A stretch of DNA of 64,000 nucleotides from Glomus cerebriforme (Eukaryota; Glomeromycota; Glomeromycetes; Glomerales; Glomeraceae): the NCBI GenBank assembly GCA_003550305.1, contig QKYT01000076.1, positions 232,976 to 296,975 on the forward strand, given 5' to 3'. The notes beneath the pieces were generated by a model, which was not told where the DNA came from, searched no databases, and saw only the letters and a program-made list of their open reading frames with translations. Within the stretch, counting starts at the first letter, position 1; every line of letters begins with the position of its first letter. Positions 1-64,000 of the stretch are shown here, one piece after another. The position numbers and the translations under genes were made by a program.

Positions 1-56
1 ATCGAATCGAGTTTATTATGGATGATTATGAAGTATTTCAAGTTGTCAAGTTATAA
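1..56 (+). CDS. 3' end of a BTB-TLDc protein gene (partial)
   Basis: Reading in frame from base 3 gives a short tail ending in DDYEVFQVVKL and then TAA at 54-56. The complete TLDc protein at 22467-24055 has NEYEVFELVKK near its end, and this closing motif is typical of the TLDc beta-sandwich in BTB-TLDc proteins. I therefore read it as the last 17 codons of another family member lying mostly outside the window. The short length limits confidence. Confidence 0.55.
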   Translation, partial: RIEFIMDDYEVFQVVKL

Positions 57-1185
57 TTTATTTATTCTTAAGAACTTTATTTTTAAGATAATTATGTGGT
101 ATGGTGTCAGTATATATAATTTTACTAATTTCTTTTTAGATTAATTATTTCAAATAGATTTTATTAGCGTATGTAATATGTTTATATATTTTTTTTTTTT
201 TTAAAAAAAAAATCCACTTTCTCATCTTTTAAATTGTAAATTTTTTTCATTACCTCTTTTTAACATATCGTTTTATATAATTTATATAGATAGATTTTCT
301 AAACAATTTCTTCTGTTATATAATTAATTTTTAAAAAATAGCTTTATGATTTAATAAGCATCCTTTTGTAAATAACATAGCAGGGTGGGACTCGTATAAG
401 ATACGTCAAATAAGTTCATACATAAGTTACATAAGAAACTTATGATTATATTTATATGTGTACATATCCTTGTAATTAAAAATATTAAAATATTAATGCA
501 TGTGGTGGGTGATATAAAAAACTTTAAGAAACCAATTATTAATTTAGCATTCTCTTCAAGTTATTATTATATATTTAATTTTTTTTTTTAAAAAAAAAAA
601 CTTAAAGCGAAAAAACAAAGTTCATTATTGAGATACTTAGAAATAGTTAAATAAAGTTTAAGAAAGTAACCTTTAAAGAAGTTTAAAGCATAATTATGAT
701 ATACTTTCGATTTTGATCGTGTTTAGTTTGTTCGTTATACTAGCAATATTTCTAAGATGATCACGACAATTAATTACTTTACTTACCACCAGCATCATTA
801 AAGGATAATAAAATCAATTGGATATTTATCGTGAAAATATACTTTGTCTAATTACGTTCTTCTGCGACTTATTTTAGTTAAACACAAGTGGCGTGACAAA
901 TTGAGCTTTGAACTGTATAAATCATCAAAACAAATACATAAAACATAACATGGTAGGGTGACAAATATCTTATGATCACGTGATGGTGATTCCAATGAAA
1001 AAACTTGCATGACGTGCAGAAAAAAATAACGAATGAATCATGATCTATGCACACTGCGCCAATTGACGTAATTCGTGTTACACATTTTGTTGTTTTATTT
1101 ATAAGTTCAAATTTTAGACGATCATGTATCTTTTTCAAACTTATGTTTTCTTCTCAAGATAGATCAAGGTCGAGCGACAGTCAAA
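57..1185. other. Intergenic, AT-rich
   Basis: No supported gene. T-run/A-run junctions sit near 190-211 and 580-600. The minus-strand open frame at 878-1138 shows no recognisable motif and no splice partner. The promoter of the gene at 1186 should lie in the last few hundred bases. Confidence 0.5.
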
Positions 1186-2473
1186 ATGGATAGAGCAGCG
1201 TTTATGGTATGTTATTTGTTTTTTTACATGATCATATTTCCTCAAGAAAATTATAAAAAAAATTTATTATATCTTTATATAACATAAGCAACGAAAGGAT
1301 TTTTTATTTACTGAAGCTCTTGCTGCTGAATCGTTCCCTAATTTTAAACTCAAACCGTGGCTAACAAGAATGTTATCTTGGGATAAAAAAGAATATTATA
1401 ATGCTTTAGATGAATTAAACGCCGCGTGGAAAGTTATGTATCCTAATGAAAATGTAACATATGTAAGTTTATCCACTTATCCGCTTAATTTCGTATTTTA
1501 TTTTTATCGAATTATTTATTGATTTTTTTTCTTTTTTTTTAAAAAAAAAGTTTCCTCAATTTGCAAGAAGTCAAGTTTTTATTGCAATGAATGATTATCG
1601 ATCATGTATTAATTTAGATGATGAACCAATGCATATGAGAGTCTTTCTTGCTTTTCATGATCAGATTGTTAAACATGAAAATGAAACGCAAAGACAAGAA
1701 ACGAAGCGAAAAACAACGCAGGTTTGATTTTGTTTAAAATTATTCTTTTTCTTGTTTATTTATAACATTTTAAATATTAAAATGATTTTTTTTTTTAAGT
1801 TAAAGACCGAACAAAATGAACAAAAACTGAAGACAAAACAAAATAAAGATTACTTACGAGAAATGATCAATAAAGGGAGAATAAAGGTGAGAGAAACTAA
1901 TAGACCAAAGAGTCAAGATTATTGTTATGATTTAGATGAGATTATTGTAAGTAACATTAACAAAAAAAAAATAGATTTATTAAAGAAGTTGTTTAACAAA
2001 ATTTTTCTTTTTTTTTTTTTAAAAAAAAAAAATCTATTTTATTATCAGGCAAAACCTAAAAAAACACAAAATATTATATTTACTTTAGAATTTGCAAATA
2101 ATGAAATACCTTATATTGATTTTTCTTCGTGGGTGATACAAATACATTCTTATGATAAAACAATTCGTGAATCAGCTCATAACTCTTTAAATGAAGCCTT
2201 CAAGTTGAGATTTCCAGAATCAAATGTTAAACTTAATGTAAGTGTTAATTCTTAAATAAAAAAAAGAAACAAATTTCTTGCAAATTTATCATATTAATAT
2301 ATTTAATTTGAATTAACTAGAACGTACAGGCACTTGGTCGTATTGAGTCTGGTTTAGATTCTTATGAATCAATTGTACCAGAAGGCGAAAGAAATTTACC
2401 AATGTTGACATTTCGTAAAATTATGAACAGTTATCGTGCTCGGAGACGTGATTTAAATATAAATAATAAATAG
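1186..2473 (+). CDS. Unknown six-exon gene with internally duplicated segment (284 aa)
   Basis: Six exons join with all introns in phase 0: 1186-1206, 1289-1462, 1551-1721, 1800-1946, 2049-2237 and 2321-2473. Donors are mostly GTAAGT or GTATGT and acceptors end TAG, AAG or CAG. The first exon encodes only seven residues (MDRAAFM). The protein is basic and hydrophilic with no signal peptide or membrane segment. Two stretches look like diverged copies of one motif: exon 2 (LSWDKKEYYNALDEL, then a YPNENV tail) and exon 5 (HSYDKTIRESAHNSL, then an FPESNV tail). Exon 3 may hold a third. The C-terminus is rich in arginine (SYRARRRDL). I do not recognise the family. A small DNA- or nucleic-acid-binding protein is possible but unproven. 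Unbroken frame across five clean introns makes the model itself secure. Confidence 0.72.
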
Positions 2474-3215
2474 AAGTAAGGAAAACTCCTAAAATAATAA
2501 GAAATTTAACTAGTTTTAAATTTTTTTCCGTACCTATTAATGATATTAATATTAAAAGAATTGTAGTGGTTCATCGAATTTTAGGTCATCACTATAATTT
2601 TCATGTAATTTTATATAGGAGGAGGTTTTTTTTTTAAATTCATTTTATCAAGACATACTGCATGACTATTTTTAACAAGTTATATTTGTTTAAATCCTTA
2701 ATAATATTCTAGAATTTATTTTCTAAATTAAATTTAGTTCTTTGTCTGTAAATAATAAAAATTCCAATGTGATACTATTATTAATCCAATTCTAATAAAA
2801 GTAAAAATTATATAATGAAATATTTAAAGATAAGTTGATGAGCCAATATCAAGCGAACCTATGGTGATCCGTTATTAATAGGACCGATTGGTTCACGACA
2901 AACACTTGTAGATCTATTTTATACATAATACTTTTATTATCAATCATATAAATAAAGAAGTAATCAGTAAACCTAAAATGTATATAATATATTTATATAT
3001 ATATATCGACGTCTTTATTCTTTTTTTTTTTTAAAAAAAAACCCTTTTATTGTTATCAAAAAGAAGCAAAAAAAAAAAGAAAGAAAGAAAGAAAGACAAA
3101 AATGACATTTGGTAAGCGATTAAAAGAAAAAAAATCACGTTTATATGTTCATTTAACTAAAAAAAAAAAAATTAATTATCGGTTTATATAAATAAATAAT
3201 ATAGAAAATTTCATT
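2474..3215. other. Intergenic between unknown gene and F-box gene
   Basis: AT-rich. It holds a T12/A9 junction at about 3021-3041, a purine-rich run at 3060-3100 and a TATA-rich stretch at 2985-3005. These could serve the downstream promoter. No gene seen. Confidence 0.45.
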
Positions 3216-4910
3216 ATGAAAATCGCAGATAAAAAGAAGATATCAGCAGAGATACGACGAAATTTTGTCACGAGTTGTTTAGAAGAAGTACTTCAATATT
3301 TAATAGAAGAACCGGGAACACTTCATTCGTGTATTTTAGTAAATAGAAATTGGTGTAGACTTGCGATACCAATTTTATGGAGTGATCCATTTAATAATTT
3401 AAAAAGAAAACAACCGAATAATTCGAACCTTTCAATAAGAACTTTTATTTCATGTTTAGAAGATTCAGAAAAATCTTTATTAATGAATGAATTTCTTAAA
3501 ATACCAGAATCTTGGAAAAATACAATATTTGATTATCCAAAATATTTACAAATATTTAAATATGATCATTTTGGTAAAGTACTCGAAAGTTTTGTTAAAA
3601 TGAATTATAAATCATTAATAGAAACGAAACCGGATTTTAACAAAATTTATATGATTATAACAAGTGTTATAATGGATATGATATTTAAAAAATCGAGAAG
3701 ATTAAGAACATTACAATATATTCATGATCATATTTCAAGTCAAAGAACGATTTATACTCTTGATATTTTATTATATTCTTTTAATAATAATACTTTAAGT
3801 GAAATAGGAGGAGGAAGAAAAATATCACATTATATTCCATTAATTAAACTTACAAAATTAAAATTTTTCGGATATTGTATTCATGAAGAAAGTTATACTG
3901 TAATATGGCCAAAATTTTTTAATAAGCTTGCAAAATTGGCGAAAAATATTCAAGAATTATTCATTCATCTTCCTTCGAGTGATAAAATAGATTTTGATCT
4001 TAGAAAAGTTTATCCTGCAATAGCAAATTTAATTAATTCACAAAGAAATTTAAAAAGTATAGAAATAAATGAAAGTCATTGTTCAAAAATGGATCAAGAA
4101 ATCATTAATTCTCTTATATGGACTCAATCAAATTCTTTAACAAATTTCAAGATCAATGGAAGAATTAGATTTTCTAATTTAATACAATTATTGGAAAATT
4201 GTAAAAATCTAAAATCAATTCAAATGTATAAGTTAAGCAAGTATGGAAAAGTTATACCAAAAGATATTATTATATCATCACTTGAAAAATTTTGTCATTG
4301 GAATCCTCATTTACAATTTCAATATCAAACAAATAATGCTGATTATGAGATTACATTAACTTTAAAAATGATTTCAAAAAGTTTAAAAAAATTTGCTTGT
4401 AGTTATATTTGTGATAATATTTCTAATACAATTAATGAATATTGTATTAATTTATCTCATTTATGTTTATTTATTACTTTTGAAACTTTTGAAAAAGTTT
4501 CTAAATTATTACCTTCTATTAATACTTTATCTTATTTATATTTAGAATCTCCTAAAGTAGATATTATTTTATTTAAATCAAATATGTTACAATTATTAGC
4601 TTCTTCTCTTCCTAATTCTTTAACCCATTTATCTTTAAATTTATTTATTCCTATGGAATTTTTTAAAATTTTTTTAATTAATTGTAATGTTAAATTATCC
4701 GTTTTAGAATTATATAATATTCAAGATGCTACTTATAAACTTTCTCTTTATATTAATGATTATTATAATAGAAATGATCAATTAAAATTATTGAAATTAG
4801 ATAATATTCTTTATTCAAAATTCAATGGTTTTCTTTATCATATTCATAAAAAGAAAGGTGGTTATAAAGTAGTAGAAAGTTTTAACCCTATTTGGTTTGA
4901 TGAAAAATAA
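3216..4910 (+). CDS. F-box protein (564 aa, single exon)
   Basis: An uninterrupted 564-residue frame. The N-terminus carries an F-box-like block at residues ~20-60: EVLQYLIEEPGTLHSCILV, then NRNWCRLAIPILWSDPF. The W-CR-A-P-LW pattern is the usual signature of the large F-box family in Rhizophagus-type fungi. The rest is a leucine/isoleucine-rich solenoid with irregular LRR-like segments such as LKSIEIN, LTHLSLNL and LLKLDNI. F-box proteins dock substrates onto SCF ubiquitin ligases through Skp1, so this is probably a substrate receptor with an LRR-like binding region. The target is unknown. The gene is intronless, unlike most neighbours. Confidence 0.85.
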   Translation: MKIADKKKISAEIRRNFVTSCLEEVLQYLIEEPGTLHSCILVNRNWCRLAIPILWSDPFNNLKRKQPNNSNLSIRTFISCLEDSEKSLLMNEFLKIPESWKNTIFDYPKYLQIFKYDHFGKVLESFVKMNYKSLIETKPDFNKIYMIITSVIMDMIFKKSRRLRTLQYIHDHISSQRTIYTLDILLYSFNNNTLSEIGGGRKISHYIPLIKLTKLKFFGYCIHEESYTVIWPKFFNKLAKLAKNIQELFIHLPSSDKIDFDLRKVYPAIANLINSQRNLKSIEINESHCSKMDQEIINSLIWTQSNSLTNFKINGRIRFSNLIQLLENCKNLKSIQMYKLSKYGKVIPKDIIISSLEKFCHWNPHLQFQYQTNNADYEITLTLKMISKSLKKFACSYICDNISNTINEYCINLSHLCLFITFETFEKVSKLLPSINTLSYLYLESPKVDIILFKSNMLQLLASSLPNSLTHLSLNLFIPMEFFKIFLINCNVKLSVLELYNIQDATYKLSLYINDYYNRNDQLKLLKLDNILYSKFNGFLYHIHKKKGGYKVVESFNPIWFDEK

Positions 4911-5173
4911 AAATCTTTTTTTTTTTTCGATAACTAATAATATGCACGTGATAAATATCCATTTAATGTAATTATTAAAATATCGTATCAATAAAAAGGT
5001 TAAAACTAATAAATAATTTAGATTTATTTTTACGTAATATGCACCGGTATGTATTATGTAAAGAAAACTTTCCGCCAACAAAACTCAATTCTAAAAGTTT
5101 CTTCCAAAAAAAAAAAAAGATTCTTATTAAAAATATCAAAAAAACCACTCACGATTAATTATCGAATTAGATA

Positions 5174-5320
5174 ATTACGGCTTATACCGTAATGCCAAGA
5201 TTAAAAATATATTAAATTGATATGCAAGATCGGCATTATGAATGTATGGATTTGCAGTTATACAATTATATGAAATGCCGTAATTGTAATTCGTGTAATT
5301 CGACGGCACGTATATCCAAT
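5174..5320. repeat. Dispersed repeat with ccgtaatgcc core (copy 1)
   Basis: This AT-rich block holds repeated and inverted CGTAATGCC/GGCATTA motifs, followed by ggatttgc and a taattgtaat segment. The same order of motifs recurs at about 49655-49850. I take them as two diverged copies of one short non-coding element. The ends are not sharp. Confidence 0.5.
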
Positions 5321-5501
5321 TCAACAACATGAAACTTATTGTCTTATTCTATTATTAAGTCCTAGAAGGCCGATCTGAAAAGTTCATTGATGCATGTTGT
5401 TTAACATTCGTCGGTGAATAAAAAAAAAGAAGCGTGTTTTCCATTGAAAATTTTATGTACTAGTTTTATATATAGATTAACATTTACTTAATTTTTTGTA
5501 T

Positions 5502-5830
5502 TAATCCCCTGTCGCACTAAGTGTCACTCATGATTACCTTCAGTCTAATTTTTTGCATGTGATTAACTATGTTTATAGGTGACCGGGAATCTTCGTTTAC
5601 TTATTTCCCGGTCTCATATTATAGCCGGGAAATTATAAGTACTGTTTAAATTTCATATAATAATGTAATAATTTGTATTTTTTACTTGTATTACTGTTAA
5701 TAAAATTTGTATTTAATTAATACTTGAATAATAATTTCGTTTTTATTATCTAAAGACAGTAAAAGTAATATTAATAGTTAAAATAGTTTATCACGTGTAT
5801 ATTTAATGAGTGACACGCTCCTGGGGATTA
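5502..5830. mobile_element. MITE with TAATCCCC termini
   Basis: The left end starts TAATCCCC followed by a GTGTCACTCATG block. The right end carries ATGAGTGACAC and closes GGGGATTA, so the two ends are imperfect inverted repeats. The outer TA at each side fits a TA target duplication. Inside is a second small foldback built on CCGGGAA/TTCCCGG at 5583-5630. No coding capacity. A non-autonomous Tc1/mariner-like element is the simplest reading. Confidence 0.6.
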
Positions 5831-5836
5831 CCCATT

Positions 5837-5932
5837 TATTTATTTCATGGGGAGGGGAATACCATGGTTTTTTCCCTTCGGGAAAAAACCCCTATTAATC
5901 CCAACTCCCCATGAAATAAATAATACAAATTG
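5837..5932. repeat. Strong foldback sequence with TTCG loop
   Basis: A near-palindrome abuts the preceding MITE. Its outer arms are TTATTTCATGGGGA and TCCCCATGAAATAA. Its inner arms are GGTTTTTTCCC and GGGAAAAAACC around a TTCG loop at about 5877-5880. It could be a hairpin-type MITE or a structured RNA. No target duplication is clear. Confidence 0.6.
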
Positions 5933-6760
5933 AACCGTAAGTACTTTATTTATAATTTGTATTACGCAGGAAATAATAATGTATTAATGCTAATAATTTA
6001 AATCTTTTATCTAATGGTAAATCGCCAATGTTTACGCTTATATTTAAATTTATCCAGAATAAAATTTTCCAATATATGATAAACTGGAATCTGGATCACG
6101 TCTGAATTTATAAATCTAGTATCAAAATCTGCTATAAATTCACAAGAGCTAAATAACGACCAGTTTTAATAAAGGTGAAATAATGTTGTACAGTACTTGA
6201 TTGGAGTATACAATCTTGATCCAAAATCTTCCGCTTAATGCGCAATCTTTCATGTTGTGAAATTTTCTAGTAATAGCAACAACATAATTTAGGAAGAATC
6301 TAATTATGATCGTTAAAGAATTAGTAACCTCAAAAGTTTATCTGATAGTTTTACTGGTGATAAAGGTTTTCAGGATAAAATTCTGCTTCTGTTGCTCCAT
6401 CCTTTCATCATCAGCTTTATGAAAATTCAGATAAAGTGTGCAGTTGACATTTCACTTGTACTTATCATCTTGAGTGTTGATTTATAAGCGATAGAATATA
6501 ACGGTGATAACTTTGGAGTTACGAACCTTTAATTATTATCGCTATCCACGAACAAATTTTTTTTTTTTAATTTCATATTTTCCTATAATTTTTTTTTTTA
6601 GGAATGGTGATCGAAACTTGGAATAGTGCTTTTGACTTTCTTTAAATTTTAGGATGGGAAGTTTCTCAAGTTAGGACTTGAATAACTTCGGGAGGAGTGT
6701 TACTGAATATTTCATTTAAGGAAACGAACATTAACGTTCCTTTACTTTATTTTTTAGATA
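5933..6760. other. Intergenic, no gene seen
   Basis: AT-rich with T-runs at about 6559 and 6590. Short open frames here match nothing recognisable. The right end merges into the family X relic. Confidence 0.4.
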
Positions 6761-7390
6761 TCCACGTGAATCAAAATTATCACTTCGGAGGCACAGAGAT
6801 TTTTTTTTATCGTCACTTAATACCATTGTCTTCCGAATTTGTATCAGTTAAATGGTCGGAATTTAGGTATCTGGTATGATTTTTTATGCCATTCCATCTT
6901 CTTGTTGGTATTTGCGTATCGAAAATTTTAATACCGAGAATAGAAATTACCTTTTGCGGTGGGCGAAAAGTAAAAGAAAAATGAAGTTTATGACGATCCA
7001 CTTCTTGCCGTCGAGTGGAATCCTGTGGGATTGGCCAACAAATCCGCTCAAAATCCTGCTCAAATTAAAAATTGCACTAGTTGCTAGTACGTGTGTTTTT
7101 ATGATTTTCTAATTTATTTAATAGTAGTAGTAAATATCCGTCTTTTACCGGGATGTGGGCCAATCTCAGCAACTGGTAACCCTTCAACTTCAATCTTTTC
7201 TCTTACTGCCAGTAGGAGCAACTCCAATTTATCATAGTAGCACTCAGATGAGAACACTGCTTTTGTTTGACAAGGCAATTGTACAAGGAAGCCCGGATGT
7301 AGGAAGAGCATTTGTAGTATATTGTCCTGCAAAGGATCGGTTTGAGCTTTCCGAATTTAAGAGTATATTCAATGTATTATAAATAGAGTA
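6760..7390 (+). pseudogene. Family X relic, copy 1
   Basis: Coding-like pieces occur in several frames, for example HVNQNYHFGG, ENFNTENRNYLLRWAK, YDDPLLAVEWNPVGLANKSA and GSPDVGRAFVVYCP. The same pieces in the same order recur at 12190-13030 (minus) and 18045-18430 (plus). Stops and frame shifts break all three copies, although missed introns may explain some of them. I do not recognise the protein. The copies sit upstream of the LRR/coiled-coil genes, so family X seems to be part of the duplicated unit. Confidence 0.5.
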
Positions 7391-7703
7391 GGAAAGTTCT
7401 AAATCACGTGATATTTAAATATCTGTTTGAGGTTCGATACTTTAAATTTTAATTTTTTTCATTTCCCTGGGTGGTACAAATTATAAAACAACCTATGTAT
7501 AACCCGGTAAATGGAAAATTTTAGATTAAGCATAATTTTTCAACACCATATCATCAAAAAACGAACTTCTAAAATAGGATTTAGAAGTACTTGTAAAGAT
7601 TTGTGAAAGGCAGTATGAGCTGCAATTTTGAATTTTTCTTCTTTTTTTCAGTAGTATTTTTATGTTTTAGTGGATTAGTGGAATGATTTAATTATCAGAT
7701 AGT

Positions 7704-8088
7704 ATTATATAGGGTGCCGTCCAAAATCCCGAAACTCAAAATCCCGACAGGCCAAAATCCCGACACTCGAAATCCCGACAGGTACAAAATCCCGAAACTC
7801 AAAATCCCGACAGGGTCAAAATCCCGACAGGTACGAAATCCCGAAATTGGCCCGCATTAAGCTTTAATACCACCCGGAATTAAGTTTCGGGATTTTTTTC
7901 AGAAGTTTAATAAATCACGAATTATAATTCCGGTCAGCATTAAAGCTTAATGCGGGCCAATTTTTCGGGATTTCGTACCTGTCGGGATTTTGACCCTGTC
8001 GGGATTTTGGATTTCGGGATTTTGAGTTTCGGGATTTTGGCCTGTCGGGATTTTGAGTTTCGGGATTTCGTACCATACCCATTATATA
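7704..8088. mobile_element. Foldback element of repeated ATCCCGA units with 8-bp target duplication
   Basis: The element proper is 7712-8080, flanked on both sides by ATTATATA (7704-7711 and 8081-8088). It starts GGGTGCCG and ends CCATACCC. Its left arm holds eight tandem AAATCCCGA units spaced by ACTC, CAGG or GTAC-type linkers. The right arm holds the same units inverted (TCGGGATTT). The centre has inverted GGCCCGCATTAAGCTT arms. No coding capacity. Direct 8-bp duplication and inverted termini mark a non-autonomous DNA transposon. An 8-bp duplication is usual for the hAT and P groups, but the assignment is inference. Confidence 0.82.
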
Positions 8089-8229
8089 AATATATTTTAT
8101 AATTTATTTATTGAAAAAGTTTTTTGCGGTGCGAAAAATTAAGTTTAAAAATGTTAATTTATATAAAAATACTATAATTTATACGACTTTTTCGGAAAAC
8201 ATGCTCTTCCCGTTTCTCTTTTATCAGTG

Positions 8230-8610
8230 TGTGTGATGTCAAGCAAAAATTCGAGTACCAGATTTTAATGTTTTTAGATTATAAATAACCGCATGCGCTA
8301 ATATTTATCTGTTGTTATTTATATATAAAAAATTTAACAATTAGGACGAAGGTTCATAAAGCTGTTACTTTATATTTCTCTGAATGCAATGAGACAAAGA
8401 GATTGTCGGAATAAAATATCTTGTAAATTTTTACTTTGGTTGACGCAGTACTTATCAAAACATTACTTAAAAATTAATCGCAAAATTAAAAAGAGACAAA
8501 CTCATGTTATTTTAATACTACGTATACTACGGGATCTAACCAGTGTATGTTATTATCGCACTAACAGTTAAGACGCTGCAGACGAAAAATAATGAGACGT
8601 GGATCCCTTA
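8230..8610 (-). repeat. Segmental duplication flank, copy A
   Basis: Read on the minus strand, this block runs from an ACGTCTCATTATTTTTCGTC motif (near 8600) through aagtactgcgtcaacc to aaaatctggtac (near 8258). The same order appears at 17750-18045 (copy B) and, with an inserted MITE, at 21490-21990 (copy C). It lies downstream of each LRR/coiled-coil unit. No open frame is conserved among the copies, so I treat it as non-coding duplicated flank. Confidence 0.7.
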
Positions 8611-8759
8611 CATGCAGATACGGTATATACTGTATATATATTTACTAATAATTTAATAGAATAGATACAAATAATAGATGTAATAACCATCTTCTATTTT
8701 TACGAAATAAAATTATCAACATACTGACATACAAAATATAAAATTCACATGATATGAAA

Positions 8760-9290
8760 TGTTTTAGTTCTGAAGATTTTCTTTAATTTTTTTTTAATTT
8801 CTTGTAATTCCATCTCCTTCTTAGTAACTTGACTGATTTCTCTTTATTTAATTGCAAGTTCATTCATTCTTTTGGAAGATCATATATTTTCGTATATCGT
8901 CTGTTTCCACCTTTTTGGTCTTAACCTCTTCAGTATGATTCTCCGATTTCTTAAATGAAATTTTAATTGATACTGTTAATTGTTAATTCCAAAAAATTTA
9001 TCCACTTGATTTCTTGCAACCTTGCAACTTTTAAACCTTTTCATTTTATCAACTTTATTTATTAAGAAATCCTACTTTTAGTTTATTTAATTCATCTTTC
9101 AATCCAACAAGTTCTCAATTATTTTTTCATTTTCCTCTAATTTGATTATTTCTTTTTTTTTTGTTAGCCAAATTTTCTTTTAACTTCCGATTTCCTCCAT
9201 TAGTTCCTTAATTTTATCTTCTTCATTAACCTTCTCAAATTTTTTCAGATTTGGAATGTAAATAGAATTGAATTGAAAATACACTTACGA
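8760..9290 (-). pseudogene. Truncated LRR/coiled-coil gene remnant (C-terminal part), copy A
   Basis: The minus strand matches the C-terminal coiled-coil region and 3' end of the intact gene at 9927-11258, with frame breaks. The match starts near the segment encoding EANEE and runs to the terminal LQEI region. The LRR half is absent. The break lies at the same place as in the plus-strand remnant at 16690-17115, where both are joined to the same upstream sequence. The truncation therefore came before the inverted duplication. Confidence 0.75.
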
Positions 9291-9926
9291 CAACATCAGA
9301 TGAATTTTTTATTTGCTTATCTCACTCTCCACCCTCATAGAGAAGAAAAATATGAAAGCAAGGTGTATAAGAATTTTATTAAAGATTAAAAAAGACGTGA
9401 TTGGAATATAAATAGTTACCTAAGATGCGAAGGGTTAAATCAAAGTCTGACAACAGTCTAATCAGATCACACAATGATTGGTTATGCAAAAGATCATGTG
9501 TCTGAAACTGCGCCATCATAGAGGAATTTTACTAGGTTAGCGTAAAAAATGAACTGTATATAACAAAAAATATTTTATAGAAATCTTTTATTAAAATATA
9601 TTATTTATTTGGTTTGTTTTATTCTAGGTTTTTAAATAAATATAATAAATAATTAATAATAATTAAAGGTTAGGGGGATTATGTATTTTATGACCTTATA
9701 GAAAACTTTTGCGTACAGTTATTAATAAAATTTTCCAAATTCCAAAGTTCTTATATATTTTTTTGGTATCCTATAATCTTTTTAATATAATAAAATTTTA
9801 ATAAAAATAATTAAATAGTTATGCATAGAGTGAGTGGCATATCTTATTATGGAGTTTGTATTTTTGCCTATCTATATAAAATTACATTATGAAATAATAA
9901 TATTCTTTCATTTACTACTTTTAGTT
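9291..9926. other. Spacer between truncated and intact LRR/coiled-coil genes
   Basis: No gene. The stretch 9290-9440 is homologous (inverted) to 16570-16690, which supports the large inverted repeat. The remainder is AT-rich 3' flank of the gene ending at 9927. Confidence 0.55.
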
Positions 9927-11258
9927 CTAATAATTTTCTTTAATTTCTTTAATTTCTTGTAACTCCATTTCCTTCTTAGTGACTTCTCTCTGTTTAACTG
10001 CAAGATCATTCAGTTCTTTTGGAAGACCATATTTTATCAGATATTTTCGTAACTCATCTGCTTCCGCCTTTTTGGTCTTAACCTCTTCAGTATGTTTCTC
10101 TGATTTCTTAAATGAAACTTCAATAGACGCTGTTAATTCCAAAAATTTATCCACTTGATTTCTTACAACTTTTATTTGATCGCTAAACCTTTTCATTTTA
10201 ACAACTTTATTAAGAAATCCCACTTTTAGTTTATTTAATTCATCTTTCAATCCAATAAGTTCTGTAATTATTTTTTCATTTTCTTCTAATTTGATTATTT
10301 CTTTATTTTTATCATCCAAATTTTCTTTTAACTTTTCAATTTCCTCCATTAGCTCCTTAATTTTAGTTTCCTCATTAGCCTCTTTGGCTCTTTTAAGTTC
10401 TTCATCTTTAAGTTCAAGTTCCTTCTTTAATACATCTACTACTCCTACTAATTGTTTTTTATCATTATGTAGTTGATTCCAATTATCCAATAGATCCGAT
10501 CCGATAGTCGTAAGTTTGTCAATTCTGGAGTTCAAATTATCATTTTTTGAACTTAAATTAGCGATTTCAGATTTTAAAACAGCGATTTCGGAGATCAATT
10601 TAGCGTTTTCGGATTTCAAATTGACGTTTTCGGAGCTCGAATCATTAATCAATCTTTCCAACTCATCAACTTTTTCTAATCCGCTAGTTTCCCAAAAATT
10701 AATCCTAGCTGATCCAATATCTACTTCGTGGCCATCTGTTCTATAGGGACTTAATGCATCTTCAATTTTTTCTACTTCTGCTTCTGGTCTCATTTGATAG
10801 GAAGAAATAATAGTTCTTATACTTAATGGTAAATATTCATAACCACTATTAATGTCGGTATTACTTATTTCAAGAGTTTCTAATTTATTCATATTCCTTA
10901 ATGGTTTTAAGGAACCATGAAAACGATTATATATTCCTTGCTTTATTCTGTTTCCATCGAAGGTTCCTAAACGAAGTTCTTCAAGTTTTACAAATTTGTT
11001 CAACAAGCTAAGTTCCTCTTTAGCAAAATTATTGTTGGCGATATTCAAATAAGTAAGTTTTTCAGGAAAAGGAAGTGAAGAAAGAAAGGCGATGCTAGTT
11101 AGTCGGTTATAAGAGCAATCCAATGACTCCAAGCTTTCGAAATCTTTTAGGTTCAAAGGACCCTCAAGGTTCTGATTGTTGATTTCAAGTTCTTTTTCTT
11201 CTTTTCTTTGCTCTTTTGAATATAAGCTATCTAAATAATCCTGTGCTTGTATTGACAT
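9927..11258 (-). CDS. LRR / coiled-coil protein 1 (443 aa)
   Basis: Single-exon gene with start MSIQAQDYL. Residues ~25-150 hold four to five leucine-rich repeats (LESLDCSYNRL, LTYLNIANNNF, LEELRLGTF, LETLEISNT). A linker with YEYLPLS and INFWET follows. From ~residue 200 to the end the protein is a long charged coiled coil. It opens with heptads of the LKSENAKL type and continues with E/K-rich heptads. There is no signal peptide, membrane segment or enzymatic motif, so a scaffold or recognition role is the most that can be inferred. It is very similar to the proteins at 14122 and 19171 and lies opposite in direction to both. An upstream palindrome is shared with copy 3. Function unknown. Confidence 0.87.
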   Translation of the reverse strand: MSIQAQDYLDSLYSKEQRKEEKELEINNQNLEGPLNLKDFESLESLDCSYNRLTSIAFLSSLPFPEKLTYLNIANNNFAKEELSLLNKFVKLEELRLGTFDGNRIKQGIYNRFHGSLKPLRNMNKLETLEISNTDINSGYEYLPLSIRTIISSYQMRPEAEVEKIEDALSPYRTDGHEVDIGSARINFWETSGLEKVDELERLINDSSSENVNLKSENAKLISEIAVLKSEIANLSSKNDNLNSRIDKLTTIGSDLLDNWNQLHNDKKQLVGVVDVLKKELELKDEELKRAKEANEETKIKELMEEIEKLKENLDDKNKEIIKLEENEKIITELIGLKDELNKLKVGFLNKVVKMKRFSDQIKVVRNQVDKFLELTASIEVSFKKSEKHTEEVKTKKAEADELRKYLIKYGLPKELNDLAVKQREVTKKEMELQEIKEIKENY

Positions 11259-11906
11259 ATTGGACTAAAAAAAATTCACTTAAAAACTAAATAAATTCGT
11301 TTGAAACTGACTGGATAACTTGCAATAAAAAAAAAAATAAAAAGAATTTTATTGACTTGCAAACTGAAAAAAAAATTCGCGAATTTATTAAATAATTGGG
11401 ACGAAAATCTTTCCTATAAAAAATATGATAACAAAGTAAATTTGCGTTATGTGGTTTGCAAGACTACTCTTGCCTTGAAAATTAGAGCAAGGTAGCACTT
11501 CATTAGGTGTTACACTGAATAGGCTTTCAAGATTGCGTTGTTGATAAGGTGGGCGTTATACTTTTCATCGCCAAGTGCCGACAAGGCGACAACCAAATAA
11601 AGAGACCATGATGAAACAGAAAGGAAATTATACAATGAATGAAATTCAAAACTTAGTATCAAAAAGGAATATATTGAAAGTGAAGCTTGATAGACATTTA
11701 CATTGTTATGTAAGCATTACAACGTTTTATTACGAAATACAGTACGCCTATTTCTATCTGTGATAATCTCAAGTCCTAACAATGACACATTACTGCGCTA
11801 ATAAGCTCATTATCTACACCTTTTTTAGTTAAAACAGAATATTTTTTTTTAGCAAATATATTGTCTATCAAGGCCATGTGCAAGTAGATGCATACATTAT
11901 TAATAA
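11259..11906. other. 5' region of LRR/coiled-coil gene 1
   Basis: Promoter-side sequence (minus strand) with A-rich runs just upstream of the start and a variable spacer. The small plus-strand frame at 11575-11763 has no support. Parts align with the upstream regions of the two paralogues. Confidence 0.45.
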
Positions 11907-11939
11907 TTTACCCCAAAATTCCGCGAATTTTGGGGTAAA
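11907..11939. promoter_or_regulatory. Perfect 15-bp-arm palindrome upstream of LRR/coiled-coil gene 1
   Basis: Arms TTTACCCCAAAATTC and GAATTTTGGGGTAAA flank a 3-nt centre (CGC). It lies about 650 bp upstream of the start of gene 1. The same palindrome with centre ATA and one mismatch lies at 18620-18652 upstream of gene 3. A single arm remains upstream of gene 2 near 13456-13473. It could be a protein-binding site, a transcribed hairpin or a relic of a mobile element. Confidence 0.55.
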
Positions 11940-12189
11940 ATTGTAAAATTTAAGTTATGGAAAAAATTATTAAATATATTCATCGTAACCTTTCGCGCTG
12001 AATCCTCCGAAACCCTAATTTGGAAATGCACTAAAGCTCATCCTTATTTGCCTCATGGTTTTTTAATATCTCCTTTGTTTATTTATTTTTTCTGTTAGAA
12101 AATCAAAATTTTAATACCTGAAATAATTGAAATATAAATAAATTGTCAAATATATAATATCATGTGATTTTCAAATTTATTTTAAAAAT

Positions 12190-13030
12190 CTATTTTATTG
12201 ATATCATTAAATTTCCTACATAAGAATTTATCCTTATAATAAAATTTCTTTTTCGCTCCCAGTAAAACTAGTTTAATATAAAATATTCTCGTAACATGTT
12301 GAATATATCTCCATGTTCGGTAATCACAAATGCTCGTCCAACGTCTGGACTTCCTTGTGCATGTTTTCACCAATTGTCTTGTTGGGCAAGAGCAGCTGTC
12401 ACGTCTACTACTACCTGATAAACTGGAGTTGCTCCTTTGGCAGTAGGAGAAAAGATTGAAGTTGAAGGGGTACCAATTGCTGGGAATGGCCCACAATCTG
12501 GTAAAAGACGGATCACTAATCAAAAAATCAGAAAGGGAATCCTCAAAAACACACGTACTAGCAATTAATGCATTTTTAGTCTGAGCAAGATTTTGAGTGT
12601 ATCTGTGGGCTAATCCCGCAGGATTCCACTCGATGACAAGAAGTGGATCATCATAAACTTCATTTTTTTCGCCCAGTGCAAAAGATAATTTCTATTCTCG
12701 GTATTAAAATTTTCGATCCCGATTTCATCTCCAAAAACCAACAACAAAATGACAAAGGATTGTTAGTATAGAAATTGTTATGTCATCAAAATCATATCAT
12801 ACACCTAAATTTGTTTTTCTAATAAATTTTTTCTTCAAAAAATTGAAGACTATTAATTTTTGATGAAAAAAAAAATTAAACATCCCATTATGTCACTGAC
12901 CTGTTCCTTGTGATATTTAACTGATACAAATATTTAATTGATACAAATTCGGAAGACAATGGTATTAAAAAAATCTCTGCGCCTCCGAAGTGATAATTTT
13001 GAATTCACGTGCGGAAAGTTCATTGGGGTA
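12190..13030 (-). pseudogene. Family X relic, copy 2
   Basis: The minus strand holds the same pieces as the copy at 6760-7390: the HVN..NYHFGG-type start near 13000, ENFNTENRNYLLHWAK, IASTCVFEDSL, then GATPVYQVVVDV in another frame. The 113-codon frame at 12182-12523 is part of it but its C-terminal residues are out of frame with the other copies. It sits directly upstream of LRR/coiled-coil gene 1 in the same direction, as copy 3 does for gene 3. Confidence 0.5.
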
Positions 13031-13085
13031 TCGAAAATTTTTAATAACGAAAATAGAACTTACCTTATAGTAAATCGTACGATTT
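13031..13085 (+). pseudogene. Fragment of family X at the inversion centre
   Basis: A plus-strand stretch (gtatcgaaaattt..aataacga..atagaa) matches the start of the X copy at 18045. This fragment faces copy 2 head-on, so it marks the junction of the inverted duplication near 13025. The rest of this X copy is missing and is followed by MITE sequence. Confidence 0.45.
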
Positions 13086-13177
13086 AGACAGATTTTTGGC
13101 CAGCATTACGGCATTAAAAAAATTACGTATGTGACAAATAATTGTGTGACAAATAGGGTTTCACTCACCGAACCCAT

Positions 13178-13402
13178 GAGCACCCCAAAAAATTTTCGGT
13201 AACGTGACTTTTGACCAGAGTTATGCACTAACTGCACTGACACGATGGTACCATTGATACCGGTGACAAATAGTGCAAATAAGTTTTATTGGGCGTGAAA
13301 AAAATGTCCCCAGATACTTAATAAAAATGAAAGATGGGAGGTGTGACGCGGGATGATAAATAATCACAGGTTACGTCACCGGAAATTTTTTTGGAGGTGC
13401 TC
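13178..13402. mobile_element. Candidate MITE with GAGCACC termini
   Basis: The left end GAGCACCCCAAAAAATTTTC and the right end AAATTTTTTTGGAGGTGCTC are imperfect inverted repeats. The matching extends inward through GGTAACGTGAC and GTTACGTCACC. The interior lacks coding potential. It interrupts sequence that is otherwise collinear with the gene 3 upstream region. No target duplication is clear. Confidence 0.5.
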
Positions 13403-13459
13403 TTGGCCTTAGTATCTGCCCTGGGTCAACCCTTTTTATATATATTTCGGGGTCATAGA

Positions 13460-14121
13460 ATTTTGGGGTAAATTAATGATTTTCTATTAATTTTTTTTCA
13501 GCATGCATTAATTCTCATCTAACTAAAAAAAGTGCAAATGATGCAATTGTTATAAAGTGAAATGTCTAACGCTAATGTTCAGACTTTCATTCCTTTTTGA
13601 TATTCATTTTATCATTCTATATCCTAAATTTAATTTCATTCATTAAATGAAATTCCTTAATCTTTTTTGCTCTTTTTTTTTTTTTTTTTNTTTTTTTTTT
13701 TTTTTTTTTTTTTTTTGAACCTCTTCTTGGTTGTCGGCATTTTGCGAATTTTAATCTTTTTTTTTTTGTGACCTAATTGAAAATTATGACGCCTAATGAA
13801 TGACAATCAATCTATTCATTGTTATGAAAATGGAAAATATTTCGTTCCGACCTATTTTAAATTCGCGAATTCTTTCTATAATTCCTAATTATGGCATAAT
13901 TGAAAGTCTTTAAGTGTAGCGCATTATGATACCTTAAGATTATTATTTATGTTTTTCTTTATTAGGTTATAGAATTGGAAAAGATTCTCATCAATTATTA
14001 ATATTTAAATTTTGTGAAATTTCCTTTTTTCCGTTTACAAGTTATCCAATTTTTAAGAATTCTTTTTTATTTTGTAAAATATCCAGTTTCAATCGATTTT
14101 TTTTTTTAATCTTAATCCAAC
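13460..14121 (+). promoter_or_regulatory. 5' region of LRR/coiled-coil gene 2
   Basis: Collinear with 18640-19170 upstream of gene 3 (ggcattttgcgaattttaatc, gttatggaattgg-type blocks, then a T-rich leader). It contains a T-run of about 45 with one ambiguous base at 13690, and T-runs near 13755 and 14098. Conservation suggests that the promoter was duplicated with the gene. Confidence 0.5.
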
Positions 14122-15456
14122 ATGTTAATGCAAGCACAGGATTATTTGAATAGCTCTTATCCAGAAGGACAAAGGAGAGAAGAAAAAACACTTGAAATCA
14201 ACAATCAGAACCTTGAGGGTACCTTGGACCTAAAAGATTTCGAAAACTTGGAGTCATTGGATTGCTCTTACAACCAACTAACTAGCATCGCCTTTCTTTC
14301 TTCACTTCCTTTTCCTGAAAAACTTACTTATTTGAATATCGCCAACAATAATTTTGCTGAAGATGATCTTAGTTTTTTGAGCAAATTTGTAGAACTTGAG
14401 GAACTTCGTTTAGGAACCTTCGATGGAAATAGAATAAATCAAGGAATATATAATCGTTTTTGTGGTTCCTTAAAACCATTGAGGAACATGAATAGATTAG
14501 AAACTCTTGAAATAAGTAATACCGACATTGATAGTGGTTATGAATACTTACCATTAAGTATAAGAACTATTATTTCTTCCTCACAAATGAGACCAGAAGC
14601 AAAAGTAGAAAAAATTGAAGATGCATTAAGTCCTTATAGAACAGATGACAATTGGGAGGTAGATATTGGATCAGCTAGGATTAATTTTTGGGAAACTTGT
14701 GGATTAGAAAAAATTGATGAGTTGGAAAGATTAATCGATGATTCGAGTTCCGAAAACGTCAATTTGAAATCCGAAAACGCTAAATTGATCTCCGAAATCG
14801 CTGTTTTAAAATCTGAAATCGCTAATTTAAGCTCAAAAAATGATAATTTGAATTCCAGAATTGACAAACTTACAAGTGTTGGATCGGGTCTATTGGATGA
14901 TTGGAATCAACTATATAATGATAAACAACGATTAGCAGAAGTAGTAGATGAATTGAGGAAGCAACTTGAACTTAAAGAAGAAGAACTTAAAAAAGCTAAA
15001 GAGACTAATGAAGAAGTTAAAATTAAGAAGCTAATGGAAGAAATCGAAAAGTTAGAGGAGAATTTGGCTGACAAAAATAAAGAAATAATCAAATTAGAAG
15101 AAAACGAAAAAATAATTACAGAACTTATTGGGTTGAGAGATGAATTAAATAAACTAAAAGTGGGATTTTTTAATAAAGTTGTTAAAATGAAAAGGTTTAG
15201 CGATCAAATAAAAGTCGTAAGAAATCAAATGGATAAATTTTTGGAATTAACAGCATCGATTGAGATTTCATTTAAGAAATCGGAGAAACATACTGAGGAG
15301 ATTAAGACCAAAAAGGTGGAAACAAATGAGTTACGAAAATATCTGGTAAAATATGGTCTTCCAAAAGAATTGAATGAACTTGCAGTTAAACAAAGAGAAG
15401 TCACTAATAAGGAAATGAAGTTACAAGAAATTAAAGAAATTAAAGAAAATCTTTAG
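14122..15456 (+). CDS. LRR / coiled-coil protein 2 (444 aa)
   Basis: Single exon, start MLMQAQDYL. Same architecture as the gene at 9927: N-terminal LRRs (residues ~25-150), linker with SARINFWET, heptads of the SENAKLIS type at ~205-245, then an E/K-rich coiled coil to the end. It differs from copy 1 by scattered substitutions and a one-residue indel near DDNWEVDIG. The frame is fully open, which suggests that selection kept both copies or that duplication was recent. Cytoplasmic scaffold or recognition protein is the best guess. The exact role is unknown. Confidence 0.87.
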   Translation: MLMQAQDYLNSSYPEGQRREEKTLEINNQNLEGTLDLKDFENLESLDCSYNQLTSIAFLSSLPFPEKLTYLNIANNNFAEDDLSFLSKFVELEELRLGTFDGNRINQGIYNRFCGSLKPLRNMNRLETLEISNTDIDSGYEYLPLSIRTIISSSQMRPEAKVEKIEDALSPYRTDDNWEVDIGSARINFWETCGLEKIDELERLIDDSSSENVNLKSENAKLISEIAVLKSEIANLSSKNDNLNSRIDKLTSVGSGLLDDWNQLYNDKQRLAEVVDELRKQLELKEEELKKAKETNEEVKIKKLMEEIEKLEENLADKNKEIIKLEENEKIITELIGLRDELNKLKVGFFNKVVKMKRFSDQIKVVRNQMDKFLELTASIEISFKKSEKHTEEIKTKKVETNELRKYLVKYGLPKELNELAVKQREVTNKEMKLQEIKEIKENL

Positions 15457-16689
15457 AACTAAAAGTAGTAATGAATAAATCTTATTATTTCGTATCATTA
15501 ATTTTATATAGATGTCTTGAGTCAAGACAAAAAATACTCTTTAAGGCAACCACTCTCTTTATGCATGAACTTAAAAAACAAAAGTCCAATATGAGCAATC
15601 CTTATAAATAATACTTTTTATATATTTTTTTATTTTAAAATAAGTTTTGCGACGATCTTGTGCAGAAAAGCGCATGTAGCGCAAAAAATTCAATAAAGAT
15701 TTGCAAATACAATTATTTTTATTAAAATTTCATTAAATTAAAAGGATTATAACTAAAAGACTCGTCCACATAAATATTAAGTTTTATTTACATTATACGA
15801 CATTACATAATAAAATCGGCCTGTGTTTGATAACCAGCTTTTTTTTTTTACTGTCTCTAATTGATTTTCATAGTCAAAAAAAACCAATTTTCTAAATTTT
15901 GTAATACTTAACATTAGAAAGCATGATTCTTAACTTAAATTTTTCAATTTTAAAAAATATTTTTAAAAAATTTTATATGAAGTTTTTAAACCCTAGTTGT
16001 TTTTGACGAATCCAAAAATAAAGAATATTATTTATTGGCTTTCATTTTTTAGAATTGATTCGTCGTGTAAGTTGCAAAGGTTTTAAAGAATTCAAAATAG
16101 AATATTTATGAATTATTAGTATTTCACATGGTAATTTATTTTTTTTCATACAGATATTTCATAATTTAAATTTTGATATTTCAAAAAATTTTAAATTTAA
16201 ATAATTATAGGTTTTTTTTTGCAATAATAACTGTATGTACTTAAAAAATAATATATGGATATTGTATAGTGTGTAGTAATTAAGTTCTTGTATATATGAC
16301 GTTTATTTTTGCAATAATTATTATCTTGGTTAACGTCACTTCGACAATGTAAATACCACCGTACAATATCTAAATTATTGTATGATCGTACGATGACAAA
16401 ATATCGGTCATACAAAATCAGCATAATCATATTAGTCCGTGCATGTATTGCTGTACTTAAGACTTAATAATCATAAAATATAGCACTTTTTAAAATAGTA
16501 TACAACAATGTATCATCTCGTTTTTATATTAAATTTTTTCAGTCTTTAACCCCTCACTAATAAAACACATCTTTAGGTAATTATTTATATTCCAATCACG
16601 TCTTTTTTAGTCTTTAATAAAATTCTCATATACCTTGAGGGTGGAGAGCGAGTTGAGCAAATAGAAAATTCATCTGTTGTCAATTCAAT
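15457..16689. other. Spacer between LRR/coiled-coil gene 2 and truncated copy B
   Basis: AT-rich and without a supported gene. The block 16570-16690 matches (inverted) 9290-9440 and so belongs to the duplicated unit. The minus frame at 16197-16430 is unsupported. Confidence 0.5.
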
Positions 16690-17115
16690 TCTATTTACAT
16701 TCCCAATCTGAAAATATTTGAGGAGGCTAATGAAGAAGCTAAAATTCGGGAACTAATAGAAAAAATCGAAAAGTTAAAAGAAAATTCAGCTGACAAAAAA
16801 AAAAAAGAAATAATCAAATTAGAGGAAAATGAAAAAATAATTACGGAGCTTATTGGATTGAAAGATGAATCAAATAAACTAAAAGTGGGATTTCTTAATA
16901 AATAAAGTTATTAAAATAAAAGTTGTAGAAATCAAGTGAATAAAATTTTGGAATTAACAGCATCGATTGAAATTTCATTTAAGAAATCGGAGAAACATAC
17001 TGAGGAGGTTAAGACCAAAAAGGCGGAAACAGATGATATTGGCAAATATGGTCTTCCATTAAATAAAGAAATGGAGTTACAAGAAATTAAAGAATTAAAG
17101 AAAATCTTCAGAACT
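16690..17115 (+). pseudogene. Truncated LRR/coiled-coil gene remnant, copy B
   Basis: Matches the C-terminal coiled coil of the intact genes from the EANEEAKI segment to the LQEIKE end. Frame breaks occur near 16900 and an internal deletion occurs near 17040. The LRR half and promoter are absent. It mirrors the minus-strand remnant at 8760-9290, with the same 5' breakpoint and the same upstream sequence. The open frame at 16936-17163 is part of it. Confidence 0.75.
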
Positions 17116-17749
17116 AAAATTTCATATCATGTGAATTTTATATTTTGTATATTAGTATATTGACAATTTTATTTTGTAAAAATAAAAGGTGGTTATTATA
17201 TCTATTATTTGTATCTATTTTATTACGAAATTATCTCTGAGATATTAATACATCCCGAAATTTTTAGGTTGATTGATCTACATAATACTACGTAAGTTAG
17301 TTTGGAAACACGTGGTATTCTATACATCGAATTGTGTGGACGTAAAACAACATAGATTTCCGTGTATCATAGCAGAATACGTAGAATTCATTTGCAGATT
17401 TACTGCGGAATTCAAGAAATTATTAATAACATACAAAAATATATCAATATAAATATTAAATGTATAAAACAAAATTTTATTAATTGCTTTATTTAACTCA
17501 AGATACGTTAAAATATAATATAAATAATTTAAAAAAAAAAAAATTAAATAAAGATATGATATATCAATATCATTACTGAGTAAGTAAAAAAAAAATCAAT
17601 TATAAGATATATGATTAATTGAATTCTGCGGGCACAGGGTATTTGGAACTTAGATTTCCATGGTGGTTCCACATAGATATCTCAAAAACATCCTTTAAAT
17701 CACGGTACGAGGAAACCGGTTTAATTTTTTTTTTCTTTAATCTCCTTAT
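17116..17749. other. Spacer, no gene seen
   Basis: AT-rich. The first ~80 bases match the 3' flank seen after the minus-strand remnant (near 8640-8760). The rest is unique. Confidence 0.4.
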
Positions 17750-18045
17750 CGAAGTCTCCATGTAAGGGCCCACGTCTCATTATTTTTCGTCTGCAGCGTC
17801 TTAACTGTTGGTTCGATTAAACATAACATCCTTCTTAGTTGAGTTTGACCCTTTTTAATTGATAAGTACTGCGTCAACCAAAGTAAAATTTACAAAATAT
17901 TTTATTCCAACAATCCCTTTGTCTCATTGCATTCCGCATAATCTAGAGAAATGAAATTTCGCCCTAATTGTTAAGTTTTTCATAATAAATAATAAATAAG
18001 TATTAGCGCATACAGTTATTTAAACATTAAAATCTGGTACCGCGG
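17750..18045 (+). repeat. Segmental duplication flank, copy B
   Basis: Carries the ACGTCTCATTATTTTTCGTC motif, then aagtactgcgtcaacc, tctcattgcattccgc and aaaatctggtac in the same order as copies A and C. Here it runs directly into family X copy 3, which shows how successive units join. Confidence 0.7.
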
Positions 18046-18440
18046 GTATCGAAAATTTTAATAACGAGAATAGAAATTATCTTATATAGTAAAAGTCTCA
18101 TCAGTGGAATGTGGGATTAGCCCACCTTTCGGCTAATTTTTTTTGATTAGTGATCCACCTCTTACAGGATGTGAGCCAATCCCAACAACTGGTAATCCTT
18201 CAATTTCAATCTTTTCTCAGGTGCAACTCCGAATTATCAGGTAGTAGTAGACGTGACAACTGCTCTTGCCCAACAAGGCAATTTTGGAAACATGTACAAG
18301 GAAGTCCAGACGTTGGATGAGCATTTGTGGTATATTGTCCTAGAAAAAATCAATTCGAGATTACCGAACATAAAAGGCATATTCAACATGTTATATGTTT
18401 TATATTATAAATTTTATCATCACAAATATTTAGATGTTTA
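18045..18440 (+). pseudogene. Family X relic, copy 3
   Basis: Aligns with the copies at 6760-7390 and 12190-13030 but is shorter, with an internal deletion after the ENFNNEN-like start. In-phase fragments include VVVDVTTALAQQGN in one frame and a GSPDVGRAF-equivalent region in another. It is broken. The 62-codon open frame at 18253-18441 is a frame-shifted part of it. Confidence 0.5.
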
Positions 18441-18619
18441 AATTTCATTATCTTTGACTTTCAAACTGAAAAACCCAATAAGAAATGTTTACAAAGTTTA
18501 GTGTTTCAGGCGACGCCTAAAATAATCTACAAATGTATTTCCAAATTAGAGTTTCGGTCGTCAGATAGTTCCACAATGAAACAGTCGTATGCATATTTTC
18601 TATAATTCGATTTTACTAA

Positions 18620-18652
18620 TTTACCCCAAAATTCATAGAATTTTGGGGCAAA
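18620..18652. promoter_or_regulatory. Palindrome upstream of LRR/coiled-coil gene 3
   Basis: Arms TTTACCCCAAAATTC and GAATTTTGGGGCAAA around ATA: the same element as at 11907-11939 with one mismatch in the right arm. It lies about 520 bp upstream of the start codon of gene 3. Confidence 0.5.
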
Positions 18653-18965
18653 TTAATGATTTTCTGATAATTTTTTTTCAGCATGCATTACCTTGCATAA
18701 TTCACTTTCCGTTTTAACTAAAAAAAGTGCAAATAAAGAGCTTATTGTCGCAGTAAATTTGTCATATAGTTTTTAATCATTGTTGTAAAAACATCAAAGT
18801 GAAATTGTCTAACGCTAGTATTCAGACTTCACTTTCAACATATTCCTTTTTGATATTCATTTTATCGTTCTATATCCTAAATTTAATTTCATTCATTAAT
18901 TGATCTTTTTTGCTATTCTTTTTTTTTTTTTTTGAACTTCTTCGTCGGCATTTTGCGAATTTTAA

Positions 18966-19005
<40 letters not shown>

Positions 19006-19170
19006 AGGTTATGGAATTGGTAAAGATTTTCAAATCAAATTAATAATATTTAAATTTTGTGAGAATTCCTTTTTTCCCGTTTACATGTAATCCAATTTTT
19101 AAGTGAATTTTTTTTTATTTTGTAAATTATCCAGTTTCAACCGATTTTTTTCCTGTAATCTTAATCCAAT

Positions 19171-20562
19171 ATGTTAATGCAAGCACAGGATTATTTGAAT
19201 AGCTCTTATCCAGAAGGGCAAAGAAGAGAAGAAAAAACACTTGAAATCAACAACCAGAACCTTGAGGGTACTTTGGACCTAAAAGATTTCGAAAACTTGG
19301 AGTCGTTGGATTGCTCTTACAACCAGCTTTCTAGCACAAATTTCCTTTCAACATTACCATTCCCTGAGAAACTTATTTATTTGAATATTTCCAATAATAA
19401 CTTTACTGAAGATGATCTTAGTTTTTTGAGCAAATTTGTAGAACTTGAGGAACTTCGTTTAGGAACCTTCGATGAAAACAGAATAAATCAAGGAATATAT
19501 AATCGTTTTTGTGGTTCCTTAAAATCATTAAGGAACATGAATAGATTAGAAACTCTTGAAATAAGTAATACCGACATTGATAGTGGTTATGAATACTTGC
19601 CATTAAATGTAAGGACTATTATTTCTTCCTCACAAATGAGACCAGAAGCAAAAGTAGAAAAAATTGATGACGCATTAAGTCCTTATAGATCAGATGGCAA
19701 TTGGGAAGTAGATATTGGATCAGCTAGAATCAATTTTTGGGAAACTCACGGATTAGAAAAAATTGATGAGTTGGAAAGATTGATCGATGATTTGAACTCC
19801 AAAAACGTCAATTTGAAATCCGAAAATGCTAAATTGATCTCTGAAAATACCAACTTGGAATCCGAAAACGCTAAATTGAACTCCGAAAATACTGATTTAA
19901 AATCTGAAAATGTTAATTTGAATTTAAAGAATGATACTTTGAATTCCAGAATTGACAAACTTACAGGTATCGGAGTGGATCTATTGAATGATTGGAATGA
20001 ACTACATAATAATAAGCAACAATTAATAACAATAGTAGATGAACTAAAGAAGCAACTTGAACTTAAAGACGAAGAACTTAAAAAAGCACGAGAGGCTAAT
20101 GATGAAACTGCAATTATGAAACTAATGCAGGAAATCGAAAAATTAAAAGAAAGTTTGGCTGAAAAAGAAAAAGAAATAGCCAAATTAGAGGAAAATGAAA
20201 AAACAATTACAGAACTTGTTAAATCGAAAGAAGAACTAAAGAAACTAAAAGAGGGATTTCTCACAAAAATTGATAAAATGAAGAGGTTTAGTGATCAAAA
20301 AGAAGCTATAAGTAATCAAGTGGATAAATTTTTGGAATTAATAGAATCGAATGAAATTTCATTTAAGAAATCGGAGAAATATAAGAAGCATACTGATGAG
20401 GTTAAGTCCATTAAGACGGAAACAGATAATATACGAAAAGAGCTGGCAAAATTTGGTCTTGCAAAAGAACTGAATGATCTTTCAAATAAACAAAGAGATG
20501 TTACTAAGAAGGAATTGAAGTTACAAGAAATTAAAGACATTAAAAAGAGTCTTCAGGGATAG
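19171..20562 (+). CDS. LRR / coiled-coil protein 3 (463 aa)
   Basis: Single exon, start MLMQAQDYL. The LRR half (residues ~25-150) is almost the same as in copy 2, but a short part (SSTNFLSTLPFP) differs clearly from the IAFLSSLPFP of copies 1 and 2. The heptad region is longer, with about two extra seven-residue units of the SENxxLx type at ~205-260. The C-terminal coiled coil has diverged more and has an extra KYK. This explains the 19-residue excess over copy 2. It is direct, not inverted, relative to copy 2. No enzymatic motif. The role is unknown. Confidence 0.87.
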   Translation: MLMQAQDYLNSSYPEGQRREEKTLEINNQNLEGTLDLKDFENLESLDCSYNQLSSTNFLSTLPFPEKLIYLNISNNNFTEDDLSFLSKFVELEELRLGTFDENRINQGIYNRFCGSLKSLRNMNRLETLEISNTDIDSGYEYLPLNVRTIISSSQMRPEAKVEKIDDALSPYRSDGNWEVDIGSARINFWETHGLEKIDELERLIDDLNSKNVNLKSENAKLISENTNLESENAKLNSENTDLKSENVNLNLKNDTLNSRIDKLTGIGVDLLNDWNELHNNKQQLITIVDELKKQLELKDEELKKAREANDETAIMKLMQEIEKLKESLAEKEKEIAKLEENEKTITELVKSKEELKKLKEGFLTKIDKMKRFSDQKEAISNQVDKFLELIESNEISFKKSEKYKKHTDEVKSIKTETDNIRKELAKFGLAKELNDLSNKQRDVTKKELKLQEIKDIKKSLQG

Positions 20563-21489
20563 TAAAAATGAAAAATATGTATTTCGTATCATGTGAATTT
20601 TATAATTTTTATGTATGTTTTATTTATTTGTATGTTGAAAATTTTATTTCGTATAATAAAAAGCGGTTCCGCTATTATTAATAATATCCAAATTTATAAA
20701 AATATCGTTATATGGTTTATATTTGTTTTATTAAAGTATTGGCAATATACTGTACATAGCATAAATTATATTATATCATTCCGTCGCCCTCTCGTTACGA
20801 AAATACCGATCGCACGTGACGTCATCGTTAAATTGGTATCAAGACTTCAATTCCAATTCTATGATAAGAAAACTTGGATTCCTCGCTCCAAGCTAAGTCA
20901 GAGATGAATTCAGCAATTACAAGTTCCTTTTCCACGCTCGATTAATGCTACTCAATGGATTAATGCAGCTCTATCTAAGGGTGGTTCCTGATCTAAGCAC
21001 ATTGGCTCTTTACTATAAACTGACCCCTCTAATGGATCCGACAGTTCTGGGAGTTAGGTTACGGCTGTCTATCAAACTTTTTTAAGGCATAGTCAGGATA
21101 TTCTTTGGATGGTCGGTTTTGCTGCTACCTCTTATTACAACGTAACTTAGTTGAGCATGTGATTATAGCTGACTTAAATTAGTATTTTCTCTTTCAGGTT
21201 AGACTATATATTAGTTACGAGATCCATTTATCTTTATTTGTTTAGTTTATTTTGTTTCTGTAATTTGGTGTGATAACAAGTGTAGTAATAACTGTCAAAA
21301 AAAAAAAAATAAAATAAAATAAATTATATTATAAATACTTATGAACTTAAGTGGTGCTGTATTTCGCTAAGTTTTCCTTTAAACTGCGATACGAAGAAAA
21401 TGGTTTTAATTTTTTTTCTCCTTAATCTCCTTAGCGAAACCCGCATGTCTTAACTTAAGACCCAACTACATGTCATGTCGTTCAAGAAC
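20563..21489. other. Downstream of LRR/coiled-coil gene 3, with weak coding relic
   Basis: At about 20780-21150 a plus-strand frame reads coding-like pieces (KLVSRLQFQFYDKKTWIPRS, then INATQWINAALSKGG) split by stops. This may be a fragment of an unidentified gene or retroelement. The rest is AT-rich flank that resembles the 3' flank of the truncated copies. Confidence 0.35.
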
Positions 21490-21990
21490 TTTTTGAGGAA
21501 CTCACGTCTCATTATTTTCACCTGCGGCGTCTTAATTATATACGATATATGCATAATAACATACATTAGTTGGTATCTTTTTAAATTTGTATCGGTTTTA
21601 AGTAATGTTCACTGGTCGAAGTGACATAGTTTCAATCTAGTTTCCACTATGAACATTTTAATTTCCATGACGTACTCTTAATATTAATGAAGTTTCCATT
21701 TTTTTTTGGAAATGTCTTAAATACCTTATGGAATTGGACAGGTTTTCACTGTAGACACCAGGGTATCCATGATGGTCACTTCGACCAGTGGTTTTGGAAG
21801 TACTGCGTCAGTCGAAGTAAAAAATCAATCCCTTTATCTTATCGCATTCCGCATAATCTAGGGAAATACAAAGTAACAGCACTTTTATGAAACTTCGTCC
21901 TAACCGCTAATTGTCAATGATTTTGTAATATATAAATAATAACAGATTAGCGTTAGTGCATGCAGTTAGTTATAATCTAAAAACACGTCT
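21490..21990 (+). repeat. Segmental duplication flank, copy C (interrupted)
   Basis: Same block order as copies A and B: CACGTCTCATTATTTT, cggcgtcttaa, then aagtactgcgtca, cattccgcataatctag and gcatgcagtta. It is interrupted by the MITE at 21610-21790. Together with copies A and B it gives the uninterrupted form of the target site. Confidence 0.7.
21607..21793. mobile_element. CACTA-like MITE with 3-bp target duplication
   Basis: The element at 21610-21790 begins CACTGGTCGAAGTGAC and ends GTCACTTCGACCAGTG, which are exact inverted termini. GTT flanks it on both sides. Copy A of the same flank (minus strand near 8460) reads taatgttttga at this point with no insert. CACTG-type termini with a 3-bp duplication are the hallmark of the CACTA/EnSpm superfamily. 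At 181 bp it is non-autonomous. Confidence 0.8.
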
Positions 21991-22466
21991 CATGAGTTTC
22001 CATTCTCACATGCTATTATATTTGGAAATTTTAATTTTCGCCTTCGATGGTTCATTATAGAGTTTTTGGTTTTAATGAATGCTGAGGCTAAAAGTCGTGG
22101 ATAATAAGCAAAAAGAATATTAACAATTTGATTGAAGTTATTGTAGGAAATTATAAAATTTAGAGTTCATTTTTTATACATGGACATGCAATTATACGGA
22201 TGTCTCTAAAATTCTAAATGATAGAGGATCGTCTACCCGAAAATTATGACGATTTGATCGGAATTATGACGCCTTTAGTCGGCATTATAGGTGCTTAATT
22301 ACAGAATTTATCTCGCGAAATATAATAGATGTAATTGATCGTCACGAACTTTTCTAACATTGAAAATCTTACCGAGTTTATATAGAAAAAAAAAACTCCC
22401 TATAAATAAATAAAACATGATCTACTATTTATTGTTTATCTTTTTTCTTTTAAAAAAAGAATTATA
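21991..22466. other. Intergenic before BTB-TLDc gene
   Basis: No gene seen. Gaaaattatgac/gaattatgacgcc motifs repeat near 22235-22280. A T/A-run junction sits just before the start codon at 22440-22460. Confidence 0.4.
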
Positions 22467-24055
22467 ATGGATCTAATGATATTCTTGTTATCTAAGTATG
22501 AAAAGCTTCTTAATGAAGAAGATGGAGATATAACAATCATTGTTGGAGAAGAAATTGATCATGTTCCAAAAACATTTAAGGCACACTCATTAATACTTAA
22601 AACACAATGCCCTTGGTTTAAAATAGCTTTATCAAAAGATTGGGTAAGAAAAGAAGGGGAAGAAACTATTGTTATATATAAACCAAATATTGCTGCTTCT
22701 ACTTTTGAAATTATTCTTAGGTGAGTTTTTTTTTAAAAAAAAAAGGGGAAAAAAATGATAATTTAAAAATTAAATGAAATAATTTATTTTTATTATTTTA
22801 TAAATTTAGATACTTATATTGTGGTAAAATATCAATGTCACATACAGGAAAACAAATCCTTGATATTTTGATAGCAGCAGATGAATTAAATCTAAACGAA
22901 ATTTTTAAATATTTACAAGATACTCTTTTAAAATCTCATAATGAATGGTTAAGAAATAATTTTTTTTATATTTATGAAATAACTTTGAAACATCAAGAAT
23001 TTAAAATATTACGAGAATATTTTCAAAGTATGATTAATAGCAAACCAGATATCTTATTTTATTCACAAGATTTTATTAAAATGGATAAAGCCCTTTTAAC
23101 TAATTTATTAAAATTAGATAATTTAGTAATGAGTGAAATTGAAATTTGGCGTAAGATGATTTATTGGGGAATTGAAAATTCAAAAATATCTAAAACATTA
23201 ATTAGTAATTGGGATGAAGAAGATTTTAAAGAATTAAAAACCATTTTAGATCAAAGTATTACATTTATTAGATTTAATGATATTTCAGCAAATGATTTTT
23301 ATTTTGAAGTTTTACCATATGAAAAAATTCTTTCAAAACAAATTAAAGAAGATTTAATTCGATATCATTTAACATCATCGTTTCCACATCAAGAACAAAG
23401 ATTGTTACCCTCAAGAAAAGGAGTTATTGATTCTAATTTGATAACATCTTTAGATGCAACAACTTTAGTAAAATTTATTATTAAAAGAACAGAACAAAGT
23501 TATTATAGATTTGCTGAAATTCCTTATGAATTTCGATTATTAATACGTGGAAGTCAAGATGGATTTAATTATAGATTATTTTCCTCAAAATGTGTTGATA
23601 AGGGACCAACTATTGTAGTAATGAGAGTATCTGGTTCAAGACAAATCATTGGTGGTTATAATCCTGCAACATGGAAACATAAAAATTCTAGAGGTTCATA
23701 TTTCATCAATTGTATTGATAGTTTTATATTTTCTTTTAATGCACCAGGAATGAATAATATTATTTCTCGTATAAAAGATTATAATAATGCAATTAGATAT
23801 TTATCAAATGGATTTACAGGACCTGCATTTGGTGATGGAGATTTGGTTATAACTGGAGAAAATTTTAAAATTGATAAATCATGTTATTGTAAAAAATCTT
23901 CTTATCAAGAATCTATTATGGAATCTAATGAAAAATTTTCTGTGAATGAATATGAAGTTTTTGAACTTGTTAAAAAAGTGGAACCTCCTTCTTTTTTCTC
24001 TGTTACTCAGCCTTCTATATTTGGGTCTGGGCAATTTCCTTTTTCGCGAACTTAA
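22467..24055 (+). CDS. BTB-BACK-TLDc protein (two exons)
   Basis: Exon 1 is 22467-22721 and exon 2 is 22810-24055. The junction rebuilds ILRYLYCGKISM, the conserved end of the BTB fold. BTB/POZ domain at residues ~15-115 (DITIIVGEE, then FKAHSLILKTQCPWF). BACK-like helices follow (KQILDILIAADELNL). The C-terminal TLDc domain contains SRQIIGGYNP and ends with YEVFELVKK. BTB proteins of this type usually act as adaptors of Cullin-3 ubiquitin ligases, and TLDc domains are linked to oxidative-stress protection and V-ATPase regulation in other eukaryotes. Which role applies here is not known. This architecture is greatly expanded in arbuscular mycorrhizal fungi. The short tail after TLDc is rich in Pro, Ser and Phe. 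Confidence 0.9.
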
Positions 24056-24739
24056 AGGAGGATTAGGATTAAAATTAATATTAGGATAGTGTTACAGTCT
24101 TACAGATAGTGAAGGTAAATTTTCGTATAGAGAAAAAAAAATAAATAAAAAATAAAAAAAATTAGAATTAAAGAAACTACAATTTGTCAAAGTGAAATAA
24201 CAGCATAACTTTTATAATAGGTATACTAATTAAATCAAACAACAGAATAGTGCTGAGAACTTAATATACTGCAAAAATATAATAAATAATATACAAATAT
24301 AATAAAGTGTTAAAACATTAAAGTATATAATGATAATGATTCCAAAACCGGAGGGAATATGATATCTGATATATGAAACAAGTCATTTTCTACACCGTTT
24401 TGAAGTGGAAAGGCTGTATGTTTAGTGCCTATACATACAGTATATTAACAACAGCTCTGGTATTATGAAAAAACAATCGCCTAAATTAGTCAATAGACTA
24501 ATAACGCACATTTATTTCAGTTATTATATAATTTGTACCATATGTCCATATTTATTATTAAATTCAAGAATGCAAAAATAAAAGCCCAAATCAAACTACA
24601 TATAATTGAAACATAATACTGTACTACTATAACGAAAGAAATAATTGGCTCAAAATTTCATATATATATACGCATATATTTGTAAAAAAAAAATTGATTC
24701 TACTTTAGCCTTCTTACCTTTGATATAGAATTTTTCAAA
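24056..24739. other. Convergent intergenic region
   Basis: 3' flanks of two convergent genes. AT-rich, no open frame of note. Confidence 0.45.
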
Positions 24740-26765
24740 TTAAACTTTGATTTCGCTCAATTCTTCTGAAATACTAGAAACATCGATATGTTGTTTAATT
24801 TTAAGTGCCAAAAGTTGCCCAAAATTTTCATCTTTAAAATCAATATCGTATAAAGGAGGAAAAATAAACCCATCTTTTACAGCGATGCCGTAACGTTTGA
24901 TATTTTTAAGTAATTTATTGATATTAGTTTTTGGTTGATGTTCGTCAATATCTTCCAGATTTCCTAACATTTTCGTTGCCTCTCTCTCAACTTTTTCAGC
25001 CTTTGTCACGTGATTACGAATTTCAGCAAAAGAAATATTTCCCAATTTAAGTTTACAAAAGCTAAAATAAAATTTTACAAATTTTATTGAATTTTCTTAT
25101 ATTAAAATACAAAATAACAAATATCAATTAATAAAATTAACTTACGTGAAATTATATATCATTTTTGCCTTAATTGGATCATCGTTAGGTAAATATTGAG
25201 CGCTTTTTTCATAATTATTAATTGCTAATCCAAGAATTTCGAAATCAGGACCATCTTTAAGTTTATCATTAAACCTTTTAAGTGCGACAAAACCTAGTCC
25301 AGCATAAGCTTCCGAGAAATGAGGAGCAGAATAGCACATATATTCCATAGGTTCCGAATCACGTGAGATCGGGTAATTTTCACAACTAGTAAGAATATTT
25401 GTTGCTTCATTTTCAATGCGGGTTAAAATCTGATATTCACTTTTAAATTCATATAATTGCATCAATGCCTTGATTAAATGAACTTGAAGACATCGTATAA
25501 ACGTCGGTTTAAAAATTACGCCATGTTCTAAATTTCTGGCGCAAGGAACAATACTTCTAGCAGCAATTATAAGATCGACAGATTTTTGAATATTAGCAAC
25601 TCCTCCTTCTAATTGTTCTACTGCGTCTCTAGAAAATCTTACATTTAGGTAACCTATAAAGAAATATAACGTTATAAAATAATTTTTTTATTAAAAAAAA
25701 TATATATATGTAAATACCTAATAGAAAGTAAACGCGAACATTGGCAGTAAGTTCTCTTCTAACAATATCCCATCCTTCACGTTGTTTCTTAATTCTATAT
25801 TGTCTAATCGTTTCTTCAATCGATAGAGTATCAGGATCCAATGGTCGTTTAATAAAATATTCAGTCAAAATAGCCCTTTTTATAAGTTCTCCTTCATCGC
25901 ACTCGAAATGAAAACATCTATCATCATTCATAATTCCATTGGTAATATTTTCAATTCCGGATTTTAAAGTAAACGTAAATCCAAGACCATCCTGAAAAAA
26001 CATTAACGTTGGAGTTTCAAATGCGCCTCTTGTTTCATTCAAACCTTCTTCGAAAGCATGACAAGCTATGGATAATCTGATCATCATTGAAAATTCTAGC
26101 GATGAGAGTTGGGTAGAATTTTTTCGATTTCGTTTGTTAATTAATTTTTCAACTCTTTTATGATCCTCTTTAACAAGAGCATTATTTGGATCAAGTTGAA
26201 GTGATTTGTTTAAAGCACCTAAGCATTCATCTAAAAAAAAAAAAAGGAAAATTATTTAAATGAAACATTTAAATATTCTCTTTTCACAATAAATAAATAC
26301 CCTAAATAGGAAATATTACCGTAACGTTTCAAATTTTCAAGAGCATTTGCAATTCTATGATGACCACGCGCAAAATTTGGTTCGATCTCAATACACCTTT
26401 TCCCATCAGCCAATGCTTCAACGTAATCGTGCAACTATTTTATTGAAAATCATAAAATATGATTAAGATTATCAATAACAAGATTATTTTACTTTACTGT
26501 AGTAAAAAAAAAAAAATTTAAATATATTTAACCTTTATGTGAGTAATTGCCCGATTCGACCAACTAAAATAGTCATTTGGATTTGCATTTATCGCTTCAG
26601 TATATTTTTTTAATGCTTCTTTATATTTTTCTAAAAAAAAACATTAGAACGAAAAAAAATTATATTTATATTACATAAGTTAACTAAATAGCAAGAATAA
26701 AGTTTCATACTTTTATTAAAAAAAACATTTCCCTCTTCTCTTAAAGTATTTTCAATTGTAGCCAT
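24740..26765 (-). CDS. TPR-repeat protein 1 (536 aa, six exons)
   Basis: Minus-strand exons: 26765-26711, 26630-26533, 26434-26320, 26230-25718, 25653-25146 and 25061-24740, giving one open frame of 537 codons including the stop. The N-terminal ~120 residues are three tetratricopeptide repeats (EEGNVFFNK, YTEAINANPNDYFSWSNRA, HDYVEALADGKRCIEI, then ALNKSLQLDPNN), as in Hsp70/Hsp90 co-chaperones of the STI1 type. The remainder is all-helical without a motif I recognise. It is paralogous to the gene at 28077, with the same number of exons, identical lengths for exons 2 and 3 (98 and 115 nt) and the same intron phases. The pair is head-to-head about 1.3 kb apart. A co-chaperone-like role is inference. 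Confidence 0.87.
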
Positions 26766-27374
26766 ATTTCTGTATTATTATTATTTTTTTTTTTGAAAAA
26801 AAAAAATTATTAAGAAAAATAGGAAAGGTAAAAATTTCGTTAAAGAAAATAGATGATCTTATTAAAAGTGATCATGGGAATAATTTTTTTTTGTACCATG
26901 TGAACGTTTTTTATTTCTCGTTTTTATGATATAACATCGTATATATTTAGCAATTCGGATTAAAATTGCGGCAAACAAATCCAATCATATAATCGTTATC
27001 TTGATAGATCAAAGGTAGATTGATTTAAAATTTTTAATTTGAGAAGTTAATCGCGTGGATAAGATCATATAGAATATCCTTTTATAATTGAAACTGGCAA
27101 CTTTAATTTATAAGTCATTATAAAAAAAAAAATGATTTTTAATTTATAGTCATTTGAACGATAGATAATATTATATTTTATATTTTATGCTATTTCACGC
27201 GTCACATCTGATTTGCTGATACGCCATAAAAAAAGTAAAAATATCTTTATAAGAATCAATCAAATTCACGCATAAAATAATCTTTTAGTATTATTTAACA
27301 AAAGAAGTAATTAAAAATTTATGAGAATTTATTAAAATTTTCTTAAGTCATACAAAAAAAAAAAAAGATCAAAA
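26766..27374. promoter_or_regulatory. Intergenic between TPR gene 1 and secreted-protein gene
   Basis: Probably a divergent promoter region. It holds a T11/A10-type junction at 26785-26808 and a second T-run near 26885. An A-run lies just before the start at 27375. No gene seen. Confidence 0.4.
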
Positions 27375-27752
27375 ATGTTTTCAAACAGAAATATCACTAT
27401 TTTATTCTATGTCCTATTTACAATCCTTTCATTCCATCGTGCTTATGCTTTTGTCGAAGAGAAACCAACCTTTGATAAAGAAATCACCGAAATTCCTCTC
27501 TTGGAACTTCCTGAAGCCGGTGAACTCTACGAAATGGTTCCTCAAGAAATCGATGAAAGTTCTTCGGAAAGCCTAATCATGGGGGATTATCTTGAAGCCG
27601 CTCCTGTATATATCCATGGTGTTCCGTTCATCTTAAAACATAAATTCTACTATCACCATAAAAAATGGCTTCCTAAATCATACATTAAAGGAAATTTTTA
27701 TAAAATATGCTTTAATCATGGCAAATGTAAATTTATTATTATCAAACAATAA
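27375..27752 (+). CDS. Small secreted protein, candidate effector (125 aa)
   Basis: The start MFSNRN leads into a hydrophobic core (ITILFYVLFTILSF) and a likely signal-peptidase site after AYA (residue ~25). The mature ~100-residue protein has an acidic N-terminal half (EEKPTFDKEITEI, VPQEIDESSSES). Its basic, aromatic C-terminal half has FYYHHKKWLPKSYIKG and two cysteines near the end. No transmembrane segment follows the signal. Small secreted proteins without known domains are typical symbiosis effectors in these fungi, but function here is only inferred. It lies in the gap between two divergent TPR paralogues. The frame is complete in a single exon. Confidence 0.75.
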   Translation: MFSNRNITILFYVLFTILSFHRAYAFVEEKPTFDKEITEIPLLELPEAGELYEMVPQEIDESSSESLIMGDYLEAAPVYIHGVPFILKHKFYYHHKKWLPKSYIKGNFYKICFNHGKCKFIIIKQ

Positions 27753-28076
27753 CGAAATTAAGCGGATTTATTTTTTTTGTATGAGATTGGAAATAAAAAA
27801 TTTTTTTTTAAGATCCTAAATAAAATATTCTTTTATTAAATATTTTCGTGACTTTCGTGACTTTCATGACCTCTTTGCTTCCAAATCGTCATCGGATTAA
27901 ATTTTTGGTCTTCACTAATTCAATTAGATTGATTAAAATTCCAGTTCAATACCGGAATTTTTTATTGAAAATCAATTTAGCGTTAAATACGCCGCATCCT
28001 CTGGGAATTTTCCAAAATACCTTCACAAAAAAAAAAATATTTTTTTTTAATAATAATAATAATAGCGTTATAAGTT
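27753..28076. other. Intergenic before TPR gene 2
   Basis: Short AT-rich gap. The open frame at 27848-28108 runs across the TPR start in another frame and has no support. Confidence 0.4.
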
Positions 28077-30106
28077 ATGGCTGCTTTAACTTGTCGTCAA
28101 GTGGGTAATGATTTTTTTAAAGAAGGTTAGTCAGTATATATAAAAATAATGTTTTAATATCATGTCATGTATTTATGTGTGTTATTTATTGATATATTTA
28201 TTGATCATTATTAGGTCGTTGGAGAGAAGCAATTGATAAATACACCGATGCAATAAATCTTGATCCAAATGATCATTTATCATATACAAATCGTGCTACA
28301 ACTTATTCAAAGGTAATTATTATTTTATTGTTTTGTATCATCATACATTAACATGATAATATTAATTTTATTATCAATTAAAGATGAAAAATTATACAGC
28401 AGCAATTAGGGATTGTAAAAAATCTATCGAAATTGAACCAAAACATATTAAAGCTTATTATCGCCTTGCAAATTCCTTAAAAATGTTACATTGTTATGGT
28501 ATGTATATAAAATCATTTATTTTTTTTGTTTATTGAACTTCTTTTTTTTCATTATTATTTCTATTATATTATTTTTTTTACTAGATGAAAGTTTGGTAAC
28601 GTTTAATACTTTTCTTGGATTCGAGCCTAATAATAATCTAGCTCAAAATGAGAGAACACAAGTTAAAACCGCTATTTTTAAAGAAAAATTGCAAGGAGCT
28701 CAGGTACATCCCGCATTAAGGATTTTGAGTTGGGCTAATTGTGATAATGATCCATTATCTTGTAAAGCAAGACTTTTGGCAGCAACTCTTGAATTTAATA
28801 AGGGAAATGAAGATGGTAAAAATCGTAATGTTAAAGGTTTAATAGAAATTACAGAAGGAATTATGTTAGATGAAAGGTGCTTCATCATTCCTAGTTCTAT
28901 CAATTTAGCTGTAAACACAGCATTTGAACAAAATAAAGCATTATCGCCAACATTATCCGTTCGAGCAACAATCTTAAAATATAAACAAAGGTTGGCTCAA
29001 GATGGATGGGATTCAGTTTTACCTGCTCTTGCTACGAATATTCGTGCTGCTTTTTTGATTGGTAAATTCTTTTTTTGTGTATATATATTTTTTTTAATAT
29101 ATTTGAAGCTATCTTAAATTCTATGTATCAAAATATTAGGATATATGAGTCGATTTACACCAGATGTTCGAAATATTGATCAAGGAATCGAAAACATTCG
29201 ACGCGCAATTGAACTTGCATCATTCGCAACTGAAATTGCTCCTGTTGCAACTGATGACATTAATTCAATTGATCCTATTCTCAAAATCACTTTTCTTCGA
29301 ACGTTAAAAGTACACCTCATGGAAGCAATTCTTATTAAATATAAAAGGAATATAGAAATGATTGACCTCTTCGATAAAGTTCTTCAATTAGCAAAAGAAG
29401 TTATTGAGAGTTGTAATGAAAATCCTATTTCTACTGAAGATACGATTTCTTATTGTGCTTATTATCGTGGACATCTAGAAGAGGCTTACGGAGCTATTGG
29501 CTCTGCTTATAATGAAAGATCAAAATTTTCACGTGGGGAATTAGGTTTTCAAGAACGTGATTTAAAATTACTTTTAGAATCTGTTAAGAATTATGAAAAA
29601 GCCAATGAATATTTCCCAAGTGATGATCCTAAATTTGCTTTATTTCATTATTTAACTGCGTAAGTTATACTGTTAATTTTTTCTATTATTTAAAACAAAT
29701 TTATATAAATACATTATTTTACTTCAGCTCGTACAAACTGATGATTGGTGGATGTACGTTACACGAGATTAAACAACACGCTCAAAAAGCCAAAGAATGT
29801 GAAAAAGAAGCATATCCTGTTTTTGGAAATTATCTTGGAGATATTTTTGAAAAATCGATGGTATTTCAAGCTTTGGAACAATTGAAACGACCGAATAATA
29901 TTGCGAGTGATGATAAGTATTTCTTACCACAAGCGTGTCATGTTTCATCCAATAGTGAAGAGGAAGAACAACGTTTCATTCGAGAATATGAAGCGAGAAC
30001 AGGAGGTACAATTGCTGCAACAATGGATTTATCTCAAGCGGCTGCTAGAGCAAATGCTGAATTTTTAAGAAATGGAATTTCTATTATTTCAAGTGATAAA
30101 CAATAA
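28077..30106 (+). CDS. TPR-repeat protein 2 (545 aa, six exons)
   Basis: Exons: 28077-28125, 28215-28312, 28384-28498, 28585-29061, 29140-29659 and 29728-30106, all joined in frame. Three N-terminal TPRs: GNDFFKEGRWREAIDKYTDA, HLSYTNRATTYSKMKNYTAA and KKSIEIEPKHIKAYYRLANS. They resemble TPR1-type co-chaperone domains. Residues ~130-545 are helical, with conserved pieces shared with TPR protein 1 such as DERCF, WDSVLPAL/WDIVRREL, and ASYKLM. The C-terminus beyond ~480 (SNSEEEEQRFIREYEARTGG) is absent from TPR 1. Gene duplication followed by inversion best explains the pair. Confidence 0.9.
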
Positions 30107-30220
30107 TTAAGATTCTATATTTGGTTTAATAATATACAAATATTTTGTTTATTTTGTCCCTTTATGAAAAATAGTACAGTACATAAATGAAAGAAAAAAA
30201 AAAAAAACTTAAAATAAAAT

Positions 30221-31879
30221 CTATGGGTCTATTTCCATTGCTGTTTCTGCTGTTTTTTCTGAATTATTTCTTTCGATTATTTGAATAGTTTCGACTTTAT
30301 CAATTTTAATATATTTTGAATTATTTGAATTATTAAAAATATTAAAATGTCTAATGTCAAAAATATTCTTTGAACTTAATCTAATTTTCTTTTTATTAGA
30401 ATCATATTTAATAAATTTTACCCTATCGTAATTAACCGGATTATCATGATCATGAATTATATGAGATAATTTTAAACGAGAAATTATAGGATTTGCAATT
30501 GAATTACTTTCCAAAGAAAATAAAAATGAATTCTTATTTGGTCCATATTTCAATGAATTATGTGCAAGTTTAATTGTATCTATTTCTTTATATTCTCCTA
30601 TAATTTTGTTTGAATTTGAACACTTATAAATTATTAAGAACTTATTATTATTATTATTATTGTTATTCTTGAGAAAATCATAAGGATTTTGAGAAGGTTT
30701 ATACATATAAGATTCAACATCTTCATAAAAATCATTAATTTTTCCTTTTCTTGATCTTATTGTTGCAAAAAATCCAAGTTTTGGTTCAAGTTTATTAATC
30801 CAACTAGAAATAATTGCACCTTGTAATTTGTTAATAATTTCAGATTCAATAGGTCTATGAGGGATAATCCTTTCAGGCAAAACACGTGTAAACGAAGGTT
30901 TCCAACCTTCAACATTAAGATGATGTTGAAGAATATCATCATAATGATTTGTTTCAAGTAATTTAGCGTAAGGTTTAACATATTGATAAAAATCAACAGG
31001 TTTTATAACATAAAATCTTATTAAAGGTATTAAATTTTTTAAAGTTTCTTTTAAAAAATCAAAATTTTCATCAGTCCAATCAGAAACAGAAGGAGGAAAA
31101 TCGGTAGGATATTTAGCTATACCCCATTTAATAACATTTTTCCAAATATCTACTTCTTGAATTCCAAGTTCATCTAATTTAAGTATTTCAATAAGTGAAG
31201 TTTCTTCAAAATCTGGAAAATCTTCTGCATAAAATAAATGTTCCGGTTCTTTACAAACTATATTATCCCAATAAGTTTTTAATTTTGTAAATGCTTCATC
31301 ATGTTGAAATACAATTTGATGAAAATAAACAAAATTTTTTTCAATCCAATCAGGATCAATTGTCAATAAATATTCTTGTATATCATCAATAATATTGTTG
31401 ATACAAAGTTCATCCAAAGCAATTAAAAGGTCCAAAATATCACTTGCAGTAAGCTCACTGAGATCCAAAATACCAACATAAAGATATCTTTATAATATAT
31501 ATATTATTATTTGTTTATTTATTTTATTAATAATTAACTGTTAAAATCTTTTAAATAAATTATGGGAATACTTTTCGTAAAAAAAAAAAAAAAAAAATAT
31601 AGTTAGTACTTACCGTAGAATTACTTTAAATATTTTTGGGCTAATATTTGGTTTATCAAGTATTATTTTTTTTCCATCGGTTTTCTTCCAACAATCAGAA
31701 AAGGCCTTTTTAAAATAAGGAGTTCTAACACTCAAAATACTTGAATGAATTTTAAAGGTTTCAATATCATCATCTTGACCAACGCTCATAACTACATCAT
31801 AGTTATCATCATCTTCAGTGAGAAGTTTGTTTAAATCGTTAGCTAAAAGTTCTCTATATGCTAGAACTTTTGAAGTCAT
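30221..31879 (-). CDS. BTB-BACK-TLDc protein (510 aa, two exons)
   Basis: Exon 1 is 31879-31614 and exon 2 is 31487-30221. The joined frame restores VILRYLYVGILDLSEL. BTB domain at ~20-120 (NYDVVMSVGQ, FKIHSSILSVRTPYFKKAF), then BACK helices (ILDLLIALDELCINN). The TLDc-type C-terminus has LIIYKCSNSNKIIGEY and NSFLFSLESN. An asparagine run from AAT repeats at about 30640-30665 sits inside the TLDc region, between FLKN and KFLIIYK. It is the same class as the gene at 22467 but diverged, and has the same single intron position after the ILR codons. Probable Cullin-3 adaptor; target unknown. Confidence 0.9.
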
Positions 31880-32421
31880 TTTTTTTCTTTTTATTTAAGA
31901 ATTTTATAAGGAAAAAAAAATTTTTAAGTGGAAGAGAAAAAACAAATAATTTACGTAATTTTTGCAAATGATAATACGATTTGGGCAATCATTTAAAACA
32001 AAATGAAACCATTTTTGGTTAAATGTTACGTAACAAAAGATACTAATTTCGTGTAGGTTCGATTCGTAAGCGTAAGACTTTTTATTACATTATTGATGTA
32101 TTTTTAAGTAAAACATCAACTTATGCACAAGCATGCGATTTCTGGATGCATATTTGTATATCATAAAATTCTGTGTGACACTAATATAACGAATAATTTG
32201 CTTCGGACTTTATAACGGCTTCCGTTCCCGGCTGGGTATTATGTAAGATTCCGAAATAACAAATATTTATTGATACCCGATTAGATCTAAGTTTTCTAAT
32301 AAAATCGCCGAATGTTAGGCTTGTAGTACATTTAATAAAAATTAATTGTAAATTATAATAAATTTTTATAAAGGTTACACTGTGAAGATTTTTATTATAT
32401 CAGAGATATAACCATTCATAA
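31880..32421. other. Intergenic, no gene seen
   Basis: Promoter side of the BTB-TLDc gene and 3' side of the MATH-BTB gene. No repeats or open frames of note. Confidence 0.45.
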
Positions 32422-33778
32422 TCAATCATGTTCTTTCACAGTTTTTGGTTTCATTAATTTCATAATTTCTTTCATAATATCACCAAAATTAGAAGAAAAC
32501 ATTGAATAATTATCCATAACATATTCAAATCCACTCGTTTCTCTAACCTTATTAAAATTCTTTATAACAAATTCTAAAACTTTTTCTTTCAAATCAGGCC
32601 ACTTTCCAGCTGAACCAAATAAAATCATTGCTGAATTTTCAATTGTTAAAGTTCTAAGAACTTCAGTTTTAGCAATCTCACATAAATCAGTGACAAGATA
32701 TTTATCAGCTATGAGTAAGATATTGAAAGCCGATGAAGGTAATATATGTGAAGAGGTAGTTTCAGTTTCAATATTAAATACTACTTCATTCGTGTAAAAA
32801 TAACGAAGTAATTCTCGGAATGTTTCATGATGAAAATCCGGAATTTTCACCGTATATTTGTATGTTGGATGATGATAATTTTCCGAATCTTCTATAATTC
32901 TTGATTTTGATAAAAATTGGTTATCGGTAGATGTAGAATATAATGTTGCCGCTTTACTTGTAGTAATATCTTTATGATAATTTGTCTCTATCCATTGACC
33001 TGAAAATACATTTGTAAAATAACTTGATCTCTTCGAAAGTATCGTGCTGCTTGCAAAAAAGTTTTTTCCATTGACAATAAATCGAACATCTGACATATCT
33101 GGTCTTTCAAATTGGTTTTCCCATGCATTGCGCAAATTATCGGGTAATGGTTGATTCCAAAAAGAAGCTGTAGATTGCATTTTTAAAGATTTAAAGTCTT
33201 GAAATTTTATTCCGAATGTGATTGGATCCTTTAAAGTGTCTTTTATAGTATATACTCCAGAAGCTTTTTTTTTGTATGATATTATTTTTTTGAAAAGTTA
33301 TTAAAAAAAAAAAAAATTAATTAAAAAAAATAAAAGTATTTAAATATCTTTACCTCTTTTATTATTATATGTAGCCTCACTCATCGATTCTAAAATACTA
33401 AGATTAACTTCAGCTTCATAAGTCACTATTTTATCCTCTATAAATAATATAGAACGAGAACTCTCACGATCTTTTGACCACTCTAAATTTCTCTTTTCCA
33501 ATGGACTAGGAATTGCCCATAATGTCAAACTACAACATATCCCTTTACCTACAATATTATGGTTCTATAAAGATAACATTTTAAAATGATTTAAATTTGG
33601 ATTAATATAAAAAAAAAATCATGACTAGATATAAATTTACAGGATTGAATTTTAATTGCCAAAAAACATCTTGAGCTGAAGCAAAGGGGGGTGTAATAAT
33701 ATCATCGTTAACTATATCTGGACCGTTTCGGATATTAACTGAATATTGAAAGATTGTCTTGGGTTTAAAAGTTGCCAT
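32422..33778 (-). CDS. MATH-BTB protein (396 aa, three exons)
   Basis: Exons 33778-33641, 33564-33354 and 33263-32422 join into 397 codons including stop. Residues 1-~150 fit a MATH (TRAF-like) fold: FQYSVNIRNG, FWQLKFNP, GICCSLTLWAIP, then FGIKFQDFKSL. The BTB domain follows from ~190 (DVRFIVNGKNFFASSTILSK, RSSYFTNVF, ETFRELLRYFYTNEV). A BACK-like tail ends VKEHD. The order MATH then BTB is that of SPOP-type Cullin-3 substrate receptors: MATH holds the substrate, BTB the ligase. A serine/threonine-rich insert sits within the BTB domain (~240-265). Well supported by frame and splice sites. Confidence 0.88.
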
Positions 33779-34092
33779 TATTTTTATCTATTCAAGTTTT
33801 TTTTTTTTTGGTAATTAAGGTTATAAATAATGCGTAATATGCATCAAAAACGTGGCTGTGCAGTATTTATTTATGTGTAACTTGTTTTAAAAAGTACTTT
33901 AGCGTGAGTGTGGAATTTCTTAAAAATTTCAAAAATTGCGGCTAATATGACGTCATCAAACATTGGTACATTGGTGTAACTGATAAATGATTAATACAAT
34001 ATATAAAAGGATCAAAAAACGTGTTTATTCTTTTCTCGATTCTGGGTTGTAAATTTTTTTAAAAAATAACAGAACAACTTGAAAGCAACGAT

Positions 34093-35235
34093 ATGAATAT
34101 AGACCCGCAGCGAGAACAGGCCAAAAAGAATGAGATTCATGATAGTCTATCCACTAATGAAGTATCTCGCGTTGAGAAAATGAAAGCTCGTATAGATTGT
34201 TTACAAAAATTGCGTAAACGATCGGTAAAGTTTTAAAAAAGATTCCGTTATTTTTTTCACGAGCGGATCAATAACTTATACATAATGGATCGGCAAATCA
34301 TCATATACAGGATGATGCTTTGCAAGCTAATCGACAAGAAGTTTACGAAGAATTTCAACGTAAAAAGACTAATCCCATTCGACAAGAACGTAAACGTGAA
34401 GCAGAAAAATTATTAGCTAAACAGGTAATAAATTTTATTAGTTTATTAGATAAATTTGATTTCAATCTATAAATATTATCATAATTGATAGGAGGCACAA
34501 ATAAGAGGAGAAAATTATGAGAGGAAACGATTTTGGGATTATTCTGCCGAATCTGTAGAGAAATGGGAAAAAAAGCAAGAAAAGAAAGCGAAAAAAGCTA
34601 ATACTGGATTTACAGGTCAATTTTCTCTAAATAAATTTGAATATCACGTGATTTATACATTTAATTTCTATTTTTTGTATAGATTTTAATCAAGTTGCGC
34701 ATAAAAAATATAAAAAACAAATAAATGAACTCAGACCAGATTTAGTAGCTTATGATGAACAAAAAATAGCTACAACTCTCACCACAATCGAGAATGGAAA
34801 AGTTGTATATATTGATACTGAATCATCATTTTATCGGGATGCAAATTCTCTTCAATATGCTAGTGTTGATAATGTTCCAAGTGCTCAAGCAGTGGATCGG
34901 TTAGTGACCGATGTCAATAAACAGTTAGGTTTTATCTTCATTTATAAAATATCGCGAATTTCTTTTTTCCTGTATTTATATAAGTTATTTGATCTACAGA
35001 ATTGCACAACGAGAAAGATTTTCGCGTCGTAAAAAAGTTGATGACGATAATGAAATCACGTATATCAATAATCGTAACAGAAGATTTAATGAAAAGATTG
35101 GTAGATTTTATGATAAATATACCATGGAAATCAGAGGAAACTTGGAGCGCGGTACTGCGTAAGTCTTCATGTGTTTAACTCATCACGCTCTGATTATTCA
35201 AAATTCATTAATATTGTTTATTATGCAGATTGTAA
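34093..35235 (+). CDS. SYF2: Pre-mRNA-splicing factor SYF2 (258 aa, six exons)
   Basis: Exons 34093-34224, 34311-34424, 34492-34615, 34683-34923, 35000-35158 and 35229-35235, in frame throughout. The last exon is only 7 nt (last base of one codon, a Leu codon and TAA). The protein is a charged helical SYF2: RKRFWDYSAESVEKWEKK in the middle, then KKYKKQINELRPDL. The C-terminal signature is YINNRNRRFNEKIGRFYD and ends NLERGTAL. SYF2 belongs to the Prp19/NineTeen-related spliceosome complex and acts in splicing and cell-cycle progression. The length is close to other family members. Confidence 0.95.
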
Positions 35236-36065
35236 GAAATAGTTCCTTTCCTAGAATCGCGTAATTTCATGAAATTTCGAATATCTAACACACAAATACC
35301 ATAAAGTCAATAATAAAATTTTACATAAATAAGTAAGACCAGATATTGATAGATTGTGAAACAATGCATCCTTTTTCAACATCTAAATTTCTAACTTCTA
35401 AAAACAATACAAGAAAATAATATCAATAAACTGTTTGTACATTTATATTTACAATTCATCGTTCATCTTTTCCAACGCAAAAGTGAACAATATTATCGTG
35501 CGTGTCTATACGTAATAACTGAAATGTGTACGTCTACGTACTATAAAGTATAAACGAGATTAATATCTCCTCTCATTACGCGTGATTACCAGCTCGTACT
35601 CGAATTTTGTCATTTTCACTAAAATGAAATCGATAAAACGGCTCCTCTCTTTAGAAATTTATAATAATCATGAAATCTTTTTTTTTTTTTAAAAAAAAAA
35701 TTTAATGTTTAATTTGTCAAACATTACCCTAGAAGAATTTATTTAATATTTTTTTTTTTTTTTTACTATTTTATTATATAAATTGTAGCTCAAATCTTCA
35801 TATTAGATTTAATGGTTTCCGGGATCTTCCATTTTCTGACCAAATCGTTTAAAAAATATATTTATATATATATATATATAAAATAAAACATGACTCTTAA
35901 TTGAATGGATATCTTTAGGGCTAGTAAAATAACAATATATAAGACTAATATAAATCTAAAAATTTAGACGCAAAGAACAATTTCCAAATTCATCAGAGTA
36001 TAAGACACTTATAACAAACATAAACTTTTAATTTTAACGCTACGATCTAAATTCTTTCTCTGTCT
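35236..36065. other. Convergent 3' region of SYF2 and Clr2 genes
   Basis: AT-rich. It contains a T12/A10 junction at 35678-35700, a T-run at 35748-35764 and a TA repeat at 35860-35880. No gene seen. Confidence 0.45.
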
Positions 36066-38169
36066 TTAAATCTTTTTATCGCCATTATTGCCTTCAGATA
36101 TATCATCATCGGTTTCAAATGTAGGAGTATCTGGTGAGACAACCAATGGTGGCAAATCAATATCTTCGGATTTTTTGGTGTATTTTCTTTCAATATCTGA
36201 AAATTTTATGGGAGATCCGACTTTCTCAATAGATTTTATATCACTTGTCTGTTTAATTGTAATCTCTTTTTCGCTTATTTCGATGTTTGTTTCTCTTCTT
36301 TCAATCTTTTCAATCTCAATTTCGAGATCTTTTCTCGCTTTTTTTTGTCCCTCCTTTTGTGGGAGAGAAAATGGACTTGGACGTTTACCTATTAACACGC
36401 TGCTTTCTGTTGATATAGGTGGCAATGGAGAAGTACGTTTTGCTGTTTGTTTTCTAATTATAGGTGTGGTAGCAGTTTCATGTTTATTTGGAGTATCTGG
36501 CTCACGCGGAGTTGTAGTATTTGGTAGCGTAATTATAATAGGAGGAACATCATCACCTAACATTAACATCCTGTTTTCAAATGTTTTGAGAAGTTCACAT
36601 ACAAAAGATTCAGTGATATCAGAAAACATTGGATATAATCGACCAGCAATATCTTCCACGCCAATTGTATACTCTTCATCTTGATCATTCTTTGGAATCC
36701 ACTCGTATTCACCCTTTTCCAATAATTTGCCTCTTTCATATAAATCGCCTGTAATATGAATATTTTTCTTCGAATCTTCAAAGATACTTGTTATTTGTAA
36801 ATATGTTTCTTTAGTTTCTTTATTCTGATCGTTATCATCAACTGGGCCACTTTGATCTTTGGGTTCTTCAGGTAATAATCTAACTAAATCATCTTCGTAG
36901 ATCAATTCCGCACCAAAATATATCGCTTTATAATGAACGCCATGATGTTCATGATGTTTCTTTCTGGATCCTTTCTTATGATAGTCGTACTGGTACATAG
37001 GTGTAAATACCTTTACTATTTCACTTGCTTTCTGAATCGCTTTAAAATAGATTTCAACTATCTGCTCTGGAGACGCTTCGTCTAAATTAATATTCAATAA
37101 GGATCTGGTGATCCTCTTATTACCACCTAATGCTTCGTCTAAATTACGAATTAACCAAGGGCGAAGTGAATCAATGGTAACATTTTTATTCCCATTGAGG
37201 ATCAAAGGCTTAACGGTATAGATAACGCTTTCATCACCTTGTGGAGTGACTGATCCAACAATTGCAGGCCAATGTTTGATGGAAAAAATTTTATTACATT
37301 CCGCCAAGGTTTTATCATTTAGAACCTCCTTAATATCAAGCCAGACAATTTCTCCTCCTCTAAATACAGAATACTTAGGGACAGGAGGCGGAAGATTTTT
37401 TTCTAATTCCACAGACTTTGATTTTCTTTTTTTAGTCGAAGATCTTCTCGTATTTTTTCTTCGATTATCGGTAGATTTTTTCCGATAACCCGCAACTTTT
37501 TCCGCATTACTACGTGTTATTCTTTTTGGTATTGTTGCTTCGTTAGATGTATCAACATTCTTTTGTTTCTTCGCTTTTTTCGCGGAAGGGACTGATACTT
37601 TTCGACCACTTGTAATAGTAGTAGATTTAATACAGTATTTACAATGACATTGACCAGATTTATTTGATATAAGCCACAACAGATGCGGTAAAAACTCGTT
37701 TGCGGATCGAAATTTATGACGACCTGAATAATTTAATCTTTATAAATTATAAAAAATAAAACAGATTATGCGCATATAGATTGAAAATTATAATACCAAA
37801 GAGGTAATAGTCCGTTCGTTCTCCTTTTTTAGGGTGCTTTTTGCGATGCGCGTAAAGTTTATATCCTTTCGGAAAATCCGTCAATATCGCTTTATTTTTT
37901 AAATTATAAAAATGTTAATAAACATTATAAGGAAAAATATTATTATTTATTTTTATACCTTTCGGAAACGTAGCATCTTTAAAACTTGTTTTCATGCCTT
38001 CGCCAAGCTTCTCACGCCAGAAAATATTCTTACTATCTTTAGAATTAAGTAATTCATAATAGGATATAACTCCGTCGTCATCAGGTGTAGGTGTTTTCTT
38101 ATCCGGAAACACAAAAATTTCATCTGATACATTGATAGTAATACCATCCTCTAAAATCTGATAAGTCAT
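36066..38169 (-). CDS. Clr2-like transcription-silencing protein (653 aa, three exons)
   Basis: Exons 38169-37959, 37889-37797 and 37723-36066 join in frame. Residues ~70-140 carry the Clr2 N-terminal signature: LTDFPKGYKLYAHRKKHPKK, then GERTDYYLFGRHKFRSANEF and LPHLLWLISNKS with CHCKYC (Zn-ligand-like C/H residues). A basic linker (KKRKSKS) is followed by a chromo/BAH-like part (FRGGEIVWLDIKE, HWPAIVGSVTPQ). Residues from ~510 are low-complexity and charged. In fission yeast Clr2 is a subunit of the SHREC histone-deacetylase/remodelling complex that silences heterochromatin. The same role here is inferred from the family. The gene lies convergent to SYF2. Confidence 0.87.
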
Positions 38170-38747
38170 GACTGGCTACCAAAAAAAAAAAAAATAATTT
38201 TCACCTTAATTAAAACAGTAAAAAAAAATTTTCTTCACAGGATATTATACACTCACTAATGATTCGCACAACTTTTAACAGAAATATATATATTTTTTGT
38301 CTTTTATCTTTATTTTTTTTTTTCGGTTCGAAAAAAAAAAAAATAATTGCTCCCGTGTGAATTTTTGGCTTTATATAAACAATCAAATCAGGGATCATAT
38401 GACAATTATAGATGTCGATCATCACTACAGATACGTATTTGTCATATAATCACCACGTTCTCTCTTTACGTAGTTAGTCACAATGCATGTTGATTTTCTT
38501 TTTACTAGTTATTATGCACGCAGTGAATGAGAAATTAAAAATAACCACTGTATCGTATATCAAGTATATCAAGTACGCAAATATCACCTTTTTGACACTG
38601 TACGACTTACTTTCTTGACTCGCATATATGTTATTTAATATACTGTATATAGGTCAGGATAGTAATACCAGGAGGGTCAAGAAGGTAATTTTTGCATCAA
38701 GTACACTTTTATTTTAAAAAAGTCGCCTAAATATTTGTGATTTTGGA
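38170..38747. promoter_or_regulatory. Clr2 promoter and MTO1 3' flank
   Basis: The Clr2 5' side has a T10-CGGTTCG-A12 foldback at 38309-38342, and atatcaagta repeats occur near 38560-38575. No gene seen. Confidence 0.4.
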
Positions 38748-41700
38748 TCATATGATTTTATGAATTTCCTTTCTCTTTTTATGCACATATTTCAACAATG
38801 TTACTATGCTAGCCGGTGTCATTCCTTCAATACGTTTTGCTGCTCCCTAAAATAAAAACAATAAATCAGAAAATAATTTTTGATATATTTTATAAAATAT
38901 TATATTTACCAACGTGGAAGGCCTAATCAATTTTAATTTTGATCTAGTCTCAAACGAAAGGTTATGAATTCTACAAATAAGAATTTAATTTAATGTATAT
39001 CTCAATCGATATTAATTTTTAAATTGGTGGAATATTTCTTACAGATCATAATCCAAGTCTTCTGGTAATATCATTTCTTCATCTCTTCGAAATATTCGAA
39101 CTTCTGCCTTCTGCCTTTCCAGATATGATTTATAACTTGCTGTAAAATAATTATATCATTTAATAATAAAAAAGACAAATAGAATTGTGACTGTATATTT
39201 CGGTGTACCTTCAATATATAGTCGTCGAAATACAGAGGGCCCTATTTCTTTAAGTCCTGGAATGATTTTTGCAAGAAATTCCATGGTAACATTGCGAATT
39301 CCAATTATGTCTATGGCACTAAAATACATTTCCCACATGATTATTCCCATTTCTCTATTAAAAAGAACTAATGAGAAGCTTTATTCTAAATTTTCTACCT
39401 CCTCATTATACCGTCATACACAACATTTACTCCTAAAGTATTCCATTTTTGGGGTGACAAAGTAAACTCGTTGAGTAACTCTAAACCTTTATAGAAGTGT
39501 TTTTCGGTTTCTTGGTATATATTCCATCTATAACTAGATACGCATCCGATCTCATATCCTTAAATAAAGAACAATTAATCAATATAAAGAAAATTAAAAT
39601 ATGATGTTCATCATGTAAAGTACCTTTACGCGTTAACCGCATATCGGCATTATCAGCTCTGAGAGATAATCTATATTCCGAACGAGCAGTAAACATACGA
39701 TAAGGTTCCTCGACTCCTTTTGTTGTCAAATCATCTATTAAAACTCCAATATATGCATCTGCACGATCAAGTATAAATGGAGACTTGTTTTGAACGGAAA
39801 GACCAGCATTTATACCCGCAATAATTCCCTATCATAAAGGAAATTAATATAGCATTGTTTAAAGTAATTTATACATTATTTCTTGTAGTTTTACCTGTGC
39901 TGCGGCTTCTTCGTAGCCAGTGGTTCCATTAATTTGCCCGGCTAGATACAAACCCTTAATACGGTGAGTTTCTAATGTTGGGTTTAATTCTCGTGGATCC
40001 ACGTGATCATATTCCACCCCATATCCTATTTTAAAGGATAAATTTATTTAAAATAATCAGATATAATATTTTCAATCTTAATAATAATTACCTGGCCTTA
40101 TCATTACTACGTTTTCTAATCCTGGGATTGTACGAATAATATTATATTGCGTTGATTCTGGAAGAGTCATAGATATTCCATTTGGGTATACAACTTCTGT
40201 ATCAAGTCCTATAGTGTATATGATATATATACATTATTTTTATATCATAGATTGATGCAACATTTCAGATTAAGTACCCTCTGGTTCCAGCCAAACAATA
40301 TGACCCTGTTTATCTTTAAATCTTATCACTTTCGCTTCAATTGAGGGACAATATCTAATAATTATATAACATATCAATATCCTGTCTCATATATCGTGAA
40401 TTTAAAGCACGTTGAATTGACCTTGGTCCTTTTACGGTATCTCGTATATGCATTGTCTCAGATAAATTATCCAAAATGATTTTATGTGATTCCAAATTTG
40501 TTTTTGTTTGATGACATATTATTTGAGCTGCCTATGAATAAAGATCCTGTTACCTAAACTTATTGTGCTCAACAATATACCTTTCGTATACTTTGCTTAC
40601 TTCATGTGGAACAGATGTATGAAGGTAGGAAAAAGGTGTAGCTGGCACATCCCCATGTTGCTGAAGGAGATTTTTATAGTTAATTGTACGTCCATCCAAA
40701 CGTGGAGGTGTACCTAAATTAAAAGAGTCGTAAGGTAATTCAACATAAACCACGAATACTTTTCTTTACCTGTTTTAAGTCTTCCAAGTTTAAACCCTGC
40801 AAGCTCCAAGGTTTTGGAGATTCCCACAGATGGCGCCTCACCAAATCTTCCTGATGGATATATTGTTTTTCCTAACCAAGAAACCAACAATTTAATTTTC
40901 AAATAAATCGTTAAATTAAAATAAAATTTCGATATACCAATATGTATCTCGCCTTGTAGAAAAGTTCCCGTTGTCAACACAATTTTTGGCGCATAAATAA
41001 TTTCACCCGATTCTGTAGCAAATAAATTATACACATCATATATATATATATATTAAATTATTTATAAATTTTGCTATTTAATGAATGTTCATAACAATTT
41101 TTACCCAACTTTACTCCTTGCACTTCTCCATGTTTTCCAGATTCACCAAAAATCATTGGTTGATGTGCCATTAAAATATCATGTACATTGCCAGCCATTA
41201 CTGTTAAATTAGGATAATTAAATAGACATTCTTGCATATTTTTCTTATACAACTTTCTATCAATTTGCGCTCTAGGACCCTATGTAATGTTGATAATGTT
41301 GCTTTAAAAAAATTATTTGATTAAAGTTAATAGTTAATAAAACAATAATAATTCCATACATGAACAGCTGGTCCTTTTGAACGGTTCAACATATGAAATT
41401 GAATTCCGGATAAATCTATTAAGTTCATAGAATAAGAACGATATTGATGATATCAGTTGTATCGACTACAGGGATTATCTACCAGATATCTTTCCACATA
41501 ATCCATCCAAAGCATCTACCTCTCTAACTAATATTCCTTTACCGATTCCGCCAAATGACGGATTACATGACATTTCGCCTAGAAAGTGAAAAAAAAAATT
41601 AAAGAAATTCAAAAAAAATAGTTAAATAATTTAACTAACCGATAGTATCAAGTCTTTGAGTGAGTAATAAAGTTTTTGCTCCTGTTCTAGATGCTGCAGC

Positions 41701-41886
41701 ACATGCTTCTGAGCCTGCGTGTCCTCCTCCGATTACTATAACATCGAATTTTGGATATTCTGGATCTCTTGCTGATACTGTGACATATGTTCTAACTGAA
41801 AGTTTTTTGAAGTATGAACATTGAATTCTTCGAGAAAAATCCGAATTGAATGTAAATGATTTTAGAGATGTATTGAAGGTTTTCAT
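38748..41886 (-). CDS. MTO1: Mitochondrial tRNA modification enzyme MTO1 (GidA/MnmG family, ~17 exons)
   Basis: With its GTPase partner Mss1/MnmE, MTO1 builds the cmnm5 (or related) group on U34 of mitochondrial tRNAs, using FAD. The ATG at 41886 gives an Arg/Ser-rich presequence ([19 protein letters not shown]). FAD fold: [20 protein letters not shown]. Family motifs in order: [114 protein letters not shown]. The C-terminal helical domain runs [20 protein letters not shown] and ends [16 protein letters not shown] traced about 17 short exons; the first seven were checked base by base and keep frame. Estimated length is about 680 residues. The smaller open frames in this span are its exons. 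Confidence 0.95.
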
Positions 41887-42427
41887 GTTCAGATAAAATT
41901 TGAAACTCAATTAATGCTGCGATTTAGATGTTTTTAATCAATCGCAAATTTTTGTCCAATCAAATCGCTGACTTCTGCAAAACAGATTTTAAATTTCGTG
42001 GATTCCCTAGAGTTTATACAGATCTTCATTTACTAGACCTTTTCGTTATAAGAACTTTTTTATGATTTCATTTATTGGTTTAGGATTCGCATCAGACTGG
42101 TAGAATTATATTAGGTTCAATAATTTGATGACTAACGAAGAATAAACTGTTAATAGATAATAATAAATCATGTCAATATGCTTGCGAAAACATATTACGT
42201 GTACAATATCAAATAATAAATTTTCATTTATCTACATTTTTGTGCCTCGTTTAAACTTAAAAATCTCTAAATCTGGATATTTTTCATTGTTTGGACCAAT
42301 TTAGTGTGCTACACATAAACCATTTCGGTTTGGCAAGACAAAAAAAATCTGTTGTATAACCTAAATTTTTATATAAATAATAAAATAACTTATCTTCCGG
42401 AAAATTTGCATTTTTCTTCCGCGTATT
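41887..42427. promoter_or_regulatory. Divergent promoter region of MTO1 and the DUF2009 gene
   Basis: 540 bp between two divergent starts. Nothing but AT-rich sequence and a pyrimidine-rich stretch before 42428 is visible. Confidence 0.5.
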
Positions 42428-45400
42428 ATGATGCAACCTGAAACTCTTGATCCACAACTTCAACCGGAAAATAGTTCACATACGAGTGAGAACGTTTCTG
42501 ATGATGCACAAAGTTTGACTACCACTACTGCACAGTCGACCGAGCCGCCGTCAATGCCTGCATTAACTGGTATAGCTCAATATAATGATATGGAAGATAC
42601 TGTTGACAGTGTTGAAAACAGAGAAATTGATAAAGGAGAAACCGATAAAGCTGCTGAACTTGCTGAACTACAACTCGATAATTATATTAACGATTCTCAG
42701 GAAGTTTCTCGAGAGGCATCACAACAAGTTCAGGGATCATTAATAAATGAAGAAAACGAAGTCGAAGATACAGATAGTGAAGAAGAGGAGGAGGAGCTGA
42801 TGAGCGGAGTTGCACCTTCTTCGTATGAACAGCAAGAAGTAAACGGAGCACAAACGAAGGAGCTTTTGTCATTAAAAAGAAAACAACGTATGGATGAAAT
42901 TTTACAGCAGGAAGATGGAGAAAGTGAACTTGAAGACGAACAAATGACTGACGTTGACCAAGAACTGGACCAAGAATCAGCCTCTGCGCAAATACCTGAA
43001 GGCTTATGTGTTGAGTGTCGGGATCAGGTGAGTAGAATTCTCGTTGTATATGTGTTATCTGAAGTATATACTCACAATTTTTTAAACATTTGATTGAATC
43101 GATATCAAGGAAGCATCATTCTCTTGTGAACAGTGCAGTGAAGATTTTTGCGAAATGTGCTTTGCCATGATTCATCGCACTGGGAATCGACGGAATCATA
43201 CATATAAAAATTTGGATGTAAATATGAAGATTAATGGAAAAGCGAAAACAGCTATTGCTGCGACAAATACTTCTAATGGTGACATGGATACAGAGGTAAA
43301 TTTGTTTAAATGTGAATATTTATATAAAATAATAATATATTTTTAAGTCTTTGAATCAGGATTAGTAATATTATTTATATTCAGGAATCGGTTCTAGAAG
43401 AAGATGAACAGATGGAAGAACCAAAATCCATTAATATAATTTCAAGTGGAAGTACGAGTTTTGGGGATTGGTTTGAAAGTCGTGCAAAATATATTCCACT
43501 TCGTCTTAACATGGAAGAGCGTAAACTTCTAAGATTGTAATTATTATTGATTCCTTAAAAGTTTGCATAATATATCAACATACTAAACTAACTTAAACAT
43601 GTTCCAGATTGGAAGCTGCTCTTAATGTTTCAGGTTTGATTATTTCTTATATCTTCTTATATCGTGGAGTTATCCTTAATTTAAAATCTTAATGTTATTA
43701 TTATCGAAATAGAATATACGGATAAAATTGATATCATATCATATAATTCAAGTAAAACACGGCGTATGGTACATCAGATCAAGGATTTATGTTCGATTTT
43801 GTCTGGATTGATGGTAAATTTACTTCAATTAATTTCTTGTCAAATAAAACTTTTCGATTAAATACTTAATCAAATACGTTTTGAATTCATTCGTCATTTT
43901 AGGTTGCAAGGTAATTAATGATTTTTCAAATAGTGTTTATTTTTTATATATATAATTTTTTTTTTTACTTTTATAACACCTTCTTTCAATAATTTTAGTG
44001 ACTACAAAAAAGGTCAAGAATTAATTCACAATAAGTCCTTTGAAGATAACAAAGAATTTTTCCAAAAGATATTTGAAATTGGAAGAAGACATAAAATCAT
44101 GAATCCAGAAAAAATGAGAGATGCTTATGGCAAATTAATGTATATGTTGATGGTAAGAAGTTCACTATTATTAAGATGTATGTTATGTATTGATTTGGCA
44201 AAGTTCTTATTTTTTAAATTAATTTATTTAGGATTCTGTTATTCCTGATGTCCAAGAAATGCTTTCATTTAGTTTGATTATTCCAATAAAGACAGTCTAC
44301 AGTTTTCTTAAAGAGCGTGGTGGTCTTGGTGTATTACATCACGATCACATGACTGATGCAACAAAGGAAATCATAGCAGATGGAAAGTCTCGACAGCAAA
44401 TCAATCAAGAAATTCGAAAAAAGGAGAGGGCCATTGAATGGTTAAGTCGCAAATTCACAAATGAAAATTTGAAACAGGAAGAAATTAGACAATGTTTATA
44501 TAGCATTGGGGATAACCATGCCTATTTAAGAGCAAACCGGTATATAACATATAATTTTACGTTGTATTCATAACAAGTAAATATTAATTTTTCTTTTCTT
44601 TTTTATGTGCAGCGACTGTTGCGAACGCATGTTGCATTATTTGCAATCTTACTTTAACCCCAATAAAATTGAAAAGGGATACTCCCTGGCTATTAGTTCA
44701 GGACGTAACGGCGCACGTTTATCGCATAATCACGAAATGCAATATAATTATGCGTAAGTTTGAAGAATAATAACAACAATATATTGAATATATTGACTCT
44801 AAAGATACAATATTTTTTAATTATTTTATTTTTCCCCAATACATAATAGGAATCAAACACTACAACTTTGGCGTGAAATTCAGCATGAGATGTTTATGTT
44901 GTGGACACTTTCTGATCAAGATTTATTGTCAGAACATAATACATACAGATTAAGAGATACCGGACAAGGTTTAAACAGAGTGCAAATGTGCCCTGCAGTC
45001 TCAAAATCCATGCATTCTATTTTACATCGTGCCCAACAGAAAGTTGGATATTGGGTTGGAAGTTCGGTTATCCATTTGGGAGATAAAAATGTTCCAAATG
45101 CATTAATGTTTATCGATAAAGTATGTTCCATATAAATAATATTTGTTTCGCATAATATGTATTTAAAACTAACGTACTCATTTTATTATAGTACAATCAA
45201 GTATCACGGATTCTGAACCCAATACTAATATGCATAGAAAATATAGCACCTGTGATCGCGAAGAATTCTGGGTTACGTAATTATGTTGAGAATAGCTTTG
45301 GGGGTATTGAAGAATTAAAGAAAAGTATACTTGCAGATTTCTTCCGGTATGCTTTTGATGGAAGTGGAGCAGATAATTTCTTTGATGCTGGTAGTTGCAT

Positions 45401-45585
45401 TGATGGACGATTAACTAGCGCATGGAATTGGTGCTCTTTAATAGAAAAGAAGGCATATTTCCCAGTGTTCTTGTTAACGGTATGTATGATCCAACTCTAA
45501 AAAGAAATTATTGTTGCACTTTATTAATATATATTTTTATTCAAACATTTAGGGATTTGTTGGATTTGATGGTGATGGGTTTTAA
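42428..45585 (+). CDS. B-box / DUF2009 (UPF0652) protein, multi-exon
   Basis: About 12 exons and about 755 residues. Residues 1-~190 are acidic and low-complexity (EDTDSEEEEEEL). Then comes a B-box-like zinc finger: LCVECRDQ (end of exon 1) joined to FSCEQCSEDFCEMCFAMIHR and a later HTYKN, giving paired Cys/His ligands. The rest matches the conserved eukaryotic DUF2009 block: FGDWFESRAKYIPLRLN, LSGLMVASDYKKGQELI, ERGGLGVLHHDHMTDATKEI, EWLSRKF, CPAVSKSMHSILHRAQQKVG, VPNALMFIDKY, closing GFVGFDGDGF. Function of the family is not established. One internal exon is only 8 nt (43903-43910), and the conserved VASDYK sequence confirms it. Stop at 45583-45585. Confidence 0.92.
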
Positions 45586-48500
45586 ACAACACAATTTGTA
45601 TGTATAGAAACAAGCTAAATTTTAAAATTTAAAATATCAGAACTTTAATATAAGAACTTACTAAATTTGCTTGGCTAACTAAATGGACGATACAATTTAA
45701 ATGCAATTGAAACATATCCATTGCTCTATCGTAATTCGTAATGTATTTATTGTACCTTAAAAATTAGATCACGAATTTATATCAATAAAAAGTACTATTA
45801 GATCAAAAAATTCCGATAAAACGGATCGATGTTAATGGCTCATAATAAATCTGAAGAAGAAAATGTCAAAAAATCACGTGCACGATATTGAACATTTGAT
45901 CCTTGATCTCTGACAATTGTCGTTATGTCAATCCTAGAAATACAGTAATAAATAGAAATATCCTATTTTATTATTTATTATTTCATACTAACAGCTAATG
46001 TATTAAAGCATAAGCCTGATTTATCCTTACTATATCTGATATAGTCACATATATAAAATTTCATATTAGCGTAATTTATATTTTATTTTTTTAAAAATTA
46101 TTAATTTAATAAACTTATCACATTGTATGTATTAAATTTATTTACAAAATATGTATTAAAAAATATAATATTCTGGTATACGACTATGATACTGATGATA
46201 TCCAATTCTAAAAAGAAGAGAAAAACTAAAAAAAAATTGATAATTAAATATATTTTTTTTATGTAAATGCTTATTACAATCTAGCCCTAATAGATTCACT
46301 TTATTGGATTATATAATAAATTAAATTTAATCATCTATATACCTTATAAAAAAATTTCTGGAAACAAGATGTTTTTATTTCAGAAATGTGATCATTTTTC
46401 TGAAAATAATTTTTATAAGGATGCTGTTTAATTAAAATTGATCAAAAATTAATATAAATTATCTTCACTATAATTAGTAGGATTTAAGTTGATAATATTA
46501 ATTTACTTAAATTTTTAAAAAACTTTAACTAATGTTAAGAGAGTTTTTTCTTAATATAAATTAATGAAAATTAGATTATATAATAGAATAAATACCAAAA
46601 CTCTTAATATGCATTTAACAATATTATTAAATATATCAGATAATATTGAAGAATTTAATTAAAATAAGGTATTTAATCAATAGGAAACTGAATATATATA
46701 ATAAGTTAATAACAAATAAGCAAATTTTGGATTTTTTTATTTAGTTAAATTACATTTTTTTTATGATATAATAAGTTGTTTTATATAAATCAGTAATATA
46801 ATATATAATAAAGTTTATTAATTAATTGTAAATTAAAAAGATCAGATATTAGATGTAAAAAAAAATACCTAATATATATCTATTAGAAATTTGCATACAT
46901 AAAAATTTCAAATATTACATTTAGTAAAATGATATATTTTTTATTTGTTTTTTTTTCAATAAATTAATTGTAGTTTATTGTAATTAATATTTAATAATAA
47001 TTATATATAGATAATTACAAATACTATACCTTTTATATAAGAAAAACATAACTTATCATACAAAATGGTAATTTGTAAAGATGGATTTTGATACTAAGAT
47101 TTTTTAACATTAGGTTCTTATACTTTATTAATTATTTCATAACCTTATATATATGAATTATCAAAGTAATTAACTAGTTTATTGTACAAATCTATACTAT
47201 TATTACCTAAATTTAAATCCAAATCTAATTTGTCATATAATATATTATGAATAAAGTTCTTTATATTTGTTAGCCATCTTTATAAAGCATAAAAAAAATA
47301 TTTAATTGAATCTTTTATTAGATAATTAAACTTATCTATGGTCTGTCTAATAAAATGATAGACCTTGTGATTGGATCTAGAAATAAGAAAATTTGGCGAT
47401 AGTAATAATGTACTTTGGAGATAGGAGTATTAAACTTCTTACTTCTTGTATATTCTATTATAAAGAAGCTAAATATATAAATATATTAATAAAAGGCCTG
47501 AATGAGAAATATTATAAATTTGTTCATAATTTGAAAGAAAATATACTTAAAATGTATAATTCTAATAAATGTATTAATTATACTTTCCTTAGAAAGAAAG
47601 CAAAACATGTAAAATACTAATAAATTATATTCTTAGTCATTTATCATCAATTCATGATCAAAAAGTTGTAAAGAAAAAGGATTAGCTTGCAGATTCATTC
47701 CTTACTTGCTAATATCCTAGCTATTCTTTATAAATGGAATAAAAGAGAAATTAATTTAGTTAAAAATTATTAAAAAAGAAAATATTTTAAGCAAAAAATT
47801 ATTTCATACTTATTATTTACACTCTTAATTACCTTCTAATATATTTCTAAAATTTATAAAAACATTTACTTTAAAATGAAAAAAAATTAGCACTATTTTT
47901 TGAATAAATACTAAAATTTCTTTCTTATATTTACTAGAAATAGTTTCCAAAGTTATATATTTTTATAATAAATAAAAAAGATAGTTCCTATAAAATAAAA
48001 TGAAAAAACCTGAGTATTAATTTTTTTTTTAAAATAAATGCTAAAATTCCCTTTTTATACTTACAAAATAATTCTAATATTTTTAATAAAAAAATAGTTC
48101 CTATAAATAAAACAAAAATAATGTTTAATATTATTTCTTTAAACATTTAATGTATTAAGAGATATTTAAATAAAATTTTTATATATATACTATTAAAAAT
48201 TTTGCAAAATTATGCTACAAAAATAACATTATATAACTATAATTCAAAACTGTATGAGTATTTTGAAAGAGAAAATAAATTAAAAAAAATTAAAGAAAGT
48301 GATAAAGTCATAATAAATAAATAATCAACAATCTATTGTTTAACATGTTTAACTATTTTTAGACATGAGTCACATGACATATTTTATGATTGGATACTAA
48401 TAATCTGACATAATACTGTTTGAATTTTTGACTGGTACATGATGTTTAACTAATTAAATATTTCTAATATCTCTTATTATAACTTGCACAAAAATTCTGT

Positions 48501-48986
48501 CATTTAATTTCTTAAATCAGGTGATGAATAGTATATGAATTCATTTACCAGTGTTTTATATTAGTATTAGATAAAGTTTTAGTCTTTTAGAGTAGATTTT
48601 AATATTTATTAGTCTCTTTTATAATATAACATCTCATCAAAAAATAAAATAAAATAAAATAAAAATAACAAATTCTTTATTATAAAAATCTTATAATGAA
48701 TTGAGGTAAAAAACTGGAGGATTTATTAATCAAGAGCCAATGTAAGTTAATTTACAAATTCATATTAATAAATTTAAAAATAAATTTATGATATAATAAG
48801 CAAAAAAAACTTCATGGTTGAATGTGATTTTTTATTGATACTGCTTATTTTTTAAAGTTTAAAGGGCAATTAATTCTGATTTTAATTATCATATAGTAAA
48901 ATATTCAAATTTTTATATATTGTAAACCACTTCTAGCAATATTTTTTTTATTTTATAAATTATTTTATCAAATGTACAAGAAAAGT
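45586..48986. other. Long gene-free, very AT-rich stretch
   Basis: No gene supported over 3.4 kb. A 75-codon frame at 47393-47620 is lysine/tyrosine-rich with the composition expected of AT-rich DNA. Base content changes visibly at about 45.6 kb, where the gene-dense part ends and the repeat-rich part starts. Confidence 0.55.
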
Positions 48987-49248
48987 AGTCACATATAAGG
49001 TTGCTTGCCAAAACTTAGGGATTTAGACAAGATGGCGTTTTGCTGAAAAGTGAAATTCTGCCAAAACTATATTAAAGTTATATTAAAAAACTGGCGAAAC
49101 TCTGGAGAAAAGTGAAACTGCTGAAACTTATTATAATTGCTGAAACTGCTGAAACTCTGCCAAAACTATAATAAATCTATAGTAAAATTTTGATGAAACT
49201 AATCATAGGATTTTAAAGAGGTTTAGGCAGGCAACCTTAGTCATATAT
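48987..49248. mobile_element. MITE with AAGGTTGC termini and ~10-bp target duplication
   Basis: The element at 48997-49238 starts AAGGTTGCTTGCC and ends GGCAGGCAACCTT. The flanks are AGTCACATAT (48987-48996) and AGTCATATAT (49239-49248), nine of ten bases equal. The interior repeats CTGCTGAAACT and CTGCCAAAACTATA. A 9-11 bp duplication is typical of Mutator-like elements. No coding capacity. Confidence 0.68.
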
Positions 49249-49654
49249 AATGATGTAATGCTTATGTGATATAAAAACCTATATTATACTTAGCACTTTT
49301 CCAGAAATAAATTTTTATCTCATTCTGAAATATAATACTATTTTTTTATCTAAGCCAAATATTATATAAAAATGTAATGCTATATCTCTAAAACTAATAC
49401 ACCAACTTCTACCTCTTTTACTCAAGCTAAGGTAATTCAAAAATATAAAACAAAGGAGTTTATAAGATTTCTTGCATAAGGAAGAGGACTTGAAACTTGA
49501 TGAGGATGACTTGAAGATTATTGAAAAAGAAAAGATTACTGGCTATGCATTTCTCAAAATAACTGAAGAAAAACTTCGCAGTATTGGTTTAGGTTTGAGA
49601 CCCACTTTTATAGTTGCTATCAGAATTAATTATGGTATATAGAGCTTATACTAT

Positions 49655-49850
49655 AATACCGTAATGCCGTAAATGTGCCGTAATGTCAATCTGCAAAATG
49701 TAAAGATTAAATATTCAAAAAAAAATTAAACATTAATTGACATCAAGATTGGGTATTATTAATTTATAATTCAAGAATTGTGAAATATTTGGATTTGCTA
49801 ATTACTTATAGTGATACAAAATACTGTAATTGTAATTATGGCATTTTGAT
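49655..49850. repeat. Dispersed repeat with ccgtaatgcc core (copy 2)
   Basis: Same motif order as 5174-5320: CCGTAATGCCGTAA, then ggatttgc, then taattgtaattatggcat. It interrupts the SAM-domain pseudogene. Confidence 0.5.
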
Positions 49851-49855
49851 AGTAC

Positions 49856-50175
49856 TTACCGTATATAGCGGGCCACAGTACCCCGGGTATCTTGCAAAAA
49901 TCGGGGGTTTGACCCTGTANCNCCGGGTACTAAATAAAACCTAAAAATTCCGTTTTTTNCGAATATCTCACGANATACCGGTCCAATTTGAACGATCTTT
50001 TTTTTATTATGAAGAGCTCAATGAGAGCTATCAAACAAAAAAANGATGGCTCAAATCTGATCACTGGATCNCGAGATAATTGTAAAATATCCCTCCNGAT
50101 ACTATANAATTCTATTAAATTTTTCAAGAGGGGTACTATGCATAGGGGAGTACTATGGCCCGTGATATACGGTAT
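49856..50175. mobile_element. MITE with CCGTATATA termini and TA target
   Basis: The left end is ACCGTATATAGCGGGCCA and the right end TGGCCCGTGATATACGGT, with a TA on both sides. The match extends into GTACCCC and GGGGAGTAC. It has no coding capacity and contains most of the ambiguous bases in this part. That suggests several near-identical copies were merged in the assembly. A TA target fits the Tc1/mariner group. Confidence 0.68.
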
Positions 50176-50743
50176 ACTGCTTCAGACTTTGCAGACTTTG
50201 CTAAAGAACTTGGCAAGTGTAAATTAAAAGCGTTCTTGTCTTACAAAATCTAAAAAGACTTGAGTGAGATGCTACGCAAGTATGGAATCAATAGCAATGA
50301 TATAAAAAAAATTTCACTCTTCAAACTACTAAAGCCCGTAAAAATTGATAATGAAGAAGATGAGTTGGAGTAGTATATAATGAAAATAAAATGCAGAATG
50401 GGAATTATAGGTTTAGTAACAGGCAATAATAAGGCTGTGCATTGTGAGTATATTTCTCTAATATTATATGTATCTATCTATATCACCAAAAGAATTACTA
50501 AGAAAGGAATTATCCAGTTCAAAGTTGTAGATAAAGAGGCATTAGACTAGGTTAATTATATAATCAAAAAAGTTATAGACATCGTCAATGAGAAGTTGAT
50601 AGCTATAACTAAGGAAAAACAAAAGGATTTGGTGATGAGATTCATGCAGAATATAAACCAACTTGAAAGCTTTCACTATACAAACATAAGAAAGAGAAAA
50701 GCATCTGTGACATTTGATGATGAGTTCATCAGAAAGTTTTGGA

Positions 50744-53700
50744 GGTGTTGATATACACCAAAAAATGCGTTGAACAACACTATTAGTTGTTTAACATGTT
50801 GTAAAACACCTGTATATTGGAGTTTATCAATACATGCAGTAAACATACGCGTTTTTCTATACCAACAATTGTTAAACACATTATACACTGTTGCACAACA
50901 CCCATATATCAACGCCACTTAATAATTTTTCAATATAATAAATAGTTATAATAAATAGTTATTATATAATTATAATTTTATTTATTTTAGATTTACTTAT
51001 CTAATAAATATATTAAAAAATAATTTTTTTATAAATTAAAATTAAAATTTTATTAAAATTTATTAAAAATCTTTAAAATCGGGTCTGGATTATTATATTG
51101 GCCAATATTAAATATAATTCTGGCCAAATTTAAAAATAATTTAGGCTAAAAGCGTCTGATTAGTTTCAGAAATTTTTTTTTAAAAATATCTTACTACTGA
51201 TACGTTCTCTTTTTGTCACTATGAATGGGCGGAGGAAGCAGCAATGGCTCTTCCCCTGTAGNTACTAATGACCTCTACCCATCCATAGAGGAGGNGCTTT
51301 TCGCAAGATTAATTAAAAAAAAATTCAANTTGAAAAAGAAAAAAAATGAAAAAAGGCTCATTATATACTTTTTTGTATCATGTGTATCATATGATACGAG
51401 CTGCAGTTTATTTTAAAAAAAATAACTGCATGNCACACTTATCAATTAAGCTGCAGTNNCAGTTTATTTTAGTTAATCATTTATTTAAACCTTAAATCGG
51501 CAACTTTTAATCGCCATTTGAACTTTGAACTTTGTTCTAGAAATTGAGAAACGGTTAGTTTTTTTGTGAAACTTACCATTTTTTTTTTAATTTTTTTTAA
51601 AGAAACGTTTCTAACGTTTCTTCTTTTTTCTTTTGTAGGTCTCTCAGTTTTCAGTTCGATACTGAAAAGTGGGAACTGATAAGTTTCTTCATGAAACTTA
51701 CCATTTTTTTTGTTTTTTTTTAGAAACGCTTACTAACATTTCTTTTTTTTTTCTTGTAGGTTCTCTGAGCTCTTCGGTCTGGAATGGGAAGGGAACGATA
51801 AGTTTCTTCACGAAACTTATCATTTTTTTTCATTTTTTTTTAAAGAAACATTTTTAACGTTTCTTCTTTTCTTTTCTTGTAGGTTCTCTGAGCTCTTCAG
51901 TCCAGAATGGGAAGGAAAAACGGTAAGTTTCTTCGTGAAATTTACCATTTTTTTTTGTTTTTTTTTAGAAACGCTTATTAACATTTCTTTTTTTTGTAGG
52001 TTCTCTGAGTTCTTTGGTCTGGAATGGGAAGGGAAAACGGTAAGTTTCTTCGCGAAACTTATCATTTTTTTTTGTTTTTTTAGAAACATTTTTAACATTT
52101 CTTCTTTTCTTTTCTTGTAGGTTCTCTGTGCTTTCAGTTCGATACTGGAATCAGAAATGGCAAGTTTCTCAAGTTTCTTTAGGAAACTTACCGTATTTTT
52201 TTTTGGGTTTCTTTTATTAGAAACGTTTCTAACGTTTTCTTTCTTTTTCTTTTGTAGGTTCTCTTGGCTTTCAAATTAGTACGTGAAATTGGAGAACAGT
52301 AAGTTTTTTTGTGAAACTTGACATTTTTTTTCTTTTTTTTTAGAAACGCTTTCTAACGGTTCTTTTTCTTTTCTTGTAGATTTGCTTCAGTTCGGGCATT
52401 TGGATTTAGGAAATGGTAAGTTTCGTAATGAAACTTACCGTTCTTTTTTTTTATTTTTTTTTAAATAGAAATGTTTCTAACGTTTCTTCTTTTTTCTTCT
52501 TGTAGGTTCTTGGATTTCATTTCAGATATGGACGTTTCTTCGCAAAATTTCCATCTGATGCATTTACTTAAAGAATCGTTAGTAGAAACGGTACTAACGT
52601 TTCTTTTTTTTCATTTTTTTTGTAGGATCAGGATTTTTTTCAATTTCAGCTTGGAAATTTGGTAAGTTTCGAAGTTGAAACTTCAAAACTTTCTTTTTGG
52701 AATGTAAGTTTCATAATAAAACTTCATTTTTTTTGTTTTTTTTAAGAAATGTTCTAACTAAATGTTTCTTCTTTTTTGTAGGTTTGCTTCTGAACTTGGG
52801 AAACTGAAACATAAGTTTTGTAACGTTCATTTCATTACAAAACTTTATTTTTTTTGGTTTATTTTTTAGGAAAGGTTCTAACTGAACGTTTCTTCATTTT
52901 TTTTGTAGATTCAGCTCTGGAAACAGAAACAGAAATGTAAGTTTCGTAACGTTCATTTCATTACAAACTTCATTTTTCATTTTTTTTTCTTTGTATAGAA
53001 ACGTTCTAACTGAATGTTTCTTCTTTTCTTTTTGTAGATTCAGCTCTGGAAACGGAAACAGAAACATAAGTTTCATAATGTTTGTTTTGTTACAAACTTC
53101 ATTTTTGTTTTTTTTTCTTTGTATAGAAACGTTCTAACTGAACGTTTCTTCTTTTTTGTAGATTCGTCTCTAGAAACGGAAATGGAAACATAAGTTTCGT
53201 AATGTTCATTTCATTATAAACTTTGTTTTTCATTATTTTTTCTTTGTATTGAAATGTTCTAACTGAACGTTTCTTCTTTTTTTGTAGGTTTGCTTCTGGA
53301 CTTGGGATACTGAAATGTAAGTTTTATAACGTTCGTTTCGTTACAAACTTCATTTTTCATTTTTTTCTTTGTATAGAAATGTTCTAACTGAACATTTCTT
53401 CTTTTTTATAGATTTGTCTCTGGAAACGGAAACAGAAATATAAGTTTTGTAACGTTTGTTTCATTACAAACTTTGTTTTTTATTTTTTTTTCTTTGTATA
53501 GAAACGTTCTAACCGAACGTTTTTTCTTTTTTTGTAAGTTTGCTCCTGAACTTGGAATACTGAAACGTAAGTTTTATAACAAATGTTTTGTTATGAAACT
53601 TCATTTTTTTGTTTTTTTTCTTTGTTATAAACGTTCTAACCGAATGATTTTCTTTTTTTTTGTAAATTCAGTTTGTTTCTTGAAATTTGGGTTTTTGGGA

Positions 53701-54166
53701 ATTGGAAACGTAAGTTTCGTAACTTAACTGCGAAACTTAATTATTTTTTTGTAGGTTTCAGGTTTAGATATCAGAATTGAATAATTAGTTAGTATAGCAT
53801 AGTTAGTATATCTAGGAAGAATTTGTAATTTAATACATTTTTAATAAACAAAAATAGTTTAAACATAATAAAATCAATTAACAATGCTTTTATTTATTAA
53901 ATGTAATTAATATATGCTAAAATTTGTATTGTTATACGCATTTTTTAACATTTTTATATGCATTTTTCAACTAATAATATGCATTTTTTAACTAACCTAG
54001 TATTGTTATATGCATTTTTAAATTGCTATTGTTTTACTATATGTTGTTATACACCTAAAAAAGTGTTGCACAATACGTTTTTAATCATATTAGTTGACAA
54101 AGGGTTCATTGTGTAACACTTTTTTGGTGTTGAACAACACATGGCGTATGTTTACACTTTATACGC
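50744..54166. mobile_element. 3.4-kb inserted segment bordered by GTGTTG/CAACAC repeats
   Basis: This segment separates the two parts of the SAM-domain pseudogene. Its left border (50744-50916) is a small foldback with ends GGTGTTGATATA and TATATCAACGCC. Its right border (about 54030-54166) holds several inverted GTGTTG and CAACAC motifs and ends near TATACGCC. Both borders share motifs such as GTTGAACAACAC. It may be one large non-autonomous element, or two MITEs around unrelated DNA. No target duplication was found. The interior holds the tandem array described separately. Confidence 0.5.
51535..53760 (+). repeat. Tandem array of ~17 intron-like units, ~122-bp period
   Basis: T-rich tracts ending in TAG recur at 51638, 51759, 51882, 51999, 52120, 52257, 52379, 52505, 52625, 52781, 52908, 53037, 53161, 53287, 53411 and 53754 (last base given). 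Two more end TAA near 53536 and 53655. After each comes a 28-42 nt block and then, in about nine units, GTAAGTTT (others ATAAGTTT). Before most T tracts lies a GAAACGTT..AACGTTTC hairpin with CTAAC in or near the loop, like a branch point. Two subfamilies are seen. Units before ~52460 have blocks starting GTTCTCTGAGCTCTTC. Units after ~52700 have blocks starting GTTTGCTTCTG or ATTCAGCTCTGG. Block lengths are not multiples of three, so a protein is unlikely. Confidence 0.85.
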
Positions 54167-54169
54167 CTG

Positions 54170-54440
54170 TTCAAAACTTCCTGATGTTTGACTACCTCTA
54201 TGGAATTGTGATCATAAGTAAAGCTTGTGTGATCTTTTTATCAATCGTTCATATATACAGTACTAACTCATGTCTTTCTTTATTTAGCTTCAGACTGGTA
54301 CTTCCTCATGTACATACCAGAAAGGATTTATTGCTTAAAAGATAACTATCATATAGTACTTACTGAGAAAATAATGAAAGATGATGCGAAACTTCACTGT
54401 AATATTAAAAAGGTTATGGAGATAATCATTGGCTTTTGAA
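54170..54440 (+). pseudogene. SAM-domain protein pseudogene, 3' part
   Basis: Continues the family's conserved C-terminal region: FDYLYGIVI, then after an intron-like gap DWYFLMYIPERI, YHIVLTEKIMKDDAK and KKVMEIIIG. Stops follow at once. Its order and direction agree with the 5' part ending near 50743, so the two are one gene split by the insertion. Confidence 0.55.
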
Positions 54441-54604
54441 GAATAGGGTTAAAGTTAATGATTTTCTGGATAGTAAGAAAGCAAGAACAAAAAAATTTAT
54501 TAAGGAATGATTGGGTAATCTGGCATCATTAGCATAGAAACTTCGTCATGTATTCTGAGTAAAGTCCTGATCTTTGTATTTATTTTTATCTCTATATTAA
54601 TAAA

Positions 54605-55264
54605 GTGAGTCTTTACATTTGTATAAAAATATTATTATCAGGCATGCAACCTGAGATTGATTTATTAGAACAAGAAAGAGTTGAGCTTTTGTTTAAAAAT
54701 GCTAAGCTTGAAGCTGAGTATACCAAGCTTAAGGTTGAGAATGACGAGTTACTAAAGCCACTCATAGAAGAATATGCTGAAAATGAGGCAGATATAAAAC
54801 TTAAAACTAGTTTGCAATATCCAATCCTTTTTGAGCGTATTGAGGTTGCAATTCATAAGCTTGAGACTAGGAATGCAAAAATAAGACATATACAAAGAAA
54901 TTGGAATCTAAGAAAAATCAAAAATTCCAGACAAGGTGTATCCAGATAGCTAAGGAAATTCTTAATGAGGAGCCAATAATCGAATATCGTCATCCTTTCT
55001 TGAATGGATTAGAGCTTGATGCCTTCTTCCAAAAATACTGAATTGCGCTGGAGCTCAGCATCGGTTTCAAAATACCAGCTGGTATAAAGATGTTAAAAAA
55101 CTCGAAGACATTGTTAATCGTGATCGGCAAAAGAGGTGCATTTGTCAAGATAATGGAATTTTCCTTCTTGAAGTATGGTATGATGAAAAACCAGAAATCG
55201 CTATTCCTAAAAGGATACAGAAAATTAAGGAGTTCATTGATCAAGTTTTGATCTCCTATAATTA
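54605..55264 (+). pseudogene. Coiled-coil / Vsr-like nuclease pseudogene
   Basis: The likely start is at 54644 (MQPEIDLL). An N-terminal coiled coil (NAKLEAEYTKLKVENDEL) runs to about 54949. It is followed in other frames by a nuclease-like block: IEYRHPFLNGLELDAFFQKY, a TGA, IALE, then in a third frame AQHRFQNTSWYKDVKKLEDI, RCICQDNGIFLLEVWYD and IPKRIQKIKEF (to 55264). The spaced acidic residues in LELD and IALE, with the core missing at the frameshift, resemble the Vsr/DUF559 PD-(D/E)XK fold found in related proteins of this fungal group. At least one stop and two frame changes make it non-functional as it stands. Confidence 0.65.
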
Positions 55265-55592
55265 AATTTACGTTTAAATTGTGGGCTTCACAAATCCCGT
55301 TTGTTATGTTGTTATGCTATATATTATATTTACTGTATCACCTGATATCAGTATGGTGTCGACCGAAATTTCACTGCTTGGAGTTATATTATGTTTTCAG
55401 ATAAAGACTTAATGCATAAAATCTTTGTTTTCCCGCATTTCGGACGTTATAAGGCGATAACCCAATGTCATGGTGTCATGTGATACTGTAATTGTAACGC
55501 AAAATTTAATCAGTTACACTAAAGTGTTATTCAAGATAATCTTTTTTTTTTATTTACCTCGTCATAAACTTATCTTTCCCAAAAACATCAAA

Positions 55593-56932
55593 ATGTCAAT
55601 TTATACCGGTTCGGCAAATGCCAGTTTTAGTAGTTTTAGTAGTTCTGTGACAAGGACAAGTGCAAGCTCTGCCACTACGTAAGTAGATAGTTACTCTTTT
55701 TTTTTCGCTAACCTTCGGAGATATTCTTGAGGATAGTACTGATGCGGTCCCAGAAAGAATGCCAGAGTGTGAATATTATCGAAACTTATGGTGGGGTACG
55801 GGAGAATTCAATGAAAAAGGGAAATGGGAAGAAGTAACGTAAGTCCTTTACTATTTGTTTCTGGATATTATACTGAAAACTAGTTACTAATTTTTGCTGT
55901 TTATATTAAGGCTCCCACATAAGCTTGCTGTTGGAGTTACTTTAGAAGAGTATGAACGCCGTGTAGAAGAGTTTAATGTCCACGGTTGTTGGGAGTGGAC
56001 CGATGGTGATGTTATAATCTACGAGTTGCCGTCAGAACCACACGAAATTTGCATTGGTGCGATTACTAAAGAAATATTTAGGGCTTGCAGAAATACTGAA
56101 AGAACCAATGCTGAAATATTCAGCCTCGGATCAACACGTAAATACAGTATGATTTATCAACTTTTTGGTCTATAATGATAATATCATAATAATTTTGACT
56201 ATTTAAAGGAACTCGTGCTGGTCGCTCAGGAAAAGAAGCTGACGATTCATTTAGACCTAGAAAACCACTCGTAAATCCTCCAAATGGGAGTGATGGATAT
56301 GTATGTTTCATTTTTCTATTCGGTTTGAACTTTTTAATTCAAAGCTGGAAGTTTCATATATTTTCAGAACTGCCCTTGGCCAAATATTGTTGTCGAGGTT
56401 GCGTATACAGAGACCATAGAACATGTATGGGAAAAAGTGAATACATACTGGCTTAAACCTGACCGCGCTCACGATGCCATAATTGTTAAAATTGACCCTG
56501 TCCCTCAAGGTGAAAGGCCTACTGGTATGAGAGTAAGTTATTTTTATACAGTATAGCAATCTAGCTATTTATACATTCTAAAGATTTTAACCCATCGTAG
56601 GCATGGCACTACTGCGTTTCAGATCGAGTAACAAGAAATTTGTTACCAGCAAGGAATTTTGTAATGATAAATTACAGTGATTTTTCTTACATTATTAATT
56701 ATTAATATATTAAAAATTTATGTATATTTTTGATTATTAGTTTGAATTCGGCCTGCATCCACCATTATTACTCCAACCTGGTGCATGTGTTATCAACATT
56801 CAACTAGACTGTCTCTATCATGATTTAAAACCTAATATACAAATCCCCCGAAATATTCTTCCAAATCCAATTGTTTTGGATTTCTTTTATGTTCAACAAG
56901 CAATTGCAGCAATGTTTGAGGATAGGGAATGA
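55593..56932 (+). CDS. Uma2/DUF820-type PD-(D/E)XK nuclease-like protein (307 aa, seven exons)
   Basis: Exons 55593-55678, 55737-55838, 55911-56137, 56209-56300, 56368-56532, 56601-56660 and 56741-56932 give one open frame of 308 codons with stop. The N-terminus is Ser/Thr-rich. The core follows the Uma2 pattern: TLEEYERRV, WEWTDGDVIIYELPSEPHE, then SLGSTRTRAGRSGKEADDSF (acidic pair in the usual PD position), then WPNIVVEVAYTET with the E-x-V pair. The Uma2 family is abundant in cyanobacteria and other bacteria as putative restriction-type endonucleases. Eukaryotic copies with introns point to old transfer and domestication. The likely lysine-bearing strand is not obvious, and activity is unproven. 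It is the only intact gene in the right-hand 18 kb. Confidence 0.85.
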
Positions 56933-57159
56933 TGAAAGTGTATTATGTTACTAGTAACCTAAAAAACTAATTAAAAAATTAAAATATCATATGACAGCAG
57001 TATAGTAATTTTCTCTGTTAGTTTAGCTGGGGCCAGCCTCTTTATAAAATAAAATTTTTTCGCTCATTGCATGATTTGTATATGCTATTAGTAAAAATTT
57101 CCCAATAAATTAATAAAATTTTCTACAGAGTAATCAACAAAATATGCTGATAATCTTGG

Positions 57160-57980
57160 TAAATCGCAATGTGACCATCAAAAATGCGCAGAATATATTC
57201 GGAAAAATTCTTGCCGATAGAATAGGGGCTGTGCGACGTGCGAATATTCTGAAGACCTTTCTTCATGCCTTCCTTCTCTAGACTATTTTTGATTTTCTCC
57301 TCAAGCTCCTATGAAACATCTCCTATATTTAACCTGCAAGCATATTGTACATTTCGAATGCATTAATAATCTGCGAAAGCTGTGCCCTATTTGCCCGTTA
57401 ACTAATATGGAAATTGATAATTTGGAAACTCCAACAGAGTAGAGTTCAAGTACTGCGCAGAAAAAACGTTCTAGGGAATCGGGTGCATTAACCAAAAAAC
57501 TGTCTAACAAGAAGGTGAAAAAAACTGGTAGGAAGAAGGTATCATCTATGTTAAAAAAACTTATCAAAGAATTATTAACTGATATACCTGTTCCCACTAT
57601 TGGAGAGAACTTAAAAGAAGCAAATGAAAGCGTAATCAGTATTTTTTTGCAACTCTGATAAGATTGATAATGCTAAAACTAAAAATAAAGGTATATCTCA
57701 AGGTTTTATTTTCAGCTATTTTGATTTTGGGAAGCTATATTTAAATGATACAAAGAATTAAAACTTGAACAATGTAAGGATGGATCTCAAGCATTAGGTT
57801 AGAAAAGCGATTCCTGAGGCAAAATATTCTGATGAAGCTTTGTGAAAAAGGATGAAAAAATCTGAAAAGGTTTATAAGCTTTTTAATAGTATAGGTAAAG
57901 AAAAAATAGCATGGATGAAATCCACCCCTTCAGGTTTCATCTTAAATCTAATTAAGGATGAAAAGGATTATGTAATATTC
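57160..57980 (+). pseudogene. Decayed gene with CPICP motif and KR-rich linker
   Basis: Plus-strand pieces in shifting frames: LRKLCPICPLTNMEIDNLE, KKRSRESGALTKK, KKLIKELLTDIPVPTIGENL, GFIFSYFDFGKLY and LKLEQCKDGSQALG, with stops between. The order looks like one gene in decay. A lysine/arginine-rich linker suggests a nuclear protein. I cannot name the family with confidence. Confidence 0.45.
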
Positions 57981-58896
57981 AAAATCTTAAAAAAGAAAGT
58001 TCAATAGTGTACTGTACTGTTTCTTCTGCACAATTTTAACAAGCTCAGACACTGTATCCAGACTCTGCTATCAGAAAAAAATAGTATTTTTTTCATGTGC
58101 ATTTTAAATATATATTAATAAAGCATTTCCTATATTAGGTTTTATTTTAAAGTGTGTTCTAGTGATCACTACCAAATGTAATATAATGTACTTTTACTGA
58201 ACATCACAGAAAATAATTTGCTACTTCCAATAAGATTTTGAATAAAAAATCTATGACTAATTTGCTGATTACTGTGCTATGTAATTAATTCATTTTTCTG
58301 CATAATTTTTGACAAGTTTGAATATTGTATCCAGACTTTACTATCAGATATTGGCTGTTTTGGAAGATAAATTTAACCAGATGTTGATTCTGCTTCTGTG
58401 CAATTTTGACAAACTTGGACATTATATCCAGACTCTACAATCAGAAAAAATAGGAGATATAATAATGGTGATTTAGTTATTATGCAAAATCTAATTGGCT
58501 GACCTGTAATTCATCTCATAATTTAAGTTACGAGAAGGTAAAGAAGTAGTTTTTAAAAAAATTTTAGAGAAAAAATAATTAACAAGTAGAAATAGTGGTT
58601 AAGCTTGGATTAGAATAGGTAGAAGAGTATGCAAGGAAGTATTAAGAACTGACTGGAAGCTACCTGAAAGCTAGGATGATATAAATATGTCATGATGAAT
58701 TAACAAATCTGTATAAATTTAAATCTGATATTTCTACCAGTATAAGTTAATAAATAATCACAATAACTTACTAAAATCACTACAGATCAATAATTGCTAT
58801 AATCTATTTATAATCATAAAATTGCTATAAATCATTAAATATGATAGAAATTTATATTAACAGATCAAGGTCTAATAATTGTATTGATATAAAATT
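57981..58896. other. AT-rich gap with internal direct repeats
   Basis: Short stretches around ctgcacaatttt, gacaagctcagac/gacaaacttggac and ccagactctactatcag recur at about 58022-58075, 58300-58350 and 58390-58445. This suggests a local tandem or triplicated repeat. No gene seen. Confidence 0.45.
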
Positions 58897-59405
58897 ATGC
58901 CTAAACCAATTAATAATCATCCTGGATTTAATATAGAATATTTTAGAATATATATTATAAATTACAATTCTTATTATACTAATCAATTCAAAAAAATTCT
59001 TGAGGTGGAAAAATAATATAATAATTTATCTGTCATTAGATCTCATAAAACTCTTCAGCAATGGGCTATTTGTATAAGAGTTGATTTACAAGCATTAATT
59101 ACTAAAGAGAAAAAAGAAAGCTTTTATCATATATTTTGCCATTTTGCATCATTTGAACAAGGTTACCAGTCAAATGATATTCTATATGACTATTATAGAC
59201 CTAGTGTTCTTAAGAGCAGAATGGCTATTTGCTTCGATTGTTAGAAATTGATAAAAATTACTAATGTAGAGCTAAAAAAGACATACTTTAGCAGGTGGTG
59301 TAGATATAGATATCAGTTTAAACCTGAAGATTTGATGAAAAATCATTAGGGTTGCTTATACTTCAAAGATAAGATCAAAGATAAGTCATATTTATTGATA
59401 TTTTA
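58897..59405 (+). pseudogene. Unknown gene with only three internal stops
   Basis: From the ATG at 58897 one frame reads through about 169 codons with internal stops TAA (near 59012), TAG (near 59242) and TAG (near 59348), then a final TAA. The stretches between are coding-like: KPINNHPGFNIEYFR, HKTLQQWAICIRVDLQAL, HIFCHFASFEQGYQSNDI and FSRWCRYRYQFKPEDL. All three internal stops lie one C-to-T change away from a Gln codon, as in FDC-stop-KLIKI. Family not recognised. It could be a decayed transposon or host gene. Confidence 0.5.
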
Positions 59406-59558
59406 ATATTATAAGAAGTTATTGGAAAATATATCTAGTAGAACTATGAATCTTATTTGCAAAAATAATACAGACAAATTATTTATCTCATTTCTGTTCG
59501 TAAAATAAAATAACTTATTACCACCATCTACAAATCACCTCAATCAATCAAAAGACAC

Positions 59559-60079
59559 TTACTGGTCAAAAACTGATCTATCTTACAGATATCTTATAAA
59601 TATCGGGTACCCAAAATGCAGAAAATATGCTATACATCAGGTACCCAATATGTATACTATAGAATTAAAAAATACAATTTATTAATTATCTTACTATCCA
59701 GTGATCATAAAAAGATGAAATATAGCTCATTCGATTCGCCTCACTGAGACGTATCGAATGGTACTAATTTCGCATTTCTAGGTATGATAGATATCGAGAT
59801 ATTGCATTTTTTGTTTATTTTTTATGATTTATTGAATATTTTAGCATCTATCACATCTAGAAATGCGAAATTAGTACCATTCAATACGTCTCAGTGAGGC
59901 GAATCGAATGAGCCTATATTTCATCTTTTTATGATCACTGAATAGCGAGATAATTAATAAATTGTATTTTTAATTCTATAGTATACATATTGGATATCCG
60001 ATATATAGCAGATTTTCTGCATTTTGGGTACCCGATATTTATAAGATATCTGTAAGATAGATCAGTTTTTGACCAGTAA
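59559..60079. mobile_element. 521-bp long-arm inverted repeat (foldback element)
   Basis: Left end TTACTGGTCAAAAACTGATC and right end GATCAGTTTTTGACCAGTAA. The arms match almost throughout (~240 bp each), including TATCGGGTACCCAAAATGC and its inverse. A further matching block carries GAATGGTACTAATTTCGC near 59755 and its inverse near 59880. The loop centre is near 59820. No coding capacity and no clear target duplication. Confidence 0.8.
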
Positions 60080-60796
60080 CTAGTTTAAGATTAAAAAATA
60101 AAACAGTAATCATGATTGTTTAATATTTGACTGATTGGTCAGAAGAAATGTTTTAAGTTCTAAATATAGATTATTTATTAACTTATATATAATTTAGAAA
60201 GCAATTAATATATTTTTTCATAAAATTCAGGAGTTATTCTGCATATACTGATCACTTAGTGAAACTGTTTATCTGTCATACTTATGCAAGTAAAATATTG
60301 GTTAAAGATGCTTTATATGATCTGCCATTTTGGATTAGACCTTCTAATCTATAATGAAGTTTTTTTTTGAAAAGTTTAGAAAGATTAATGAAGCAATCTT
60401 AGTGATTCTTGATTGCAAGATAATATAACTATTAGTTTAAGAATTTTTATGCAATAATTATCCAGTAAGCTTACAGGAATTATAAGAAGAGACCCAAATC
60501 TTTAGTAAAATAAGTTTAGAAAACGATGAAAAGTGATGAGACTCCTGACAGATAGAAATATTTAAGTATTATTTCTTATAATGAGGATTATTATTATATT
60601 AATTCATGATTTATGAGTCAACTGCAAAAAATTCATATACTGTATGATTTTGGTGTAAATTTATATCAATCACTAATGTTTTTTTCTGATATCCAATTTT
60701 ATGTCCTTAAATAATGCCCTTTATATAAATTTATTCAGTATTAACACATTTTAATACATAACATTTATTCCAAAATTTCAAATACAATCATCTTCC
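60080..60796. other. AT-rich gap, no gene seen
   Basis: Short frames with frequent stops and no motif. Confidence 0.4.
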
Positions 60797-61573
60797 TCTA
60801 TAATCACACCCTTTGGAACTACTAAATACTGTGATTATAGTAAGGTGTTCTTATAAAAAGGGTTTTTGCTATATAATCACATATATAATAAATTTTTATA
60901 TTGATGTGATTATATTAAAAAATTTCTTACTAAAAATAACTAAAAATAATATTATAATAAAAAAAATTTTTTTTTAAAAAATCTTAAGTAAAATAGCTAT
61001 AATTTTTATTGTTTAATACAAAAATATTAGTGTGAAAACAAAAAATTTCTAAAAAAAACTTTATTTTCCTTTCTCCTACCCGCTGGCTGCAGCTTTATTA
61101 TATAGTTTTTTAGATTACATAAACATATAATCTTTGTTATACAGTCACGTAAAAAAAAATTACACAAATATAAAACATTTATTTCAATCATATACATGAA
61201 TATGTAATAAAATTACATAACTATAAATAGTTTTATTATGCATCATGTAAAGACATGTAAATTTATTTCAGTCACGTATACAAATATGTAAAAAGAATTA
61301 CAAAGACTTTTTATATGTTTACGTATTATTTTTATTTATACTTCTTAATTAAAGTAAATTAAAGAGTAAATTTTTAATAATTTTATGTTAAATTTGATAA
61401 GTATATAATATTTGAAGTCCTATTGATATGACTATAAAAAGGAAAATTTTTATATGTTAACTATTATATTGGGACTAATAATTGTTATGATAGTGATTAT
61501 AATCGATTTATGACTACAAAGAGGGTATTTTACTATATAAAATTTGGGACTAAAACTGGTATGATTATATAGA
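60797..61573. mobile_element. Candidate TIR element with CTCTATAATCACACC-type ends
   Basis: The left end reads CTCTATAATCACACCC and the right end GGTATGATTATATAGAG, an imperfect inverted pair. Both sides carry subterminal GTGATTATA or ATTATAATC repeats. There is no open frame of note over ~780 bp. It is likely a non-autonomous DNA transposon. The ends are approximate. Confidence 0.42.
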
Positions 61574-63109
61574 GATTGTGCTTAGTGCTTAAAGGCTATT
61601 CTTTTCTAAAAAATTCAGACCAAAAATTTTACGAAACAAAAATACATCTTGGAGGCTTCGTTCACTATGGTAACAACCTTTAAGGTCTTAAGTAAAAATG
61701 CTTCTCTTGTTATTTAATGTTTAATAAAATAGTTTAGGTTGTTTACGTTTTATTATTTTTAAATATACTCATAATTTTCATTTTACAACTCTTGGATAAT
61801 GACCTTTAACGATACCTCTGGAAGTGTCTAGTTTTCTAAGCTATCCAGTTTTACACAAGTTTTATTTCTTTGGAATCAGAAAAGGAAAGTAATAGAAAGT
61901 TTTGTAAGAAAAAGTATGATTTTACTTAATTTTGGGTTTTTGTGGATGAAAGGTTTGAAAAGGGTTTAGAGGGGGAGAACTTTTCTTTGATGTGAAGTTT
62001 GGTGTTTTTTCTTATTTTACTTTAGATTTTTTGCGACTAGATATAGTTGTTTTTTCTAATTTTATTCCTTTATTTTGTTTTGTTTTTTGTTTTTTATTTT
62101 TATTTCTTTGGTGTAGACTTTGGTCATTTTTTGTTGGTATTTTTCATTTTCTTTAGGGGATGGGAGATACTGAAAATAATGATCGTCTAAGGCTGGTTTA
62201 GTGTTACTTGTTATTGATTAGCCCTTAAGGAGTTGTTTATTTAATTTAAGGAGGTGACGTGATGATCATTAGATTCTCTGGTAATGTGTCATAGATGGTT
62301 ACATGATACTGATTAAATATCAAAACAAATGTTTTTAATAAGTTTTCTAGTTGATGTATTTCACAACCGAGATAATGAAGGTATCTCCTGGAGGACATGA
62401 AAGAATACCTGTATGCTAATCAGAAAAATCCTGCTAGTTAACCTCTTTATCAAATTTGTTTTGAGAAATGCAATATCAGCAGATTAATATTTTATTTTAG
62501 TTCTGAGCGGTCTATTAAGACAGGTTATTATGAATTGTTATAAAGTGGTGATGCCTTTAGCCTTATGAATTTTGTTCAGTCCTCGCAGATTTTTCATATG
62601 ATGATGAGTCAGTCCTTTTTTGAAAATGAGGGGTAACGTTCAATAGTTTGATTTTTTATGTAGTGTTTTCTTTGGTTCATTGCATAATATTCAATAAACT
62701 TATTGCGCAAGATAACATCGTTAAATAAAAAAAAATAGAGGTTGTGCTTATACAAGGGGGTTTCTGCAGATCTTTTGCAGTTGATTTACAGGTCACAAAT
62801 TAATGGAGAACTAATAAAATTTAACTGAAAAGTTAATTTTTTAATTCACTATATAAACATACCTTATATAATGCTAAAACTTGAGCAGAAGAAAAATGAA
62901 ATTAATTAGCATACTGATTATAATAAATAACCTTTGAATATGCTAGAATATTATTACAATAAGAAAGTTTTGTTTTTCTTTCTAGTATAAATTGAATAGA
63001 TTGATCTACATATTAAAATAAGTATAAATAGAATTCCAAATATTATCAAGATAATAAAAAAAATCTCATTAGTAGATAGTTTATCAGAAGGAATATATTA
63101 GGACCATAT
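61574..63109. other. AT-rich gap with no supported gene
   Basis: The T/G-rich stretch 61920-62170 and the mixed stretch 62170-62700 show higher GC and may be decayed coding sequence. No frame or motif could be followed. Confidence 0.35.
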
Positions 63110-63408
63110 GTAGGGCTCCGATTAGTTCAGTTCAGTTCAGTATTTGCTAAAACTGATACCGAACTGAAATTATCGGTATCAGTATCGGTAATTTACCGAA
63201 ACATTCAGTTCAGTTTTTGACTAAACTGATAGCGGTCGATAAATACTGAAAACTGAACCAATTTACCAATTTTTTTTGTAAAAACTTGTATTAATTAGAC
63301 CTCCGAACAAGTTTGGGTCAATTGAGTTGNATCAAAGTCAAAAGATCTTTAATTTGTTACAGCACACCTCAATATAACGAAGTTGGCGTCTGAACTAATC
63401 AGTCCTTC
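63110..63408. mobile_element. Candidate MITE with CAGTTCAGTTCAGT subterminal repeats
   Basis: The left end TAGGGCTCCGATTAGTTCAG and right end CTGAACTAATCAGTCCTTC form an imperfect inverted repeat. Tandem and inverted CAGTTCAGT, AACTGATACCGAACTG and ATCGGTATCAG motifs fill the left 150 bp. One ambiguous base at 63330. No target duplication could be fixed. Confidence 0.5.
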
Positions 63409-63790
63409 ATTATAAGAATAATTTTATTGCACAATACCAAATATGTGATCACATTTTATATAAACAGATTTATAAAAATTGTATAATTACTTTATATAAA
63501 TAAATATAAATTGAAATTTAAGCGTTTTTAATTCAAAATTGGAATTAATGTCAATAAAAAACAATTTATAAAATATAAAATTTGTATATATTTTAAAAGT
63601 TTTATTTATTTAAAAAAAATGATTATTATTTAACGTCCTATACTACAGGATGATATTTATAATTGCAAATTACTGGGCATTATTGCCTAGTAGTTAGTAA
63701 GTTATGGTTGCGTCTTTGGGTGTGTCTCGTCATTAAAAAAAGTAAATATACTTAATATAAATCTGAAAAATTAATTTATTCATTTTAATA
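63409..63790. other. AT-rich gap, no gene seen
   Basis: Nothing supportable. Confidence 0.4.
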
Positions 63791-63794
63791 ATTA

Positions 63795-64000
63795 CCTAAT
63801 TGATCCCAGAATCTAGTTCTAAAGGTACAATAATATTTTTCCCCAGTATATGACTACCTCCCCTCTCTTCTTACGCCATTGCGCCAGTCACAAAAATCCT
63901 AAAAGATAATAATTATATTGTTATTAAGTTATATNTATCTCCATATTATTATTTATTATTTACTTACCCCGTAATCTCTAACTAAATTTTTCCATTTCTG
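63795..64000 (-). pseudogene. Partial gene with Myb/SANT-like (trihelix-like) segment
   Basis: Minus strand from the window edge: KWKNLVRDYG, a GTAAGT intron (63967 down to 63899), then DFCDWRNGVRREGR, a TAG, SYTGEKYYCTFRTRFWDQL and stops. The W-N-L-RDY and tryptophan spacing resemble Myb/SANT-like DNA-binding domains expanded in these fungi. The in-frame TAG suggests decay or sequence error. Most of the gene is outside the window. Confidence 0.4.

Follow-up and report, generated by a model that had tools for sequence, protein, structure and literature searches.

The tandem array of intron-like units between positions 51554 and 53754 of the window, the 64,000-nucleotide stretch of Glomus cerebriforme DNA that was analysed, is the cargo of a non-autonomous terminal inverted repeat (TIR) DNA transposon. 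The array is probably a transposon-borne, intron-dense and non-coding transcription unit, with about 13–20 predicted U2-type introns and mini-exons, and the sequence of its units leads us to favour, with some reserve, the prediction that they are spliced.

A first-pass annotation of the window had described a tandem array of about 17 units. The array is confirmed, with 18 units counted from the first donor to the last acceptor, each composed in order of a GTAAGTTT donor, a hairpin, a T tract, in most cases another hairpin that includes TAAC, and TTTGTAG. The six donors that had been singled out (51923, 52040, 52416, 52937, 53317 and 53710) all read GTAAGTTT; ATAAGTTT, found at 51679, 51798, 52811, 53066, 53190 and 53440, is best read as a decayed GTAAGTTT because the consensus sequences of the unit classes carry GTAAGTTT. 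Two acceptors in the window have decayed to TAA, at 53537 and 53665. The introns are mostly 77–101 nt long, with outliers of 45 and 120 nt, and the mini-exons 28–44 nt, the exon at 52506 being 20 nt under the preferred donor; GC content is 41% in the array exons and 24% in the introns. TRF reports overlapping rows with periods of 117, 238, 125 and 250 bp between 51568 and 53671. The palindromic pattern GTAAGTTTCN5GAAACTTAC (up to 3 mismatches) occurs nine times in the window, always on the plus strand and within the array, against a mean of 0.05 and a maximum of 1 in 100 shuffles. A profile made from the window's own units recovers 16 of the 18 and under-counts U09 and U18, missing the units that end at 52625 and 53754. 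The features are as follows.

50725–50726, no strand: left copy of the 2-bp target-site duplication (TT), from flank comparison
50727–54186, plus strand: whole copy of the non-autonomous TIR transposon, 3,460 bp, from the edges of homology among fetched copies
50727–50741, plus strand: 5′ terminal inverted repeat, one mismatch to CATCAGGAAGTTTTG
51554–53754, plus strand: tandem array of 18 intron-like units
51554–51638, plus strand: U01, intron-like unit, GTTAGT donor in the window copy
51679–51759, plus strand: U02, intron-like unit, donor decayed to ATAAGT
51798–51882, 51923–51999 and 52040–52120, plus strand: U03–U05, three units, the last two also introns of gene model C1645_873327
52159–52257, plus strand: U06, extended donor hairpin, GCAAGT donor in the window copy
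52299–52379, plus strand: U07, intron-like unit, also an intron of C1645_873327
52416–52505, plus strand: U08, intron-like unit, also an intron of C1645_873327
52526–52625, plus strand: U09, divergent unit, donor AT in the window copy and GTATGG in the consensus of its class (6 rows)
52662–52781, plus strand: U10, two donor hairpins (donors at 52662 and 52704), also an intron of C1645_873327
52811–52908, plus strand: U11, decayed donor
52937–53037, 53066–53161, 53190–53287, 53317–53411 and 53440–53537, plus strand: U12–U16, five units
53567–53665, plus strand: U17, intron-like unit
53710–53754, plus strand: U18, short terminal unit of 45 nt without TAAC
53843–53848, plus strand: AATAAA within the last exon, a possible poly(A) signal, seen in 16 of the 17 right ends that were aligned and conserved no better than its surroundings
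54172–54186, minus strand: 3′ terminal inverted repeat
54187–54188, no strand: right copy of the 2-bp target-site duplication (TT), from flank comparison

The element terminates in 15-bp inverted repeats, CATCAGGAAGTTTTG and CAAAACTTCCTGATG, with the TIR starting CATCAGG. Twenty genomic copies selected for matching the array were fetched with their flanks, the window copy bringing the set to 21. Homology ends at 50724–50728 on the left in 11 of the 20 fetched copies and at 54186–54187 on the right in 16; the remainder, which lack clean edges, are truncated, rearranged or run into N. Both ends were recognised in ten of the 21 copies (the window copy included), where the element is 3.0–4.9 kb long. 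The flanking 2 bp are equal in nine of these ten, for which the chance expectation is about 0.09 per copy, and in none does the equality extend over 3 bp. The array region has at least 65 matches in the 112.5-Mb genome (40 scored of 312 candidates). Searches with single segments found the 33-bp 5′ end at 73 genomic places (up to 3 mismatches), the 31-bp 3′ end at 90 (up to 2 mismatches) and a last-exon segment at 49 (up to 3 mismatches), whilst the reversed control of each gave none; the bare 15-bp TIR occurs at 263 places with up to one mismatch, versus 20 for its reversed control. The inverted ends, the target duplication of fixed length and the many dispersed copies with like ends are those of a TIR DNA transposon, and the TIRs together with the 2-bp duplication therefore identify the element as a non-autonomous DNA transposon. 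The array had previously been called a satellite, a term for arrays that exist independently of a mobile element; here the transposon ends bound the array in the copies with both ends, its unit order is largely fixed, and we have dropped the term. The host, for which Rhizophagus cerebriforme is a synonym, is an arbuscular mycorrhizal, plant-symbiotic fungus; elsewhere in the window, the protein at 30221–31486 on the minus strand shows 100% identity to C1645_803453 of this species.

By the unit profile, 19 of the 20 fetched copies hold 13–20 units in a single orientation; copy L030 has two opposed arrays, of 17 and 14 units. Each unit was assigned to the nearest window unit, a procedure that is often ambiguous within U03–05 and within U12–16, and the resulting order is largely constant: U01, U02, several U03–05, U06, U07, U08, (U09), U10, U11, several U12–16, U17. 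The core U06-U07-U08-(U09)-U10 is retained in 19 of 20 copies, the exception being L037, and departures from the order include a missing U01, a repeated U06 (L034) and U17-like units inside L028. The number of middle units probably varies through unequal exchange. The 21 copies yielded 331 introns, 155 of A type and 176 of B type, with boundaries drawn by a regular expression, so that a few are artefacts rather than true boundaries. The commonest exon lengths are 37–41 and 48 nt for A units and 28–30 and 35 nt for B units.

Decay-aware consensus sequences were built for 12 unit classes (11 plus U18), and in their GT/AG ends and branch-to-AG distance they have the features of U2-type introns. 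The donor begins with GT in all 12 and reads GTAAGT in all except U09, the acceptor is TTGTAG in all 12, and TAAC is present in 11, U18 having none. In the nine classes measured, the branch A lies 24–28 nt from the AG and 57–72 nt from the donor; for U10 the latter distance is 96 nt from the outer donor. Decay is visible in the single units, where GTAAGT is kept in 192 of 331 and has become ATAAGT in 46, and where the intron ends in TAG in 266 and TAA in 52. Host introns picked out by eye in the window look like the array introns in signals and size: two run GTAAATTC..ATTAG (78 nt) and GTAAGTTA..TTCAG (68 nt), and a gene with Pfam DUF2009 matches contributes GTAAGTTTG..ATAG (96 nt) and GTATGTTC..ACTAAC..TATAG (71 nt). 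A search for spliced retrocopies with two exon–exon junction patterns, allowing up to 3 mismatches, gave two places with 3 mismatches each for one pattern and none for the other.

The intron-like layout described in the first-pass annotation is supported, in that donor, TAAC and acceptor recur in the classes with little change in spacing, their exons diverge more, and gene-model introns fall at several of the sites. Between classes, introns are 76% identical (52% when shuffled) and exons 57% (42% when shuffled), as judged from 27 pairs of eight classes, with U01, U09, U10, U18 and the identical U11/U17 exon pair left out. Also conserved are the hairpins and a G at −4; neither is needed for splicing, and conservation therefore extends beyond the splice signals. 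Hairpin 1 forms a stem in all 12 sequences folded (11 classes, U10 twice), with a differing tip. Pairwise comparisons of the stem returned 547 cases that are the same, 28 two-sided changes that still pair and 16 one-sided changes, small numbers from related classes; the one-sided changes are consistent with G–U pairs. Class introns fold better than their shuffles (z from −2.6 to −7.8), and for single units, of which 313 of 331 were usable, the mean z is −2.7 for A (144 units) and −2.8 for B (169 units). The second hairpin, with TAAC, appears in the best fold of ten of 12 classes, the exceptions being U06 and U18, and in the four B classes (U10, U11, U12–16 and U17) UAAC lies within its loop.

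Single copies decay mainly by C to T and G to A changes, most strongly at CpG. The decay of individual sites was compared in eight of the 11 classes, dropping columns in which fewer than 90% of rows fitted the consensus base or its decay product. At CpG the donor +1 G was lost in 12 of 62 cases, compared with 681 of 1737 for matched G/C (p=0.0013); outside CpG the figures are 9 of 98 and, for matched sites, 711 of 4030 (p=0.03). The donor +5 G was lost in 9 of 160 (p=1.5e-5). The rate of decay at donor G sites is thus roughly half that of matched sites. For the acceptor −1 G, lost in 27 of 160 (p=0.92), decay is as fast as for other G, and the −4 G was lost in 24 of 156 (p=0.52). All these p values are too small because the rows are related copies, and sequence context may also matter in the comparison. 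The earlier expectation that donor and acceptor motifs would be conserved better than the rest of the unit is thus borne out for the donor G, which is kept better than matched sites, but not for the acceptor G. These figures weakly suggest a constraint on the donor after insertion and give no sign of one on the acceptor. A looser version of the test with all classes gave larger differences, at the acceptor included, but was not relied on because it mixes sub-classes. The CpG asymmetry of B units was likewise not used as a measure of selection: the TG:CA ratio at the donor is 55:26, and several non-donor sites are equally or more skewed (105:8, 32:81, 58:21 and 54:26).

A public gene model has been built on the array. 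The spliced translation of the window exons, with stops written as X, matched four annotated proteins (E from 4e-17 to 3e-4), all from G. cerebriforme, in a search of 69 candidates limited by length. The best match, C1645_873327 (323 aa), maps letter for letter on the window from an ATG at 51907 with 14 introns, this being the one solution returned by the mapping script. Thirteen of the introns start within the array, and seven use both an array donor and an array acceptor (51923–51999, 52040–52120, 52299–52379, 52416–52505, 52662–52781, 53317–53411 and 52937–53161, the last of which skips one exon). Where donors have decayed the model takes cryptic GT sites, and it leaves the element from the donor at 53567 to downstream sequence at 54642, fusing with a downstream gene. 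C1645_873327 looks like gene-finder output, because its switching of sites keeps the frame open. The spliced core of the window copy has stops in all three frames (5, 6 and 3), which, with exon lengths that are not multiples of three and a varying number of units, leads us to think that no protein is made; coding seems unlikely on this reading of the sequence. A protein search with the unspliced array frame gave no match at E≤0.001 among 443 candidates. SP7 effector genes were considered as a source of the repeated micro-exons and rejected: there, in the part of the account available, one conserved intron precedes the first repeat (PMC11333574). The array is nevertheless a warning to annotators, since at least one public gene model rests on an array of this kind and the spliced sequence also matches three others, C1645_826852, C1645_826426 and C1645_732212.

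The mechanism that we propose for the transcription unit begins with RNA polymerase II, which would transcribe the element; the spliceosome would then take out the array introns, and splicing may be tuned by the hairpins, in which the donor is held and the branch region often lies exposed. The gain for the element might be a transcript so densely spliced that it resembles mRNA and is exported or evades RNA silencing. Counted in support are the steadily spaced splice signals, the greater conservation of introns than exons, the GC contrast, the likeness to host introns, the decay pattern at the donor and the gene-model introns; counted against are the missing retrocopy junctions, the unprotected acceptor −1 G, the conserved −4 G and hairpins, the gene-finder traits of C1645_873327, and the pairing of the donor inside a stable hairpin, which could hinder splicing. 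A more specific proposal, which we advance only tentatively, is that the array is an ordered cassette of self-similar introns that carry hairpins at donor and branch, that selection on splicing has maintained it in the lineage that propagates, and that it gives a mostly intronic transcript, which may escape small-RNA silencing, occupy the host splicing machinery or provide ready-made splice sites through which the element is joined to neighbouring genes. Stalled-spliceosome silencing was considered as a reason for the dense introns but not adopted.

The same hairpins can be given another meaning. The array might be a row of palindromes that works as DNA or as unspliced RNA, supplying binding sites for transposase or host proteins or a structured RNA, with an intron look inherited from one ancestral unit and unused. 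We consider this unlikely, though it would accommodate the pairing of hairpin 1 across a differing tip, with its 28 two-sided changes, the better folding of class introns than of shuffles (down to z=−7.8), and the equal conservation of non-splice bases such as the −4 G beside an unprotected acceptor G. However, B classes retain the donor GT even though the facing arm no longer fully pairs with it, outside the palindromes TAAC and the T-rich end with GTAG persist at steady spacing, and exons have diverged more than introns, all of which argue against this reading.

The public annotation implies a protein-coding gene with repeated exons. The four annotated proteins that match the spliced translation speak for such a gene, but they come from a single species, the spliced core has stops in all three frames, exons are 28, 29, 40 and 41 nt long, the number of units varies by copy, and C1645_873327 holds its frame by switching sites and then fuses with a downstream gene; we regard a coding array as improbable. 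The related suggestion of an amplified host exon is without support from a non-systematic look at host genes. Were the units members of an introner family, inserting singly in genes as new introns and multiplied in tandem here by chance, their resemblance to complete introns would follow naturally, and most introners are, according to the portion of the source available, consistent with DNA transposition (PMC9860276). Yet it is the whole element, the mobile unit seen, that has the inverted repeats and the target duplication, not the units, and many of the 99 exact genomic places of the B hairpin lie about 125 bp apart in clusters or at known elements, so that this explanation, also raised in the first-pass annotation, is very improbable. 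The order of mini-exon, stem with donor, U-rich stretch and second stem recalls spliced-leader genes, and an array of such RNAs for trans-splicing was also considered. Spliced-leader exons are identical between units, whereas here conservation is lower in the exons than in the introns (57% against 76%) and every unit also has an acceptor, and we give this explanation hardly any credence. Positions 50600–54300 had no Rfam match at E≤1, and viral contigs held no exact match to the B hairpin.

If the units of the predicted transcription unit are spliced, they would form a natural test bed of hundreds of related introns in one genome, with graded decay of donor, acceptor and hairpin. They could then show how structure at the donor affects splicing and whether splicing shields transposon RNA from silencing.

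The source of mobility is possibly a transposase of the Plavaka/CMC (CACTA) group. The genome has 27 matches to Transposase_21 and 34 to Plavaka, and two of these 61 transposase-domain matches are found on the inward side of a listed 5′ end, of which there are 73, at a distance of no more than 4 kb, where 0.16 would be expected (P=0.011, with a 4-kb cut-off picked post hoc). One is a Plavaka match at 2.2 kb on contig C635, in the region of 86615, and the other a Transposase_21 match at 3.2 kb on C837, in the region of 42550. Each match is on the opposite strand to the 5′ end, and neither contig has the last-exon segment at up to 3 mismatches. CACTA-type TIRs begin CACT(A/G); the TIR of the present element starts differently, with CATCAGG, and the element is therefore not filed as CACTA. 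Plavaka has been placed in the CACTA/CMC/EnSpm group and is prevalent in strains of Rhizophagus irregularis (PMC11075540), and CMC-EnSpm elements are among those expressed in its spores (PMC8647823), as far as the available parts of these accounts extend. Those transposons resemble the Glomus element in having TIRs, a short target duplication and many copies in a related fungus (PMC11075540; PMC8647823). The present copy is unlike them in its TIR start and in the lack of an internal transposase, and the intron array is a feature of the Glomus element that goes unmentioned in the available parts of the Plavaka and CMC accounts (PMC11075540; PMC8647823).

In searches of open-licence papers we met no description of a transposon carrying an ordered row of introns and mini-exons. 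It is common for transposons to have internal tandem repeats, and such elements can seed satellites; introners are transposons that act as introns. The satellite-seeding transposons are alike in having a tandem array of variable unit number inside a transposon; the Glomus units are unlike their repeats in intron anatomy and in the conserved order of distinct types. Introners resemble the present case as mobile DNA with complete spliceosomal intron signals but, on the part of the description available, are single introns inserted in genes (PMC9860276), whereas the Glomus element brings many introns and mini-exons together in one transposon. The symmetrical stwintrons of Hypoxylaceae, in the excerpted account, are also fungal introns that have proliferated and that contain inverted repeats, although their terminal repeats are long (45–55 nt), they occur in genes as nested introns and they lack a target duplication (PMC8469720), in contrast to the short hairpins of the Glomus units within a TIR element. 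Tandem genomic duplication as a route of intron gain similarly yields repeated exon/intron units, but the case covered by the available text took place within a host gene (PMC4974935), whilst the Glomus units recur across mobile copies. As non-autonomous transposon DNA the present system is ordinary; it is unusual in what it carries, intron-like units with hairpins that together form an ordered cassette.

Two donor hairpins follow one another within U10, one of the intron-like units of the array (52662-52726), and both are present in the 21-row consensus; the second donor looks as if it had been inserted or duplicated. The public gene model C1645_873327 (51907-55265) joins exons from the transposon's array to sequence lying outside the transposon, from 54642 on, and is probably a mis-fused prediction.

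Other genomic copies of the transposon vary in their layout. At 1021-6468 of L030 (turned orientation), two oppositely oriented intron arrays of 17 and 14 units adjoin one another, and in L026, L033 and L038 the 5′ end region is separated from the array by approximately 0.5-1.3 kb of DNA additional to that of the window copy. Within the window copy itself, the stretch 51232-51310 contains a short inverted repeat, CCTCTACCCATCCATAGAGGAGG, and on visual inspection looks similar to the sequence flanking the L030 element; it is perhaps another small repeat, inserted into this copy. An isolated 15-mer at 40842-40856 on the minus strand, with one mismatch to the transposon terminal repeat, could be a chance match or a remnant.

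Elsewhere, the window holds further repeats and three closely similar long open frames:

7721-7844, tandem array of a 15/31-bp unit, first of a facing pair
7963-8068, tandem array of a 15/31-bp unit, second of the pair
9927-11264, minus strand, long open frame 1
14116-15456, plus strand, long open frame 2
19165-20562, plus strand, long open frame 3

The unit of the facing arrays is CAAAATCCCGACAGG and its reverse complement. The open frames, whose arrangement is both inverted and direct, start leucine-rich and are coiled-coil-like over the remainder, and each contains a 21-bp tandem repeat.
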